From NCBI RefSeq assembly GCF_030064895.1, contig NZ_JASJEB010000001.1:1-64000 (forward strand): 64,000 nt of DNA, read 5' to 3'. Both the position numbers and the translations under genes were made by a program. This document shows, one piece after another, positions 1 to 64,000 of this stretch (position 1 is its first letter; each line of letters begins with the position of its first letter). Under the pieces are notes generated by a model, which saw nothing but the letters and a program-made list of their open reading frames with translations, made no database searches and was not told where the DNA came from. This stretch comes from Crocosphaera sp. (GTDB taxonomy: Bacteria > Cyanobacteriota > Cyanobacteriia > Cyanobacteriales > Microcystaceae).

Positions 1-74
1 ATAAATATCCGTCGTAACCCACCATTTTAGTACCTTAAAAGTTATCCATAATTCTCATTTTTACTTTTAATATC

Positions 75-833
75 TCAATTATTGATATCTGTTTTATTTT
101 CCATCCAACCTTTGATAGAACTTATTGCAGTTGCAACTAAAGGATTATCTGTCAATTCTAATAATGATTCATGACCTCCAGCTTTTAAAGCACCAATAAC
201 TCTTTGTTTTAAAGGTTGATCTTGTTCCATTCGTTCAATAGTTTTAGCGACAATAGACAAGTCTTTAGCTGTTAAATCTTTAGTTATTTCTGGTTCATTA
301 TGTTTAATTTTTTCAATTAATTCTGCCTCAATAATTTGCATTTCTTCAACATCTAAATCTGTTATATTTTGGGAAACTGTTTCAATAATTTCTTTAATTT
401 CTGTGGCAACTTTTTGGAGATTTTCTTTTGAAGAATAATAAGTATTTACTGTATTGTGATATACATTTTCTCCGTTGTAATTGTAGTAATAATTATTCTC
501 TATTGTTGGATAAGGTACTTGAAGATTAGAACTTGTATAATTTGAAGCTTTCTTAAAAAAGTCAATAGCTACAATCAATAATAAACCAATAATTACTACT
601 AAAAATCCTTGTATGTCTTGAGAAATCTCAGGACGAGTTAATATATTAATTAAGTAAATAGCAAAAATAAGTAAACCAAAGCCAATAAATACGTTTTTGT
701 CAAATTTTAATACGTCTTGCAAAGAAAAATTACTCTTAGTTTTTCCCAATATATGGAAATCATTTACATCTTGTAAATCATATTCATCTATATCTTGTAA
801 GGAAATTTTTTTATTTTTTTTAGATTCATCCAT
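75..833 (-). CDS. Membrane protein of unknown function with cyanobacterial C-terminal motif
   Basis: I do not recognise the family as a whole. The 252-residue protein has an acidic N-terminal tail, two hydrophobic segments (about 48-66 and 76-92), an Asn/Tyr-rich linker (about 108-134) and a helical, charged C-terminal part. The end contains GALKAGGHESLLELTDNPLV followed by IKGW. From memory, this motif is common at the C-terminus of cyanobacterial pentapeptide-repeat and signalling proteins. It lies 16 bp downstream of another two-helix membrane protein on the same strand, so the two are probably co-transcribed and may act together at a membrane. The function is unknown. Confidence 0.6.
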   Translation of the reverse strand: MDESKKNKKISLQDIDEYDLQDVNDFHILGKTKSNFSLQDVLKFDKNVFIGFGLLIFAIYLINILTRPEISQDIQGFLVVIIGLLLIVAIDFFKKASNYTSSNLQVPYPTIENNYYYNYNGENVYHNTVNTYYSSKENLQKVATEIKEIIETVSQNITDLDVEEMQIIEAELIEKIKHNEPEITKDLTAKDLSIVAKTIERMEQDQPLKQRVIGALKAGGHESLLELTDNPLVATAISSIKGWMENKTDINN

Positions 834-849
834 TGTAATATTCCTCTTA

Positions 850-1329
850 TTAACTTTGATTTTCTTCAGAATTAGATGGTGGTAAATTTTTGTTAGTTTT
901 TGTCATATAATTGCCAAAACTTTCTAATAAACTTGAAACATCTGAGGGTGAGTATTCGAGAAGCGTAACCAAACCAAGTAAAATAAAAAATATCCCAACA
1001 TATCCAGTAGAATATAGTTTAACAAAAATCTGAAGTCCAATGAATACAAAACCTATTACTATACTTGATACACTACCTAATTTTAGTGTAACTTCGTTAG
1101 CTTGTTGTAAGTCACGTTGATATTGATTATTTTTTGAGGTTTCTATTTGATATTCTAACTCAGCCCTCATCTTTAATAATTCTCTCTTTTCTTCTAGATT
1201 TTTAGCTGATACAATACTCTGGGCAATATCTTGCTTAATTATATCAATATCCGACAATGATTGAGAGTAAGGAACAAGAGAACCACTATCCTCAGATTGA
1301 TTAGTATTAGGTGGAGGAGTTTCAGTCAT
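850..1329 (-). CDS. Small coiled-coil membrane protein, unknown function
   Basis: This 159-residue protein has a Pro/Ser-rich N-terminus, a charged region with coiled-coil character (about 28-80, rich in Glu, Lys and Gln), two hydrophobic helices (about 86-104 and 109-124) and a short polar tail. It is the upstream gene of a likely two-gene operon with the membrane protein at 75-833. The shared plan of soluble helix plus two membrane segments suggests a paired membrane complex, which is inference. No enzymatic motif is visible. Confidence 0.6.
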   Translation of the reverse strand: MTETPPPNTNQSEDSGSLVPYSQSLSDIDIIKQDIAQSIVSAKNLEEKRELLKMRAELEYQIETSKNNQYQRDLQQANEVTLKLGSVSSIVIGFVFIGLQIFVKLYSTGYVGIFFILLGLVTLLEYSPSDVSSLLESFGNYMTKTNKNLPPSNSEENQS

Positions 1330-1458
1330 TACATTGATTTTATATTAGCTAAACCTTAACTCAAGATTTTGTAAGATTATTATAATATGGTATAGTCAAC
1401 AAAACACTTAGACAATTGAATGTTAGTTGTCTTATCTTATTTCTGATAGTTTAAAATT

Positions 1459-1728
1459 ATGGCTAAATACATTTTGTTTGGTAGTTACTGCGAAAATGCT
1501 TTAGAAAAAAGAACCCCTTACCGTCAAGATCATTTAGAGGGTTTAAAACAGCAAAAAGAAGCAGGAATTTTAGTTACCCTCGGACCCACTAAAGATAATA
1601 CTAAAGTTTTCGGGATTTATGACGCAGAAAACCACGAAAAAGTCAGGGCATTAATTGAAAATGATCCATATTGGAAAAATGGAATTTGGACAGATTATGA
1701 AATAAAAGAATGGATACAAGCTTTTTAA
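1459..1728 (+). CDS. YciI family protein
   Basis: This 89-residue protein has the size and pattern of the YciI/YCII fold, a dimeric alpha-beta barrel related to muconolactone isomerase-like proteins. Visible marks are the N-terminal beta strand (YILFGSYCENA), the RxxHLEGL segment near residue 25, the ILVTLGP strand and a C-terminal aromatic WTDYEIKEW region. The biochemical role of most members is unknown. The gene stands alone on the plus strand. A TATAAT-like hexamer lies at 1381-1386, about 70 bp upstream of the start. Confidence 0.75.
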   Translation: MAKYILFGSYCENALEKRTPYRQDHLEGLKQQKEAGILVTLGPTKDNTKVFGIYDAENHEKVRALIENDPYWKNGIWTDYEIKEWIQAF

Positions 1729-1754
1729 GAAATTCAAAAATTAGTCGTGATAGT

Positions 1755-1940
1755 TTATATTTCTGACTTATTTTTATTTTGTAATTTTTCTAACTTTTGC
1801 TGACGTAAATCAGCTTCTATCATGGCAATTAATTCATCAAACTTCAAGGTCACTAAATCTAGTTTTCTGCAAGCTTCTCTCCATTGAGTAACATTTTTAC
1901 TTCTTGTTTCTAGATCGGGAACACAAGATTTATTAGTCAT
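1755..1940 (-). CDS. Small hypothetical protein
   Basis: This 61-residue charged protein has Cys6 and Cys24, a predicted helical middle and a Lys-rich C-terminus. I do not recognise a family. It starts 8 bp downstream of the stop of the small gene at 1949-2218 on the same strand, so the two look like one transcription unit. No membrane segment or signal peptide is seen. The close spacing is the main support for it being real. Confidence 0.45.
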   Translation of the reverse strand: MTNKSCVPDLETRSKNVTQWREACRKLDLVTLKFDELIAMIEADLRQQKLEKLQNKNKSEI

Positions 1941-1948
1941 GATAAACC

Positions 1949-2218
1949 CTAGTTTTTTTTAGTTTCAGAAAGACTGGCTTCTACCACATCCACTGAGATT
2001 TCAGCTTGTTCAATGGTTTCATCCAATAATTCCAGGATAGCAGAAGGAGCGATGGGATAGTATTCAGCAATTCTTAAAGTTAAGGTATAGAGGCGAGAGT
2101 AAGGATTTGTTAATCTTTCGAGACAATTCTGTATTTGTTCTAATTCTGGTAGTGTCTCCTCTGTTTCACCATATTGTTCAAACAGATTAAATTCTGTTAT
2201 TTTTATTTCAGCAATCAA
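1949..2218 (-). CDS. Small acidic hypothetical protein
   Basis: This 89-residue acidic, largely helical protein is rich in Glu and Leu (for example LPELEQIQNCLERL and ILELLDETIEQAE). I see no known motif. It is the first gene of a probable pair with the 61-residue protein at 1755-1940. Small two-gene units like this are common in cyanobacteria and are sometimes toxin-antitoxin pairs, but nothing in either sequence shows this. Confidence 0.45.
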   Translation of the reverse strand: MIAEIKITEFNLFEQYGETEETLPELEQIQNCLERLTNPYSRLYTLTLRIAEYYPIAPSAILELLDETIEQAEISVDVVEASLSETKKN

Positions 2219-2410
2219 TTCTATTAATCGTCTTTGTCAACTAAAAATTTTGGTTAATGATTCGGGAGACAGTTTAGCCAAAAGTCACAAGTACCTTTAA
2301 TTATTTGACTATTTTTTATTGTACAGTATTGTTTTACATATTGAAAGTAAATATCAAAAAGTGTGTTAAACTTTACGAATAATAATGAAAGCCAAGAGTT
2401 TTCCTGGGTT

Positions 2411-2959
2411 ATGACTATGCCAACATTAGTAAAATGGACAATAGAAGATTATCATAACATGATTACTGCTGGTATTCTAGCAGAAAAAAAGGTGGAATTA
2501 ATTGCAGGAGAAATAATGAAAATGACTCCAGAAAAACCCTTTCACAGAAGAGTAACTTTTAAGACTGCTGACTATTTTAGAGAAAAATTAAGAGGAAAAG
2601 CAATCATTTTTGAGGCACATCCGATTACACTTTTTGATTCTGAACCTGAACCAGATATTATCATAGCAAAACTTCCCCTAGAACGTTATGATAATCGTCA
2701 TCCTTATCCAGAAGATATTGAGTTACTGATTGAAGTTTCAGACACCACATTAAAATATGATCTTGATACCAAACAAAAAATTTATGCTCTTGCTAAGATT
2801 AAGGAGTATTGGATTGTTGATCTTAAAAACAGTCAATTAATAGTCTTTCAAAAACCAGAAAATAATTGTTATTTAAAACAATTTAACTTGACTCAAGGGG
2901 TTATTTCTCCCTTAGCTTTTCGAGATATTCAGATAGACAGTCAAACAATCTTAAATTGA
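2411..2959 (+). CDS. Uma2 family (DUF820) PD-(D/E)XK-fold protein
   Basis: Uma2/DUF820 proteins are very abundant in cyanobacteria and have a restriction-endonuclease-like fold; their substrates are unknown. The pattern here is WTIEDYHNMITAGILAEKK, then VELIAGEI, then PEPDIIIAK (the conserved Pro-Asp), then LLIEVSDTTLKYDLDTK with the Glu and downstream Lys of the core, then YWIVDL. The frame is open from a GTG at 2363, but the family normally begins just before the KWT segment, so I prefer the ATG at 2411 (182 residues). No clear ribosome binding site decides this. It is a single gene. Confidence 0.75.
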   Translation: MTMPTLVKWTIEDYHNMITAGILAEKKVELIAGEIMKMTPEKPFHRRVTFKTADYFREKLRGKAIIFEAHPITLFDSEPEPDIIIAKLPLERYDNRHPYPEDIELLIEVSDTTLKYDLDTKQKIYALAKIKEYWIVDLKNSQLIVFQKPENNCYLKQFNLTQGVISPLAFRDIQIDSQTILN

Positions 2960-2980
2960 TAACTGATAACTGGTCATTTC

Positions 2981-3097
2981 ATTTATCATTTATCATTTAT
3001 CATTCGTTTGGAAGTAGGCTTGAAACCTCTACCAAACTTTTTTCTCCCTAAAGGGAGAGGCTTGAAACCAAAATGTTCAATGTTCAATGTTTGGTAA
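2981..3097. repeat. Dispersed composite repeat, copy 1
   Basis: The block begins with (TTTATCA)n heptamers, continues through a CATTCGTTTGGAAGTAGG segment and a hairpin around CTCCCTAAAGGGAG, and ends with (GTTCAAT)n heptamers and TTTGGTAA. A second copy with the same order of parts lies at 39118-39276. Further heptamers (GGTAACT-like) follow to about 3113. This is a cyanobacterial short tandem repeat cluster built around a conserved core and is noncoding. Confidence 0.8.
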
Positions 3098-3114
3098 CTG
3101 GTAACTGATAACTG

Positions 3115-4827
3115 TTAAAAACTAGAATTATTCAACGCATATTGAACCAACTGACTCAACTTATGACGTAACGTTTCTAAACCTAATCTTTGACTGGCAG
3201 AAATAAACACAGCTAAAGGATACTCTTCTTGTGCAACCTTTAAAGTTTCTCCATCTACCGTATCAATCTTATTAAACACTAATAAAATAGGACCAGGAAC
3301 TAAAGGCATTTCCTGTAAAATATTCATCACTGATTGTATATGATGTTGCCAAGCAGGGTGAGATAAATCAACCAAATGTAACAACGCATCCGCTTCTGTT
3401 ACCTCTTCTAAAGTAGCGCGAAAAGCATCAACTAAAGATGGGGGTAACTCATGAATAAATCCTACCGTATCTGTTAACAAAAAAGTGTAAGGTTGTCCTG
3501 TGTTATCATCAATACCAGATAAACGGCGAGTTGTCGGATCAAGAGTCGCAAATAGTTGATCTGCGGTATAGACTTCTGCATTGGTTAACGCATTGATCAA
3601 AGTAGACTTACCCGCATTGGTATAACCAACGATCGCAATGCTGGGAACCTCTTGTTTTTGACGCTGTTGACGTAAACGAGAACGATGAGACTGTAACTTA
3701 TTAACCTCTTGTTGCAGCCGAGAAATACGCCGTTGAATAGCCCGACGTTCCGTTTCTAACTTGGTTTCTCCTGGTCCTCTGGTTCCAATACCACCCCCTA
3801 AACGAGACATAGCTTGACCCCTACCAACCAACCGAGGCAACATATATTCTAACTGGGCCAACTCCACCTGTAACTTACCGGCCCGTGACTGGGCCCGTTG
3901 GGCAAAAATATCTAAAATAACCTCCGTCCGGTCAACCACTTTAACACCTAACTGGGTTTCCAGGTTGCGAACTTGTGCAGGAGATAAGTCCAAACTAAAC
4001 ACCACTAGATTAGCCCCTAAAGTTTGCACCCGTAAAGCGATCTCTTCTACCTTACCCTTTCCCACAAGGGTTTGAGGATGGGGTTTAGGGCGTTTTTGTC
4101 CGATAGTTTCTACTGTTTCTCCACCAGCAGTGTCCACCAGTCGTTTTACTTCGGCCAACTCCTCGGCAAAGGTGCGATCGCTCATTTTGTCCATTTGTAA
4201 GCCAACAATAACCACTCGTTCGTGATCTCCTTCTACCTGCTGGGCAACATATTCCCGACGAAACTCCGCTTCTAACCCTTCCACCAAGCCGAAAAAGTCC
4301 TGTTCTGAGAGGGTTTCTAGGGTCATGGCCGGGGAAACAGTCCAATAATAGGCATGGTTGGGGTTAAACTCTGAAGGGGGCAGTAAATGGGCAATATAAG
4401 CCTCTTTGACGTATCCGGTTGCCCCTCCACCCCGTCGCATTTTCCCTTCTGAGGTGACGGATAACATCACCAAACTATCCAGACGTTGCAGTACCATCGC
4501 GGTCAAACTGGACTCTTTGGGGGGATCGCTTTTTAGTTGGGTGGCAATGCAGCGAATACCACAAAGCCGTTCAGCCCCATAACGTGGCAGTTCTAGGGCA
4601 GGTATTTGGGTTTGTCGAGGAGTCCCCACTCCCACCCGAATAACCTGGCCACGACGGTTAATATAGGCGCATACTCCTTGACCGAGATCGGAACTGACGG
4701 AGGCCAGTCTTTGGGCAAACTCTGGAGACGTGAAGCGATCGCCTCGTAGTTTTTGATGATAAAGTCGTTTTAACTGCTTAATTTGACTGCTTTTTAACCC
4801 TTGCAGGTTTCCGTAAATGGTATCGAT
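3115..4827 (-). CDS. hflX: HflX ribosome-associated GTPase, probable ATC start
   Basis: HflX is a GTPase that binds the 50S subunit and splits stalled ribosomes. The P-loop GYTNAGKSTL, the DTVGF switch region and the NKID specificity motif are all present, preceded by the glycine-rich GRGQAMSRLGGGIGTRGPGE segment and the HflX N-domain. The first canonical start codon is a GTG at 4635, but clear HflX-like sequence continues upstream in frame for 64 codons to IDTIYGNLQGL. Just before it lies AAGGAGG, a strong ribosome binding site, 7 nt ahead of an ATC at 4827-4825, and an in-frame TAA blocks any start further upstream. I therefore place the start at ATC, giving about 571 residues. It follows the YkgJ-like gene by 21 bp, so the two form an operon. 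Confidence 0.85.
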   Translation of the reverse strand: MDTIYGNLQGLKSSQIKQLKRLYHQKLRGDRFTSPEFAQRLASVSSDLGQGVCAYINRRGQVIRVGVGTPRQTQIPALELPRYGAERLCGIRCIATQLKSDPPKESSLTAMVLQRLDSLVMLSVTSEGKMRRGGGATGYVKEAYIAHLLPPSEFNPNHAYYWTVSPAMTLETLSEQDFFGLVEGLEAEFRREYVAQQVEGDHERVVIVGLQMDKMSDRTFAEELAEVKRLVDTAGGETVETIGQKRPKPHPQTLVGKGKVEEIALRVQTLGANLVVFSLDLSPAQVRNLETQLGVKVVDRTEVILDIFAQRAQSRAGKLQVELAQLEYMLPRLVGRGQAMSRLGGGIGTRGPGETKLETERRAIQRRISRLQQEVNKLQSHRSRLRQQRQKQEVPSIAIVGYTNAGKSTLINALTNAEVYTADQLFATLDPTTRRLSGIDDNTGQPYTFLLTDTVGFIHELPPSLVDAFRATLEEVTEADALLHLVDLSHPAWQHHIQSVMNILQEMPLVPGPILLVFNKIDTVDGETLKVAQEEYPLAVFISASQRLGLETLRHKLSQLVQYALNNSSF

Positions 4828-4848
4828 GGGCGAACCTCCTTACTGTGG

Positions 4849-5217
4849 TTAGTTGTTTTGAGTAATTTCTCTATTATAATGTTTCATCTCGGTACTTTTG
4901 CCTCCGTAAACTCCTTCTATTTGTTGGCGACAACATTCAATGGCAAAGTCGTTAAAGTCAGAGGGATCAATGTCATACATTTGTTGAAAACTATCGGGTT
5001 GTACGCGACAAAAACGGGGACGCTCTTCATAAATTAAACATTTTCGGGTTTCATGGTCAAAATTAATACACCATCCTTCTTCTCCTACTAAACTGAAATA
5101 ATTATCTAATTCTTCTGGGGTTAAATATTCTTCTAAGTCGGGGCGATCGCTTGGATCTAAGTTACAACAGGCCCCACACCCTTCTACACATTTCCATGTT
5201 TCTTTTTTAGTCTTCAT
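4849..5217 (-). CDS. YkgJ family cysteine cluster protein
   Basis: This 122-residue protein carries the cysteine cluster of the YkgJ/FliB-like (CxxCxxCC) family, proposed to bind zinc or iron-sulfur: CVEGCGACCNL near the N-terminus, then WCINFDHETRKCLIYEERPRFCR, and ECCRQQ further on. The exact biochemical role is unknown. It is the first gene of an operon with hflX. The ribosome binding site of hflX lies right after this gene's stop codon, so the two are probably translated together. Confidence 0.8.
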   Translation of the reverse strand: MKTKKETWKCVEGCGACCNLDPSDRPDLEEYLTPEELDNYFSLVGEEGWCINFDHETRKCLIYEERPRFCRVQPDSFQQMYDIDPSDFNDFAIECCRQQIEGVYGGKSTEMKHYNREITQNN

Positions 5218-5320
5218 GAAGTTTCAATCTTTGAGTTTCTTTTATTATTTTACTCTTTTTAATTGTTTGATATAATAAAAAGTAAGTAAATATTAACAAA
5301 ATATTTTTCTAGCCTCTGAT

Positions 5321-5567
5321 ATGAAACAATTCAATTACACAGAAATCAAGGAAAAATTACCAAAGTTAATGGAAAAAGTTTGTCAAGATAATACTCCGAT
5401 TATTCTTGCTGACAATGATCAAGAACCTGTTATTTTAATGTCTCTGTCCGATTATAATTCTTATAAAGAAACTATGTATTTATTAAGCTGATTTAACAAC
5501 TTCAGCAGAATTAAGTCGTTATTTTCGTCATCAAGTTGAAAAAGAAGCGGTAATTATATATCTTTAG
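5321..5567 (+). pseudogene. Frameshifted Phd/YefM-type antitoxin
   Basis: The first 56 codons encode MKQFNYTEIKEKLPKLMEKV followed by the VILMSLSDYNSYKETMYLL core of a YefM/Phd DNA-binding antitoxin, then stop at 5489-5491. The expected C-terminal toxin-binding helix continues in another frame (ADLTTSAELSRYFRHQVEKE) to a TAG at 5565. A single indel near 5486 explains this. No YoeB or RelE toxin follows, so both the antitoxin tail and the toxin are lost. Confidence 0.75.
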
Positions 5568-5669
5568 ATGATAATTTTAAAAATATTTACAAATAACAAT
5601 GATATAATAGTTTAGAAAGACTAGAACATAAAAAATCACGCAAAAATAAAGTAATCAATTATATTAGAA

Positions 5670-5885
5670 ATGAAACAACAGTTTAATGTAATCATTGAAA
5701 AAGATGCAGATGGCTATTTAGTTGCTTCTGTTCCTGCTCTAAAAGGATGTCATACTCAAGCAAAAAGCTATGATGAATTAATAGAAAGGATAAAAGAAGC
5801 TATCGAATTATGCTTAGAAATGGAAAACCAAGACTTTGAACCTTTAGAGTTTGTTGCAGTACAAAGAATCACAATTAACTCATGA
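5670..5885 (+). CDS. hicB: HicB family antitoxin
   Basis: HicB antitoxins have a partial RNase H-like fold that covers the HicA toxin. This 71-residue form shows the canonical start (FNVIIEKDADGYLVASVPAL), the GCHTQAKSYDEL loop and the IKEAIELCLE helix. It lacks a long C-terminal DNA-binding extension. Its end overlaps the hicA start by 4 bp (ATGA), indicating translational coupling. The antitoxin-first order is the usual cyanobacterial arrangement. A TATAAT-like hexamer lies about 65 bp upstream. Confidence 0.9.
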   Translation: MKQQFNVIIEKDADGYLVASVPALKGCHTQAKSYDELIERIKEAIELCLEMENQDFEPLEFVAVQRITINS

Positions 5886-6106
5886 GTAATATTCCAGCAA
5901 TAACAGGAAAAAGAATGATATCAGCTTTGAAAAAAGCTGGATTCACTGTTGCTAGAATCAAAGGAAGTCATCATTTCTTAATTCATTCTGATGGAAGAAG
6001 AACTGTTATTCCTGTTCATGGGAAAGAAACCATTGGAAAAGGATTATTTGCTAAGATTTTGAAAGATTGTGAGTTAAATATTGATGAATTTTTAGACTTG
6101 TTGTGA
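5882..6106 (+). CDS. hicA: HicA family mRNA interferase toxin
   Basis: This 74-residue HicA toxin has a double-stranded RNA-binding-like fold and cleaves mRNA. The catalytic histidine lies in IKGSHHFLIH, followed by RRTVIPVHGKETIGKGLFAKIL, all typical of active members. It is complete and paired with hicB upstream. Unlike the broken YefM remnant just before it, this module looks functional. Confidence 0.9.
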   Translation: MSNIPAITGKRMISALKKAGFTVARIKGSHHFLIHSDGRRTVIPVHGKETIGKGLFAKILKDCELNIDEFLDLL

Positions 6107-6180
6107 AATAATAAGATAAAAAATAAGGACATAATATTATTATTTCCCTACAAATCAATCAATTAAACTGTTATCTTATA

Positions 6181-6203
6181 CACCAAAAAGCAAGTTTTTG
6201 GTG
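6181..6203. terminator. Hairpin in the hicA/glycosyltransferase convergent gap
   Basis: CACCAAAAA and TTTTTGGTG form a perfect 9-bp stem with a 5-nt loop, 75 bp after the hicA stop. It is followed by A-rich rather than T-rich sequence on the plus strand. It could act as a terminator for either convergent gene or simply be one of the genome's palindromic repeats. Confidence 0.4.
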
Positions 6204-6308
6204 CATTATGGCACAAAAAAATTATAGTAACTACCAAAAAAATATAGTTTTCCTAATGCACCCTACTTAATATTTTGTTTAGGAAAAGTCTCTTCATTTA
6301 GAGTTATT

Positions 6309-7514
6309 TTAAATAATTATTTTCTCATATTTTTTCCCTATACTTTCCCAAGTGTAATTATTTTCAACATAGTTTCGTCCATTTTGTGATAAAGTTTGAC
6401 GCAATTTTTCATCTTCAAATAAATTACTAATTGCTGTAACATATTCTTCTATTGTATTAGCTCGTAATGCTCTTAAAGGCGTATTCTCTCCATCAATTTC
6501 CATTCCTTCTAAACCCCGATCGCTTGCCACAATAGGAACCCCTGCGGCCATTGCTTCTAAGGTCTTATTTTTAATACCAAATCCTGACCTTAAAGGAATA
6601 ACACACACCGTTGCTTTGTGTAAATATTCGGCCATTGATGGCACTTTTCCTGTTACTGTAATTCCTATTTTTTCTCCTAATTTTAGTACAGATTCAGAAG
6701 GGTTTGCCCCAACAATGCTTAAAGTAACATCAGGATATTTTTCACGCAATAAAGGGAAAATTTCTTGACTAAAAAAGCAAGCAGCATCAATATTAGTTAC
6801 ATAGTCCATCCCTCCTGTAATAATCAAATTATGACCTCCTGGATCATTATTTCGCTGAGGAAAAATCTCTAAATCAACCCCATTAGGAAGCACAGAAACT
6901 TGACTATTTATTTTAAATTCTTTTAATTGTTGATAATCGTCATCTGTAGTAACAACGATACTAGAAAACTTTTGATAAACCCGTTTTTCATAGCGTTTTA
7001 ATAAAGGTAAATAAAGGCGATCTCGTTGATGATTTTCTGACGTATTGGTTTCTAGTTGGTGTTGACAAGTACGATAAACAGAACTATGACTATTAATCAC
7101 TGTTTTTATTTTGTTTTTCCAATGAGGACGAATATAAATTTCATTAACACTATGTTCACAAGTAATAGCATCAAAATCATTATTTTTAACAGCTTCATCA
7201 ACCCAGTTTTGAATCGATTTATCGTATAAAAAAGAAACATTCGGAGGAGTTCCTGTCAGGAAAAATTGACAAAACCGCTTGACTTTTTCTACAATTCCTG
7301 AGTTGGGATTATTAGGACGAGGAAATAACATTAAACTTTTGATCCAACCCTTTAAAGCTTCTATTTCTTCTTCAGTAACATCTTCAGCCTTTTGGGTAAC
7401 TAAAGTAATCTCATGATGATGACTTAACTGTTTTAATAAGTTAAATGTTCTGACTTGAGTTCCCCCTCGACTAGGAGGATAAGGAAAAGTAGCACAAATC
7501 ATTAATAATTTCAT
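6309..7514 (-). CDS. Glycosyltransferase, GT4-like (GT-B fold)
   Basis: This 401-residue protein has the two-domain GT-B layout. The N-terminal domain begins with LLMICATFPYPPSRGGTQVR and the C-terminal domain has GGMDYVTNIDAACFF, SIVGANPS and the nucleotide-sugar-binding segment KTLEAMAAGVPIVASDRGLEG with its Glu residues. It probably transfers a sugar in polysaccharide or glycolipid synthesis; donor and acceptor are unknown. It is clearly paralogous to the protein at 10210-11454, with the same order of motifs and the same ends. The two copies flank an RRM gene, a dehydratase and a GT2 gene, so the region is an envelope-sugar cluster. Confidence 0.85.
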   Translation of the reverse strand: MKLLMICATFPYPPSRGGTQVRTFNLLKQLSHHHEITLVTQKAEDVTEEEIEALKGWIKSLMLFPRPNNPNSGIVEKVKRFCQFFLTGTPPNVSFLYDKSIQNWVDEAVKNNDFDAITCEHSVNEIYIRPHWKNKIKTVINSHSSVYRTCQHQLETNTSENHQRDRLYLPLLKRYEKRVYQKFSSIVVTTDDDYQQLKEFKINSQVSVLPNGVDLEIFPQRNNDPGGHNLIITGGMDYVTNIDAACFFSQEIFPLLREKYPDVTLSIVGANPSESVLKLGEKIGITVTGKVPSMAEYLHKATVCVIPLRSGFGIKNKTLEAMAAGVPIVASDRGLEGMEIDGENTPLRALRANTIEEYVTAISNLFEDEKLRQTLSQNGRNYVENNYTWESIGKKYEKIII

Positions 7515-7649
7515 TGTTTATCCCAAAAAATAACAACCTGGTTGTTTTCATAAATCGATCCTATTTTATATCTTTTTTAGTTCTTCAATCTCGACGAATG
7601 AAAATTAACAGCAAATTGTTTCTGATAGGGATGACAAAAATATGTTATA

Positions 7650-7787
7650 TTATAAGTCGAGACAACTAAGTATTCGGTAGTAGATTTTGTTATCAGCATT
7701 GACGGGTATACCCCTTTCAGCCTTTGTACGATTCTCTCCGACGACTAAAGCTCTACAATCCTTCTAGATATACGGAGATAATCGAAA
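7650..7787 (+). promoter_or_regulatory. Long 5' leader of the RRM protein gene
   Basis: An AT-rich TATATTATAA stretch at 7646-7655 looks like a -10 region. It is followed by about 130 nt with little coding potential before the ATG, including the run GGGTATACCCC near 7705. Cyanobacterial rbp genes are known for long leaders involved in cold regulation. The position fits, but no specific element is proven here. Confidence 0.35.
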
Positions 7788-8057
7788 ATGTCAATTTATG
7801 TAGGAAACCTATCCTATGAAGTAACCAAAGAAGACCTTAATGACGTCTTTGCTGAGTACGGCCAAGTTAAACGTGTTCACATTCCTACGGATCGCGAAAG
7901 TGGGCGTATGCGTGGCTTTGCTTTTGTGGAGATGAAATCTGACGAGGAAGAAGAAAAAGCAATTGCTGACTTAGATGGTGCTGAATGGATGGGTCGGACT
8001 TTAAAGGTTAATAAAGCCAGAGAAAGAGAAAATCGTGGTGGTGGTGGCCGTTTTTAA
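7788..8057 (+). CDS. RRM-type RNA-binding protein (cyanobacterial Rbp)
   Basis: This 89-residue protein is a single RNA recognition motif with RNP2 (IYVGNLSY) and RNP1 (RGFAFVEM) plus a short Gly-rich tail (RENRGGGGRF). It matches the cyanobacterial Rbp family, which is cold-induced and binds single-stranded RNA. The short tail and complete RRM are typical. It is preceded by a long leader and followed by a strong hairpin terminator, so it is probably a single-gene transcript. Confidence 0.92.
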   Translation: MSIYVGNLSYEVTKEDLNDVFAEYGQVKRVHIPTDRESGRMRGFAFVEMKSDEEEEKAIADLDGAEWMGRTLKVNKARERENRGGGGRF

Positions 8058-8082
8058 GTCCAATTTCTTGAATTAATCAATT

Positions 8083-8115
8083 AAGGGGTAGGAGTTTTCT
8101 TGGTTCCTACCCCTT
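8083..8115. terminator. Bidirectional hairpin between rbp and the dehydratase gene
   Basis: AAGGGGTAGGA pairs perfectly with TCCTACCCCTT (11 bp, 11-nt loop). The stem ends inside the last codons of the convergent gene at 8107-9078 and is followed on the plus strand by a T-rich stretch (CTGATTTTT), so it best serves the rbp transcript. Confidence 0.7.
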
Positions 8116-9078
8116 CTGATTTTTAAGTCTATTTTCTACCATCATTTTAACTACCTCTGGCATTTTATGCTGCGCTTTCCAACCTAATTTTTGTTCTGCT
8201 TTGCTTGGGTTGCCACAACTATAACTGATATCGGTGGGACGAAATAAATTGGGGTCGCTGCTAACATAATCTTGCCAATTCAAACCTAAACAATTAAAGG
8301 TTTCGATGACAAACTCTTCTAAAGAATAACTATGCCCTGTAGCAATAACATAATCATCAGCTTGGGTTTGTTGCAACATTAAGTACATGGCTTGAACATA
8401 TTCAGGGGCCGAACCCCAGTCCCGTTTGATGTTAACATTTCCTAGTTGTAATTGATGGGAATTACCTTGAGCAATTTTACAAGCAGCAGCAACAATTTTT
8501 TGAGTAACAAAACGTTGGGGACGTAAGGGAGATTCGTGGTTAAATAAAATACCAGAACAAGCAAAAATGCCGTAAGCTTCTCGATAATTAGCTACCTCCC
8601 AAAAGGCCGCAGATTTAGCTACAGCATAAGGACTACGAGGACGAAAAGGAGTTAATTCATCGGCAGGAGTTATGCCAATATCCCCAAAACATTCACTGGA
8701 ACCTGCATTATAAAATTTGATTGCTGCGCCAGTAAAACGAATGGCTTCGAGTAAATTTAAAGTACCAGTGGCAATACTTTCTAAGGTTTCTACCGGTAGT
8801 TGAAAGGATAATCCCACAGAACTTTGACCAGCTAAATTATAGACTTCATCTGGTTCAATTTTATAAAGAATTTGTAGCACACTACGAAAGTCATTGAGTG
8901 CCATTGATTCCACTTTTACTTGCTCTCGAATTCCTAAACGAACTAAGTTTTGAAATGAGGACATTTGGGCATCCCGTGAGGTTCCACACACGATGTAACC
9001 TTGGTTTAAAAGAAATTGAGCTAAATAAGCACCATCCTGTCCAGAAATACCACAAATCAAAGCTGTTTTTTGTCCCAT
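8107..9078 (-). CDS. GDP-mannose 4,6-dehydratase-like SDR enzyme
   Basis: This is an extended SDR enzyme with an N-terminal NAD(P) motif GISGQDGAYLAQFLL, the SSECFGD segment with the active-site Ser/Glu pair, the YAVAK catalytic Tyr-Lys, and the FNHESPLRPQRFVTQKI segment typical of GDP-mannose 4,6-dehydratases. The family converts GDP-mannose to GDP-4-keto-6-deoxymannose, precursor of fucose and rhamnose-type sugars. At 323 residues it is slightly shorter than usual. It follows the GT2 gene by 9 bp on the same strand, so it likely supplies a deoxysugar to the neighbouring glycosyltransferases. No epimerase/reductase partner is in this window. Confidence 0.85.
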   Translation of the reverse strand: MGQKTALICGISGQDGAYLAQFLLNQGYIVCGTSRDAQMSSFQNLVRLGIREQVKVESMALNDFRSVLQILYKIEPDEVYNLAGQSSVGLSFQLPVETLESIATGTLNLLEAIRFTGAAIKFYNAGSSECFGDIGITPADELTPFRPRSPYAVAKSAAFWEVANYREAYGIFACSGILFNHESPLRPQRFVTQKIVAAACKIAQGNSHQLQLGNVNIKRDWGSAPEYVQAMYLMLQQTQADDYVIATGHSYSLEEFVIETFNCLGLNWQDYVSSDPNLFRPTDISYSCGNPSKAEQKLGWKAQHKMPEVVKMMVENRLKNQKG

Positions 9079-9087
9079 TTTATTTTG

Positions 9088-10023
9088 TTATTTTTTTGAA
9101 GATTGAGAAGGTTGAAAGAGTAATTGTAGGGCTTCTTTTAAATAGCCAATTTGACCGTAAGCGTAAACTAAATTATCAAAACTTTGTGCAGGATTACTAA
9201 CATATTTTAAGGATTTATATAGACCTCTTATTAATCTTTCTCCTCCCCTTCCTAACTGCTCAATACCGGTTCGTCCGGCAATTTCTTCTCGATAACATTC
9301 GCTCACTCCTTGCCACCAACTACGACTTAAAAACCAACTACGCTGTAGCCTTTCTGGGGCAACATTATGGGCAACCAGGGCTTCGGGAAGATAGGCAACC
9401 TCCCATCCTTGATTTAAGGCTAATTCTGTCATAAATAACTCTTCATTGGAAAGCAGTTTTTTGCCGACTCTTCCTAAATTAGCATCAAAACCACCAATTT
9501 TCTCTAAAAATGACCGTCGCAACGAATAATTTAAGCCTCTGGGGGTCAGTTGAGGGTTGCTAATAGAAACTACTTTTTCCCCTAAATCATAAGCCCCTAA
9601 AGCCCCTGCTAACCCCTCAGAAATCCAATTAGGAGGGGTGAGCTTGTCGGGCCAGATTAAGGTAACTTTACCCCCTGCGATCGCTAATTTTTCCTTCTGT
9701 TCATAAGCAGCAACTAACACTCGTAACCATTGAGGAGAGGCGATCGCATCATCATCGAGATAAGCTAAAATCGGCGCGGTGGTTTCTTTTGCCCCACGAT
9801 TACGGGCAACTGATAACCCTAGAATCGGCTCATAAACGTATCTAACTTGAGATTTTGATAAAAATGGGCTGACAACCTCTTTTGTATTGTCTATGGAGCC
9901 ATTATCGACGATCAGGACTTCATAATTAACACCCTCTTGGGCCAAAAGACTTTCGATAGCATCACCTAAATAGCGATCGCGGTTATGAGTACAGATGATA
10001 GCAGCAATTTGAGGATTAGACAT
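9088..10023 (-). CDS. Glycosyltransferase family 2
   Basis: This 311-residue GT-A fold enzyme has AAIICTHNRDRYLGDAIESL at the start, the VDNGSIDNT nucleotide-binding segment and AYLDDDA, the metal-binding DxD. A family-typical middle (LSVARNRGA and GGFDANLGR) is followed by a C-terminal region with little hydrophobicity, so it is probably cytoplasmic or peripheral. It is the first gene of an operon with the dehydratase downstream. The sugar specificity cannot be told from sequence. Confidence 0.88.
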   Translation of the reverse strand: MSNPQIAAIICTHNRDRYLGDAIESLLAQEGVNYEVLIVDNGSIDNTKEVVSPFLSKSQVRYVYEPILGLSVARNRGAKETTAPILAYLDDDAIASPQWLRVLVAAYEQKEKLAIAGGKVTLIWPDKLTPPNWISEGLAGALGAYDLGEKVVSISNPQLTPRGLNYSLRRSFLEKIGGFDANLGRVGKKLLSNEELFMTELALNQGWEVAYLPEALVAHNVAPERLQRSWFLSRSWWQGVSECYREEIAGRTGIEQLGRGGERLIRGLYKSLKYVSNPAQSFDNLVYAYGQIGYLKEALQLLFQPSQSSKK

Positions 10024-10028
10024 GATTA

Positions 10029-10190
10029 GATGGGGGACTGGGAGATGGGGGATAGGGGAGACTGGGGGACTGGGGGATAGGGGACTGGGAGACTGGGGGA
10101 CTGGGGGACTGGGAGATGGGGGGAAAATATTAATGTTGTTTCTTGTCTTCCCACACTCCCCACCCTTCCCACACTCCCCACACTCTGGAC
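10029..10190. repeat. G-rich tandem repeat followed by C-rich repeat
   Basis: From 10029 to about 10121 the plus strand is a run of 7-8 bp units such as GGGGACTG, GGGGATAG and GGAGATGG. From about 10150 the strand turns C-rich with units such as CACACTCCCC. These are cyanobacterial short tandem repeats between two genes on the minus strand. The many GGG/GGGG tracts could fold into G-quadruplexes. Open frames crossing it on both strands are low-complexity and not genes. Confidence 0.8.
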
Positions 10191-10209
10191 ATTTCTCACC
10201 CTTCCCACT

Positions 10210-11454
10210 TCACTGAAACTTACTATAGGTGTCTAGCAATACTTGTTCATAGCGTTGAGTCATTTGTTCCCAAGTATATTCATTTTCTATTAAAGCGCGT
10301 CCATTGTTGGATAATTTTTCCCGCAGTTTTTCATCTTGAAAGAGACGACCGACTGCATAAACATATTCATCCACATCGTTGGCCCGCATGGCCGCTAAAG
10401 GATGTCCTGGACTATCAACGGATAATCCTTCTAAACCATAATCACTAGCTACTATTGGGGTTCCTGTGGCCAATGCTTCTAGGGTTCGCATTTTTGTACC
10501 AATACTGTTGCGAATAGGAATGACACAGACAGTGGTGTTATGAAGATAATCGAGAAGATAAGGGACTTGTCCGGTGACATTTACCCCTGAGAGTTTATTT
10601 AATTCCAAGACTTCTGGGACAGGACGACTTCCTACTATATCAAGGATTGCATCGGGATAGCGTTGACGAATTTTTGGGAAGACTTCTAAGCTAAAAAACC
10701 GCGCTGCATCAATATTAGCCGGTTTATCCATTGTACCAACAAACGTAATGCGGTGTCCTGACTTGTTGCTGAGACGTTTGGGAAAGACTTGTAAGTTTAA
10801 TCCGTTGGGTACAAGGGTTATGGGAACTTCTATTTTTAAATTTTTTAGGATTTTTTGTTCGGTTTGATTTGCTACTATCACAGCAGCAAATTTATAACAA
10901 TATTGTTTTTCATAACGACGTAATATCGGTAAACTTAATTGTTCTTTTAATCCACTATCATTACCATTGGTTTCGACTTGATGTTTATATATTCCATAAA
11001 CAGAACGGTGGATATCAATAATTGTGGGAATTTTTTGTTGCCATTCGGGTCTAAAATAGATTTCGTTGGCACTACCCTCGCATAATAAAAGATCAAATTT
11101 TTCAGATGCGATCGCTTCATCTATCCATTTTTGAATGGCTTGGGAATAATTAGACAAAACTCCAGGTGGTGTTCCTTGTTGCACAAAGACCCCCAGTTGT
11201 TTAGCTGTTTCTAAGAAACCTTTACTATTTTCTGGATGGGTAACGGGAGGAAAGACAACGCAGTTCTTTATCTGCTCTTGCAGCGCATCAATATCTTCTT
11301 CTAAGACTTGTTCAGATTCTTGGGTTACTAGGGTAATGTCATGGTTTGTATTAAGATGTTTAAGAAAGGAAAAGGTTCTCACCTGGGCTTTTCCCTGTAT
11401 TGGGGGATAGGGAAAAAGGGATGAAATGACAAGAATCTTCATAGGTAGATTCAT
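10210..11454 (-). CDS. Glycosyltransferase, GT4-like, paralog of the 6.3-7.5 kb gene
   Basis: This 414-residue GT-B enzyme shares its plan with the protein at 6309-7514: ILVISSLFPYPPIQGKAQVR, EKQYCYKFAAVIVANQTE, GTMDKPANIDAARFFS, DIVGSRP and TLEALATGTPIVASDYGLEG. The pair probably arose by gene duplication. They may add successive sugars to one glycan (inference). It is separated from the GT2 gene by the G-rich repeat, so it may be transcribed on its own. Donor and acceptor are unknown. Confidence 0.85.
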   Translation of the reverse strand: MNLPMKILVISSLFPYPPIQGKAQVRTFSFLKHLNTNHDITLVTQESEQVLEEDIDALQEQIKNCVVFPPVTHPENSKGFLETAKQLGVFVQQGTPPGVLSNYSQAIQKWIDEAIASEKFDLLLCEGSANEIYFRPEWQQKIPTIIDIHRSVYGIYKHQVETNGNDSGLKEQLSLPILRRYEKQYCYKFAAVIVANQTEQKILKNLKIEVPITLVPNGLNLQVFPKRLSNKSGHRITFVGTMDKPANIDAARFFSLEVFPKIRQRYPDAILDIVGSRPVPEVLELNKLSGVNVTGQVPYLLDYLHNTTVCVIPIRNSIGTKMRTLEALATGTPIVASDYGLEGLSVDSPGHPLAAMRANDVDEYVYAVGRLFQDEKLREKLSNNGRALIENEYTWEQMTQRYEQVLLDTYSKFQ

Positions 11455-11586
11455 TAGCTATCTAGTTTAGTTTAGCAAGCTTTTCTTGATCTGTAACCTG
11501 TTTTTCCCAGATATTATTAATTTTTTTCTTTATTTTTCCTCCTCTACTATCTTTTTAGCTGTTTAAGATTGAGTTGTGAAAGTTAA

Positions 11587-13335
11587 ATGTTGCTCAGAAA
11601 CTTCCATTTTTTTAAAATTATTCCTACTCTATTATTTATCCTTACTTTTTTTCTGGTTATACAAATGCCTTCTACTAATTCTAATTCCTCTTATTCTTTA
11701 CTAACCGATCCTTTTTTACAGTTTCCGACAACTTCATCGGTTAAAGTTGTTTGGTTTACTGAATTTGCTGGAGTGGATCACAAAATAATTTATGGACAGA
11801 ATTTAGATAAGGAAATCATAGCTAATACCACTTTATTAAGTCGTACCAGAGAAGATCAAGGTTCAAACGTCAAAGAGGATTATTATCAGACCACAAGAAG
11901 AAATATCTGGCGACATGAAGGAGAAATTATCGGATTAAATCAAGGGGAGAAAGTTCCTTATAAAGTTGCTAGTCTTATTGATAATGAGCAAGTTGAAAGT
12001 AATATTTTTTCTCTAAGTTCTTCTCCCAAAAAGAAAACACCTTTAAAAATTTTATTAACTTCTGACCATCAATTAAAGCCGATGGTGGCAGCAAATTTAC
12101 AAAAAGTTGTGGAAACTATTGGTAAAATTGATGCTATTTTTTTAGCTGGTGATTTAGTGGATATTCCCGATCGCTCTTCGGAATGGTTTGATGATCGAAG
12201 GGGTGGTGCATTTTTTCCCTGTCTTCAAGGTTTGGCTAACTATAGTATAGACAATACAGTTTATGAAGGTGGCCAATTGATTCAATTTGCTCCTTTATTT
12301 CCTGCCATTGGTAATCATGAAGTCATGGGTAAATGGTCAGACAATAAGAGATTAAGTCAACAGTTTGTTAATGCTATACCTAAACAGGTTGCTAAAAATA
12401 TTTACTTACAAAAAGCTGATAGTATTAATCCTGATGCTGATCCTGATATTGAAAGTAACTGGATAAAAAATAATTCTTTTAATACGGATACTTATGAAGA
12501 AATTTTTTCTTTACCTCAAAATGAATCTGATAATAGTCATTACTATGCTATTACTTTTGGGGATATTCGTTTAGTAGTTTTACAAGTAACTAATATCTGG
12601 CGTTCTCCTAATCTAAGAAATAGTGTTGAAGGAAGATATCAAGAATCAGACAGGGAGTTAAATAAGCCTGAAAATTGGGGTTATGGTCAACATATTTTTG
12701 AATCAATTGAAAAGGGAAGTGAACAATATCAATGGTTAGAAAAAGAACTAAAAAGCGAAGCATTTAAAGAAGCAAAATACACAATTGTTATGTTTCATCA
12801 TCCCGCCCATACTTTGGGAGGAAATATTGTTCCACCTTATACTAATCCCATCCCCAATACTAATTATGATAGTGATGGCAATATAACAGAAATTCGCTAT
12901 CAATATCCCAAGAAAAATGATTATATTATTCGGGATTTAATCCCACTTTTAGAAACAGCAAAAGTTAATTTAGTTTTCTATGGTCACTCTCATCTTTGGA
13001 ACCGTTTTTTAAATGTAAATGGTCTGAATTTTCTAGAATCTTCTAATGTTGGTAATAGTTATGGCGCACATTTAGGGGATAATAAAAGACAAATACCTCC
13101 TGATTACTCTCCGTCAAATTATGTTGAACTAGGTGATCCTAATGGACTTAAAGCAATTATTCCTAATTTATCACCTTTAACAGATGAAAATAATAATCCT
13201 TTACCTTATATTGCTAGTAACAATATAACAGTCTTTAGTATTTTAGACACAGAAAAAGGAACAGTCAGTAGTTATTATTTTGATACTCGTCAACCTAATT
13301 CTGATGTTATTAAATTTGATGAATTTACAATTTAA
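11587..13335 (+). CDS. Exported calcineurin-like metallophosphoesterase
   Basis: The 582-residue protein starts with a hydrophobic signal or anchor (about residues 9-28) and then an Ig/FN3-like segment resembling the N-domain of purple acid phosphatases. The metallophosphoesterase blocks follow in order: LTSDHQ, GDLVD, GNHE, FHHPAH and YGHSHLWNRF, which supply the two-metal site. Large inserts lie between GNHE and the HH block. It probably hydrolyses phosphoesters in the periplasm or outside the cell. It is a single gene with no obvious phosphate-starvation box upstream. Confidence 0.85.
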   Translation: MLLRNFHFFKIIPTLLFILTFFLVIQMPSTNSNSSYSLLTDPFLQFPTTSSVKVVWFTEFAGVDHKIIYGQNLDKEIIANTTLLSRTREDQGSNVKEDYYQTTRRNIWRHEGEIIGLNQGEKVPYKVASLIDNEQVESNIFSLSSSPKKKTPLKILLTSDHQLKPMVAANLQKVVETIGKIDAIFLAGDLVDIPDRSSEWFDDRRGGAFFPCLQGLANYSIDNTVYEGGQLIQFAPLFPAIGNHEVMGKWSDNKRLSQQFVNAIPKQVAKNIYLQKADSINPDADPDIESNWIKNNSFNTDTYEEIFSLPQNESDNSHYYAITFGDIRLVVLQVTNIWRSPNLRNSVEGRYQESDRELNKPENWGYGQHIFESIEKGSEQYQWLEKELKSEAFKEAKYTIVMFHHPAHTLGGNIVPPYTNPIPNTNYDSDGNITEIRYQYPKKNDYIIRDLIPLLETAKVNLVFYGHSHLWNRFLNVNGLNFLESSNVGNSYGAHLGDNKRQIPPDYSPSNYVELGDPNGLKAIIPNLSPLTDENNNPLPYIASNNITVFSILDTEKGTVSSYYFDTRQPNSDVIKFDEFTI

Positions 13336-13459
13336 TGGTACTCTCAAAGCAATAAGTACCTTATTTATTAATCACCAATAAGTAAATGATTTAATTTGGG
13401 TATTTGCCAAGAGTACATTTTTTGATATACTGACCATAGCCTCAAATTTATAACGAATA

Positions 13460-13537
13460 TGACACAGACTGTGAGTGAGTTATGTTTTTTGTAAGAACTA
13501 TTTGAAAATTACTCTTACAAATATAAGAATTGTGTCA
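13460..13537. repeat. Nested inverted repeat in a 300-bp gap
   Basis: Two inverted pairs are nested: TGACACA (13460-13466) with TGTGTCA (13531-13537), and TTTGTAAGA (13488-13496) with TCTTACAAA (13513-13521). The whole would fold into a long hairpin. The gap 13336-13635 contains no gene that I can support; this element is its only visible structure. It might be a terminator region or a small mobile hairpin element. Confidence 0.55.
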
Positions 13538-13635
13538 GTGTTATAGAGGAATATTTCTATTAAGAATTTTCTAGGTAATTAATTCAGTTTTTGTTGTTGT
13601 ACTTTAAATTTATTCAACCTAAGTAAAAGTTAAAT

Positions 13636-14067
13636 ATGAATCGTTTTTTTTACGAAAAATCCAGTAGTTATCAAGGATATCTAATTATTCCTTTTCTGTT
13701 GACAAAAGTTAGTGGTGAGTTGATTTATTCCTATGCTTTATTATCATCACAAGGGTACGATGATGAATTTCATAAAGCAAAAAATCCAGCAGGAATTTGT
13801 TCTAATACATTAGGTGATATTAGAGAAATTGCTCAACAACATCTTAATCAATACAGTGTTAATTTAAAAGAAGATGATTATTTTGAGCAACGTTATACTT
13901 ATCAAAATACATTAATTATTATTCATCAACAAGGAAAAAGATGTTCTTATGATCATTATCCTTCTCATGAATTGAGAAATATTGCTGCACCAACTTTGTT
14001 TCTTAATGCTGATAGTTGTATTAACTGGATAAAAAAAAGATTAGCTCGTCGTCAAGTTCAATTTTAA
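13636..14067 (+). CDS. Hypothetical protein
   Basis: This 143-residue soluble protein is of unrecognised family. It is rich in Tyr, His and Asn, has no clear signal peptide and ends in a basic stretch (IKKRLARRQVQF). The spacing of 42 bp to the downstream protease gene suggests that they may be co-transcribed. No functional claim is possible. Confidence 0.55.
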   Translation: MNRFFYEKSSSYQGYLIIPFLLTKVSGELIYSYALLSSQGYDDEFHKAKNPAGICSNTLGDIREIAQQHLNQYSVNLKEDDYFEQRYTYQNTLIIIHQQGKRCSYDHYPSHELRNIAAPTLFLNADSCINWIKKRLARRQVQF

Positions 14068-14109
14068 ATCATTGATTGTTAAAGCTTGGAAAGGTGTGTT
14101 ACTATTTGT

Positions 14110-14895
14110 ATGTTAAAATTTTTATCTACAAAGAAGAAAAAATCTAAGTCCAATTTGAAACCATTACTAAAAATTTTGGTAATTATCTGTCTATTTTTAT
14201 TGACAATTACGCCATCTTCTGGGTTAGACAAAGACTTAGAAAAATCTTTACCTCCTCTACAAAACCATCCCTTCCCATCCTCATTAAATCAATGGCAAGA
14301 TCAACCCTATTCAGGAGACTATTTTGACCAAATTGAACCCAGTGTAGTGGGACATTTATTGTGGTCAAAATTTCCTATAAAAATCTATTTTGATCGTCCC
14401 AATAATCCTAATGATACTGCTGCTACAACTCGTCGCTTTAATCAATGGGTTAATGCCGTTGAAACGTCCATTACTGAATGGAATACTTATTTACCGATGA
14501 CGGAAGTTGACAGAGCAGAATTAGCTGATATTATCATAGAAAGAAATGATCCTCCTATGGATGTGCAAATCGATCCAGAAACAGGACAATTAGACATTCC
14601 TCGTGCTAGAACTGCTCAAGCTCGCTATGAGTTTTATATTGACGACAATCAGCTTTTGCACAAGATGATAATACAAATTAGCCCCCGTTTAAGTAAAGTT
14701 GCTACTCTATCTGCTGCACGTCATGAGTTAGGTCACGGGTTGGGAATTTGGGGTCATAGTTTAGAAGAAAACGATGTCCTTTATTTTTCACAAGTTAGTT
14801 CATCAATTCCTATTTCTTCTAGGGATGTCAACACTTTAAAAAAAATTTATGAGCAACCCACTCGTTTAGGATGGTCTTTCCCCGTGGACAATTGA
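14110..14895 (+). CDS. Matrixin-like (metzincin) zinc metalloprotease, exported
   Basis: The catalytic zinc motif of metzincins is complete: HELGHGLGIWGHS (HExGHxxGxxGHS). It is followed by ENDVLYFSQ, which sits where the Met-turn is found but has Leu instead of Met. The N-terminus is a basic stretch followed by a hydrophobic segment (about residues 20-38), a signal peptide or anchor. The frame is open from a TTG at 14086, but the ATG at 14110 gives a standard signal sequence, so I use it (261 residues). From memory, cyanobacteria carry similar predicted Zn-dependent proteases. The substrate is unknown. Confidence 0.8.
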   Translation: MLKFLSTKKKKSKSNLKPLLKILVIICLFLLTITPSSGLDKDLEKSLPPLQNHPFPSSLNQWQDQPYSGDYFDQIEPSVVGHLLWSKFPIKIYFDRPNNPNDTAATTRRFNQWVNAVETSITEWNTYLPMTEVDRAELADIIIERNDPPMDVQIDPETGQLDIPRARTAQARYEFYIDDNQLLHKMIIQISPRLSKVATLSAARHELGHGLGIWGHSLEENDVLYFSQVSSSIPISSRDVNTLKKIYEQPTRLGWSFPVDN

Positions 14896-14911
14896 TAATT
14901 GATAATAGACA

Positions 14912-15063
14912 GAGGGTTTAAGGTGTTTTATTAATTTCCAGACAGATTTCGAGGGTTAACTCTACATTTCCACTTTAGCATTTTTTGAAAAAAACACAAA
15001 TCTCAAATTTAGTCATATTTTGGCAAAATTAAGGAAAAGTTGGTTTTGTAAACCACTGTAAAT
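14912..15063. repeat. 152-bp direct repeat, copy A
   Basis: This segment is repeated 243 bp downstream with few mismatches and no indels. The most conserved core runs from ACTCTACATTTCCACTTTAG through a TTTTTTGAAAAAAA stretch to TATTTTGGCAAAAT. It lies in a 650-bp gap (14896-15545) between two genes whose 3' ends face each other. No gene was found in the gap, so these repeats are not promoters for the neighbours. Confidence 0.85.
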
Positions 15064-15154
15064 TAGTTTAAATAGATTATATAAATATTTAGCTTGGATA
15101 ATTCTGGTTTATATTTGTCGAGATCGCCCCAATTACTTGATTCAACGCAACGTG

Positions 15155-15306
15155 GAGGGTTTGAGGTGTTTTCTCGATTTCTAGACAGATTTCGAGAGAT
15201 AACTCTACATTTCCACTTTAGCATTTTTTGAAAAAAACACAAATCTCAAATTTAGTCATATTTTGGCAAAATCCAGGAAAAGTTATCTTTGTAAACAAGT
15301 GTAAAT
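15155..15306. repeat. 152-bp direct repeat, copy B
   Basis: This is the second copy of the repeat at 14912-15063. Weaker similarity continues beyond it into GATTATAT, which follows both copies at a similar distance and looks like a -10 sequence. The copies are noncoding; each could hold an independent RNA gene, but no clear terminator is seen. Confidence 0.85.
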
Positions 15307-15545
15307 CATCAATAGAGATTATATTAATTTTTTAAATTATATAGTTTTTATTTATTGATAACATTCAGATAGCAGTACGCATTATGGTTAGGAAGTTAAG
15401 AAGATTCCTCCTCCCTCGGAATGACAATTAAGGATATGAAATAATGTTAAAAAAAAAGAGAATTTCGATTGTATTGTAAGTCTAGTGACTACAATAATCG
15501 TCTATTCTCATTGTTCAAGTTATTGGAACTTTGAAACTTTAAATA

Positions 15546-15905
15546 TTAGAGATTGTAAGCTCCTTCAGTGTCTGGACTTTCAACTTTAGGTAGTCCCATA
15601 CTATAGTTAAGGACACGACTTTTTAGATTGTAACTAATCTCACCTTTTTGAAGAAGACTGCGGATAAAATGTTCTAAATCTGAACCGATACGACGTAAAT
15701 TATAATCGCTTAATTCTTCACCACTGGCAGACTCTACTAACTCATCAAATTTACGATAAACTTTTTGTAAAGCATCTTCCTCCCAGTTAAATTCGTTATC
15801 GGGATCAACATCCAAAGTGAGCATATTATCACTTTCTACCAATTCATTGTTTTGAATTTCAGCAGTATAAATACGAACGTGACGAGTTGTAGATTTGACA
15901 AACAT
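15546..15905 (-). CDS. ndhM: NAD(P)H-quinone oxidoreductase subunit M
   Basis: NdhM is a small oxygenic-photosynthesis-specific subunit of the cyanobacterial and plastid NDH-1 complex, which takes electrons from ferredoxin in cyclic flow and respiration at the thylakoid membrane. This 119-residue protein shows the highly conserved pattern KSTTRHVRIYTAE, LTLDVDPDNEFNW, KVYRKFDELV, DYNLRRIGSDLEHF and VLNYSMGLP. It is full length. It lies 124 bp downstream of ppa on the same strand; a shared transcript is possible but not shown. Confidence 0.97.
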   Translation of the reverse strand: MFVKSTTRHVRIYTAEIQNNELVESDNMLTLDVDPDNEFNWEEDALQKVYRKFDELVESASGEELSDYNLRRIGSDLEHFIRSLLQKGEISYNLKSRVLNYSMGLPKVESPDTEGAYNL

Positions 15906-16029
15906 AGTGGATAAACAAAAATAAAGACTTATATTTAGATAGTAATGCTTTCTGTTTTAAACAGCAATTAAACTTGATCGAGATTAGCATTAGGGGATAA
16001 AGGTTTAATTCTTCATCCCCATGAAGTAA

Positions 16030-16542
16030 TTATTTACTTCCAGCTTGGACGCATTGTTCAACCAAAGGCATTACAGCATCAACGTCTTTCCAACCTAAAA
16101 TTTCTGTGACTTTTTTCTCCAGATTTTTATAGGTACGGAAAAATTCCGCAATTTCTTCTAAACGGTGAGGAGCAATGTCTTTAAGAGATTTTACTTCAGC
16201 AAAGCGTGGATCTTCTACAGGGACACAAAGCACTTTTTCATCGCGATCGCCACCATCGATCATTTCTAACATACCAATGGGACGAGCTGCAATCACACAG
16301 CCGGGGAAAGTGGGTTGATCAATGATCACCATCCCATCTAAAGGATCACCGTCATCCGCTAAGGTATTGGGAACAAACCCATAGTCGTAAGGATACTGTA
16401 CCGAGGCAAACAAAACGCGATCGAGAGCAAAGGCGTTCATATCCTTGTCATATTCGTATTTATTCTTGCTTCCTGCAGGAATTTCAATTAAAACATTGAT
16501 TAGACCAGGTTCAGGTTGAGCCGGAATGAGTGATAAGTCCAC
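16030..16542 (-). CDS. ppa: Inorganic pyrophosphatase
   Basis: This is a family I soluble pyrophosphatase (170 residues), hydrolysing pyrophosphate to drive biosynthesis in the cytoplasm. Metal- and substrate-binding marks are visible: [25 protein letters not shown] and the [10 protein letters not shown] metal-binding loop, plus the later VPVEDPRF and KSLKDI segments. It is full length. Its 5' end faces the six-unit repeat array, so its promoter must lie in the 95 bp before the array or inside the array's first unit. Confidence 0.97.
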
Positions 16543-16708
16543 GATTTTCTCCGAATGCTTACTAATTACTTTGATTAAGGAAGATAGTCCATAATCTTTC
16601 CTTCGGTGCTTATTTTACAACGAATTTTGACCCAAGGTTGATATTAATCACATGATTGCTGTGATCTAAACTATTGAGGCTAAGAGAAAAAGAGAAGATA
16701 ATAAACAC

Positions 16709-16782
16709 AGGATTCAAAAAGCTGGTGCATACAAACACCAAGAGGTTATTTATTTTTTCACAATGGATAACCCATTTTTTTT
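16709..16782 (+). ncRNA. Predicted sRNA, array unit 1
   Basis: The promoter is TTGAGG (16674-16679), 17 bp, GATAAT (16697-16702). A dyad ATCACA/TGTGAT lies at 16647-16665, about 9 bp upstream of the -35. The 5' hairpin is TGGTG/CACCA (16723-16740) with an 8-nt loop. The terminator arms are 16744-16754 and 16762-16772 (11 bp with two U-G pairs), followed by CATTTTTTTT. The start is estimated from the -10. Confidence 0.65.
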
Positions 16783-16867
16783 ATCTATTTTCTATATTGA
16801 TATTAATCACATAATTGCTGTGATCTAAACTATTGAGGCTAAGAGAAAAAGAGAAGATAATAAATGC

Positions 16868-16943
16868 AGGATTCAAAAAGCGGGTGCATACAAACACCAA
16901 GAGGTTATTTATTGTTTTTTACAATGGATAACCCATTTTTTTT
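16868..16943 (+). ncRNA. Predicted sRNA, array unit 2
   Basis: It has the same layout, with GATAAT at 16856-16861. The terminator stem extends to 13 bp here, because GGTTATTTATTGT faces ACAATGGATAACC with two U-G wobbles, and ends in an 8-T run. The 5' hairpin is GGTG/CACC. Confidence 0.65.
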
Positions 16944-17028
16944 ATCTATTTTCTATATTGATATTAATCACATAATTGCTGTGATCTAAACTATTGAGGC
17001 TAAGAGAAAAAGAGAAGATAATGAATGC

Positions 17029-17101
17029 AGGATTCAAAAAGAGGGTGTATACAAACACCAGGGGGTTATTTATTTTTTCACAATGGATAACCCATTTTTT
17101 T
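17029..17101 (+). ncRNA. Predicted sRNA, array unit 3
   Basis: GATAAT lies at 17017-17022. The 5' hairpin is GGTGT/ACACC, where the C-to-T change adds a base pair relative to the other units. The terminator stem and CATTTTTTT are intact. Confidence 0.65.
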
Positions 17102-17186
17102 ATCTATTTTCTATATTGATATTAATCACATGATTGCTGTGATCTAAACTATTGAAGCTAAGAGAAAAAGAGAAGATAATAAACGC

Positions 17187-17257
17187 AGGATTCAAAAAAC
17201 TGGTGCATACAAACACCAGGGGGTTATTTATTGTTTTCACAGTAAATAGCCTCTTTT
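17187..17257 (+). ncRNA. Predicted sRNA, array unit 4
   Basis: GATAAT lies at 17175-17180 and the -35 is TTGAAG. The terminator arms GGTTATTTATTGT and ACAGTAAATAGCC differ from the other units but still pair over 13 bp through U-G wobbles. The T-run is weaker (CTCTTTTC). Confidence 0.6.
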
Positions 17258-17344
17258 CTATCTATTTTCTATATTGATATTAATTATATGATTGCTGTGA
17301 TCTAAACTATTGAGGCTAATAGAAAAAGAGAATATAATAAATAC

Positions 17345-17418
17345 AGGATTCAAAAAGCGGGTGCATACAAACAGCAAAGGTTTATTGATTGTTTTTTACA
17401 ATAAATAAACCCTTTTTT
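17345..17418 (+). ncRNA. Predicted sRNA, array unit 5
   Basis: This unit has the best -10, TATAAT at 17333-17338, 17 bp from TTGAGG at 17310-17315. The left arm of the upstream dyad is decayed. The terminator is GGTTTATTGATTGT with ACAATAAATAAACC: both arms changed together relative to other units, leaving 13 of 14 positions paired, before CTTTTTT. The 5' hairpin is disrupted (CAGC instead of CACC). Confidence 0.6.
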
Positions 17419-17503
17419 CTATTTTTTATATATTGACAATAATCACATGATTGCTGTTATCTAAACTATTGATGCTAAAGGAAAAACAGAAGATAATTAT
17501 CTC

Positions 17504-17577
17504 AGATTCAAAAAGCAAGTGCATGAAGATGCACAGGGTTATTTATTGTTTTTCACAGTAGATAACCCTTTTCTTTT
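17504..17577 (+). ncRNA. Predicted sRNA, array unit 6
   Basis: This is the most diverged unit. TTGATG (17469-17474), 17 bp, GATAAT (17492-17497). The 5' hairpin is rebuilt as GTGCAT-GAAG-ATGCAC, a perfect 6-bp stem. The terminator GGGTTATTTATTGT/ACAGTAGATAACCC forms 14 bp with two U-G pairs before TTTTCTTTT. Retained structure despite changed sequence supports function. Confidence 0.6.
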
Positions 17578-17595
17578 AAATGCTAAGGTAATTAG

Positions 17596-18381
17596 TTATG
17601 CTCTAAATTGTTTTTCTACAGCCTGGAGCAAAAATTCTCGAGGAAAGAAGCGAGAACTATTGACGATTAAGTTATTAGTAATGCCTCCTGTTACTACATT
17701 TGCTTGCTTATTTTCTAAAGCTTTGAGTGCATCTTTAACCACAGTTTGCGCTGATGTTAAACTGCCATTATTTTTATTTTCAAAACTTTGAGGAAAATCA
17801 GCAACTTCAAAGAAATTTGATTCTGTTGGCCCCGGACATAAGGCTAAACAATTGATCCCTTTGTCCTTATTTTCTGCCCATAATGCTTCTGTGAAACTGA
17901 GAACAAACGCCTTTGTAGCTGCATAAGTGGATAAATATGGTAAAGCTTGAAAACCAGCAATAGAAGCTACATTGACGATACTACCTTGTCCCTGTTGTTG
18001 CATTGGAGATAAGAATAAATGGGTTAACTCCACCAAAACAGTCACATTGAGTTGAATCATCTCTAACTGTTTCGATAATTCTCGTTCAGCAAACGGACCA
18101 TAATCCCCAAATCCGGCATTATTAATCAAACAATCTACCCTGAACCCCTGATCTTGAACCTGCTTATACACCTTTTGCCCTGCCTGGGGTTCGGTTAAAT
18201 CTTGTACAATGACTTCAACATTGATAGATGCCGTTTCCTTTAACTGTTTAGCTAATTTATCTAGTTTGTCCTGGGAGCGAGCAACTAAAATGAGATTAGT
18301 CCCAGAAACTGCTAATTCTTCGGCAAATGCTTGTCCAATGCCCGAAGATGCGCCGGTAATTAGAGCGGTTTTGATTACCAT
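17596..18381 (-). CDS. Short-chain dehydrogenase/reductase
   Basis: This 261-residue classical SDR has the cofactor motif GASSGIGQAF, the structural NNAG and the catalytic YAATK (Tyr-x3-Lys) with an upstream Ser in VNVASIAG. It resembles the DltE/YqjQ-like SDR group, whose substrates are mostly unknown. The protein is complete. The gene is convergent with the sRNA array; the last array terminator ends 19 bp from its stop codon and may help to end both transcripts. Confidence 0.88.
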   Translation of the reverse strand: MVIKTALITGASSGIGQAFAEELAVSGTNLILVARSQDKLDKLAKQLKETASINVEVIVQDLTEPQAGQKVYKQVQDQGFRVDCLINNAGFGDYGPFAERELSKQLEMIQLNVTVLVELTHLFLSPMQQQGQGSIVNVASIAGFQALPYLSTYAATKAFVLSFTEALWAENKDKGINCLALCPGPTESNFFEVADFPQSFENKNNGSLTSAQTVVKDALKALENKQANVVTGGITNNLIVNSSRFFPREFLLQAVEKQFRA

Positions 18382-18516
18382 TATGATTACAATCTAAGAG
18401 GAGTTACTATTGTTACAAATTGTAACGCAAGCAAAGGAAAATAATCCAAGAGTTAAGGTTCTTCTAGTGCTTTTGCAACTCACCTTTTCCTTATCCGTCA
18501 CTAACACAGATGAACA

Positions 18517-19719
18517 ATGACCCGAAAACCCATGGCCATGAAAGTTATTAGAGATATAGGTCGCTTTATGCGATCGCTATGGGGTGGTTGGTCTTTATCC
18601 CTGATGGATCGCTATATTGCCTCACAATTGATTAATCCGTTGCTGTTTTCTGTGGGTTTAGTCTCTGTTTTGGGGGTAGCCATCGGCTATTTATCAGACT
18701 TAGCCGATAAGGTAGTAGATTCTAATTTGCCTTTAATACAAGCTTCAGAAATTTTGCTGTTAAAGGTGCCGGAGTTTACGGCCTATGCTTTGCCTATTTC
18801 TGTGATGTTAAGTACGTTATTAACCTACGGAAGGTTGAGTAATGATAGCGAATTAATTGCTTTTCGGGGTTGTGGTGTAAGTCTTTATCGTCTGATTATT
18901 CCGGCTGTGGTGATGAGTTTATTGGTGACAGGGGTGACATTTTTGGTGAGTGAATTGGTGGTTCCGGCAGCCAATTATCGGGCTACAGCGATTTTAGTGG
19001 AGTATTTACAAGAAGAACATCCTTATTGGCAAAATAAGGACATCTTTTATCCTGATTATGAACAGGTTATTTTACCCAATGGAGACAAGACAAAACGCTT
19101 AAAACATCTTTTTTTTGCGGAACAGTTTGATGGTCAACATCTGAGAACTTTAACGGTTTTAGAGTGGTTAGAAGCAAGATTAAATCGTATTGTGGTATCA
19201 GACTCAGCAACCTGGAATGGACAAGAAGAAACTTGGGATTTTTTTAACGGAACTATTTATCAATTATCTCCTGATGCTTCTTATCAAGAGGCTGATCCTT
19301 TTGAACACCGACAGTTACCTTTAAGTAAGGCTGCCTTTGAATTTGCATTACAAGGTCGTGATCCCTACGAAATGAATATTATTCAGGCTAGGCAGTATAT
19401 GAAAATTTTAAAGATGATGGGAGATGATAAAAAATTACGGACGTTTCAGGTCAGAATTCAACAAAAATTAGCTTTTCCTTTTATTTGTGTGGTGTTTGGG
19501 GTTATTGGTTCGGCTTTAGGATCTACTCCTCAACAGATGAGTCGGGGAACTGGTTTCGGTTTAAGTGTGGTGATTATTTTTGCTTATTATTTGTTAGGTT
19601 TCCTGATTGGAAGTTTAGGGTTAATGGGTTTAATTTCCCCTATTTTAGCAGGTTGGCTACCAAATATTTTGGGCTTGGTTATGGGGGGTTACTTATTGTA
19701 TCTTTTTGCTGAATCTTAA
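18517..19719 (+). CDS. LptF/LptG (YjgP/YjgQ) family permease
   Basis: LptF and LptG are the membrane subunits of the ABC machine that extracts lipopolysaccharide from the inner membrane. This 400-residue protein has the typical start LMDRYIASQLINPLLFSVGL, N-terminal membrane segments, a periplasmic beta-jellyroll-like middle (about residues 150-290) and C-terminal helices with GVIGSALGSTP. Cyanobacteria usually encode a single such protein, probably acting as a homodimer. No lptB or lptA is adjacent. It is preceded by a divergent SDR gene and followed by a hairpin terminator. Confidence 0.9.
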   Translation: MTRKPMAMKVIRDIGRFMRSLWGGWSLSLMDRYIASQLINPLLFSVGLVSVLGVAIGYLSDLADKVVDSNLPLIQASEILLLKVPEFTAYALPISVMLSTLLTYGRLSNDSELIAFRGCGVSLYRLIIPAVVMSLLVTGVTFLVSELVVPAANYRATAILVEYLQEEHPYWQNKDIFYPDYEQVILPNGDKTKRLKHLFFAEQFDGQHLRTLTVLEWLEARLNRIVVSDSATWNGQEETWDFFNGTIYQLSPDASYQEADPFEHRQLPLSKAAFEFALQGRDPYEMNIIQARQYMKILKMMGDDKKLRTFQVRIQQKLAFPFICVVFGVIGSALGSTPQQMSRGTGFGLSVVIIFAYYLLGFLIGSLGLMGLISPILAGWLPNILGLVMGGYLLYLFAES

Positions 19720-19787
19720 CAATTAACAATTAAAAATTAATTATATATTTTATTATATTTTTCGTTCTTTGGAATCACAATTAAGAA

Positions 19788-19820
19788 GAACCGAGAAAAA
19801 CTTGTTTTCTCAGTTCTCTT
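19788..19820 (+). terminator. Hairpin terminator after the LptF/G-like gene
   Basis: GAAC-c-GAGAAAA pairs with TTTTCTC-a-GTTC (11 bp with one internal mismatch), followed by TCTTTAT. It sits between the permease and the convergent SnoaL-like gene, about 70 bp after the permease stop. Confidence 0.55.
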
Positions 19821-19881
19821 TATAGATTCAACTTATTTATCTTTTGACCTACTCTAACTCCCAAAAATTAGAAAATCCTAG

Positions 19882-20541
19882 TTAATGGGCAACCGGACAA
19901 CCGGAAGTTAGCTTTTTGAGGAAGGTGCTATTATCAAAATAGTGTTCGACTGAGAGAATTTTGAGATCGTCGGTGAGTTTAGCCACACTCATACCTCTAA
20001 TTTCGATGGTCTCTCCTGTGGGTTGATGGTCTTGATATGGACCGCTAAAGGTTCCCCAGTGTCGCCATTTGAAGGTAACATTTGGTGGACCAGATAGCAC
20101 TTCGATCAGTTCCCATAAAAAGCCATTGGGAAAGGCTTTATGAAACAGTTCAAAGGAAGATTCAAAGTCTTCTGCGTCTGGATCGTAACCTGGAGTTTTA
20201 TCGATAAACAGGTTATAAGTCCCTTGATCACTTACATCTTGTGCGCTGTAAATAGGCCCCCCGTTGCTACTCATTTGGAATTTATCGACAACAATGGATA
20301 ACCATTGCTGAGGATCGGCTTTATGGGAGGCTTCCATTTCAAAGGTTCTCACCAAATTTTGAGCGATCGCCTCTAAGGAACCTGGGGCATGATTGTGTTT
20401 ACTTTCTTTGTGTAAATATTGGTCGGTGTGGGAATAGTCTGGCTTTTCTCCGTTACGCCATTTAACTCCTTGATCATGGGCTAAGACTGTATTTCGATCT
20501 TTTACCCAGAGGGGCAATTCTCCATTTTTATCGCTACTCAT
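19882..20541 (-). CDS. SnoaL-like (NTF2 fold) protein
   Basis: The C-terminal half of this 219-residue protein has the ester-cyclase/SnoaL pattern: ESSFELFHKAFPNGF, the FKWRHWGTFSGPYQDHQPTG strand region, IEIRGMSVAKL and VEHYFDN. SnoaL-fold proteins include polyketide cyclases but also many of unknown function, and no polyketide genes are nearby. The N-terminal 110 residues are polar and His/Asp-rich. It is a single gene. The exact substrate is not predictable. Confidence 0.65.
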   Translation of the reverse strand: MSSDKNGELPLWVKDRNTVLAHDQGVKWRNGEKPDYSHTDQYLHKESKHNHAPGSLEAIAQNLVRTFEMEASHKADPQQWLSIVVDKFQMSSNGGPIYSAQDVSDQGTYNLFIDKTPGYDPDAEDFESSFELFHKAFPNGFLWELIEVLSGPPNVTFKWRHWGTFSGPYQDHQPTGETIEIRGMSVAKLTDDLKILSVEHYFDNSTFLKKLTSGCPVAH

Positions 20542-20738
20542 TAGATAAGTTCCTGTGGCGAGTTGAAGTTATTTCTTACAATTTATTATAAAAAATTAAG
20601 GCAGAGATTGGAACAAATAAACCTAAAGTTTTTCTTTAATTTCTGATATTTATTGTTGATTTTATTGGGTTTCTTGGGAAGAAATATTTTTCTTCCCTGT
20701 GTCTCCTCGTCTCCCCTTTCCCCGTCAAACTGCAAGAA

Positions 20739-21926
20739 TTATCTATCTTCTATGGGACACCATTTTTGCTCAGTGGGGCCTGTATAAACGGAACCAGGAC
20801 GAATAATGCGATCGAGTTCTAACTGTTCCAAGCAGTGGGCTAACCAACCAACAACCCGACTGACGGTAAAGGTTGAGGTAAACAAGGGAGTGGGCAGTCC
20901 TAACCCATGCAACACTAAGGCTGTGTAATATTCTACATTGGTTTCAATTCTGCGATTGGGTTTATACTCCTTGAGTAACCTTAGTGCAGTGGTTTCCACA
21001 TCAACGGCTAAACCCCAAAATTCCTTATCTTCTCTACGTTTCCAGACATCGGCTGACACTTGTGAGAGTAAAATAGCTCTGGGATCTTTGACCCGATACA
21101 CCCGATGACCAAACCCCATCAACCGTTCTCTGTTCTCAAACTTATGACGCAAATAACCTTCGATATCCCCTGATTTTTGCATCTCTAGCAACATATCTAA
21201 TACAGGGCCTGGCGCACCTCCGTGCAATACTCCTTTCATAGCACCAATGGCCGCCGTCACAGCAGAAACAAAATCGGAGCGAGTGGACATGACTACCCGT
21301 GCAGCAAAGGTAGAGGCATTCATGCCGTGTTCAATGACGGTATTAAGATAAATTTCTAGGGTTTTGACATCTTCGGGGGAGGTTTCTTCCCCTGTGAGCA
21401 TATATAAGTAGTTAGCTGTGTGGCTTAATTCCAGGTGGGGGGTGACAACCGCTTGACCTTGAAGTAACCGCCAATAGGCTGCTGTAATAATCGGAACTGA
21501 GGCAATAATTTTTAGTGCGCCGTTAATCCCTTCTTTATCGATGCGATGGGACTCCATATCCATTGTCAGACAGCTAACACCTATTCTCACTCCTTCAATC
21601 AGTTCAATCTTCTGAGCGGCTGCATTTTTGAGAACATCTAATATTTTTTCGTCAAGATACCGATGGGATAATAGTTTTTTGGTGACGTTATCTAGTTCAT
21701 TTTTGTTAGGAAGATGATTATGTAAAAATAGGTAAATCATCTCCTCAAAGGAAGCATTAGTAGCAAGCTCTTCAAAGGGAAATCCTAATATGATTAATTT
21801 TCCTAACTGCCCATCAATTCTGCTGAGGTGATTGGGTATATTTTCCATATATTTTACATTACCTAAATAGTTGAGGCCGTTGACACTCTTACGGACATTA
21901 CCGCCATTATTCAGTGTACCACACAT
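20739..21926 (-). CDS. Citrate synthase family protein (divergent paralog)
   Basis: Citrate synthases condense oxaloacetate and acetyl-CoA (or propionyl-CoA). Present here are IDGQLGKLIILGFPFEELA, the first catalytic His in LHGGAPGPV, GFGHRVYRVKDPRA with the second His, and the C-terminal GWLAHCLEQ. The usual catalytic Asp in NVDFYSG-like segments is Glu here (NVEYYTALVL). The N-terminal about 30 residues are unlike the family and the true start may be internal. It may be a second citrate/methylcitrate synthase rather than the main GltA. A full-length TCA function is uncertain. Confidence 0.8.
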   Translation of the reverse strand: MCGTLNNGGNVRKSVNGLNYLGNVKYMENIPNHLSRIDGQLGKLIILGFPFEELATNASFEEMIYLFLHNHLPNKNELDNVTKKLLSHRYLDEKILDVLKNAAAQKIELIEGVRIGVSCLTMDMESHRIDKEGINGALKIIASVPIITAAYWRLLQGQAVVTPHLELSHTANYLYMLTGEETSPEDVKTLEIYLNTVIEHGMNASTFAARVVMSTRSDFVSAVTAAIGAMKGVLHGGAPGPVLDMLLEMQKSGDIEGYLRHKFENRERLMGFGHRVYRVKDPRAILLSQVSADVWKRREDKEFWGLAVDVETTALRLLKEYKPNRRIETNVEYYTALVLHGLGLPTPLFTSTFTVSRVVGWLAHCLEQLELDRIIRPGSVYTGPTEQKWCPIEDR

Positions 21927-22032
21927 TATTTTTCACCACTTGGGGACTTAATACTATTAAGTCCCTACTTTTGTCTTCTAGAAGAAACTCATTTGGCGAC
22001 TTGAAGATCACAGTTGTTTCGACAAATTCAAT

Positions 22033-22635
22033 TTAATAGCCTCGCCAAACTCCGATTAAGATTCCTTGAACTTCTATTTGATTCGCTTTGAGTTCTATGG
22101 GTTGATAATTGAGATTTGAAGGCTTCAACATGACTATTTCTCCTTCTTGATAATATCGCTTTAAGGTGGTTCCTACTCCTTCTACTCTGGCGGCAACAAT
22201 TTCACCATTTTTTAATGTTTCGTCGGGGTCTAAGGAACGCATAATGGCGAGATCCCCATCGGTGATTAAATCTTCAATCATGCTGTCCCCTGTCACCCTT
22301 AAACCCCAATAATTGCTACCATGAAGCACATGGGAGAGGTCTAAGCGTTCCTGTTCATCCCTGAAGGGTTCCACTAACCCCCCGGCTGCGATCGCTCCTA
22401 AAATGGGAATTCCTCGGGATTGATAGTGTAAAATTCTTAGGGTTCTGGCTTTACCTTCTATCCAGTCGATATAGCCTTTGTTTCTCAGCCTTTCTAGGCG
22501 ACTTTGCACCGGAGCGGGCGATCGCAAATTCATGGCTTTCATCATTTGACGAATGGAAGGGGCGTGTTGATTCTCGCTAATATACTTGATCAACCAGTCG
22601 TACAATTCTTTTTGGGCCGGGGTTAAAGGTTCCAT
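22033..22635 (-). CDS. lexA: LexA repressor with intact self-cleavage site
   Basis: This 200-residue LexA has an N-terminal winged helix (APSIRQMMKAMNLRSPAPV, residues 25-43) and a C-terminal S24 peptidase domain. The scissile Ala84-Gly85 (IAAGGL), nucleophile Ser118 (TGDSM) and Lys159 (TTLKRYY) are all present. Some cyanobacteria, such as Synechocystis, have lost these, so the protein here looks competent for RecA-triggered SOS cleavage. A LexA box lies 19 bp upstream, pointing to autoregulation. Confidence 0.95.
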   Translation of the reverse strand: MEPLTPAQKELYDWLIKYISENQHAPSIRQMMKAMNLRSPAPVQSRLERLRNKGYIDWIEGKARTLRILHYQSRGIPILGAIAAGGLVEPFRDEQERLDLSHVLHGSNYWGLRVTGDSMIEDLITDGDLAIMRSLDPDETLKNGEIVAARVEGVGTTLKRYYQEGEIVMLKPSNLNYQPIELKANQIEVQGILIGVWRGY

Positions 22636-22653
22636 ACAGTTTCCCTGATTTTC

Positions 22654-22667
22654 AGAACATAAGTACT
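22654..22667 (-). promoter_or_regulatory. LexA box upstream of lexA
   Basis: On the lexA strand the sequence AGTACTTATGTTCT fits every position of the cyanobacterial LexA consensus RGTACNNNDGTWCB. It lies 19 bp ahead of the start codon and overlaps the likely -10 region (TATCAT), which would let LexA block its own transcription. Confidence 0.8.
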
Positions 22668-22716
22668 ATGATAAACCTTTTTCGGCCATTTTTAATAATA
22701 TAATAATAATTTACCA

Positions 22717-24318
22717 TTAATACAATTCTAGAACAGTTTGGAGCATTTCGCGATCCCCTGGTTTGGCGGAAAAACGGCCATTTTCGAGATCCCGAATCCA
22801 ACTTTGACTTTTACCGATTTGTTTGGCGAGGGCCCGTTGACTTAATCCTTTACTTTTTCTTGCGTCTAAGATTTGCTGTGCAGTGAACTCAGGGGGTTTT
22901 TTGGTAAGGGTTTTACGCTTATTTTTCCGTTGTTTTTTTTGTTCAAATTTAATTAATTGTTCTTCCCATTCTGGGGGAAGTTCAAAGTTGAGCATTCTTG
23001 CTTTCATTAACCAATTCCATTTTCCTCGCGGTCCGGAGTCGGTTAAACGATGTTCTTGGCAACCATCGTTAATCCAAAAGTCTAGTGCTTCGTCTGCATC
23101 GTCGGGGAGTTGCTCTAATTTTACCCAGAGGGGTTGTATGCTTTCTGGGTAGGAAACGGGGTCAAATAGGGGTTTTAGTCCGTAATGGTTTAATACTTCT
23201 AGATCGCTTTCAAAGGTGCGTATAAGCCGTTTTCGTTGCTCTCGTTGAATGTCTGCTTGGGCGATCCTTTGTTGACCATAAGCTACACGCATTAGGGTAG
23301 GGATGGTAATACATTGTTTGCGCCCCATTTTACTCTTAAATAGTAACCAGAGCATCATTCTTACTGCCCCCGGATGTTGTTGCCAAATACTCATGACACT
23401 ACTTAACAAAAATTGGGGTAAAGATCCATATTGATAGAAGGCGACTCTCTTACTATATCCTTGTTTATTTAAGAAGTATTTTGCCCATATTCCTGGTTGT
23501 AAGGTAAAGGTTAAACCGATTAAATGTTGACAGCCTAAATCATCTTCTTGGAAGTGATGTTTGATTTCTGATAGTTCCCAAATGCGACTTTCTGGGACGG
23601 TAAACTCTTTCACTTTTCCTTGTTGCGGCCAGTCAATTGTGGCTAATATTTGACAGGTTTGTTGGATTAATAGTTTAATTAGGCTTAATTTCGAGGCTTT
23701 ACTTAGGTCTTTTCTTTTATCTAGTCCTAAATATTGTTCAATTTGTTGATCGCTAATAACAAATTTTTCCTCCCAAGGTTTTTCTAATGTTGTTGCATAT
23801 CCAGCAAATAAAAGATGTAAGCAAGCTGCTCGAATATCAATACATTCTAGTTTAATAGGATCGGATAAATAGTTAACTTCTTCTGATAATTGTGTGTCTA
23901 AATTATCGTCTAATCGAAAGATAATTGTTCCTTGTCCTTGTTTTACTGGCCGTTCATAATAAAGGTTTCCTTCGCTGTCTTTTTCCCAAGGAAGCACTGA
24001 GGCACAAGTTAAGACTGTACAAGCTTCCCAGATGATCATTGATGAGGCAAAAGGTGTATTTTTTCCGTTGATAAATACTTCAGGAGATGTGGGTATTCTC
24101 GTGACGTTTTTATATCTTCCTTTTTTGGCTTGGGTGGGGGTTGGACTACTAATTGGACATTGGATAACACACTGCGGTTCTTCATAATAACCTTCGCAAC
24201 TATTACATTTTTCTTGATCGATCCAATATTCTCCATTTTCTGTTTTAATGGCATCGGTTGGACATTCAATTCGACAATTATTACAGGTTGGACAACTATC
24301 AGAAATTGTATAAGACAT
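22717..24318 (-). CDS. cnfR: CnfR/PatB-type nif gene activator (ferredoxin domain plus HTH)
   Basis: CnfR (PatB in heterocyst formers) activates nif genes under low oxygen, sensing through iron-sulfur clusters. The N-terminus of this 533-residue protein has two 4Fe-4S cysteine sets (Cys9, 12, 15, 19 and Cys38, 41, 50, 54). The C-terminus (about 478-520) is an XRE-type helix-turn-helix (ARKSKGLSQRALAKQIGKSQ). The middle about 400 residues are family-specific. The related ChlR has a different, shorter layout, so CnfR is the better fit. The gene implies a diazotroph, but no nif gene is in this window. A 592-bp upstream gap leaves room for complex control. Confidence 0.85.
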   Translation of the reverse strand: MSYTISDSCPTCNNCRIECPTDAIKTENGEYWIDQEKCNSCEGYYEEPQCVIQCPISSPTPTQAKKGRYKNVTRIPTSPEVFINGKNTPFASSMIIWEACTVLTCASVLPWEKDSEGNLYYERPVKQGQGTIIFRLDDNLDTQLSEEVNYLSDPIKLECIDIRAACLHLLFAGYATTLEKPWEEKFVISDQQIEQYLGLDKRKDLSKASKLSLIKLLIQQTCQILATIDWPQQGKVKEFTVPESRIWELSEIKHHFQEDDLGCQHLIGLTFTLQPGIWAKYFLNKQGYSKRVAFYQYGSLPQFLLSSVMSIWQQHPGAVRMMLWLLFKSKMGRKQCITIPTLMRVAYGQQRIAQADIQREQRKRLIRTFESDLEVLNHYGLKPLFDPVSYPESIQPLWVKLEQLPDDADEALDFWINDGCQEHRLTDSGPRGKWNWLMKARMLNFELPPEWEEQLIKFEQKKQRKNKRKTLTKKPPEFTAQQILDARKSKGLSQRALAKQIGKSQSWIRDLENGRFSAKPGDREMLQTVLELY

Positions 24319-24490
24319 GATGGTTTATGAAGAGTGACAAATGAAGCAAACTATGACTATATTTAGCAATTATTAGATTAAATTATTCACCTAATAATTG
24401 TTCTCTGCTCAAGCATTTTCAGCACAATATTTGATTTATCTCTCACACAACAAAAATTCGATCTTGATAGTATTTATCAATCTTTTACAT

Positions 24491-24513
24491 AGTAAAATGT
24501 CTATACATTTACT
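24491..24513. promoter_or_regulatory. Dyad in the cnfR-nadC intergenic region
   Basis: AGTAAAATGT and ACATTTACT form an inverted repeat (one bulged base) around CTAT, 173 bp upstream of the cnfR start. It is a possible operator. The remaining gap 24319-24910 is AT-rich and has a -10-like TATAAT near 24755 and a small hairpin GCACTTTGTGC that could belong to the nadC leader. No gene is supported in this gap. Confidence 0.4.
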
Positions 24514-24910
24514 ATGAATTCACTGGTATTGTGCTAGTTTGTGATGTAACGCTTCTAACTATTGTTATGATATTTAAGGAATGTTTGGGCTTATGTTTAC
24601 CACGAACATTCTACTAGAATTGTGTTCTTTTTTCTGTTCGTGTTATCAATTTATAACTTGGTTTTATTCTAATAATGCAACCATCCATGATTATTATGAA
24701 TAATAATCCCAGAGAATAATCGTTATCATCGTTATTTATGGGAGAAAATTGTTAAGTATAATACAGACAAAATGCACTTTGTGCAGGACGGATAGTTGTT
24801 TTGTTTATTTTTGTAATGCTCTATATACTTTTATAACAATTTTATAATTTAGTTATCAATTACTAGGGTATGATGAAAAACAGAAAATAACTTGAAAAAA
24901 TACAACAATT

Positions 24911-25753
24911 GTGATACCTTCATCATTGATTATTGATCCTTTATTAAAGTCTTGGTTGCAAGAAGACATTGGCCGAGGCGATCGCACAACGGATGGCTTA
25001 GGATTGGAGGAAACTGGATCGGGCCACTGGGTTGCTAAGGCTGAAGGGGTTATGGCGGGTTTACCAATTGCTGAGAGAGTTTTTCAATTATTAAATCCCA
25101 ATATCAAATTTAAACCAACCATAGAAGAGGGACAAAGGGTTAAAGTTGGTCAAGTTGTGGCTAAGTTAAACGGCCCATTAAATGGGTTATTAACGGGGGA
25201 AAGAGTGGCTTTAAACCTAGCCATGAGATTAAGCGGTATTGCTACCATGACCCGACAATATACAGAAATTATAGCTGATTTACCAACCCAGTTGGTAGAC
25301 ACTCGCAAAACAACTCCAGGGTTACGGATACTTGAAAAGTACGCTATCCAGGTAGGAGGGGCAAAAAATCACCGTATGGGTTTAGATGATGGGGTGATGA
25401 TAAAGGATAATCATATCAAGGCTGCTGGCAGTATTCAAGAGGCCATCCAAACTATTAGTCAAACTATTCCCTATCCTCTTACCATTGAAGTAGAAACAAC
25501 GAAGTTTGAGGAGGTAAAAGAAGCTTTAAAGTATGGGGCAGATATTATCATGTTAGATAACATGAATATAGCATTAATGAAAGAATCTGTTGATTATATT
25601 CGGGGGGAAAATAAACAGATAAAAATTGAAGCATCAGGGAATATTACTCTAGATAATCTTCGACAAGTTGCTTTAACTGGAGTTGATTATATTTCTAGTA
25701 GTGCGACCATTACTCGCTCAAGTTGGTTAGATTTAAGTATGAGAATTGATTAA
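24911..25753 (+). CDS. nadC: Nicotinate-nucleotide pyrophosphorylase (carboxylating)
   Basis: NadC converts quinolinate and PRPP to nicotinate mononucleotide in de novo NAD synthesis. This 280-residue protein shows LQEDIGRGDRTTDG, GERVALNLAMRLSGIAT, the DTRKTTPGLR active-site segment, KDNHI, EVETT and ASGNITLDN. Translation seems to begin at a GTG, the first start codon in the frame; upstream sequence has no similarity. It is followed after 9 bp by tilS, so the two probably form an operon. Confidence 0.96.
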   Translation: MIPSSLIIDPLLKSWLQEDIGRGDRTTDGLGLEETGSGHWVAKAEGVMAGLPIAERVFQLLNPNIKFKPTIEEGQRVKVGQVVAKLNGPLNGLLTGERVALNLAMRLSGIATMTRQYTEIIADLPTQLVDTRKTTPGLRILEKYAIQVGGAKNHRMGLDDGVMIKDNHIKAAGSIQEAIQTISQTIPYPLTIEVETTKFEEVKEALKYGADIIMLDNMNIALMKESVDYIRGENKQIKIEASGNITLDNLRQVALTGVDYISSSATITRSSWLDLSMRID

Positions 25754-25762
25754 TTATTAAAA

Positions 25763-26731
25763 ATGTGGACATCTCTTCATGCTAGGGTACATCAAACCCT
25801 AAAAGATAGTTTAATTTTGCCTCAAAGAAGTAACTTATTGATTGCGGTTTCGGGGGGACAAGATTCTCTTTGTTTACTCAAATTGATGATAGATTTACAA
25901 TCAAAATGGGGCTGGAAAATTGCTATTGCTCATTGTGATCATGGTTGGTCTTCTGATTTAGGAATTGCTGACCATGTACAAGAATTAGCTAATAATTGGA
26001 ATATTCCTTTTTATTTAAAAGTAACTCAGGCAATGAAAGAAACAGAAGCAGTAGCAAGAGAATGGCGATATAAAAGTTTAGTTGAAATAGCAGAAGAACA
26101 TGAGTTTAGGGAAATAGTAACTGGTCATACTTTAAGCGATCGCAGTGAAACATTATTATATAATTTAATTAGAGGTGCTGGTAGTAATGGACTGGGTGCA
26201 TTAACTTGGAAACGTCCTTTAAGCAATAATATTAATTTAGTGCGTCCTTTATTAAAGGTTTCTCGGGGGGAAACTTTAGAGTTTTGTCAACAGTTTACTT
26301 TACCTATTTGGGAAGATGCAGCGAATGCTAATTTAGATTATGCGCGTAACCGTATTCGTCAGGAATTACTACCTTATTTAAAAGAAAATTTTAACCCCAA
26401 TGTAGAAACAACTTTATCCCAAACATCAGAAGTTTTAAAGGTAGAATCTGACTATTTAGAAGCAGAAGCAAAGAAGATTTTATTAGGAGCATTAAATAAC
26501 AATAATTCTAAGTTAAATAGAGATTTTTTAAAAGGTATTCCCTTAGCTTTACAAAGAAGAGTTATACGCCAATTTTTAGCTAAAATTATGGTAACAAAAC
26601 CAAATTTTGAACAAATAGAAGAAACTGTTAATTTAATTGATGCACCCAGAAAGTCTCGGACTTCTTCTTTTCCTGGTAAAATCATGTTAGAAGTAGAAGA
26701 AAATTATATCATCAAAAAAGAACTTAGGTGA
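25763..26731 (+). CDS. tilS: tRNA(Ile)-lysidine synthase
   Basis: TilS modifies C34 of tRNA-Ile(CAU) to lysidine so that it reads AUA codons; it is essential in most bacteria. The PP-loop ATPase motif SGGQDSLCL is near residue 30, followed by AHCDHGWS, GHTLSDRSETLLYNLIRGAG and the NLDYARNRIRQELLPYL segment. The length of 322 residues fits the short cyanobacterial form without the large C-terminal domains. It is the second gene after nadC. Confidence 0.95.
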   Translation: MWTSLHARVHQTLKDSLILPQRSNLLIAVSGGQDSLCLLKLMIDLQSKWGWKIAIAHCDHGWSSDLGIADHVQELANNWNIPFYLKVTQAMKETEAVAREWRYKSLVEIAEEHEFREIVTGHTLSDRSETLLYNLIRGAGSNGLGALTWKRPLSNNINLVRPLLKVSRGETLEFCQQFTLPIWEDAANANLDYARNRIRQELLPYLKENFNPNVETTLSQTSEVLKVESDYLEAEAKKILLGALNNNNSKLNRDFLKGIPLALQRRVIRQFLAKIMVTKPNFEQIEETVNLIDAPRKSRTSSFPGKIMLEVEENYIIKKELR

Positions 26732-26797
26732 TTTCTGATAAAGGTTATACTATATGCTCTTCTTGATAAAACTCAAGACTGAAACTCCCAACTTTGA

Positions 26798-27259
26798 TTA
26801 TCCTATTACACCAAATTTCTCTTCATTCATTTTGATTTCTGTTAAAAATTCTTCTTCAAAACTGGTGATGGTTAAAAACTCAAAGTTGAACAAATAATGA
26901 TGTTTAAGACCATTTTGTTTGAGGATTCGTTCCTTATTATTATCTGGCAAAAATCTAGGTACTAAGGTGTCAGGAATTGGTTTGTCAAACTGGTAGATAG
27001 ATAAATAATGTGGAGTATTTAATTGAAAGATTTTTTTAAATCCTTCTAAATCAGTTTGAATATCAAATATCATATGGCGAATAGATAGATTTTTAAATTT
27101 AGTTCCTAGAAATTTTAGATCAGTTTGCCACCATTTACTAAGACCTTTTGGTTCAAAACTTTCAATTAAAATGAAAGGAAATTTTGGGTCGAAGATTTCA
27201 CATAATTCTTCCTTTGATAAACCAGATTTGAGGACTAACATTAATTTGTTCATTAGCAA
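26798..27259 (-). CDS. Hypothetical protein
   Basis: This 153-residue soluble protein is of unrecognised family, with alternating hydrophobic strands and charged segments, suggesting an alpha-beta fold. No signal, membrane segment or catalytic motif is visible. It is on its own between tilS (convergent) and the hydantoinase B gene upstream on the same strand, which is 180 bp away. Confidence 0.5.
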   Translation of the reverse strand: MLMNKLMLVLKSGLSKEELCEIFDPKFPFILIESFEPKGLSKWWQTDLKFLGTKFKNLSIRHMIFDIQTDLEGFKKIFQLNTPHYLSIYQFDKPIPDTLVPRFLPDNNKERILKQNGLKHHYLFNFEFLTITSFEEEFLTEIKMNEEKFGVIG

Positions 27260-27442
27260 GAGTTGAATTTAAAGGTAAATATGATAAGAAAAGAAGGACT
27301 ATTCTGACTTTGATAGGGTGATTATGAAATGTTTTTAGGTTATGTTAGAGGCAGGATAAGCTCATCTCAATAAGGTTTTACGGAAAAAGTAGGGGTGGAG
27401 TTTCCCCACCTTAAACGGCGCACAATCACAAAAGTTTTGTTA

Positions 27443-28996
27443 TTATAAATCAGAAGATCCAAACCCTCCACCTCCGGGGGTTTCAATAATAAAATTATCT
27501 CCTGAGTCCATTTCTACGCTTGCGGTACTATTTAATATTTCTTCCCTTCTATCCTTCCGTTTTGCCCAATTTTTTCCTACTTTTCCTGGTTCTCCACCAG
27601 CTAAACCAAAGGGAGAAATAACCCGATTACTAGACAAAATATTAGCAGTCATAGGTTCTAAAAATTTTATGTTTCTGATAACACCATTTCCTCCAGAATA
27701 TTGACCTTTTCCTCCACTATTTTCTCTAATTTTAAATTCTTCTACTAACACAGGATAACGAAATTCTAATACTTCTGGATCTGTTAAACGGGAGTTAGTC
27801 ATGTGGGTTTGTACTGCATCAGTTCCATTAAAGTTAATACCGGCACCAGAACCACCACAAATTGTTTCATAGTATTGATATTTTTCGTTACCAAAAGTGA
27901 AGTTATTCATGGTTCCTTGGGAAGCAGCTAACACCCCCAATGCACCATATAAAGTATCAACAATAACTTGAGATGTTTCCACATTTCCTGCTACCACAGC
28001 AGCAGGATATTGAGGGTTTAACATACTTCCTTCAGGGATGATTAAATGTAGAGGTTTTAAACATCCAGCATTGAGAGGAATACTATCATTAACTAGGGTA
28101 CGAAACACATATAAAACAGCAGCCTGAGTAACAGCTTTTGGGGCATTAAAATTACTCTTTAATTGTTCAGATGTTCCCGTAAAGTCAATCGTTGCGCTCC
28201 GATTTTCATTATCAATAGTTACTTTAATCTTAATTATCGAACCCTGATCCATTTTGTAACTAAATGCTCCATCAGTTAGAACATCAATTGCTTTTCTAAC
28301 ACATTCTTCTGCATTATTTTGAACAAATTTCATATAAGCTTGTACCGTTTCTAATCCATATTGATTGACCATTTTTTTTAGTTCTTGTACTCCTTTTTTA
28401 TTGGCTGCAATTTGTGCCTGGAAGTCGGCAATATTTTGATCAGGGTTTCTCGCAGGATAGCAATTATTCGCTAAAATATCTCTGACTTCTTCTTCTCGAA
28501 ACTGTCCTTTTTTCACCAATAAAAAGTTATCAAATAAGATACCTTCTTCTAAAATTGAGGTAGAATTAGGAGGCATAGAACCGGGTGTTATTCCACCAAT
28601 ATCTGCTTGATGACCACGAGATGCAACATAGAACAAAATCTCTTGATTCTTATCATCAAAAACAGGGGTAATAGCGGTTACATCAGGTAAATGAGTTCCC
28701 CCATTATAGGGATTGTTGGATAGATAAACATCTCCAGATTTTAGCTTATTTCTCTTATCTTGAATAAGACTTTTAACACTTTCACTCATACTCCCTAAAT
28801 GTACAGGAATATGGGGTGCATTTGCGACTAATAATCCTTTTTTATCAAAAATAGCACAGGAGAAGTCTAAACGTTCTTTAATATTAACTGAAGAAGCTGT
28901 ATTTTGTAGAGTAATTCCCATTTGTTCGGCGATAAACTGATAGAGATTTTTGAAGATTTCGAGGTAAATGGGGTCTGGTTGGGATAGATTTAACAT
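27443..28996 (-). CDS. Hydantoinase B/oxoprolinase B family protein
   Basis: The B subunit pairs with a HyuA-like subunit in ATP-dependent N-methylhydantoinase, 5-oxoprolinase or acetone carboxylase-type enzymes. Visible marks in this 517-residue protein are LDFSCAIFDKKGLLVANAPHIPVHLG, LSNNPYNGGTHLPDVTAITPVF, SRGHQADIGGITPGSMPP, and the C-terminal GGSGAGINFNGTDAVQTHMTN and ETPGGGGFG. It is complete. Its likely partner is the A subunit at 31232-33337, but the two are separated by a 2-kb block of XisHI, Mrr and MNT genes. Confidence 0.9.
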   Translation of the reverse strand: MLNLSQPDPIYLEIFKNLYQFIAEQMGITLQNTASSVNIKERLDFSCAIFDKKGLLVANAPHIPVHLGSMSESVKSLIQDKRNKLKSGDVYLSNNPYNGGTHLPDVTAITPVFDDKNQEILFYVASRGHQADIGGITPGSMPPNSTSILEEGILFDNFLLVKKGQFREEEVRDILANNCYPARNPDQNIADFQAQIAANKKGVQELKKMVNQYGLETVQAYMKFVQNNAEECVRKAIDVLTDGAFSYKMDQGSIIKIKVTIDNENRSATIDFTGTSEQLKSNFNAPKAVTQAAVLYVFRTLVNDSIPLNAGCLKPLHLIIPEGSMLNPQYPAAVVAGNVETSQVIVDTLYGALGVLAASQGTMNNFTFGNEKYQYYETICGGSGAGINFNGTDAVQTHMTNSRLTDPEVLEFRYPVLVEEFKIRENSGGKGQYSGGNGVIRNIKFLEPMTANILSSNRVISPFGLAGGEPGKVGKNWAKRKDRREEILNSTASVEMDSGDNFIIETPGGGGFGSSDL

Positions 28997-29133
28997 AGTG
29001 AATCATAGATTTGAATGATTATTGTCAGTTTAATACTATTTTGAAGTAAGACTCTACTATAATTATATTAGATTTTTCTATACCTATAGTTTTAACTATG
29101 CTATATTAAATATGGAGTTTACTATCAATTTTA

Positions 29134-29304
29134 ATGTCTGCTAAAGATATTGTTCATGGGATTGTTAGAGATGATATCTATCATAACTTTTTTCAAGACA
29201 TCTTTATTCAAAAAGTAATTGATAATTATTCTATTAAATCACTAATAATTAATCCACAACAAGGAGAGATTATCTTATGGAAACCATCACTTATAAACAA
29301 TTAA
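29134..29304 (+). pseudogene. XisH remnant with internal deletion
   Basis: The 56-residue frame begins like XisH (MSAKDIVHGIVRD) and jumps directly to the typical XisH C-terminus (FFQDIFIQKVIDNYSIKSL and IINPQQGEIILW). The central nuclease-like portion, roughly 70-80 residues in normal members, is gone. Reading frame and the 28-bp overlap with xisI are kept, so translation of xisI may still depend on it. Confidence 0.7.
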
Positions 29305-29609
29305 TTAAAGATATCATTCAAGATTATGCCAATAAACATCCTCAAGATGATGAAATTGAAACACAGATAATTTGTGATACTATTAACAATCATTATTTAG
29401 TATTATACGTGGGATGGCAAGGGGAAAAACAGATTTATGGTTGTGCTATTCATGTTGATATTAAAGATAATAAGTTTTGGATTCAACGAGATTTGACAGA
29501 ACAGGGAATTGCTAGTCAGTTATTAAAATTAGGAGTGTCTAAAGAGAATATTGTTTTAGGATTTCGTTCTCCGTTTAATCGACAATTTACAGATTTTGCA
29601 ACTCCCTAA
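29277..29609 (+). CDS. xisI: XisI family protein
   Basis: XisI and XisH are small partner proteins first described for excision of the fdxN element in Anabaena, now known as widespread cyanobacterial pairs of unclear role, perhaps toxin-antitoxin-like. This 110-residue protein shows the family pattern YVGWQGEKQIYGCAIHVDIKD, KFWIQRDLTEQGIA and IVLGFRSPFNRQFTDFA. It appears intact although its partner is internally deleted. A ribosome binding site AAGGAGAG lies 11 bp upstream. Confidence 0.85.
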   Translation: METITYKQLIKDIIQDYANKHPQDDEIETQIICDTINNHYLVLYVGWQGEKQIYGCAIHVDIKDNKFWIQRDLTEQGIASQLLKLGVSKENIVLGFRSPFNRQFTDFATP

Positions 29610-29622
29610 TCCAGAATTTAAA

Positions 29623-29832
29623 CTAACAATTAATCGGTGTTAGGCGATAAATTTTTGCCAGCTTAGAAGCAGTTTCCAAGTCATTTTGACATAAAGCTAA
29701 ACGAACGGCATCTAATTTTTCTGCATCTTCAATAGATAAATAAGGCGACCATTCATCATCACTGTAAGTCATCATGACTTCAACTTCAGCCATATATTCT
29801 CCTTCATGAATAATTTTAGTTTGAGTTTTCAT
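29623..29832 (-). CDS. Small conserved hypothetical protein
   Basis: This 69-residue acidic protein has a central segment EVMMTYSDDEWSPYLSIEDAEKLDAVR and a helical C-terminus. Similar small proteins occur beside toxin-like genes in cyanobacteria (from memory, not verified). It follows the Mrr-like gene by 15 bp on the same strand, so it may be the second gene of that unit and possibly its regulator. The function is unknown. Confidence 0.5.
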   Translation of the reverse strand: MKTQTKIIHEGEYMAEVEVMMTYSDDEWSPYLSIEDAEKLDAVRLALCQNDLETASKLAKIYRLTPINC

Positions 29833-29847
29833 TAATAACTTAAAAAA

Positions 29848-30699
29848 TTAAATATTTGTAAACCAATCTAGATCAACTTCAATAGACTCAATCATTGTTA
29901 TTTTAACACCAAGACCCAACTCTTTTAAACGTTGAACCAATTGCTCACCATCTATTAAATCAATGGGTGGTGCGCCGTCTCTTGTTGCCTCTTTAATAGC
30001 ATCTTTAGTAAACCTTCCAGTTGTTATAAATAAACCTTTATCAGTCCGTCCTTGCATAGCACCTCGAAAATCTCTAATTTGACTTGCCGAGACTGAACCT
30101 TGATAACGTTTACATTGAAAGAGAACATGAAAACTTAAAAAGCCATTGATTCGAGCAATACCAACTCCATCAATTCCTCCATCACCAGATTTACCTGTAA
30201 CTTGTACTTGAATAAAACCAGATTCACGTAATAAACGTTGGGTTAAACGTTCAAAAGCAGATGGTTCTAAAGATAGTAATTTTTTGTGAATTTGCTGATG
30301 CCATGAAAGCTCTTCTTCTTCTAAAGTTTCTAAAGTGGTAATATGATTTACTGTTTTTGGAGAGATATCTGTACTTTTATAGGTATCTTGAACTGTCCTA
30401 ACAATCTCTTTTACATCCATATCATTAAGATTAATAGGTGTTGATACTAAAGACCATACACCACGAGATGAATTTTCTAATAGTCCGTATTGTTTTAAAT
30501 AGGTTCGACTCCATGCAAGTCTATATTCAACCTCACTTTGTGATGTATTTCCATGAGAGATTTCTAGAATATCGTCTGGTATGTTTAGAAGTTGTACAAC
30601 TTGCTCGTAAATTTCCTTGTTAGTACCAGAGCCACCTAAAGTATGTAAAGCTTCAAGGGTAGGTAAAATCATTGAGTCGTATGTTGGAACTTCATTCAT
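29848..30699 (-). CDS. Mrr-type restriction endonuclease
   Basis: Mrr-like enzymes cut modified DNA. This 283-residue protein has the Mrr N-terminal winged helix (about 1-85, with LTLGGSGTNKEIYE-like spacing: LEALHTLGGSGTNKEIYEQV) and the PD-(D/E)XK catalytic domain (about 140-270): GFIQVQVTGKSGDGGIDGVG with the metal-binding Asp, then FQCKRYQGSVSASQIRDFRG with the QxK core, and GLFITTGRFTKDA. It is complete and probably active. It lies in the block that splits the hydantoinase genes. Confidence 0.88.
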   Translation of the reverse strand: MNEVPTYDSMILPTLEALHTLGGSGTNKEIYEQVVQLLNIPDDILEISHGNTSQSEVEYRLAWSRTYLKQYGLLENSSRGVWSLVSTPINLNDMDVKEIVRTVQDTYKSTDISPKTVNHITTLETLEEEELSWHQQIHKKLLSLEPSAFERLTQRLLRESGFIQVQVTGKSGDGGIDGVGIARINGFLSFHVLFQCKRYQGSVSASQIRDFRGAMQGRTDKGLFITTGRFTKDAIKEATRDGAPPIDLIDGEQLVQRLKELGLGVKITMIESIEVDLDWFTNI

Positions 30700-30757
30700 A
30701 TAGAAATCTATAATTATATATGACGATATTTACTATTATATAACACATGAAAAAAGT

Positions 30758-31099
30758 ATGGATAAACAAATATTCAATAGACTAAATATTTCACCGTTAG
30801 AACTGACTAATTTCTGTCAAGAAAACCATATCCTTCAATTATTGGTATTTGGTTCTGTTCTCAGAGAAGATTTTACCAAAACAAGCGATATTGATTTCCT
30901 TGTAGTCTTCGATACGCAAATTAAACTAAGCTTAATTGATTTAGTCGGTATTCAATACAAACTAGAGGAAAAAATTAGACGAAAAGTAGACCTAATTGAA
31001 AAACGGTCTATTGAAAATAGTCATAACTGGATTCGTCGTAAAAACATTTTGGAAACTACTACTATTATCTATGAATCAGGACAAATCTTATCTGCTTGA
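30758..31099 (+). CDS. MNT-type nucleotidyltransferase antitoxin
   Basis: This 113-residue minimal nucleotidyltransferase has the GS motif (VFGSVLREDF) and the paired Asp of SDIDFLVVF, with a third acidic residue in KVDLIEK. Such MNT proteins neutralise HEPN RNase toxins by AMPylating them. The HEPN gene that normally overlaps the 3' end is reduced to 19 codons here, so the antitoxin is orphaned. It is divergent from the Mrr gene. Confidence 0.85.
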   Translation: MDKQIFNRLNISPLELTNFCQENHILQLLVFGSVLREDFTKTSDIDFLVVFDTQIKLSLIDLVGIQYKLEEKIRRKVDLIEKRSIENSHNWIRRKNILETTTIIYESGQILSA

Positions 31100-31130
31100 T
31101 ATGGCCAAACTATGTCAAACCATTCTCTGA
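31071..31130 (+). pseudogene. HEPN toxin remnant
   Basis: The frame reads MNQDKSYLLDMAKLCQTIL and stops. The start and the YLLDM pattern match the N-terminus of HEPN/DUF86 toxins, which overlap MNT genes in this way (29 bp here). The RNase active-site region (RxxxxH) is missing, and nothing similar follows before the hydantoinase A gene. Confidence 0.6.
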
Positions 31131-31231
31131 TTAACTTTATAAGGATAAAATTAAGAAATTAAACCAATCAAAAAATAGTTTGGTGACAAACATTTATCAC
31201 CAAACTAAATCCCTAAAATAAAAGATCACAC

Positions 31232-33337
31232 TTAATAATCATCTTTTTTACTAAGAATTAAATGATTATACTCAGTTAACTTTGCATTCCAATGGGGTTC
31301 AACCATAATGGTACTAATCTTTTCAACAATAATAGCTGGCCCTTCAATATTGTCTTGAGGTTGTAATTCTTCTCGTTGAAAAATTGGAGTATCTTGCCAT
31401 TTATTATCTGTAAATACTGGAACTATTTCTATGGGTTTTGGTAGCTCATTTAAGGGACGAGTACGAGTTATTAAAGGTTCATCCGGACTATCCATAATTT
31501 GAATAATCTCTACAGAAATTGATTCTAAAATAAGCATTTTTTGGGGTTGAGTGAAACCATATCTTAACTGATGTTCTTCTGCAAAACTTTTTTGCATCAC
31601 TGTAACATCATCGGCAAAGTCTACTGATAAAGTGGAGTCAGTTCCTTGATATTTTAAACTGACTTTAAGGACAATTTTTTCTCCTTTAATAGATTCATGT
31701 TCATCGAGTTCTTTTCTAGCTTGATTTTCTAATATATTAATGACTGATTTTAACTCAGAAACTAAGTCTTGATTCAAAGGTTTTTCAATGGCACTTTCTT
31801 TAATAACTCTGATATCAGCTAAACCCATTCCATAAGCACTTAAACCACCAGCATAAGGATGAAGAAATACGGTTTTAATTCCCAAAGTATCAGCAATTAA
31901 ACAAGCAACTTGACCCCCTGCTCCTCCAAAGGTACATAAGGCATAATTAGTGACATCATAACCTCGTTGTAGGCTAATTTTTTTGATAGCATTAGCCATA
32001 CTTTCTACAGCAATTTTAATAAAACCTGCTGCAATTTTTTCAGGTGTATTTTGCTGATTAGTACCTTGATAAATTTCTTGAGATAGTTTGATAAACTTAG
32101 CATTAACTATCTTTTTATCTAACGGTAAATTACCCTCTTTTCCGAAAATATGAGGGAAATATTGAGGCTGAATTTTTCCTAGCATAACGTTAGCATCAGT
32201 GACAGCTAAAGGACCACCCCGACGGTAACAAGAAGGGCCTGGGTTTGCTCCTGCGGACTCTGGCCCTACTTTAAAAGTAGCACCATCAAACTTTAAAATA
32301 GAACCACCACCGGCAGCAACGGTGTGAATACTTAATACTGGAACTCGCATTCTCGCACCAGCTATTTCATTATCTAGTTGTCGTTCATATTCCCCTTTAA
32401 AATGTGCTACATCGGTAGAAGTTCCTCCCATATCAAAGGTAACAATTTCTTTGAAACCTGCTCTTAAACTGGTTTGTACTGCACCAACAATTCCACCAGC
32501 AGGGCCAGATAAAATACTGTCTTTCCCTTGGAATTTATGAGCATCAATTAATCCTCCATCTGATTTCATGAACATCAATTTTGTGTTAGGTAATTGACTA
32601 GAAACTTGATCGACATATCGCCTTAAAATGGGAGATAAATAAGCATCAACTACGGTTGTGTCTCCTCTAGAAACAAGTTTCATTAAAGGACTAACTTTAT
32701 GGGAAATAGAAACTTGAGTAAAACCGATATTTTTAGCGACTTCTGCCACTTGATTTTCATGTTTCGGATAACGATAACTGTGCATCAAAACAATGGCACA
32801 GCTTCTTATTCCTTGGTCATAAATTTGTTGTAAATCTTGTCTAACTTTTTCTAAGTTTACAGTAATTAACTCATTCCCATTACTGTCATATCTTTCTTCT
32901 ACTTCAATCACTGATTCATACAACATTGAAGGTAAAATTATTTGACGAGCGAAAATATTAGGGCGGTTTTGATAACCGATTCTCAGTGCGTCTTTAAATC
33001 CCTTTGTTATTAATAAAACCGTGCGATCGCCTTTCCTTTCTAGTAACGCATTTGTAGCAACAGTTGTCCCCATTTTTACTACTTCTATTGTTTCGGTTGG
33101 GATGGGTTGATTATCAGCAAGACAGAGTATATTTCTAATCCCTTGAATGACAGCATCTTGATACCTTTCTGGATTTTCTGAAAGTAATTTATAGACAACT
33201 ATCGATTGTTTTTTAGGCAAAGTAACAATTAAATATTGTTCTGTTTTTTGGGATAGTTTTTTGATGATTTCTGCATCATTAATCAGCGCAATAATATCGG
33301 TAAAAGTTCCACCACGATCTACAAAAAATTTACTCAT
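31232..33337 (-). CDS. Hydantoinase A/5-oxoprolinase A family protein
   Basis: The A subunit has an ASKHA ATPase fold. This protein starts with FFVDRGGTFTDI (phosphate-binding loop) and includes GTTVATNALLERKG, SGPAGGIVGAV, FDMGGTSTDVAHF, AAGGGSI, GPESAGANPGP and CTFGGAGGQVACLIADTLG. A GTG at 33367 extends the frame, but the ATG at 33337 places the start directly before the conserved DRGG motif (701 residues). The substrate may be 5-oxoproline, given the DUF1445 gene just upstream, but hydantoins are possible. The B subunit lies apart at 27443-28996. Confidence 0.9.
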   Translation of the reverse strand: MSKFFVDRGGTFTDIIALINDAEIIKKLSQKTEQYLIVTLPKKQSIVVYKLLSENPERYQDAVIQGIRNILCLADNQPIPTETIEVVKMGTTVATNALLERKGDRTVLLITKGFKDALRIGYQNRPNIFARQIILPSMLYESVIEVEERYDSNGNELITVNLEKVRQDLQQIYDQGIRSCAIVLMHSYRYPKHENQVAEVAKNIGFTQVSISHKVSPLMKLVSRGDTTVVDAYLSPILRRYVDQVSSQLPNTKLMFMKSDGGLIDAHKFQGKDSILSGPAGGIVGAVQTSLRAGFKEIVTFDMGGTSTDVAHFKGEYERQLDNEIAGARMRVPVLSIHTVAAGGGSILKFDGATFKVGPESAGANPGPSCYRRGGPLAVTDANVMLGKIQPQYFPHIFGKEGNLPLDKKIVNAKFIKLSQEIYQGTNQQNTPEKIAAGFIKIAVESMANAIKKISLQRGYDVTNYALCTFGGAGGQVACLIADTLGIKTVFLHPYAGGLSAYGMGLADIRVIKESAIEKPLNQDLVSELKSVINILENQARKELDEHESIKGEKIVLKVSLKYQGTDSTLSVDFADDVTVMQKSFAEEHQLRYGFTQPQKMLILESISVEIIQIMDSPDEPLITRTRPLNELPKPIEIVPVFTDNKWQDTPIFQREELQPQDNIEGPAIIVEKISTIMVEPHWNAKLTEYNHLILSKKDDY

Positions 33338-33400
33338 TTTCTTGATTGATTCTCTTTGAATTGACACTAAAATAACTTCTATTGGTGTTGAAAAAATTGG

Positions 33401-34183
33401 CTAATTTGCTTTGATATCTGTAATAAACATATGTCCTGGTGAGTGAGTAATAGCAAACTCAACCCCACTATTCCTAATAGCTACTTGTGGTGTTACTCCG
33501 CACGCCCAAAATACTGGTACTTCGTCATCATTAATGCTAACAGTATCCCCAAAATCAGGCTGATTAATGTCACTAATCCCAATTGTTTCAGGAGATCCAA
33601 AATGAATGGGTGCGCCATGAGCATTAGAAAATTTACTGGTAATTTCCACCGCTTGAATTGCTTGAATTGGAGTTAAAGGACGCATAGAAACAACTAAATT
33701 TCCTGCAAAATTTTCAGCAGGTTCACAAGGAATATTAGTAATATACATGGGAACATTTCTGCCTTCTTCAATGTGTCTGACTGGTAAATTTGCTGCTATC
33801 ATTGGTGCTTCAAAACTGAAACTACAACCAAGCAAAAAAGCAACAAAATCATCCTGCCAATAGTTGAGAAGATCAGTTACTTCTTCCACTAATTCCCCAT
33901 TTTTAAAAATACGATATAGAGGTAAGTCTGTCCTTAAATCTGCTCCTGGAGCGACGATTTTTGGTTCTGAACTGCCTACATCGGTTACATCCAAAACAGG
34001 ACAAGGTTTAGGATTTCTTTGACAAAAAAGTAAAAAATTGAAGGCTAATTTTTCAGGAAGAATAACCAGATTAGCTTGTAAATAGTTATCACATAAACCA
34101 GTGGTAGGTCTGACAATTTCTCCTGTTCTAAACAGTTCACGAACTTCCTGGGGTGTTGATGTTTGATTTGGAAAACTATTCAT
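33401..34183 (-). CDS. DUF1445 putative hydro-lyase (YcsI/D-glutamate cyclase-like)
   Basis: This 260-residue DUF1445 protein has [67 protein letters not shown] and the C-terminal [12 protein letters not shown] with the conserved GH-Met. The mammalian member with this domain turns D-glutamate into 5-oxo-D-proline. It lies 63 bp upstream of the oxoprolinase A gene on the same strand, so cyclised glutamate may feed the oxoprolinase; the stereochemistry is open. This link is inference from context. Confidence 0.85.
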
Positions 34184-34280
34184 TGATGTTTACTCTTTGA
34201 ATTTGGTTCATATTGTTAGAGTAACAAGTCTTCAAAGACTTGTCTGCTATAACTATAGGGAATATTAACTATAAATATAG

Positions 34281-36164
34281 TTAAACAATATTCCATTCCC
34301 ATTCTTGTCTGTTTTGATTAAAGTTAATTTTAACAATTTCTGTAGGAGGATTAAGGCGATCGCCATTTTCTGAAAATTGTATTTGACCAGTTACTCCATT
34401 AATTATTTCTTGATTTATCTTCAAAAAATTATTCATATTTGTTGCTAATTCTTGATGATTATTAATGGGGTATCTTTCTAAAGTTCTAAAAACAGTTAAC
34501 ACAGCATCAAAAGCAGTCGCACTTCTCCAAGTTAAGTTATTTTCTCCCCATAGGTTGCTTCCAAGTATACAAAAGTTTTGTGCTATATGATTATTACTAT
34601 TAATACCATTACTATTACTATTAAAATGCCAAGGTATACAAGCAATAATATTTCTGTTTTGATTTTCAATTAATTCTAGTTGATGGAGTTCATCAATCCA
34701 ATTAATAACATTTTCTTGATAAAAAGTTGCTGAACCTGCAATCAAACAATGATTGACATTTAGCCTGCTAATAAATCCCGTATTCTTCAGCGAATTAGGT
34801 TCAATTCCACCATCAGGAATCAGAAAGATAATATTAACATTATTTTCTGTTATTTCAGTTAAATAGGGGCGAATTTGATTATGACTATTCCCCAAATTAG
34901 GATAATCATCTACGTGGTTAAATATACCTTTATTTTGTTGTAAAGCATCTTCAATTGTCTGTTTATAAGACAAACTATAGCTACTATTTTGATTATAAAT
35001 AATAGAACTATTTTGAGGGACACTATTTGTATAAATTGTAGTCAAATGATCGACTAAGTTTCTAGCAGCAATACTATCTTGAGTTGTTAGTCGATAAAAG
35101 CTTAATTGTTCTGCTGTTGAGAAATTAGAAAGTTCATTAGATGTACTACTAAAATTCAGTAATACCATGCCATGATTTGCATAGATAGTTATTGCTTGTC
35201 TTGTCATTTCTGAAGAATAATGACCTAACACAGCAATAATATTTAATTCTGAAGATAATTCACATAATCTTTCTGCTGTTCTATTAGTAGGGAAATGGAT
35301 GTTATTTTGTTCATTAACAATCAGAATTTTAATAACTATTTTTTGGTGATTATTATTGAGTCTAAAAAATGATTCCTCAAATTCATATATATATTCTAAG
35401 TCTGGTAATTGTTGATAGATGGAATAATTGACATAGGACTGTATTTGAGAAATTCCTCTTAAAATTTCAGTAGCAACTTTACCTTGATTATGATAAAAAG
35501 GAACAACAACAGCTAATGTAGAAACTTTAATTTTTTGTTCTTCTAAGTTGTTTTTATATTTTTCAATTAAGCAATTATTTAAGTAAATCAAAGTTTCTGG
35601 ATTACCTGAACCATAACTTTCTCTCTCTATATTCCAAGCTGATACAAAACAGTGAAATGCTTGATAAAATAAACCCCTTTGATAAAAGTTTGTTGCATCA
35701 ATTTTATCCTGAACTATATCTTGACTTCCTGAAAAGATAAAAAATTGATTACCTATACTACCTTGAAAATTATCATAATTCAGTTGAGGAGGAGGATTAA
35801 GTTTATAATTGTTCTGAGGATCAAGTAAAAAGTTTAATATTTTAGCCCACTCTCCAGCAATTTCTTCTTGATAAACACCCATTAATTTTGCTATTCTAGG
35901 ATAAATATTCTTAGAAAGAGGATCAGCAATATCTTGGGATAATTTTTTTTCTCTTTTAGCTTTGTCTTTTATTTTTTGACGGGTATGACCTAACAAAATT
36001 TGAGCTACTTCTTTACGGGAATTTCCTAATAAATATAAACCAATAATATCCTCACGAAATTCATCAAATACTCCTGAATCAGTGATTTCATTTAATTTCT
36101 TTATAAATAAATCAATATCGATGTTTAATATTTCAAGAATTTCTTGTCTGATTTTTGTTTTCAT
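34281..36164 (-). CDS. Cytoplasmic ABC-type substrate-binding domain fused to a cyanobacterial N-terminal domain
   Basis: This 627-residue protein has no signal peptide or membrane segment. The N-terminal region contains a helix-turn-helix-like segment (YLLGNSRKEVAQILLGHTRQ, about 44-63) and the pattern GEWAKILNFLLDPQNNYKLN, which I recall from many cyanobacterial multidomain signalling proteins. A short TPR-like part (about 155-205) follows. The C-terminal about 400 residues look like a type I periplasmic binding protein (AVVVPFYHNQGKVATEILRG, AVLGHYSSEMTRQA, NFSSTSNEL, AFDAVLTVFRTLE). An amino-acid-sensing receptor kept in the cytoplasm is the best guess. No transporter genes are adjacent. 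Confidence 0.7.
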   Translation of the reverse strand: MKTKIRQEILEILNIDIDLFIKKLNEITDSGVFDEFREDIIGLYLLGNSRKEVAQILLGHTRQKIKDKAKREKKLSQDIADPLSKNIYPRIAKLMGVYQEEIAGEWAKILNFLLDPQNNYKLNPPPQLNYDNFQGSIGNQFFIFSGSQDIVQDKIDATNFYQRGLFYQAFHCFVSAWNIERESYGSGNPETLIYLNNCLIEKYKNNLEEQKIKVSTLAVVVPFYHNQGKVATEILRGISQIQSYVNYSIYQQLPDLEYIYEFEESFFRLNNNHQKIVIKILIVNEQNNIHFPTNRTAERLCELSSELNIIAVLGHYSSEMTRQAITIYANHGMVLLNFSSTSNELSNFSTAEQLSFYRLTTQDSIAARNLVDHLTTIYTNSVPQNSSIIYNQNSSYSLSYKQTIEDALQQNKGIFNHVDDYPNLGNSHNQIRPYLTEITENNVNIIFLIPDGGIEPNSLKNTGFISRLNVNHCLIAGSATFYQENVINWIDELHQLELIENQNRNIIACIPWHFNSNSNGINSNNHIAQNFCILGSNLWGENNLTWRSATAFDAVLTVFRTLERYPINNHQELATNMNNFLKINQEIINGVTGQIQFSENGDRLNPPTEIVKINFNQNRQEWEWNIV

Positions 36165-36377
36165 TGATTAACTCACTATTCTCATTAGGATAATGCAATC
36201 ATAATCAAACTTATTAACTAAATCACTGATGAGTATAGACATTTTTTCTATAACCATAGCAGCAAGAAATTTTCATTAGCATTGCTTCATCGTTGCAGAG
36301 AAGATTTTAGTTAATCTTAAAAATTCAGGCCACAAACCAGAGTAAGCTAAATAAAGGCAGTTGTAACGACACAAAAT

Positions 36378-37610
36378 ATGGCAACCATTAACGATAACTA
36401 TCTCAAACTAAAAGCAGGATACCTCTTCCCCGAAATAGCAAGACGGGTAAACACCTTTGTCGAAAGTAACCCCGATGCCAAAATCATTAAACTAGGTATT
36501 GGGGATGTCACCGAACCCTTGCCCGAAGCTTGTCGCACTGCTATGATCAAAGCCGTAGAAGATATGGGCGATCGCAGTAGCTTCAAAGGCTACGGTCCAG
36601 AACAAGGTTACGGTTGGTTACGGGAAAAAATCGCAACCCAAGACTTCCAAGCTAGAGGCTGTGATATAGATGCCTCCGAAATATTCGTCTCAGACGGTGC
36701 AAAATGCGACTCAGGCAACATTCTCGACATTTTTGGCAAAAATAACAAAATTGCTGTAACTGACCCTGTATACCCCGTTTATGTAGATACCAATGTTATG
36801 GCCGGCCATACAGGGGAAAACAAGGACGGAGAATATGAAGGTTTAGTGTATTTGCCCATCAGTGCAGATAACAACTTTCTTGCAGACATCCCCACAGAAA
36901 AAGTTGACCTCATTTATCTCTGTTTCCCCAACAACCCCACCGGTGCCACAGCAACAAAAGAGTATCTCAAAGCTTGGGTAGACTACGCCAAAGCCAACGA
37001 CTCCATTATCTTTTTTGACGCTGCCTACGAAGCCTTTATCACCGATGACAGTTTACCCCATTCTATCTACGAAATAGAAGGAGCCAAAGACTGTGCCATC
37101 GAGTTCCGTTCCTTTTCCAAAAATGCAGGGTTTACCGGTACTCGTTGCGCGTTCACTGTCGTTCCCAAACAGTTAACCGCCAAAGCAGCCGACGGATCTG
37201 AGGTAGAATTATGGAAACTGTGGAACCGTCGCCAGTCCACCAAATTTAACGGCGTTTCCTACATTGTGCAACGGGGTGCAGAAGCAGTCTATTCCGAAGC
37301 AGGAAAAGCCCAAATCAAGGCATTAGTTGACTTTTACCTCGAAAATGCCAAAATCATCTGTGACAAGCTTACTAGCGCAGGTTTTGAGGTGTATGGTGGG
37401 ATAAATGCACCTTATATCTGGTTAAAAACCCCCCATAACCTCTCTAGTTGGGATTTCTTCGATAAACTCTTACAAACTACCAATGTGGTAGGAACCCCTG
37501 GATCTGGTTTTGGAGCAGCCGGAGAAGGTTATTTTCGTATTTCTGCCTTCAACAGTCGGGAAAACGTAGAAGAAGCCATGAAACGCATTACAGAGCAGTT
37601 TAAAGCTTAA
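36378..37610 (+). CDS. dapL: LL-diaminopimelate aminotransferase
   Basis: DapL converts tetrahydrodipicolinate directly to LL-diaminopimelate for lysine and peptidoglycan synthesis, the route used by cyanobacteria and plants. This 410-residue class I aminotransferase has [38 protein letters not shown] and the PLP lysine in [15 protein letters not shown]. Length and motifs are typical. Its base composition is noticeably more GC-rich than that of its neighbours, as for a highly expressed core gene. It is a single gene. Confidence 0.96.
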
Positions 37611-37617
37611 ATAGTTT

Positions 37618-37634
37618 GGTGGGCAATGCCCACC
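37618..37634. repeat. GGTGGGCAATGCCCACC palindrome
   Basis: This perfect palindrome lies just after dapL. The same core occurs at 39301-39319, and in an opened form at 47400-47455. It may act as a terminator for dapL but behaves as a dispersed repeat. Confidence 0.7.
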
Positions 37635-37790
37635 CTACAGAGTTATTCTTGAGAAGTAATCAACTAAGATTATAGGTACATTCAATAGCTTATATTCTTG
37701 TGAAGATTGAAGATAATTTTTGATTCTAATTCAATGTACAATGTATTCTGGTAATCAAAGATTGTTTACTTGAATAAATCAGGAGAAACT

Positions 37791-38132
37791 ATGTCTGCTT
37801 CATTCATTGTATTGTTAGGGGACATTCCCCATAAACTTGATTCTAGTCCATATCAAGGCGGGTTTCAATTTGACCAAGACCTTCCTCCAAATACTTCTAA
37901 GCCTTCAATATTAATGGTAAGTGTTCAGGGGCTTGTTGAGCCTACCAAAGTGTTACTTAATGGCACATTAATCGGTGAATTGACCCCTACTTTTAATGAC
38001 GAATTCTATTGGGGGGCCCAAATGATTAACGTGGGTGCCAGGGACTCAAGGGGTCCAGAATCTGGTGAATCAGTGCTGTTTCCCAAGAACCAATGGGTTG
38101 ATTGGAACTTGGGATTTGGCTTTTTATCCTGA
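37791..38132 (+). CDS. Hypothetical beta-rich protein, probably 3'-truncated by the TnpB element
   Basis: The family is not recognised. The 113-residue product is rich in beta-type sequence (ASFIVLLGDIPHKL, ILMVSVQGLVEPTKVLLNG, WVDWNLGFGF) and has no signal. The start is the ATG preceded by AGGAG with 5-nt spacing. Its last codons run into the 5' edge of the TnpB fragment, which uses another frame, so the original C-terminus was probably replaced by the transposon sequence. Confidence 0.5.
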   Translation: MSASFIVLLGDIPHKLDSSPYQGGFQFDQDLPPNTSKPSILMVSVQGLVEPTKVLLNGTLIGELTPTFNDEFYWGAQMINVGARDSRGPESGESVLFPKNQWVDWNLGFGFLS

Positions 38133-38904
38133 AGATACAATTAAACGAGTTAGGTTGGTGCGTAGAGCAGATGGTTATTACTGTCAATTCTGCATCTCTG
38201 TTGATGTCAAAGAGGAATTACATCCAACTCATAAAACCATTGGTTTAGATGTTGGTTTAAAGGAATTCTATACTGACTCAATGGGACAAACTGAACCCAA
38301 CCCTAGATTTTATCGTCAAGGAGAAAAAAGATTAAAGTTTCATCAACGTCGTGTTTCTCGTAAAAAGAAAGGCTCAACTAACCGTAAAAAAGCCATTAAT
38401 AAACTTGGTCGTAAACATCTCAAAATAAGTAGGCAACGTGAAGAACACGCAAAGAGACTTGCCCGTTGCGTAATCCAATCTAACGATTTGGTAGCCTACG
38501 AAGACTTGAGGATTAAAAATTTAGTTAAAAACCATTGTTTAGCCAAGTCTATTAATGATGCTGGTTGGTATCAATTTAGAAGATGGTTAGAGTATTTTGG
38601 CAAAAAAATGGGCAGAGTAACTGTTGCAGTTAATCCTGCTTATACAAGCCAAATTTGTTCTAATTGTGGTGCTGTTGTTAAAAAATCTCTATCTACAAGG
38701 ACTCATGTTTGTGCTTGTGGATGTCAATTAGATCGGGATGAAAACGCAGCCATAAATATTCTTAATCGAGCCTTGGGTACTGTAGGGCATACAGGAACCT
38801 GGATCTTAGATCAGAACGCTTCAGGAGATTTTTCCTCTACTGTTGTTGGAGTAATCCTGCATCAGCAAGACGAGTCGTTGATTGAAGAATCCCCGTACCT
38901 TTAG
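38131..38904 (+). pseudogene. TnpB (IS200/IS605-type) C-terminal fragment
   Basis: TnpB is an RNA-guided nuclease and ancestor of Cas12. The fragment (about 257 residues) keeps the whole RuvC domain: catalytic Asp in TIGLDVGLKEF, Glu in LVAYEDLRIKN, the zinc ribbon CSNCG...CACGC and Asp in DRDENAA. The N-terminal REC/WED half that binds the guide RNA is missing, and no TnpA is present, so the element is not autonomous and the nuclease is probably dead. The frame is open from 38035 but the family match begins near 38131. Confidence 0.85.
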
Positions 38905-38920
38905 GTCGGGGAGTGTCAAA
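38891..38920 (+). mobile_element. Right end of the IS605-type element (possible omega-RNA 3' scaffold)
   Basis: CCCCG-t-ACC/GGT-CGGGG forms a hairpin spanning the tnpB stop codon, followed by GAGTGTCAAA, the typical right end of cyanobacterial IS200/IS605 elements. In intact elements this region is the 3' part of the guide RNA scaffold and the flanking sequence is the guide. Confidence 0.6.
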
Positions 38921-39117
38921 GCACAAACAACAGGGAAAGTAGCATACAAATCCCTGCTTTCATGGCTTTTCGCATGAAAAAAACTCCTATTAGGTTAAAA
39001 AAAGGTTAAAAAATGACAAAAGCTTAATCAAGAGACTATTTAAGTTAAATAATTTCCTAAAACTCTTTGACACTTGCCAGTGTAGCGGAAATTACATTTA
39101 TGTCAAGAGCATTCCTC

Positions 39118-39276
39118 TTTATCATTTATCATTTATCATTTATCATTTATCATTCGTTTGGAAGTAGGGGCGAGGTAACCTCGCCCCTACTTGAAACCTC
39201 TCCCAAACTTCTTTCTCCGGGACGGGAGAGGCTTGAAACCAAAATGTTCAATGTTCAATGTTCAATGTTTGGTAAT
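39118..39276. repeat. Dispersed composite repeat, copy 2, with nested palindrome
   Basis: It has the same order of parts as the copy at 2981-3097: (TTTATCA)n, CATTCGTTTGGAAGTAGG, CTTGAAACC, a CCTCTCCC/GGGAGAGG hairpin, and (GTTCAAT)n. It carries an extra 27-nt perfect palindrome (39164-39190, core GGGGCGAGGTAACCTCGCCCC) absent from copy 1. With the palindrome at 39301 it fills most of the gap 38905-39326; no gene is supported there. Confidence 0.8.
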
Positions 39277-39300
39277 CTTGTTATATTTCTTCACATCCTA

Positions 39301-39319
39301 GGGTGGGCAATGCCCACCC
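39301..39319. repeat. GGGTGGGCA/TGCCCACCC palindrome
   Basis: This is a second copy of the palindrome seen after dapL, directly after the last bases of the convergent desaturase gene. It may serve as that gene's terminator. Confidence 0.65.
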
Positions 39320-39326
39320 CATACTT

Positions 39327-40160
39327 CTAACCGCGTTGGTGTCGAAGTTCTAAAAATTGCTGCTCCATTTTTGTCATTAAATTAAAAGGGAAAGTTCCTT
39401 CTCGGTATAAATGAGCCGGAATTTTATGTTTAATTTCTTCGTGTAACTGAGGTAATTCACTCCAATGGCGACCACATTGAATGTGATGAGCAGTATGATA
39501 ACCTAAATTACAGGTACACAAGTTGTACCAGCGATCCATAATGTTGTAGGTTGCTTTATGGGGATCTTCTTCATCTAAACCGGCATGATGGTCATAGGTT
39601 TCATGGACAGACATAAATAACAAAAAGACCATTGGGATAATAAACATGATTAATGTTTTAACCCAATCGATGTAACATAATACACCCAAAACTAAGGCTG
39701 TTAACAACAAATTTTGAATCAGTTTATTGCGAGATTTAGTATGTCTTTGTCCCACCTTAAATGCTTTAGGATATGACATCAAAGTTACCTTAAATGTATA
39801 TTCAAGACGCGACATCAAGCGACCTTGAGGAGTTTTCCAAGCTGATTCATCGAGGGATTGATCTAAATAATTAAGATGATGGCCTAGGGTATGGTGCAAA
39901 ACCCATGCTTCTCCGACAATTCCTGTTTGCATACCCATGATGAGTTCAATGAGACGATTAGCCCAAGGTACAGTAAAGAAATTATAGTGTTGATGATGAT
40001 GATTCCAACAACAAATCCATCCTTTAATATTAAGACTGAGGGGCATCCAAATAAGCAGTGGCCACAGAGAATGACTAAAGAAAAATATAAACAAATCTAT
40101 CCCTAAAACTAGCAAAATTACAGTGACAGGATAGTAATCGATTCTTTTTTTGACCAACAT
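39327..40160 (-). CDS. Fatty acid desaturase/hydroxylase-like membrane di-iron protein
   Basis: This 277-residue membrane protein carries histidine clusters of the membrane fatty acid desaturase superfamily: NHHHQHYNF, HHTLGHH, HETYDHH and HTAHH, set between hydrophobic helices (about 12-48, 68-85, 150-185). These His boxes bind the di-iron centre. It differs from the acyl-lipid DesA/B/C/D enzymes in length and spacing, so it may act on another substrate, such as a carotenoid or alkane-type lipid. It is a single gene. Confidence 0.8.
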   Translation of the reverse strand: MLVKKRIDYYPVTVILLVLGIDLFIFFFSHSLWPLLIWMPLSLNIKGWICCWNHHHQHYNFFTVPWANRLIELIMGMQTGIVGEAWVLHHTLGHHLNYLDQSLDESAWKTPQGRLMSRLEYTFKVTLMSYPKAFKVGQRHTKSRNKLIQNLLLTALVLGVLCYIDWVKTLIMFIIPMVFLLFMSVHETYDHHAGLDEEDPHKATYNIMDRWYNLCTCNLGYHTAHHIQCGRHWSELPQLHEEIKHKIPAHLYREGTFPFNLMTKMEQQFLELRHQRG

Positions 40161-40387
40161 ATTTAAGGTAAATTAGGTGAACTTGTTGAAAGATTTAAGG
40201 CAGTAAGCCTTTATTATGTATCCTTATTCTGTCTGAGAATAATTCTCAGTTCAGAAAGGATCTCCAACAACCTTACCATTTCACCTACTCTTGTTACAAT
40301 CTGTTAAGTAACGGGATATTCTTACTTTTTTTAGATTACTTTCTAAGCAGACTCAGCAACTGTGGGGTTTTCTGCCTGGTCGCCCAT

Positions 40388-40421
40388 AAAAAAAGGATAA
40401 GCGTTCTAATTGTGCTTATCC
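40388..40421 (-). terminator. Terminator of the sigma factor gene
   Basis: On the minus strand GGATAAGC and GCTTATCC form an 8-bp stem followed by a run of T, 13 bp beyond the sigma factor stop codon. On the plus strand the stem is also followed by GGTTTTT, so it may work in both directions. Confidence 0.75.
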
Positions 40422-40433
40422 TCGGTTTTTGTG

Positions 40434-41420
40434 CTAACTAGCAGCTAAATATTCTTTCACGTTAGCCCGTCTTCTCCGCAGTTGGGCTAAAGCTTGATGT
40501 TCTAATTGACGAACCCGTTCCCGACTAATGTTCATGCGTTTACCAATTTTGGCTAAGGACAGTTCTTTGCCATCTTCTAGACCAAAACGTAAGGTCAAGA
40601 CAGTTCTTTGTTGGGGAGTTAACTCCGCCATTAAATTACTCAAATCCTGACGCAATAATTCTTGGGTAATGTAAATATCAGGAGATACTCCTTGATCTTC
40701 CAATAATTCCGAAAGTTCCGTATCTTGGTTATCCCCCACTCTCACATCTAAAGAAATGGGTTGACGGGCAATACTGAGAAACTCCCGAATTTGTGCTGGT
40801 TCAATTTCTAATTCTTGGGCAATTTCGGCCGGTGTGGCACTTCTTCCTAAGGTTTGAGAGAGTTCTCTCTGGGTTTTCTTGATTTTGTTCAGTTTTTCGG
40901 TAATATGAATCGGGAGACGGATGGTGCGCGCCTGTTGAGCGATCGCCCGTGTGATGGCTTGGCGAATCCACCAGTAAGCATAAGTAGAAAATTTATAGCC
41001 TTTGGTGGGGTCAAATTTCTCCACACCTCTTTCCAGTCCTAAACTTCCTTCTTGAATAAGATCCAGAAATTCCATGTTGCGCTTTTGATATTTCTTGGCA
41101 ATGGCAACCACTAGGCGCAAATTGGCTTCAATCATCTTTCTCTTAGCCCGTTCACCCTGTTCTAAGGCTTTTTTAAGAGCTTTTTCGTCTACATCTAGCT
41201 CTTTAGCCCATTGTTTGACTGTGGGTTCTTTCTCTAAGCTTTGAGCTAATTCCTCTTTTTTCTCCAAAAAATTCATCATTTTTTGGACTTGTTTGCCATA
41301 AATAATTTCTTGTTCATGGGTTAACAGAGGTACCCGCCCGATCTCATGCAGATAAGTCCGCACCATATCTGCTGAATACATGGGCTGTTTGGTTTTGGTG
41401 TTAACGTTAGCAGTGGGCAT
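40434..41420 (-). CDS. Group 2 sigma-70 factor
   Basis: Group 2 sigma factors resemble the main sigma but are dispensable and tune stress, dark or nitrogen responses in cyanobacteria. This 328-residue protein has region 1.2 ([21 protein letters not shown]), region 2 ([44 protein letters not shown]), region 3 and region 4 with the [23 protein letters not shown]. The length fits the SigB/SigD type; I cannot tell which. It ends at a strong terminator. Confidence 0.93.
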
Positions 41421-41739
41421 TGGTACTATATGACTCCTTTAAACCTGCTTATAAAGTCTGTTGCTAAACTTATCTTTCGCATAAATTGTCTTTGTTAATA
41501 CAGAAAGACTAGAAAGAAAAGCTACAAGGTGAAGTCGGTATGACTTTAACTTGTTTGTATTTTAGCTCATTCGTTTAGACGATGACAATATTTGAAAGGT
41601 TCATTGATTGGGATCATATTCCTGGAAACATTAGAATTTTGTTACAATTTCTTAGACTCATTAGGGTGAAATGTTCGCTAACCTAGATAGGGAAAGAGGC
41701 TAATCAAGCCTTTGTTATTCGTTAATCAGGATCAATGCT
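41421..41739. other. Intergenic region between divergent sigma and small membrane protein genes
   Basis: This 319-bp gap must contain both divergent promoters. I see only weak -10-like sequences and no repeat, dyad or RNA structure that I would defend. Confidence 0.4.
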
Positions 41740-41880
41740 ATGTCGGACTTAAATCGTGGCATTATGAAGTTTGAAGGGGCTGATAAACCTTTCTTGGTAG
41801 CTGTTTCAGCCTTTTTAGTTCTCGGTGCTATTACTGCTCTCATTATCTGGGCCTTGAAAACGGCCTATACCGTTGGTTAA
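41740..41880 (+). CDS. 46-residue single-helix membrane protein (possibly Psb35-related)
   Basis: The frame encodes MSDLNRGIMKFEGADKPFL followed by a hydrophobic helix (about 20-42) and a short tail ending TVG. The regular pattern and size match small photosystem-associated proteins; I recall similar sequences annotated as Psb35-related, but I am not certain. It lies 34 bp upstream of the CNNM-like gene on the same strand. Confidence 0.65.
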   Translation: MSDLNRGIMKFEGADKPFLVAVSAFLVLGAITALIIWALKTAYTVG

Positions 41881-41893
41881 GTTTTCTTGATAG

Positions 41894-43027
<1,134 letters not shown>

Positions 43028-43044
43028 ATGTAAATAAATATGCT

Positions 43045-44340
43045 ATGAAAGAGAGTATTTTCAGAAAATCAGCTATTGTTGCGGCTTTAGGCAGTGTATT
43101 GCTAGTAATTACTTTTGCATTTTTATTATTTGAAGATCACAGAAAAGTTCACACTTTAGTATTAGCAACGGGGCAAAAAGAAGGTCAATATCATGCTTTT
43201 GGTCAAGCATTATCTAAGGTTGTAAATAATCATAATAATCGGATAAATATCAAAGTTATAGAGAGTAATGGATCTCAAGAAAATCTTGAATTATTACAAA
43301 ATAAAGATGCACAACTAGCCTTAGTTCAAAGTGATGCAATAATCAATAATTCTACCAAAGCAGTTGCTTTTCTTTTTCCCGAAGTATTCCATTTAATAGT
43401 TCGTCAAGATTCTCAAATAGATGATATTAGTGATCTTGAGGGAAAACGTATTGCTTTGATGTCAGAAGGCAGTGGTTCGTATAATATGTTTTGGAGATTG
43501 CAAGAACACTATCAATTAGATATTGATAAAATCAAAACTATTCCTTTGCCAATTACCGAAGCACATCAAGCATTAGAAAATGGAGAAGTAGATGGGTTAT
43601 TTCGGGTTGTTTCCTTAGAAAGTCGTGCCGTTGTTCAATTACTCAACAATCCTCAAATCAAACTAATTCCTATCGATCAAGGAGCCGCTTTACAACTAGA
43701 ACTTCCTGCATTAGAAGTGATGTCAATTCCGAAAGGAAGTTATAATGGTGCTAGTCCCACTCCCTCAGAAGATTTGCCAGCAGTAGGAGTGCGAGCGGTA
43801 TTAATTACTAATAAAAAGATTAATCGAGAAATTATTTTTGAAATTACGAGAATATTATACGAAGCAAGGAACGAATTGGTGCAAGAATTTATCCAAGCTT
43901 CTATGATTGAACCCTGGGATGAAAACCCACATTTAGGGTTTACATTTCATCCGGGTGCATTGGATTATTATAATCAGGGTAATCCTAGTTTTTTGGTAGA
44001 ATATGCAGAAGCGATCGGCTTAGTTTTATCGGTTTCAATGTTATTAATATCTGGGGTGTGGCAAATGCGTTCCTGGTTCACAGGAAAACAAAAAAATAGA
44101 GCAGATTTATATAATTTACAGTTACTAAAAATCATCGATCACATTCAAGAAACTGAAGATTTACAGCAGTTAAGAAAGATAAGAGGGCAACTTTTAGCTA
44201 TGTTAAATGAAGTGATTGTTGATTTAGATAAAGATTTAATCAGTCCTGAGTCTTTTCAATCATTTACCTTTCCTTGGCAAGTTGCTTTATCAGCAACCTA
44301 TCAACGAGAAAATTGCTTAGTTCGTTTAGAGAATGATTAA
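43045..44340 (+). CDS. TAXI family TRAP-type solute-binding protein
   Basis: TAXI proteins bind small acids for TRAP transporters. This 431-residue protein has an N-terminal signal or anchor (about 10-29), then VLATGQKEGQYHAFGQAL, VIESNGSQENLELLQNKDAQLALVQSD, and DLEGKRIALMSEGSGSYN, all typical. After the binding domain there is a membrane helix (about 328-345) and a cytoplasmic tail, unusual for a free binding protein. No TRAP membrane subunit is nearby, so it may be a membrane-anchored sensor (inference). It follows the CNNM gene by 17 bp. Confidence 0.85.
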   Translation: MKESIFRKSAIVAALGSVLLVITFAFLLFEDHRKVHTLVLATGQKEGQYHAFGQALSKVVNNHNNRINIKVIESNGSQENLELLQNKDAQLALVQSDAIINNSTKAVAFLFPEVFHLIVRQDSQIDDISDLEGKRIALMSEGSGSYNMFWRLQEHYQLDIDKIKTIPLPITEAHQALENGEVDGLFRVVSLESRAVVQLLNNPQIKLIPIDQGAALQLELPALEVMSIPKGSYNGASPTPSEDLPAVGVRAVLITNKKINREIIFEITRILYEARNELVQEFIQASMIEPWDENPHLGFTFHPGALDYYNQGNPSFLVEYAEAIGLVLSVSMLLISGVWQMRSWFTGKQKNRADLYNLQLLKIIDHIQETEDLQQLRKIRGQLLAMLNEVIVDLDKDLISPESFQSFTFPWQVALSATYQRENCLVRLEND

Positions 44341-44449
44341 CCTAGAAACTATGAAAACTGCTTTAAAGTGGTTTCTGGATAATGTTTATAGATTTTTAAT
44401 GTCCATTGCCCACCTTGCATTTTAAAGCTTTTTTTACTAGAAATAATGC

Positions 44450-44567
44450 TATAGCACTTCTCATACTTGTGAGGTACAGAGTTTTCTAGTTTTAGGAGTT
44501 CGGAGTTCGGAGTTCGGAGTTCGGAGTTAGGTATTAGGTGTACCTCATGAGTCCGAGAAAGGCTATA
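44450..44567. mobile_element. MITE with IS630-like terminal inverted repeats
   Basis: The element starts TATAGC...GTGAGGTACA (44450-44478) and ends with the inverted counterpart TGTACCTCATGAG...GGCTATA (44539-44567). The arms match at about 23 of 29 positions. Inside are (GGAGTTC)n heptamers. The arms resemble those of the adjacent IS630 element, with which it shares the TA at 44566-44567. It has no transposase. With the IS left end it fills most of the gap 44341-44665. Confidence 0.7.
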
Positions 44568-45634
44568 TAGCATTTCCCAGGCTAGTGAGGTACAATTGAA
44601 TAGCCCTTACGGGAAAATATCTGTGAGCGATCGCCGAATTCCCTGTTTATTCAATATACTTTGAGATGAAAGCCTATTCTGTTGACCTCAGACAAAAAAT
44701 TATTGATGTTTATAATGAAGGTAATCTATCTCAACGTCAATTAGCCAAACAATTCCATGTAGCCAAAAGCTTTGTCCAAAAGTTGCTTAAACAATATCGA
44801 GAAACAGGAAATATTGCTCCACTTAAACGAAAGAAACAAACACCAACAAAACTTAATTTAACACAATTAAAAGTTCTTGAAGAGTTAGTCAAAAATAATA
44901 ATGATGCGACTCTAGAAGAACTTCGTGACCAATTCATAGCCACAACAGGTATTATCATTAGTCGTTCAACAGTAGATAGAATGTTGCATCGTTTTAATTT
45001 AACTTTCAAAAAAAAACACTGCATCCAACCGAAAAAGGGAGTGAAAAAGTCCAACAGCAAAGATTAGAATTCTGGGAAACTATTCAGAAAATACTAGCTA
45101 AAGACCTGGTTTTTCTAGATGAATCGGGAGTTAATTTAGCTTTAATTCGTTTATGTGCAAGGTCTGAGAAAGGACAAAGAGCTTATGGACAAAGACCATC
45201 AAAACGAGGGATGAATGTATCTATTATAGGTGCAATGACTTTAAATGGTATTGTTGCTCAATCTAGTCTAATGGGAGGAACTGATGCACTCACTTTTGAG
45301 GCATTTATTTCTCAAAAATCAGTCCCCAAACTGTGGAAAGGAGCTTGTGTAATCATGGATAATTGTTCTATTCACAAAGGAGAAAAAATTAGGTCTTTAA
45401 TTGAAGAGGCCGGAGCTAAGTTACTCTATCTTCCTACTTATTCTCCCGATTTCAATCCCATCGAGAATTGTTCGTCAAAGCTTAAAAGTATTTTACGTCA
45501 GATTGGTGCAAGAACATATCCTGATTTAGCAAACGCTATTGAATATGCCTTAAACCAAATCTCTGGAGATGATATTCGTAACTGGTTTATTCATTGTTGT
45601 TATTGTACCTCACTAGACTGAGAAATGCTATATA
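44564..45634 (+). mobile_element. IS630 family insertion sequence
   Basis: 32-bp terminal inverted repeats (44564-44595 and 45603-45634) differ at only two positions. They begin with TATA, consistent with IS630-type insertion at TA. They enclose one transposase gene split by a frameshift site. The stop of the transposase lies in the right repeat. The high repeat identity suggests a recent insertion. Confidence 0.9.
44666..45621 (+). CDS. IS630 transposase, joined by -1 frameshift
   Basis: The first frame (44666-45067) has the paired-domain HTH (YSVDLRQKIIDVYNEGNLSQ). The second frame carries the DDE domain: Asp in FLDESG, Asp in VIMDNCSIHKG and Glu in SPDFNPIENC. The frames join exactly if ribosomes slip back one base on the A9 run at 45008-45016, giving FKKKTLHPTEKGSEKV. 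This is a programmed-frameshift arrangement known from IS630 members, so the gene is probably functional rather than broken. Confidence 0.85.
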
Positions 45635-45663
45635 ATGGTTTAAAAATCCGATAACTTTCTCTG

Positions 45664-46275
45664 ATGAAAGAGTTAAAAACATTCTTCGACAACGTAAGAC
45701 AACTTAAAAATGAAGAGGAAATAACTGATTTTTGCCGTAAATATTTAATACATGGAATTCCCTATATATTTACTGATAACCAAGATAACTATTATGAATT
45801 TAGAAAAAGAATCGCCAATCAATTTGACATTAACTTCTATGAAATCTATATTACAGGTTCAGCAAAATTAGGATTTAGTCCTTTTAAAGAAAAGAAATTT
45901 GATGATGATTCAGATATTGATGTTGCTATCATTTCCCCTCAATTATACGAAAAAATGTTAGAACCTATTTACGAATATCAAATGGAATTGAGAAAAGCAA
46001 GAAAAAGTATAACCATAAGAGAATTAGAAAAATATCACTCTTTTCTTGAATATACAGCAATTGGTTGGATTCGACCTGATAAACTTCCTTTCTCTTTTGA
46101 TGTAGGAATCTTAAAAGATTCATGGTTTGATTTCTTTAAATCCATTTCTTATGGTAGATCAGAAGTGGGGAACTATAAAGTCTCTGCTGGAGTGTTCAAA
46201 AGTTATTCTTATTTTGAACGATATACAATCAGTAGTTTAAAACGAATTATCAACTCACAAACACGAATAAGATAA
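45664..46275 (+). CDS. Nucleotidyltransferase-fold protein
   Basis: This 203-residue protein has the pol-beta nucleotidyltransferase signature: Gly65-Ser66 (TGSAKLGFSP), Asp84 and Asp86 (SDIDVAI) and a third acidic residue Asp146 (FSFDVGI), so it is likely active. The N-terminal 60 and C-terminal 50 residues are unlike MNT antitoxins, and it is too short for a CD-NTase. It is followed by a DUF262 gene with one base between stop and start, so the two form an operon. The IS630 copy sits 30 bp upstream and may have displaced the original promoter. A defence or toxin-type role is inferred from the partner. Confidence 0.75.
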   Translation: MKELKTFFDNVRQLKNEEEITDFCRKYLIHGIPYIFTDNQDNYYEFRKRIANQFDINFYEIYITGSAKLGFSPFKEKKFDDDSDIDVAIISPQLYEKMLEPIYEYQMELRKARKSITIRELEKYHSFLEYTAIGWIRPDKLPFSFDVGILKDSWFDFFKSISYGRSEVGNYKVSAGVFKSYSYFERYTISSLKRIINSQTRIR

Positions 46276-46276
46276 A

Positions 46277-47263
46277 ATGCAAACACAAATTAAATCATCA
46301 GTAACCAACCCCACTATAGCTGATATTTACCAAAATATAGAAAGCGGTAAATTAATTCTTAGACCAGATTTTCAGCGCAAGTTTGTTTGGACTCATGATC
46401 ATCAAGAAGAATTTATTGATACTATCTTAAAAGGGTATCCTTTTCCAGAAATTTACGTTTGTAAAGGGGAAGTGGATACAAAAAAAATGCGAACAACAGA
46501 ATGGGTAATAGATGGACAACAAAGATTAACAACAATTAAAAAGTATATTGATGGAAAACATGATAAACTTTTAAAAAAAATCACAAAATTTGAGGAGTTA
46601 ACTGATGACGAAAGGTCAGATTTTTTATCCTACCAAGTTGTAGTTAGAGATATCGGTAAAGTGAATGAAAGTGATATTAAAGAAGTATTTAGGAGAATTA
46701 ATTTAACTAAATTCAAACTTGAAGATATAGAGATTCATAATGCTGTTTATGATGGTGAATTTATTCAAACAGGTAAAGATATATTAGAAAATATTGATTT
46801 AAGTAATTTTCCTGTGTTTCGTGAATCAGAATTTACTCGCATGGCAGACTTGTACTTTATTTTATTAGTTATGTCAACCTTGGAAGAAGAGGGTTATTTT
46901 CCTCAAGACAAAGAAATAGAACCCTACATTGTCAAATTTAATGACGAGTATTCCAATAAAAACCATGTTAAAGCTTTGTTAATTAAAACTTTTGCTATTA
47001 TTAAAGACTTTCAACTTGCTGATGATTCGATTTGGTATCGAAAATCTAACTTTTTTACAATGGTAGTAGAAATAGCAAAAGTTGGAGCAAATATTTGTCA
47101 AAATTTAGCCAGCAAATTAGAAGCATTAGAACAAAATATTATGGATAATAAACATAAAGACAATGAATTTGGTGAATATTACAGATGTATGTGTTCGGGA
47201 ACCAACCATAGAAAAGCTAGAGTCGTAAGAGGAGATATTTTTAAAAAATATACATTAGATTAA
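46277..47263 (+). CDS. DUF262 domain protein
   Basis: This 328-residue protein has the DUF262 (ParB/Srx-like nuclease or NTPase fold) pattern: LILRPDFQRKFVWTHDHQEE, TILKGYPFPEIY and VIDGQQRLTT (the DGQQR motif), then VFRRINLTKFKLEDIEIHNA. The family includes the GmrSD-type modified-DNA restriction enzymes, but the DUF1524 HNH part of GmrD is absent; the C-terminal about 100 residues are not recognised and end in a Cys/Arg/Lys-rich segment (YRCMCSGTNHRKARVVRGD). It is coupled to the nucleotidyltransferase gene upstream. Confidence 0.8.
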   Translation: MQTQIKSSVTNPTIADIYQNIESGKLILRPDFQRKFVWTHDHQEEFIDTILKGYPFPEIYVCKGEVDTKKMRTTEWVIDGQQRLTTIKKYIDGKHDKLLKKITKFEELTDDERSDFLSYQVVVRDIGKVNESDIKEVFRRINLTKFKLEDIEIHNAVYDGEFIQTGKDILENIDLSNFPVFRESEFTRMADLYFILLVMSTLEEEGYFPQDKEIEPYIVKFNDEYSNKNHVKALLIKTFAIIKDFQLADDSIWYRKSNFFTMVVEIAKVGANICQNLASKLEALEQNIMDNKHKDNEFGEYYRCMCSGTNHRKARVVRGDIFKKYTLD

Positions 47264-47328
47264 CTTGTTATTTTCTTAAACGTCATCTAATTGATGAAAC
47301 CATGGACCCACTTATTGTGATTTTGAGT

Positions 47329-47395
47329 TGGCTCAATCAAGATGTTGAAATCACGATCACAACAAGTCCTAAAACCCAGATATTTGATTGAGCCA
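47329..47395. repeat. Inverted repeat after the DUF262 gene
   Basis: TGGCTCAATCAA and TTGATTGAGCCA are exact 12-bp arms around a 43-bp spacer. It may be a terminator or a small palindromic element. Confidence 0.55.
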
Positions 47396-47399
47396 GTAG

Positions 47400-47455
47400 G
47401 GTGGGCAAATGGAATAATCGAATAGTTAATCAAAATATGTTCAACATTGCCCACC
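47400..47455. repeat. Opened GGTGGGCAA/TTGCCCACC palindrome
   Basis: The arms of the palindrome found after dapL and before the desaturase gene are here separated by about 36 bp of unrelated sequence. It lies at the 3' side of clpP. Confidence 0.55.
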
Positions 47456-47489
47456 ACAACCGAACTATGAACGAGAATGAAATCGTCTC

Positions 47490-48098
47490 TTATCCAGCAA
47501 TAACAGGAGGGTTACTTGCTGAAGGACGACGGTTAATCACCTGGTCAATTAACCCATACTCTTGAGCTTCTTCTGCGGACATAAAGAAATCTCTTTCTGT
47601 ATCTTCAGCAATTGTATCTAAGGGTTTTCCAGTATGACTTGCTAAATGGTTATTCAATAATCCCTTAAGATACAAAATTTCCTTAGCTTGAATTTCGATA
47701 TCTGTTGCTTGGCCTTGGGCCCCACCAAGAGGTTGGTGAATCATAATCCGAGAGTTAGGAAGACTCATGCGCTTACCCTTTGCTCCTGCGCTGAGGAGAA
47801 ATGCTCCCATACTAGCAGCTAACCCAATACAAATGGTACAAACATCAGGACGTATCTGATTCATGGTATCAAAAATACCTAAACCTGCCGATACAGAACC
47901 CCCAGGAGAGTTGATATAGAGGTAAATATCTTTGTCTGGGTCCTCTGCTTCGAGGAATAACAACTGAGCAACGATTAAATTGGAATTTTCATCTCTTACC
48001 TCTTGTCCAAGGAACACAATACGTTCTCTTAAGAGACGAGAGTAAATATCAAAGGCCCGTTCCCCACGGCCAGAGGTTTCAATAACGGTTGGAATCAT
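47490..48098 (-). CDS. clpP: ATP-dependent Clp protease proteolytic subunit
   Basis: This 202-residue ClpP has the serine protease triad Ser96 (LAASMGAF), His121 (MIHQPLGG) and Asp170 (EDTERDFF). Cyanobacteria have several ClpP paralogs plus ClpR; this one retains the full triad, so it is not ClpR. It forms the barrel degraded into by ClpC or ClpX partners in the cytoplasm. It is a single gene with CAGTTAC heptamers upstream. Confidence 0.95.
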
Positions 48099-48149
48099 AA
48101 AGTCTCGATTTTTTTTGTCATTATTCTTAATTTTAACGATTTTTTGGAT

Positions 48150-48184
48150 CAGTTACCAGTTAGCAGTTACCAGTTATCAGTTAA
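48150..48184. repeat. CAGTTAC-type heptamer repeat
   Basis: Five heptamers (CAGTTAC, CAGTTAG, CAGTTAC, CAGTTAT, CAGTTAA) lie in the clpP leader region. They are typical cyanobacterial short tandem repeats. Confidence 0.8.
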
Positions 48185-48214
48185 ATTTATTTTCCACTAT
48201 TCACTATTTACTTT

Positions 48215-50410
48215 TTACTGATATTTATTCTTCATACATTCTATCCAGTTATTATTGAAAATTTCTGCATAGATTGGATTGTGAACTTTTAAATACTGTT
48301 TCTCTTTAATAATTAATCCTGATAAAATTAATTCTTTTATTTCCTCATCATCACAGATAGGATAATTCGGTTGATGTAATATGGTTTGATATGTTTGTAA
48401 GAGTTGTTTTTTATCCAGAGATGTTTGTAAAATACGATCGCGAATGGTTCTTAAATGTTGGGGATCGTCTTGGGATTCCCAATTTTCTATAATCTGTGAT
48501 CGCACTAAATTAGCGACCCATTTATTTTCTTGATTTTTCATAATTTCTGTTTGAGATTTATGAATTAATTGACAAATTTTTTGGGTTAAAAACGGTTGAC
48601 CATTTGTCCAAAACAAAACAGCTTTTAAGACAGCTTGGGGACGATTAACTTTAGATTTTAATCCTTGTAGTAAAGGTTGTGCTTCGTGGAATTGAAATCC
48701 TTGTAAATGAATTGCTTGCCCAATATTAAAAGGAGTTCTTTGTTTATCTTCTAATAATTGACAAGGACTAGCTACCCCAAACAAAGCAAAATTAATTCTT
48801 TTATAATCAGGATTATCAGCCCTTTTATTGTAACAACTCCTCAAAAAAATAAAAAAATCATCCAGAGAAAAATTTAAGCTTAAAACACTGTCAATTTCAT
48901 CAATAAAAATAACAATATTTTGACCAACATTAGGCAAAATTATCTGATATATCAATTCTCCTAAACACTGTACAGGAGATAAAAAATTATGTTCTTTTAA
49001 CCATTGTCTAAAATTAAACTTATCTAATAAGTCTAAACCACTTAATAATATATAAATGAATCCTGCATACCATTGTTTTATGTTTAGTTCTCGATTACCA
49101 ATTTCTGATAAATCTATAGCAACACAAGCAAAGTTTTCTGCTTGTAATCGTTTCATAATTTGAACCCGTAAACTAGATTTACCCATTTGTCTCGCATTTA
49201 AAACATAACAATATTCTCCTGATTTTAAGGCTTTATAAAGATAGCGATCGGCAGAACGAACTACATAACTAGGTGCATCTATTGGTAAACTTCCTCCCAC
49301 TTGATAATCATATTTTTTTTCATTTTCAGCACTCCTTAATAGAGCATTTTCTATCATTAAATCTGCTTGAGTTGCTTTGAGAATTTCCAAGGTTTCTGTT
49401 AGTTCTTGGGTTCTTTCAATAACTTTTTTTTCTAGGGTAGCATTATAATTAGACAATTGATCTTTAGCCTTTTGTAAATCTAAATTTTTTTGAGCTAGTT
49501 CTTGAGTAAAATGGGCTCTTTCAGCTTCGGCTTTTTTCCTTTGAGTAATATCTTGAAAAGCTGCAATCACATAAGAAATATTACCTTTTTCATCATAAAT
49601 AGGTTGAGCAGAAATTGCTAGAGGTATACGCTTTTCTTTATGACGAATTTCGATATCCGAAATAGTATTATTTTCTCCTCTTAAAGCTCTTTTAATTGGC
49701 AATTGCTCGATGGGATATTTCTCCCCAGTTTCAAAACAATAAGGTTGATAAATTTCAATTAATTCATCATAAGTTATATCAGTTCTTAATTTATCACCAA
49801 ACATTTTTTGAGCTTCATTATTTGCATAATAAGGGCAGTTATTCTGAGCATTAATAATAAAAATTCCTACAGGAATACCTGCTAAAAACTGAGCCAGTTG
49901 CTTTTCATTATTTCGTAGTGCTGCCTCTACTTCTTTTCGCTTTTCAATCTCTAGTTTTAACTCTTTAAAAGACTTTTGTTGAGCCAATTTTGCCTTTTCT
50001 TCTTGTGCTAAAGCCGTTTTAATCTGTTGAACATGATTTAAAGTTTTAGTAGTAGTTATTTCTAAATCTTTGAAATTAATTGGTTTCGTTATAAAATCAA
50101 AAGCACCACAATTCATAGCTGCCCTAATATTATCCAGATCACCGTAAGCAGAAATAATAATTGCTTTAAGAATAGGGTCAATTTCTTGTAGTTTAGTTAA
50201 GAGAGTTATCCCATCCATTTCGGGCATATAAATATCAGTTATCACTATATCAATGTTCCCATGAATTTCGATATATTCTAACGCTTCTCGTCCATTATGA
50301 GCGAAGACAAAATCAATTTCTTTTTGCCTTAATTTTTTTCTAAATTTTTGTCTCATTAGTCGTTCTAAATCTAATTCATCATCAACGACCAAAATTTTAG
50401 GAATTTCCAT
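48215..50410 (-). CDS. Response regulator with PAS and AAA-like ATPase output
   Basis: This 731-residue protein has an N-terminal REC domain (about 1-125; phosphorylated Asp in [14 protein letters not shown], Lys in FITKPI), a coiled coil, a PAS/PAC sensor (about 170-292), a second long coiled coil (about 292-365) and a C-terminal AAA-like domain (about 370-700) with the P-loop [11 protein letters not shown] and Walker [10 protein letters not shown]. There is no histidine kinase or DNA-binding domain. The AAA family is common in cyanobacterial signalling fusions. A second, stand-alone response regulator is encoded 16 bp upstream. Confidence 0.85.
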
Positions 50411-50426
50411 AGAACTTAGTTTTCAC

Positions 50427-50795
50427 TTAAAATAATTCACTTATTTTTTCTTTGAGATGTTCAAATTGAATCGGTTTAGTTAGATAATCATCAGCCCCAT
50501 ATTGTATAGCAGTATCATAATTGTAATCATCGCCATAAGCAGTCACCATAAATACCTTGATTGTAGGATAATCTTCTTTAATTATTTTCAACAATTCTAA
50601 GCCATTCATTCCGGGCATATTAATATCAGCTAAGATGAGAATTAAATGATTTTCAGTTTGCTCAAGAGTCTTTAAAGCATCTTCAGCAGAAAAAACAAAA
50701 GAGAAATCTAGCTTTTTGTGTCGAATTTCCCTTCTAAACTTTTGTTTGAACAAGAGAGTAATATCTTGTTCATCATCAACCACCATTATATTCAT
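50427..50795 (-). CDS. Single-domain response regulator (CheY-like)
   Basis: This 122-residue REC domain has the acidic pocket DDEQD, the phosphoacceptor Asp in ILADINMPGMNG, Thr in VTAYGDD and Lys in YLTKPIQ. It lacks an output domain. Together with the REC-PAS-AAA protein downstream it forms an operon. The cognate histidine kinase is not in this window. Both REC domains share features such as MPGMNG/MPEMDG and may receive phosphate from one kinase (inference). Confidence 0.9.
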   Translation of the reverse strand: MNIMVVDDEQDITLLFKQKFRREIRHKKLDFSFVFSAEDALKTLEQTENHLILILADINMPGMNGLELLKIIKEDYPTIKVFMVTAYGDDYNYDTAIQYGADDYLTKPIQFEHLKEKISELF

Positions 50796-50999
50796 GGCAC
50801 AATTCCTGAAAATTTTTTCTGACTAATCAAAGATTCCACCGCTAACAACTTTACTGTTAATTTATAGGATCAACTTAGACATAAGTGCTTAGATCTTAGC
50901 ATTAAAGCCTTCTTTCGACGATTAATTAGGTTCGTTAATCCAAAATTCCCAGACCCTGGTACGATAAATCCTGACAGCTACTATAAACATATAATTAAG

Positions 51000-52163
51000 A
51001 TGACACATACAGATGGTATTGCCCCTCATGGGGGTCATTTAATTAACCGTATCGCCACGCCAGCAGAAAAAGAGGAATTTTTAGCCCAAGCCGACAAATT
51101 ACCCAGAATTACACTAGATGAACGAGCTACCTCTGATTTAGTGATGATTGCTATTGGTGGCTTTAGTCCTCTTAAAGGGTTTATGGAAAGGGGCGACTAC
51201 GAAACCGTAGTCGAAGAAATGCACTTAAGCAACGGGGTACCCTGGTCCATTCCTGTCACCCTATCCGTAAGCGAAGAAGTAGCCGACTCCCTCAAAGAAG
51301 GAAACTGGGTAAGATTAGACGATCCCAACGGTAACTTTATCGGAGTTCTCGAACTAACCCAGAAATATCACTACAATAAAACCCACGAAGCCGTCAACGT
51401 CTATAAAACCGACGAAAGCAAACACCCCGGAGTTAAAGTCGTTTACGAGCAAGGGGCAGTTAATTTAGCAGGGCCCGTTTGGTTATTACAACGGGACGAT
51501 CACCCATTATTCCCCAAATATCAAATTGATCCAGCCGAGTCGCGCAAATCATTTCAAGAAAGAGGATGGTCCACCGTTGTTGGCTTTCAAACCCGTAACC
51601 CCATCCACCGCGCCCACGAATATATCCAAAAATGTGCCTTAGAAGTGGTAGATGGACTCTTCTTACATCCCCTAGTCGGTGCCACCAAAAGCGACGATAT
51701 TCCTGCCGATGTGCGGATGCGTTGTTATGAAATTATGATGGATAGTTATTTTCCCCAAAATCGGGTAATTTTAGCCATTAACCCCTCAGCCATGCGCTAT
51801 GCTGGCCCCAGAGAAGCCATTTTCCACGCCATCGTCCGTAAAAATTATGGTTGTACTCATTTTATCGTGGGACGGGATCACGCCGGTGTAGGAGACTATT
51901 ACGGAACCTACGACGCACAACATATTTTTGATGAATTTGATGCCGAAGCATTGGGTATTGTGCCAATGAAATTTGAACACGCCTTCTACTGTAAACGCAC
52001 TGGACAAATGGCCACCAGTAAAACCAGTCCCAGTGCTAAAGAAGAACGTATTCATCTATCAGGGACTAAAGTTCGAGAAATGTTAAGACGAGGAGAAATG
52101 CCACCCCCTCAGTTTTCTCGTCCTGAAGTCGCCGCCGAGTTAATTAAAGCCATGCAGAGTTAA
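51000..52163 (+). CDS. sat: Sulfate adenylyltransferase
   Basis: ATP sulfurylase activates sulfate to APS in assimilatory sulfate reduction. This 387-residue single-chain enzyme has [14 protein letters not shown] (QxRN and HxxH nucleotide-binding motifs), [35 protein letters not shown] and the FYCKRTGQM zinc-type region. It is full length. Codon use is richer in C than in the flanks, as for dapL. It is a single gene. Confidence 0.96.
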
Positions 52164-52360
52164 TTAGAAGAAGGGGGAGACTGGGGCAATGGGAGACTGG
52201 CAATACTTCGTAGGTTTTGCTCTAAACACTCCAGTTAACCAGTTAAGTGAGGCAAAGAGTACTTCCCCCTCTGCCCCCCCTGCTTGTCTCAAACTGACTT
52301 TGTGATCTACTGACACTTCCAATTCTTCCCACACTCCCCACTCCCCGTAAACAGCAAATT
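52164..52360. repeat. G-rich and C-rich short repeats after sat
   Basis: Plus-strand units such as GGGAGACTGGGG come first (52173-52201), and C-rich units such as CACACTCCCC come later (52330-52347). These resemble the repeats at 10029-10190. They are noncoding. Confidence 0.6.
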
Positions 52361-52428
52361 TGTAATAGAATTAATGAAACCTGCATAATGGTGATAGCGG
52401 TATCTTCCCAAGAGAGCAAACAGAAACA

Positions 52429-54648
52429 ATGAAATGGGATCGGCGCACTTTTTTACAGACCTTACTCACCTGGGGGGTCGCTCAAGAAAGCCTGAAATGG
52501 CTATATCCAAACCAAAAAGTCCAAAAATACTATCAAACCTTAGCAGAACCCACCCATCGAAAATTAGCTTTATTGGTGGGGATAAATAATTATGGACAAA
52601 GATACAACCTCAAAGGCTGTATCACTGATGTTGAACTACAAAAAGATTTACTGATTCATCGCTTTGGGTTTAACCCCCAAGATATTCTGACCTTGACCGA
52701 TAAAGAAGCCACCACTCAAGGCATTAAAACGGCCTTTGTGGAACATTTAATCAAACAGGCCAAAGCAGGGGATGTGGTCATCTTTCACTTTAGTGGTTAT
52801 GGGAATTACGTTAACGTTCCCTCTGAGTTGATGGCTACCCCGACTAAACAACTAGCAGGAATTATTCCTCAAGATGGAATTAAATTAAGAATAGGAAAGC
52901 CCAGCACTAACAATATTTGCGAGGAAACCATTAGGTTATTAGGGCGATCGCTTTCTACAGAGAAAGTAACTATGGTCTTTGATACCAGTTACCATAGTAG
53001 CGGTCAAACCCTTCAAGGTAATCTAAGAATTCGCTCTTTTCCATACTCAAGCGATAGCATAGACCCAGAAGAATTAACCTTTCAGGCAAAACTGAGCGAA
53101 ACACTCCCCAAAAATAAAGCCTCAATGGAACCAGGTATTATCCTCACTGCTGCTGGACCACAACAAGTAGCCACGGAAATGAAAGGGAATGGTTTTAGTG
53201 CAGGACTGTTTACTTATGCTTTGACCCAACATTTATGGTCGAAAGCACCGGCAAGTTCTATCAATATCACTCTCAACAAAACCGCAGAACAAATACTCCT
53301 TATTATGGGAGGAGAACAACAACCCCAACAAGAAAATAGTCCCCCTCAACCTCTTTTTACCTATTATCTTTTGCCCACCACGAATCAAGGAGCAGAAGCT
53401 TTTATTAGTGGGGTTAAGGATGCAGATACAGCGACTATTACCCTAACAGGTTTTCCCATCAATATTCTGCGACATTATGGGATAAACTCGGTCTTTAACG
53501 CCATAACTGACCAATCATTGTCTTCAGTTCCCTTACAACTGCGTTCTCGCAATGGTCTCAAGGCCACAGTAAGGCAACTGTCTCCAGAACAAAGCCCGAA
53601 CCCCCCTTTAAAAGTGGGACAACTCTTACAAGAGTCCCTTCGTTGCCTCCCCAGCAGCATGGGTCTAACCGTTGCTCTCGATCCTGAATTACAACGCATT
53701 GAACGAGTTGATGCCACCAGTGCTTTTTCAGCCATTGATATTGTTTCTGATGTGCTGAGCGAAGGAGAAGAACCAGTGGATTGTATTTTAGGGTTACGCT
53801 CATCCGTAGCAACCCCATCAGATCAACCCCAAGAAAGCGCAACTTATGCCCTCTTTCTCCCCGGAGGGTTCCAACTACCCAATAGTACCGGAAACTCAGG
53901 AGAAGCCATTAAATCCGCCGTTGGGCGATTACGTCCCTTTTTAGAAAAACTCCTAGCCCTAAAATTATGGGGCCTAACCCTTAATGAAGCCTCTTCTCAA
54001 CTCCCTTGTCGTATCACTCTCGAAGCACTCGATCCTGAACCTTATGCCATCGAACAACGGCAAACCACTCGAGGAACATCAACCACAGCACAACTGCCAA
54101 CCGGCGAAAACAATAACGATAGTGTAACCCCAGTCCCCAATGTTCCAGATATCCCTCAAGTACCTAGAGGAACTCGGTTACGTTGTCAATTAGAAAATCT
54201 TGGACAAAAACCCCTTTATTATCTAGTTTTGGGTATTAATAGTAATGGGCAAGCCATCGCTTATATCCCTCCTTACGAACAAGAAAGAAAGGCTAACCCC
54301 AATGAACAGCCTTTGATTCAACCAGGGAAAAAGAATTTTGTTCCCCCCACTTCTACTGGACTCACTTTGACAACATCTAGTAGCCAAGGATGGGAACAAA
54401 TTTTAGCGATCGCAGCGATCGCCCCTTTTGAGGAAACCCTAAAAGTCCTCCAAAAAATCCCAGAATTTAAACCCGATAAACAGCAAATTCTTACTCTAGA
54501 TAATCCTTTAGCAGTAGCTCAAGCTCTCCTTAAAGACTTGGCCTCTGCTAGTAGCGCAACTAACACGATCCTTGAGCCTAACCCTGATAGTTATATTCTT
54601 GACGTTCGAGCTTGGTCAACTTTAAGCTTTATCTATCAAGTGATCTAA
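52429..54648 (+). CDS. Caspase-fold protein lacking the catalytic His and Cys (pseudo-orthocaspase)
   Basis: The N-terminus has a twin-arginine-like signal (RRTFLQTLLTW), then a caspase p20 domain starting LALLVGINNYG. The catalytic His of HFSGHG is Tyr124 (HFSGYG). The catalytic Cys segment, normally like DCCHSG, reads DTSYHSSG, with Tyr188 in the Cys position. A peptidase activity is therefore unlikely. The remaining 550 residues contain a family-typical C-terminal region (PLYYLVLGINSNGQAIAYIPP) of DUF4384 type. It may act as a regulatory or binding protein in the periplasm (inference). The next gene is unrelated. Confidence 0.85.
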   Translation: MKWDRRTFLQTLLTWGVAQESLKWLYPNQKVQKYYQTLAEPTHRKLALLVGINNYGQRYNLKGCITDVELQKDLLIHRFGFNPQDILTLTDKEATTQGIKTAFVEHLIKQAKAGDVVIFHFSGYGNYVNVPSELMATPTKQLAGIIPQDGIKLRIGKPSTNNICEETIRLLGRSLSTEKVTMVFDTSYHSSGQTLQGNLRIRSFPYSSDSIDPEELTFQAKLSETLPKNKASMEPGIILTAAGPQQVATEMKGNGFSAGLFTYALTQHLWSKAPASSINITLNKTAEQILLIMGGEQQPQQENSPPQPLFTYYLLPTTNQGAEAFISGVKDADTATITLTGFPINILRHYGINSVFNAITDQSLSSVPLQLRSRNGLKATVRQLSPEQSPNPPLKVGQLLQESLRCLPSSMGLTVALDPELQRIERVDATSAFSAIDIVSDVLSEGEEPVDCILGLRSSVATPSDQPQESATYALFLPGGFQLPNSTGNSGEAIKSAVGRLRPFLEKLLALKLWGLTLNEASSQLPCRITLEALDPEPYAIEQRQTTRGTSTTAQLPTGENNNDSVTPVPNVPDIPQVPRGTRLRCQLENLGQKPLYYLVLGINSNGQAIAYIPPYEQERKANPNEQPLIQPGKKNFVPPTSTGLTLTTSSSQGWEQILAIAAIAPFEETLKVLQKIPEFKPDKQQILTLDNPLAVAQALLKDLASASSATNTILEPNPDSYILDVRAWSTLSFIYQVI

Positions 54649-54785
54649 AAAACATAACATTTTGACTGTTTCCCTATGCCACTTGCCTTTTAGGGTAGAA
54701 TGAGTGTGAAAGGTTACGACTACTAAAAATCTAACTTTCGGTTTCTCGGCTGGCTCCTATAACTTCACTGTATGTATCAATTTTT

Positions 54786-56420
54786 ATGAATAATTTGCCT
54801 CAAACCACGCTACGTCGGCTACAAAAAATCCCTCAAATTCCCAGTGTTTGGGAAGGCGATCGCCGTTGTGTCGCTGGTCTCAGAGGTAGAGTTTCTGGCA
54901 ACTATGCAGAAGAAGAATGTATTATCTGGGTTGATGGTTCTCAAGGTGTCGTTAGGGCTATGGATGTAGCAGCCCCGGAGGCAGGGCCTGAAGCGGTAGT
55001 CAGAACTCTCCTGCGAGCGATCGAGTCCCCTCATACTCCTTCCCAACCGGGCCGACCACAAAAGATTGTGGTGCGTAGCCGAGAATTACAGTTTTTCCTA
55101 CGAGGTGCTTTACAAAGTTTAGATATTGTCGTTGATTATGCCCCAGATTTACCATTAATTGACCAACTGTTCCGTAGTTTTGAAACAATTGAAGATACTC
55201 GTCCCCCGGCTTTGCCTGAAAATTACGAAGCGGAATTGTTACAAGTCGCTCATGATGTGGCTCAAGCTGCTCCTTGGGATTTCCTAGCTGATCACGATAT
55301 TATTTCCGTTGAATTGAATCGTTGGGGAGTTGAGACGATTTATTTTTGTGTGATGGGAATGGCTGGAGAAGAATATGGTCTCATTCTCTATCGCTCTTTG
55401 GAGTCTCTTAAAAAGTTTCGTCGAGCCGCTCTGGAGGAAAAGTCGACCGATCAGCTTGAACAAGCTTTTTTAGCTCAAGATTGTTGGTTTTTGAATTTTG
55501 AATTTCCTGATAATTTGGAAGAAGAATTTCCTGAATATGATTTCGATGAAGAAGACCTTGAAGGGGAGTTGAGCCTACCTAGATACGGCAGTATTCACCC
55601 CTACGAAGGTATCCGTCCTTTTCTGGATGAAGACGAAGCTAAAATTATTTCCTTTGCCATACAAGCTTTCTTAAGATTCTTTAAACGCAATCAATTGTCA
55701 TTAGGTGAAGATATTATTGATAAGATCGAAAGATATCATCGCTTCACTTATTTCTCAGAAGACAATCCCAGCAACACCATTCAATTCAAGGTTTCTACTC
55801 TCCCTGAACTGACAGCAGAATTATTAGAAGGGTTAGAAGACGATGAGGATGATGATGAAAATGACAGACTCAGATTTCCTATAGTCGATGATCTGATTCC
55901 CGACAATTCTTTCTTAAGTTTAGGGATGATTCCCTGGAGTGTTCTTGAGGAATTACAAAATAACCCGAAAACCTATTATCCCTTGCAGCAAGCAACCCCA
56001 AAAGGAGAGGGAATGCCTGTGGTTGTTGTACAAACTTCTCGCCCTAAAGCCAAACAATTGATCGAAACTCTCCAGCAAGCGGGTAATGTTCAGGGGGTTT
56101 GTTTTAACCCAGGTGAAGATCCTTGGGAAGAATTAATCTACGATTTGGGCATTTTACAAACAGGAGATAATTCTTTATTTATTTTCGGCGAATTTATGCA
56201 GGATGATCCCGAACATCAACAAGCTAGGCAAAAATGGGAACAACGTTGTCAGCAAACAGGGGGATACTGCGGTTTGGTGGTAGCGATGGGAGTGACTGGT
56301 AGTTCTCGGGGTAATCCTAATCTCAAGGATATGTTGGCTGTCTTTGAAGCTCAATATCTTGAACCAAAAGCCCTGGCTATGGGAATCTTACAACTGATGC
56401 CTGAATCTGAATTCGATTAA
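54786..56420 (+). CDS. Conserved cyanobacterial protein of unknown function (DUF6930-like)
   Basis: This 544-residue soluble acidic protein resembles proteins I recall as carrying DUF6930. Visible features are an N-terminal domain (about 1-135), a central domain with WGVETIYFCVMGMAGEEYGLILYRS, an acidic stretch (DDEDDDEND, about 355-365) and a C-terminal domain. No catalytic motif is evident. It is followed by a small coiled-coil gene on the same strand. Confidence 0.65.
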   Translation: MNNLPQTTLRRLQKIPQIPSVWEGDRRCVAGLRGRVSGNYAEEECIIWVDGSQGVVRAMDVAAPEAGPEAVVRTLLRAIESPHTPSQPGRPQKIVVRSRELQFFLRGALQSLDIVVDYAPDLPLIDQLFRSFETIEDTRPPALPENYEAELLQVAHDVAQAAPWDFLADHDIISVELNRWGVETIYFCVMGMAGEEYGLILYRSLESLKKFRRAALEEKSTDQLEQAFLAQDCWFLNFEFPDNLEEEFPEYDFDEEDLEGELSLPRYGSIHPYEGIRPFLDEDEAKIISFAIQAFLRFFKRNQLSLGEDIIDKIERYHRFTYFSEDNPSNTIQFKVSTLPELTAELLEGLEDDEDDDENDRLRFPIVDDLIPDNSFLSLGMIPWSVLEELQNNPKTYYPLQQATPKGEGMPVVVVQTSRPKAKQLIETLQQAGNVQGVCFNPGEDPWEELIYDLGILQTGDNSLFIFGEFMQDDPEHQQARQKWEQRCQQTGGYCGLVVAMGVTGSSRGNPNLKDMLAVFEAQYLEPKALAMGILQLMPESEFD

Positions 56421-56542
56421 GGTCAACTTTTTTACTAACAGCAATTCTTAAAAATATCTAAAAATACTATCTTGGATCAAAAAGCAGTGTTAGTATCGAG
56501 TCCGATTATTTTGTAGAAGTTGTCTAGTTAGGATTAAATTTC

Positions 56543-56890
56543 ATGAATAATTTATCAACTGACCACAATAAAACCATACAAGCCATTTTCAACTATTATC
56601 AAGAACAACTTTCTCTTAGTTTAAGAGAAATTAAGAAGGTGATTAACCTCTTAGATGCGCCTATTGTGATTTCTGGAAATGAAAACCAATTATCAGAAAA
56701 ATTGGCTCTAGCTAATCAAATTATTGCCCAAACGACTCAAAGACTAGAAAAACTAGAACAACGTAGTCAATTATTACAAGGACAACCCCATTTAACTGAA
56801 CTAGAAAGTTATCAAGAAATTCAAGAACTCTTAGTATATCAGTTAGAAAAAGTTAGACAAAAAACCCAAGAATGGCAATACAGTGCTTAA
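56543..56890 (+). CDS. Small coiled-coil protein of unknown function
   Basis: This 115-residue Gln/Leu/Glu-rich, almost entirely helical protein with heptad-like spacing (for example LEKLEQRSQLLQGQ) is likely a coiled coil. No family is recognised. It lies 122 bp downstream of the DUF6930-like gene, possibly with its own promoter. Confidence 0.55.
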   Translation: MNNLSTDHNKTIQAIFNYYQEQLSLSLREIKKVINLLDAPIVISGNENQLSEKLALANQIIAQTTQRLEKLEQRSQLLQGQPHLTELESYQEIQELLVYQLEKVRQKTQEWQYSA

Positions 56891-56926
56891 CCTTAATTGT
56901 AGAGGCAATGGCCTCTACAAAAAAAT

Positions 56927-58417
56927 CTAATGACTAGCTATCTCCTCCAAAGCATCGTCTTGATCGTGAGTCGCTAGTCTTTCTAAAAGGGTGGCACTGG
57001 CTTCATTTAAACCAATTATTTGCACTTCTACCCCTCGTTTACGATAACGTAAGACGACTTTATCTACGGCATCTACTGCTGAATGATCCCATAAATGGGC
57101 ATAGCTTAGGTCTACAGTAACTTTATCTAATTTTTCACGGAAATCAAAGGCACTTAAAAAGCTATCCACAGACACAAAAAACACTTGGCCATTGACACTA
57201 TAAATACGCTCATTATTTTCTTCTTTTAAGTAAGAATCAACATGAATAAGATTGGCAATTTTCCGACTAAAGAAAATAGCACTCATTGCTACCCCAATCA
57301 ACACCCCAATAGCTAAATTACGGGTTAAAACTGTGATGAATACAGTGGTTATCATCACGGCGGTTTCATTCTTAGGGAACTTGCCAATATTCATAATAGA
57401 ACCCCAGTTAAAGGTACTAATAGAAACCATAATCATCACTGCCACTAAAGCCGCCATAGGAATTTGTGCAACCCATTTTCCAAAGACAATAATAAAAATA
57501 AGTAGAAAAATACCGGCACTGAGGGTAGAAAGGCGAGCGCGCCCCCCAGACCTAATATTAATAACCGATTGACCAATCATGGCAGATCCAGCCATACCGC
57601 CTAAAAATCCAGTGATAATATTGGCCGTCCCGTGGGCTAAGGCTTCTTGGTTTTTATTGCTAGAGGTATCAGTTAAATCATCAACAACATTAGCGGTTAA
57701 ACAGGATTGAAGTACCCCTACTAAAGAGAGGGCTAAGGCATAAGGGAGGATGATTTGTAAGGTTTCAAAATTAAAAGGAACTTGGGGAAGAGCAAAAATG
57801 GGTAAACTGGTGGGTAACGCCCCTTGATCTCCTACAGTTGGGATATCCCATTTCCCTATCCAAGAGACGGCAGTAATGATGATAATAGCTACTAAAGGGG
57901 AGGGAATGATGGTAGTTAGTCGTGGTAGGCCATAAATAATGGCTAAGCCGGCAGCAACCGTAGCATAAACTAGGAAAGAAGCCCCTTGAAACTGAGGGAG
58001 TTGTGCCTGGAAAATCAGGATAGCCAAAGCATTGACAAATCCGATCATTACGGAACGAGGCACAAAGCGCATCTGGTTTGGGAGTTTGATCCAACCCCAG
58101 AGAAGTTGTAGAATACCTGTAAGAATAGTTGTGGCCAAAAGATACTGTAAACCGTTGGCAGGGTGATCTTTGACTAAACTGGTCATTACTAAGGCCATCC
58201 CTCCTGTAGCCGCTGAAATCATACCAGGGCGGCCTCCCATAAAGGCGGTGATGACTGCAATGGAAAAGGAGGCATATAAGCCCACTTTCGGGTCAACTCC
58301 AGCAATAATGGAGAAGGAGATCGCTTCAGGAATGAGGGCTAAGGCAACAAGTGTCCCTGATAATAAATCGTTTTTGACGTTAGAAAACCAAACCTTTTTG
58401 GTAAAAATTTCGCTCAT
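56927..58417 (-). CDS. SulP family anion transporter with STAS domain
   Basis: This 496-residue protein has 10-12 hydrophobic helices ([20 protein letters not shown] at the start, [18 protein letters not shown]) and a C-terminal STAS domain (about 400-490, [20 protein letters not shown]). SulP members move sulfate, bicarbonate or other anions. The N-terminal motifs differ from those of the bicarbonate transporter BicA, so I would not assign it to carbon uptake. Nearby sat is 5 kb away. The substrate is unknown. Confidence 0.85.
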
Positions 58418-58521
58418 ACTTGGGGAAGATTGGGGGAAAAAACAAGGCCATATTACTCATCTTTGGGGGAAATAACAAAAATTGCCGTGATCGATGTTAC
58501 TTTTTCCTATTTTTCTTGCTC

Positions 58522-58740
58522 TGTGGAAAAAGTTAAAATTACCTAAAATTACAAAATTTTCTAATATTCTGAATAAATTAATATTTTTGGTGATTTTTAG
58601 GCTTTTTATGGGGATTATATTCTATCTAAGCTCAAGGAAATTAGGTTATGTTAGAATTGAGGCGGCGCAGTTGAGAATTTTTGAAATTAATCTGAGAAAC
58701 CTGTGGAAAACTGTCTCATTTTTTCCACAAATTTTCCACA
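58522..58740. other. Candidate replication origin region upstream of dnaN (four DnaA boxes)
   Basis: Four exact TTTTCCACA boxes lie upstream of dnaN: 58522-58530 and 58702-58710 in reverse orientation, 58721-58729 and 58732-58740 forward. Between the first and second is an AT-rich stretch of about 170 bp. In several cyanobacteria oriC lies next to dnaN and uses this box. The gap 58418-58829 has no supported gene; the frame at 58494-58769 crosses the boxes and has no recognisable family. Confidence 0.7.
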
Positions 58741-58829
58741 AGTTTCTAGGAAACAAAAGATTTTTTTAAGTAAGGGAGAAGCTGTTTTAAAATACAATTG
58801 ATCTACGTTTATCACCTTTTCAAGTCCCT

Positions 58830-60014
58830 ATGAAATTCCTTTGCAGTCAAAGTGATCTTAATAGCAATTTATCTTTAGTCAGTCGCGCTGTTCCTTCTCG
58901 TCCCACTCATCCTATCTTAGCTAATGTTTTGGTAGTGGCTGATAGTCAAAAAAATCGAGTTAGCTTAACGGCATTTGACCTCAGTTTAGGTATAGAAACC
59001 AGTTTTAGTGCTGATGTTAGCGAAGATGGAAAAATTACCCTACCAGCTAAACTTCTTAATGATATTGTATCACGACTTCCAGAAGGAGAAATCACTCTCA
59101 TGGTTGAAGAAGACGAAGATAGTGAGAGTCAAATTGTGGCTTTAAAATCAGCGTCGGGACAGTTTCAAGTCAGGGCCATGGATGCGGAGGAATTTCCTCC
59201 ACTACCAACAGTGGAAGAAGGGGAATCCCTTCAATTACCTATTGTTATGTTAACGGAGGGTTTAAAAGGGGCGTTATTTGCTGCCAGTAGCGACGAAACC
59301 AAACAAATTTTAACTGGGGTTCATTTAACTGGGACTCCTGATAGTTTAGAGTTTGCGGCCACCGATGGCCACCGTTTATCTGTGGTAGAAACCTCTTTAT
59401 CTCCAGAAACGGATGAGGAGGCGGATGAGAAGGAAAAAATCCCTGAAATGCCTAATTTAGAGGGGTTTGCGGTAACGATTCCAGCGCGTGCTTTACGGGA
59501 GTTAGAACGAATAATTGGTAATCGCAGTGAATCTGATACCATTGCGTTACAGGTGGATGAGGCTCAAGTGGTGTTTCAATTGGGTTATCAACGTTTAACG
59601 GTTCGTAAGTTGGATGGTGCTTATCCTAATTATGAAATGCTCATCCCTCAGCAGTTTACTCGCAGCGTTTGTTTAGAAAGAAAAAGGTTATTGAGTAGTT
59701 TGGAAAGGGTAGCGGTTTTAGCTGATCAAAAAAACAATTTAGTCAAGTGTACGTTTAGTCATGAAGAAGGACAAGTTTCTTTATCAGTGGAAACTCAAGA
59801 TTTAGGTAGTGCTAAAGAATCGATGCCGGCAGAAGTAACGGGGGAAAGCGGAGAAATTGCTTTTAATGTTAAATATTTAATGGATGGTTTGAAAGCATTA
59901 CCCACCAAAGATATTAAAATGCAGCTAAACGAAGGCAATCAGCCGGTTATTTTTAATCCTTTGGGAGGGTTACAAATGACTTATTTAGTTATGCCGGTTC
60001 AGATTGTTAAATAG
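58830..60014 (+). CDS. dnaN: DNA polymerase III beta subunit (sliding clamp)
   Basis: DnaN forms the ring that holds the replicative polymerase on DNA. This 394-residue protein has the three-domain clamp pattern: MKFLCSQSDLNSNLSLVSRA, THPILANVLV, TDGHRLS, YPNYEMLIPQ and the C-terminal YLVMPVQIVK with the Met-Pro of the peptide-binding pocket. An acidic insert (about 190-205) is slightly longer than in E. coli. It lies directly after the candidate origin. Confidence 0.97.
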   Translation: MKFLCSQSDLNSNLSLVSRAVPSRPTHPILANVLVVADSQKNRVSLTAFDLSLGIETSFSADVSEDGKITLPAKLLNDIVSRLPEGEITLMVEEDEDSESQIVALKSASGQFQVRAMDAEEFPPLPTVEEGESLQLPIVMLTEGLKGALFAASSDETKQILTGVHLTGTPDSLEFAATDGHRLSVVETSLSPETDEEADEKEKIPEMPNLEGFAVTIPARALRELERIIGNRSESDTIALQVDEAQVVFQLGYQRLTVRKLDGAYPNYEMLIPQQFTRSVCLERKRLLSSLERVAVLADQKNNLVKCTFSHEEGQVSLSVETQDLGSAKESMPAEVTGESGEIAFNVKYLMDGLKALPTKDIKMQLNEGNQPVIFNPLGGLQMTYLVMPVQIVK

Positions 60015-60072
60015 TTCGGAGTTCGGAGTTGATATCTCTCTCCCACACTCCCCACACTCCCCACACTTCCTA
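60014..60072. repeat. Heptamer and C-rich repeats between dnaN and the amidohydrolase gene
   Basis: (GGAGTTC)n heptamers are followed by CACACTCCC units. The same two repeat types occur elsewhere in the window (44495-44528 and 10150-10190). Confidence 0.7.
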
Positions 60073-61245
60073 AACTCCCCAATATTTACAAGCAGCATAA
60101 GCTAAGGTAACAACCCCGGTAACAATGGCTGACTCATCTACTTCAAAGAGGGGATGATGCAAGGGATAGTTGTCTTTATTGTCATGGCCTACTCCTAAGC
60201 GAAACATGGTGCCGGGGGCGTGTTCTAGGTATAAGGAAAAATCTTCGGAACCTAAGGAGGGTTCGGGTAATATTTCGACAAGATCGTTGCCCCATGCTTC
60301 TCGACAGGCACTTTCTATGATTTGCGTTAAGTTCAGATCGTTTTGAACCGAAGGCACTCCCCGACGATAGTTCATTTCATATTTCGCGTTGTAAGCATTG
60401 CAGACATTGCCAACAATACTTTCTATCCATTCGGGTATGTTGGCGTGGGTTTCTGGATGTAGCGATCGCACTGTTCCGGCCATTCTCACTTGATCGGCGA
60501 TAACATTGGGTGCGCGGCCTCCTGTTATTTGACCAATGGTCAAAACCAAGGGACGGAGAGGGTTCTGGGTGCGACTGATTGCTTGTTGTAGGGTGGTGAT
60601 AACCTGAGATGCGATCCAGATAGCATCTGTTGCCTCGTGGGGACGGGCCCCGTGACCGGACTCTCCTTGGATAAAGATTTCAATATCGTCTGCTGCTGCG
60701 GTTAAGGCACCGTACCTAATGCCTACAGAACGTGCTGTAAGGGACGGAAATACATGAACTCCAAAAATGCCATCTACATCTCGCATCGCCCCGTCTTGCA
60801 CCATCCAACTTGCTCCTTGGGCGATTTCTTCGGCGGGTTGGAATAGGAAACGGATGTTACCGGGTAATTGGTCTCGTAACTGGGCTAAAATCATGGCGGT
60901 TCCTAGGCCAAGGGTGGTGTGGACATCGTGGCCACAGGCGTGCATTACCCCGGACTTACAGGAGGCAAACTCTAGTTTTGTCCTTTCTTCTATGGGTAAA
61001 GCGTCCATATCGGTGCGGATGGCTAAAATTCCTTTTTTTGTGCCATTTCCTTCTAAGTTGCCTACAACCCCTGTTTTTCCTACTGCTTCTTGTACGTGAA
61101 TACCATAAGATGAGAGAACCCCTGAAACGTAGGCTGCGGTTTGGTATTCTTGTCCACTTAGTTCTGGATGTGCGTGGAAATGACGACGTATTTCGATTAA
61201 TCTTGGTGCAAGGTCTTCAGCAAGGGTTTTTATTTGGGACAGCAT
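60070..61245 (-). CDS. M20 family metallopeptidase (amidohydrolase)
   Basis: This 391-residue M20D-type amidohydrolase hydrolyses N-acyl amino acids or indole-type conjugates. Metal ligands are visible in HACGHDVHTTLGLG, PAEEIAQGA, GVHVFPSL and the C-terminal HHPLFEVDE. The dimerisation domain (about 180-290, GESGHGARPHEATDAI) is present. It is a single cytoplasmic enzyme without a signal peptide. It is convergent with dnaN. Confidence 0.9.
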   Translation of the reverse strand: MLSQIKTLAEDLAPRLIEIRRHFHAHPELSGQEYQTAAYVSGVLSSYGIHVQEAVGKTGVVGNLEGNGTKKGILAIRTDMDALPIEERTKLEFASCKSGVMHACGHDVHTTLGLGTAMILAQLRDQLPGNIRFLFQPAEEIAQGASWMVQDGAMRDVDGIFGVHVFPSLTARSVGIRYGALTAAADDIEIFIQGESGHGARPHEATDAIWIASQVITTLQQAISRTQNPLRPLVLTIGQITGGRAPNVIADQVRMAGTVRSLHPETHANIPEWIESIVGNVCNAYNAKYEMNYRRGVPSVQNDLNLTQIIESACREAWGNDLVEILPEPSLGSEDFSLYLEHAPGTMFRLGVGHDNKDNYPLHHPLFEVDESAIVTGVVTLAYAACKYWGV

Positions 61246-61360
61246 AGGAAATGGCGAGGATTTGGCATTTTTTTAATGTTAATAGTTATTATAAGGGATG
61301 CTCAAATTATGGACAGGCTACAAAAGTGTTTGGTTTCTTAAACTATTTTTTTCATCGGTT

Positions 61361-61774
61361 TTATGTCCTAAGTAAAGCAATAAATCCTGCTTGCTCAAAA
61401 TGTTTGTCATAAGCTAAAGCTTCTCTTATTTGATAGTTTTGCATGATAATGAATGAAGAACAATCTGTATGGCTCCATTGTTGATCAAGTCGTTGATTGT
61501 ATAGATTCAATGCTTGTTTAAAAAGTTGAGGGTTTTGTTGAATAATGTCAATATTTGGATTATCGTAGGAACGATTAATTAGGTTCACTGTTGCTTGTTT
61601 TAGAAATAAACCTTGTTTGGAAAAACTATCAAGTAATTCTGACAAAATCATTTCACTTGTAATTATTTTTATGGGATTCATTTCTAAGGTTACTTGTCTT
61701 GCTTTTTGATGTAAACTATCCTTTTTATTAATCATCGCAATCCAATAACCGGTATCTGCAAATACTATCTTCAT
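61361..61774 (-). CDS. PIN domain (VapC-like) toxin
   Basis: This 137-residue PIN-fold RNase has the acidic residues of the active site: Asp7 (FADTGYW), Glu in ILSELLDSF, Asp in HTDCSSFIIM and the C-terminal ALAYDKHFEQAGF. It overlaps the upstream gene by 4 bp (ATGA), the usual antitoxin-toxin coupling. Confidence 0.85.
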   Translation of the reverse strand: MKIVFADTGYWIAMINKKDSLHQKARQVTLEMNPIKIITSEMILSELLDSFSKQGLFLKQATVNLINRSYDNPNIDIIQQNPQLFKQALNLYNQRLDQQWSHTDCSSFIIMQNYQIREALAYDKHFEQAGFIALLRT

Positions 61775-62049
61775 TCTTCAATTTGTGGTAAACCGTATAA
61801 GTAATGATCTAAATTTTTAGAAAAATCAGTTGGTAGTTGTTCGAGTTCACTTTGGGGAATATCTTGGGTGATTTCATCTATCATATCTAAGATATAATTT
61901 TCCTGACTAGAAGGGGTTTGTCTATTCGTATTGGGGGTTATTTTTTGTTTTAAACGAAGTTTAATAAAGAGTAGGAAGTTTAATACTTCTTCGATGAGAT
62001 AGTCAGGAGATTGTTCAATTTCTTTTAGTAGCTGTTCTTTGGTTGACAT
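61771..62049 (-). CDS. DUF2281-type antitoxin partner
   Basis: This 92-residue protein starts with a helical segment (TKEQLLKEIEQSPDYLIEEVLNFLLFIK) typical of DUF2281-like proteins that pair with PIN toxins in cyanobacteria. The C-terminal part is disordered and acidic and may wrap the toxin. It is the first gene of the pair and probably regulates the operon together with the PIN protein. Confidence 0.75.
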   Translation of the reverse strand: MSTKEQLLKEIEQSPDYLIEEVLNFLLFIKLRLKQKITPNTNRQTPSSQENYILDMIDEITQDIPQSELEQLPTDFSKNLDHYLYGLPQIEE

Positions 62050-62197
62050 GGTTTAAGTATTCTTGTTGATAGGAGTATATTATATTAATCTTAACACCTT
62101 TTTCTCAGGTTTTATTAAATCTGATCATCATAAGGGATTCTTTGTTTCAATATTATAGCAGTATTTAGGGACATAATAAATCATGTCCCTATTGTTG

Positions 62198-62908
62198 TTA
62201 ATCAGAAAATTGATCAATGATTTTAATCATTGTTTTATCTCCTAATCCTTTAACTCTACTCACCACATCACTACAAGACGTAAAATCTCCATTTTTTTCT
62301 CGTTCACTAATAAGCTTTTCAAGAATAGATTTGTTAATACCACCGCGACTTAAATGAGAAACCAGCATCGGTAAACTCAGTGTATTTAAGGCTTTTAAAC
62401 AATCAATAGGTTCAGGAAGACGTTGTTTAATTTCTGTTAGTTCTTTGTTCAATGTTTCTATTTCGTTCTTATATTTATTTTGCACCTCTGTTAGTTGTCT
62501 TTCAAACCTCGCTTCAATATTAGTTAAACGAGATTCCATATTTGATAATTTTTGTTCTGAACCACCTGTTACTATTGTTTTATTTGATGAATTTTGATTA
62601 GATTCTCGAAATATTTTTATCTGTGTTTTGATAGCTTCCTCTTTTTTCTCTTCAATGATAAATGCACTAATCATTTCTCCTTTTCTGGGATCAATTTCTC
62701 TTGCTCTTACAGCAGCATAATATTCAAAATATCCACAGACAACTTCATAAGATTCTAAGCTTATTTTCTCTAAAATTATTGGGTTAATAATCCCTTCTGC
62801 ATCTAAAATTGCTTGGGCAGATTTTTCAATTTCTTTTTCATTAAATTGAGAACGTTCTACAGATGAATTGATTCTCTTTACAGATACTAATGATGTTGAT
62901 AATTTCAT
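62198..62908 (-). CDS. ParB-like protein with coiled coil and helix-hairpin-helix
   Basis: The N-terminal half of this 236-residue protein resembles a ParB/Srx domain (NEKEIEKSAQAILDAEGIINP and YEVVCGYFEYYAAVRAREI, in place of the usual GERRxxA). A coiled coil follows (about 118-165), then a C-terminal HhH-like DNA-binding segment (SCSDVVSRVKGLGDKTMIKI). A canonical ParB HTH is missing. Its ribosome binding site (GGAGGA) lies inside the end of the parA-like gene, 2 bp from the stop codon, so the two are translated together. Confidence 0.75.
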   Translation of the reverse strand: MKLSTSLVSVKRINSSVERSQFNEKEIEKSAQAILDAEGIINPIILEKISLESYEVVCGYFEYYAAVRAREIDPRKGEMISAFIIEEKKEEAIKTQIKIFRESNQNSSNKTIVTGGSEQKLSNMESRLTNIEARFERQLTEVQNKYKNEIETLNKELTEIKQRLPEPIDCLKALNTLSLPMLVSHLSRGGINKSILEKLISEREKNGDFTSCSDVVSRVKGLGDKTMIKIIDQFSD

Positions 62909-62910
62909 GA

Positions 62911-64000
62911 TTATCCTCCTATTTTTTCTAATACTTCATCGGCTAAAATTTCAAATTCTTGTGCTGATTTAGAAGCAGGTTTAAAGTCTAGAATTGACAC
63001 AGGATTAGGAATTTCTAGATCACCTACAATTTGCATTTTTTCGGCACATTTAGCTAAGTCATCCCTATCATAGATAACTGTTTCCATCATCGGAAGTTCA
63101 TAACGCTTAGGAATAACATCTAAACGTTTTCTGAGGGTAGCTTTTACAAATCTTGCATTGGTGGAAATTTTACAAGCAAGAATACCTAAAATATCAATAG
63201 ATTCTCTTCTTATTTGTCGTCTAAAACCATCTACTTTCTTGATAAACTCTTTAACGTTAATTAATCCTTGATTGGCAAAAGGTTTTAGATCAGAAGGAAT
63301 AATTAAATAATCAGCAGCAATTAGAGCAATTCTAGCATACAAGTTTAATGATGGAGGTGTATCTATGAGAACAATATCATATTTATTTTTTGCTTTTTCT
63401 AACTTATCTATCAAAATTAAGCGACTATAATCAACTTGATTTAGTTCATTTTCATACTGCATTAATTCAATATGAGAGGGAATAACATGAATTTCAGGAT
63501 TAGAAAATTGAGATTTTATAGCTACTTCTTCAATACTATAAAAATCTTCTGATTGTAAGACATGAAGAACATTACAGTCTTTAATATTGTCAAATTCTTC
63601 ATCTTCAAATTTAACTAAACCAGTGGCAAAAGTTGTGTTAGCTTGACTATCTAAATCAATGACTAAAATTCGTTTTCCTTTCTTACTTAAAGCAGCAGCT
63701 AAATTAACAACTGTGGTAGTTTTTCCAACACCACCTTTATTATGATAAACAGCGATAACTTTCATGGATTTCTTGGTTGACTCCTTAATAGATGTTTGAG
63801 AAACTTTTGGGACAGAAACAGGTTGAGAAGTAGCTAATCTTTGGGTTAAACTCTCTTTACCAATTAAAGCATTGATTTTGTTGATATTGTTAGCAATATT
63901 TTCTCCTTGACAACAAAAGATAAACTTTAATTTATCCTGCGATCGCTGATAAATACGGAATTCTTTCCCATTGGTTAACACCCCATAAAAACTTTTAGTT
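62911..64000 (-). CDS. HSDR_N-ParA fusion protein (5' end beyond the window)
   Basis: The C-terminal about 285 residues are a ParA/Soj ATPase: deviant Walker A KGGVGKTTTVVNLA, Walker A' DLDSQANTTFATG, DTPPSL and PSDLKPFA. Before it, in the same frame, is SFYGVLTNGKEFRIYQRSQD and CCQGENIANNINKINALIG, which resembles the end of the HSDR_N nuclease-like domain of type I restriction enzymes. The frame is open to the window edge, so the N-terminus is not seen. The fusion, and coupling to a ParB-like HhH protein, is unusual for a chromosomal partition gene. It may belong to an accessory element. Confidence 0.75.
   Translation of the reverse strand, partial: TKSFYGVLTNGKEFRIYQRSQDKLKFIFCCQGENIANNINKINALIGKESLTQRLATSQPVSVPKVSQTSIKESTKKSMKVIAVYHNKGGVGKTTTVVNLAAALSKKGKRILVIDLDSQANTTFATGLVKFEDEEFDNIKDCNVLHVLQSEDFYSIEEVAIKSQFSNPEIHVIPSHIELMQYENELNQVDYSRLILIDKLEKAKNKYDIVLIDTPPSLNLYARIALIAADYLIIPSDLKPFANQGLINVKEFIKKVDGFRRQIRRESIDILGILACKISTNARFVKATLRKRLDVIPKRYELPMMETVIYDRDDLAKCAEKMQIVGDLEIPNPVSILDFKPASKSAQEFEILADEVLEKIGG

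Follow-up and report, generated by a model that had tools for sequence, protein, structure and literature searches.

We analyzed a 64,000-nt stretch of genomic DNA from Crocosphaera sp. (the window) and found a single tandem array at 16638–17578, for which Tandem Repeats Finder gave a period of 158, 5.9 copies and 87% matches. Splitting the array at the repeat start yielded units of 159, 161, 158, 158, 159 and 150 bp. This confirmed an earlier note on the same DNA, which had placed six tandem units of 158–161 bp at 16638–17577, except that the sixth is shortened. Six unit matches were obtained in the window's own genome by DNA search, and an RNA covariance model also gave six. The array is located between ppa and a short-chain dehydrogenase gene, with ndhM beyond ppa. 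Tandem heptamer repeats were also seen elsewhere in the window (2979–3004, 39118–39154, 39243–39269, 44495–44528 and 48150–48183). Features of the locus are given below; CRP sites are candidates, and covariance-model (CM) scores and fold z values are shown for the predicted small RNAs (sRNAs).

16030–16542, minus strand: ppa, inorganic pyrophosphatase, divergent neighbor (PF00719, E 2.4e-58)
16637–16652 and 16660–16675, plus strand: unit 1 candidate CRP sites by motif, distal (GTTGATATTAATCACA, 8/10) and proximal (CRP-family)
16697–16702, plus strand: -10 box GATAAT of unit 1
16708–16782, plus strand: predicted sRNA copy 1 (CM 79.6 bits, E 3.3e-13; fold z -2.05), start inferred near 16709
16796–16811 and 16819–16834, plus strand: unit 2 candidate CRP sites by motif, distal and proximal
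16856–16861, 17017–17022, 17175–17180, 17333–17338 and 17492–17497, plus strand: -10 boxes of units 2–6
16867–16943, plus strand: predicted sRNA copy 2 (CM 93.1 bits, E 3.9e-16; fold z -3.51)
16957–16972 and 16980–16995, plus strand: unit 3 candidate CRP sites by motif, distal and proximal
17028–17102, plus strand: predicted sRNA copy 3 (CM 67.5 bits, E 1.4e-10; fold z -3.27)
17115–17130 and 17138–17153, plus strand: unit 4 candidate CRP sites by motif, distal and proximal
17186–17261, plus strand: predicted sRNA copy 4 (CM 72.5 bits, E 1.1e-11; fold z -6.72)
17273–17311, plus strand: unit 5 candidate CRP sites, distal degraded (ATTGATATTAATTATA, 6/10), proximal (17296–17311) kept
17344–17420, plus strand: predicted sRNA copy 5, with a paired terminator change (CM 86.8 bits, E 9.3e-15; fold z -1.47, not significant alone)
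17432–17470, plus strand: unit 6 candidate CRP sites, distal ATTGACAATAATCACA (8/10), proximal half-site altered to TGTTAT
17502–17577, plus strand: predicted sRNA copy 6, which has diverged most and has a 6-bp hairpin at its 5' end (CM 74.5 bits, E 4.3e-12; fold z -6.28)
17596–18381, minus strand: short-chain dehydrogenase, convergent downstream neighbor (PF00106, E 5.2e-50)

At the DNA level, the unit was present in 17 of 78 genomes, including its own. The earlier note had proposed a covariance-model search across cyanobacterial genomes. Our model, based on 30 homologous RNAs (without one G007 unit, the G002 copy and the G001 copy, which is truncated at the edge of its contig), matched 26 of 50 genomes of the host family (Microcystaceae), representing 10 of 14 genera, and 9 of 388 genomes of the class, all nine belonging to the host family; stricter filters were applied in both cases and may have hidden weak homologues. 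Named hosts of unit-like stretches were Crocosphaera (including C. watsonii WH 8501, with four copies), Cyanothece sp. BG0011, Aphanothece, Chroococcus, Snowella and Chlorogloea. A scan of named genomes returned 21 stretches, 6 of them from non-cyanobacterial records, which showed no strong covariance-model match (best 28.1 bits) and were therefore taken as chance. Among matching genomes, tandem arrays occurred only in Crocosphaera. The nine genomes of this genus had 6, 4, 3, 3, 2, 3, 4, 1 and 1 matches (the third 3 includes one weak match, the second 4 spans four contigs and the first 1 lies at the edge of a contig). Outside the genus, each of the 17 matching genomes had one copy. Mean unit identity was 0.885 within genomes (29 pairs) versus 0.794 between Crocosphaera genomes (181 pairs). 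With regard to gene context, ppa adjoined the RNA in 5 of 10 loci whose neighbors were read (the window, L012, L019, L050 and L100). By reading, the RNA was beside an nth-like gene in G041 and G027, near an htpG-like gene and a tRNA-like stretch in G020, and in other surroundings in G018 and G010. In C. watsonii WH 8501 (L050, 1574–3085), a reverse-transcriptase/maturase-like ORF, named by reading and probably a group II intron, was located beside the sRNA array at the expected ppa start.

Both an intrinsic terminator and a conserved RNA structure, which characterize genes for bacterial trans-acting sRNAs, were found. Terminator-like sites numbered 11 versus 0.2 in shuffled sequences, the 11 including small 5' hairpins and minus-strand matches. 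In an alignment of 41 homologues, 97.2% of 602 stem cells were paired versus 37.5–52.7% with slid partners, 53 cells were double-changed, compared with 13.5 in shuffles and no more than 13 when partners were slid, and double changes affected 10 of 15 stem pairs; as this alignment was fitted to the model, these pair counts lean towards it. A free alignment of 30 RNAs showed double changes in 7 of 15 pairs of the terminator stem. Stem changes thus keep pairing across homologues, as had been claimed for the units themselves, and we did not see the frequent breaking of pairs in relatives that would have spoken against it. Also present were the paired changes in both terminator arms of unit 5 and the 6-bp 5' stem of unit 6 (GTGCAT/ATGCAC). 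The small 5' hairpin folds in some homologues, not all, and in single folds it shifts in register and sequence (GGTG/CACC, GTGC/GCAC, ATGC/GCAT and GTGCAT/ATGCAC). The best-conserved part of the RNA is the 5' strand CAGGATTCAAAAAGCGGGTGCATA; in relatives, the constant stretch described previously is longer than first noted. Indels between homologues make a common reading frame unlikely. These features support the proposal that the units are separate putative sRNA genes with their own terminators, an organization conserved in other genera.

Each unit had also been assigned a -35/-10 pair with a 17-bp spacer. Such pairs were found in all six units, but they are not significant alone, because a scan gave 7 promoter-like sites in total versus 6.2 in shuffles. 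The TTGA “-35” is not kept across relatives, being confined to some members of the genus and a few others; what is kept is the -10 box and the CRP-type sites. The latter form a pair of neighboring CRP-family sites with a spacing of 23 bp, and the distal site has the motif TGTGA-N6-TCACA. The upstream dyad that the earlier note ascribed to a binding factor is better interpreted as the facing halves of this pair than as a single site; the factor itself is supported and is likely CRP, judging from the motif. The distal CRP-like 16-mer was centered at -66.5 (±1) from the G of GATTC, a fixed promoter position as expected for a CRP regulon: at least 7 of 10 matches were found there in 34 of 40 promoters, versus 0–2 of 40 at 12 other offsets. 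At offset +24, which corresponds to the proximal site, the CRP motif was found in 14 of 40 promoters. Not among these 40 promoters were the G002 copy, which has no site, the G013 copy, whose site is perfect, and weak extra copies of G004 and G006; the G002 and G013 copies were scored separately for the site core. At least one promoter carried the distal site in 21 of 24 genomes (the three without were G028, G033 and G037), and perfect distal sites were found in G009, G012 and G013. Taking the A of CAGG as the transcription start (16709 in unit 1), as the earlier note guessed, would put the site centers at -64.5 (distal) and -41.5 (proximal). Cyanobacterial CRP promoters have a -10-like box approximately 22 bp downstream of the CRP site according to the accessible part of PMC2633013, and the proximal site fits this spacing. 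Besides, G004 (L028 and L032; distal scores 5 and 4) and G002 (L018; no site) have scattered single copies of the RNA outside the main array whose distal sites are poor, which weighs against the CRP reading. In G018 (L070, upstream of 1503), three CRP-like sites or half-sites approximately 23 bp apart (-89.5, -66.5 and -43.5) were seen instead of two.

The window's genome codes for a CRP-type protein (L106, contig G000:C103) with cNMP-binding and Crp HTH domains, probably the SyCRP1 orthologue. Its orthologues (E ≤ 1e-50) were detected in 42 of 50 family genomes and in 21 of 26 RNA-bearing genomes. The five RNA-bearing genomes without an intact orthologue were G002, G016, G028, G033 and G037. 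G002 is 79% complete, and its RNA copy has no CRP site. In G028, G033 and G037, the orthologue is a pseudogene present only as pieces with stops, and the best nearby distal scores were 5, 7 and 6, respectively. G016, at 99% completeness, retains a site scoring 8/10, a point against the CRP reading. Overall, the CRP gene accompanied the site core in 20 of 22 genomes (exceptions G016 and G033). A Fisher test over the 26 genomes, in which G016 and G033 count as CRP-less with a core and kinship is ignored, gave p = 0.014. Of the 24 family genomes in which the model found no match, 21 also have CRP, an observation that we count against the explanation preferred here.

The units, their spread, stem covariation, CRP motifs at fixed spacing and an intact CRP gene are read directly from the genomes. 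On this basis, we consider it probable that the array represents a new sRNA family that is activated by CRP, acts by base pairing and has been tandemly amplified in Crocosphaera, with each unit a complete gene for a trans-acting RNA of approximately 75 nt. Transcription, activation by CRP, base pairing, a dosage effect and the existence of targets are all predicted from the sequence. cAMP-bound CRP (L106) would bind the distal site at approximately -64.5 and the proximal CRP-family site at approximately -41.5, if the start is the A of CAGGATTC, and would activate the conserved -10 promoter. The 5' single strand of the transcript (about AGGAUUCAAAAAGCGG) would pair with target mRNAs and would be followed by the small hairpin and the intrinsic terminator. 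Tandem duplication in Crocosphaera would raise dosage and let copies drift in the pairing region.

The sRNA family could be real and its upstream sites could serve another regulator of the Crp/Fnr family (NtcA or an L108-type paralogue), either in place of CRP or alongside it. Many genomes have GTG-N8-TAC or GTG-N8-TAT as the proximal site, and three have GTA-N8-TAC; the CRP-less genomes G016 and G002 have the L108 paralogue (74% and 89% identity), with G016 keeping the sites. However, the distal site agrees with the CRP consensus, without a mismatch in three genomes, and it is poorest in the three genomes with a broken CRP gene, although NtcA (92–94% identical, with an open frame) and the L108 paralogue (64–65%) are intact there. 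We regard this alternative as unlikely. It is quite improbable that the block is conserved as a DNA or terminator element without a functional sRNA, for example as a two-way terminator for the convergent neighbors, with the A-run and 5' hairpin acting on the opposite strand; minus-strand terminator-like matches at the 5' hairpin and weak minus-strand covariance-model matches (E 0.0016–0.008) are consistent with it, but conservation is strongest in the unpaired GATTCAAAAAGCGGG stretch together with the upstream activator sites and the -10 box, the gene neighbors differ between genera, and stopping transcription does not need six copies. The least probable reading, a tandem repeat spread by slippage without selection, with redundant or dead copies, would suit the likeness of units within a genome, the missing distal site of unit 5 and the divergence of unit 6, but not the conservation of a single-copy RNA in 17 genomes of other genera or the compensatory stem changes.

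Judging from genome size and pseudogenes, the three reduced genomes with a broken CRP gene are presumably those of nitrogen-fixing diatom endosymbionts. The GTA-N8-TAC sequence is their proximal site (loci L079, L074 and L068 of G028, G033 and G037, respectively); we take it to be the NtcA consensus, in which case the site reads as an NtcA box. A GTA-N8-TAC box anywhere in a shuffled 100-mer of the same composition was found in 2.8% of cases. Their genus mates G021 and G042 have GTG-N8-TAC at this position. As the three genomes are close relatives, they represent at most one event.

The stretch ATTCAAAAA was proposed in the earlier note as the putative contact sequence for targets. We searched 12 genomes for complements of one 19-mer (up to 3 mismatches) and two 14-mers (1 mismatch), considering matches away from the sRNA loci. 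These searches gave 17, 48 and 23 matches versus 13, 32 and 12 for reversed-pattern controls, a weak excess. Flanks were read for 17 of 17, 39 of 48 and 23 of 23 matches, and no leader site was conserved in more than 2 of the 12 genomes. Recurrent orthologous matches were within or antisense to coding sequence, with two exceptions, both named by reading: the leader of an RND-pump-like gene (G006 and G008), for which seemingly orthologous matches in other genomes begin past the site, and the start region of an ABC-transporter-like gene (G003 and G005). Neither gene is claimed as a target. The most striking match, a 20-nt perfect complement of sRNA copy 1, was found in the window's genome (G000 contig 42, 20370–20389; L141, 10370–10389). 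It lies in a prophage with terminase, tape-measure and repressor families, where a 120-aa ORF follows 25 nt downstream and a divergent HTH repressor is close by. With a simple composition model, the six copies together would be expected to give approximately 8e-5 matches of this kind, but this one was found after the fact. The complement may be a captured fragment, and two scans of viral contigs revealed no other copy. A broader scenario, which we offer tentatively and consider doubtful as a whole, is that the RNA forms an RNA branch of cAMP-CRP signaling, that its control passed from CRP to NtcA in the three reduced genomes, and that variant copies in Crocosphaera act on different targets, among them possibly an early mRNA of the prophage.

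The earlier note knew of no named family matching these RNAs, and Rfam 15 indeed gave no match at the gathering score in the window; a permissive search gave three sub-threshold matches to unrelated non-cyanobacterial families (E up to 5). Rfam holds the Yfr1 and Yfr2 families, which are likewise conserved cyanobacterial sRNAs. CyaR and Spot 42 are CRP-controlled sRNAs of enterobacteria; compared by description only, they resemble the present RNA in CRP control, here predicted, and differ from it in that the latter has a cyanobacterial host, two adjacent sites and tandem copies. TCCGGA, the DIF core, was absent from the locus (L001), which in this respect lacks the DIF1 motif of NsiR1.

In the available portion of PMC9045159, NsiR1 of Nostoc sp. 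PCC 7120 is described as an RNA of approximately 60 nt with 12 tandem copies, individual promoters and diverged outer copies, located upstream of hetF, HetR-dependent, with a DIF1 motif and heterocyst-specific. The array shares with it the tandem copies of a cyanobacterial sRNA, each with its own promoter; unlike NsiR1, it lies beside ppa and a short-chain dehydrogenase gene and has CRP-type sites. NsiR1 was rejected because promoter, map place and host group differ, as far as that source describes them, and no model match was found outside the host family among the 388 class genomes. PmgR1/Ncr0700, also an sRNA of Synechocystis, is a free-standing gene in PCC 6714 in the portion of PMC5386190 consulted. 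G041 is taken here to be Synechocystis PCC 6714, since genes 12 and 13 of this genome resemble D082_00120 and D082_00130, the homologues of slr1213/slr1214 in PMC5386190. Map position led us to reject PmgR1: in G041, our RNA maps to 3.362 Mb, whereas TU3047/Ncr0700 interpolates to approximately gene 2665, near hoxH at 2.603 Mb, a placement that depends on G041 being PCC 6714. PsrR1 and PmgR1 bear the adjacent numbers ncr0690 and ncr0700 in an excerpt of PMC12850537. Nc117 (Ncr1600) was rejected since the accessible text of PMC5946031 places it between slr0550 and slr0551, not beside nth. Multiple copies are also known for Yfr2, with one to nine genes in the same part of PMC5386190. The literature searched, partly available as excerpts, contained no CRP-controlled cyanobacterial sRNA and no array like that of Crocosphaera. 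Within that literature, trans-acting sRNAs in tandem copies are a known kind, and the family, its CRP promoter and a possible hand-over to NtcA appear to be new; the RNA may be listed unnamed in Synechocystis transcript tables.

Known targets of cAMP signaling in Synechocystis are mostly motility and cell-surface genes, according to the part of PMC4759255 available. The CRP-like promoter sites suggest an RNA branch of cAMP signaling in these cyanobacteria, an idea that is testable in a tractable strain because Synechocystis-like genomes have a single copy. If true, cyanobacterial cAMP signaling would gain a conserved post-transcriptional output, and amplification in unicellular nitrogen fixers, together with the apparent change of regulator in reduced genomes, would provide a natural series for sRNA rewiring.
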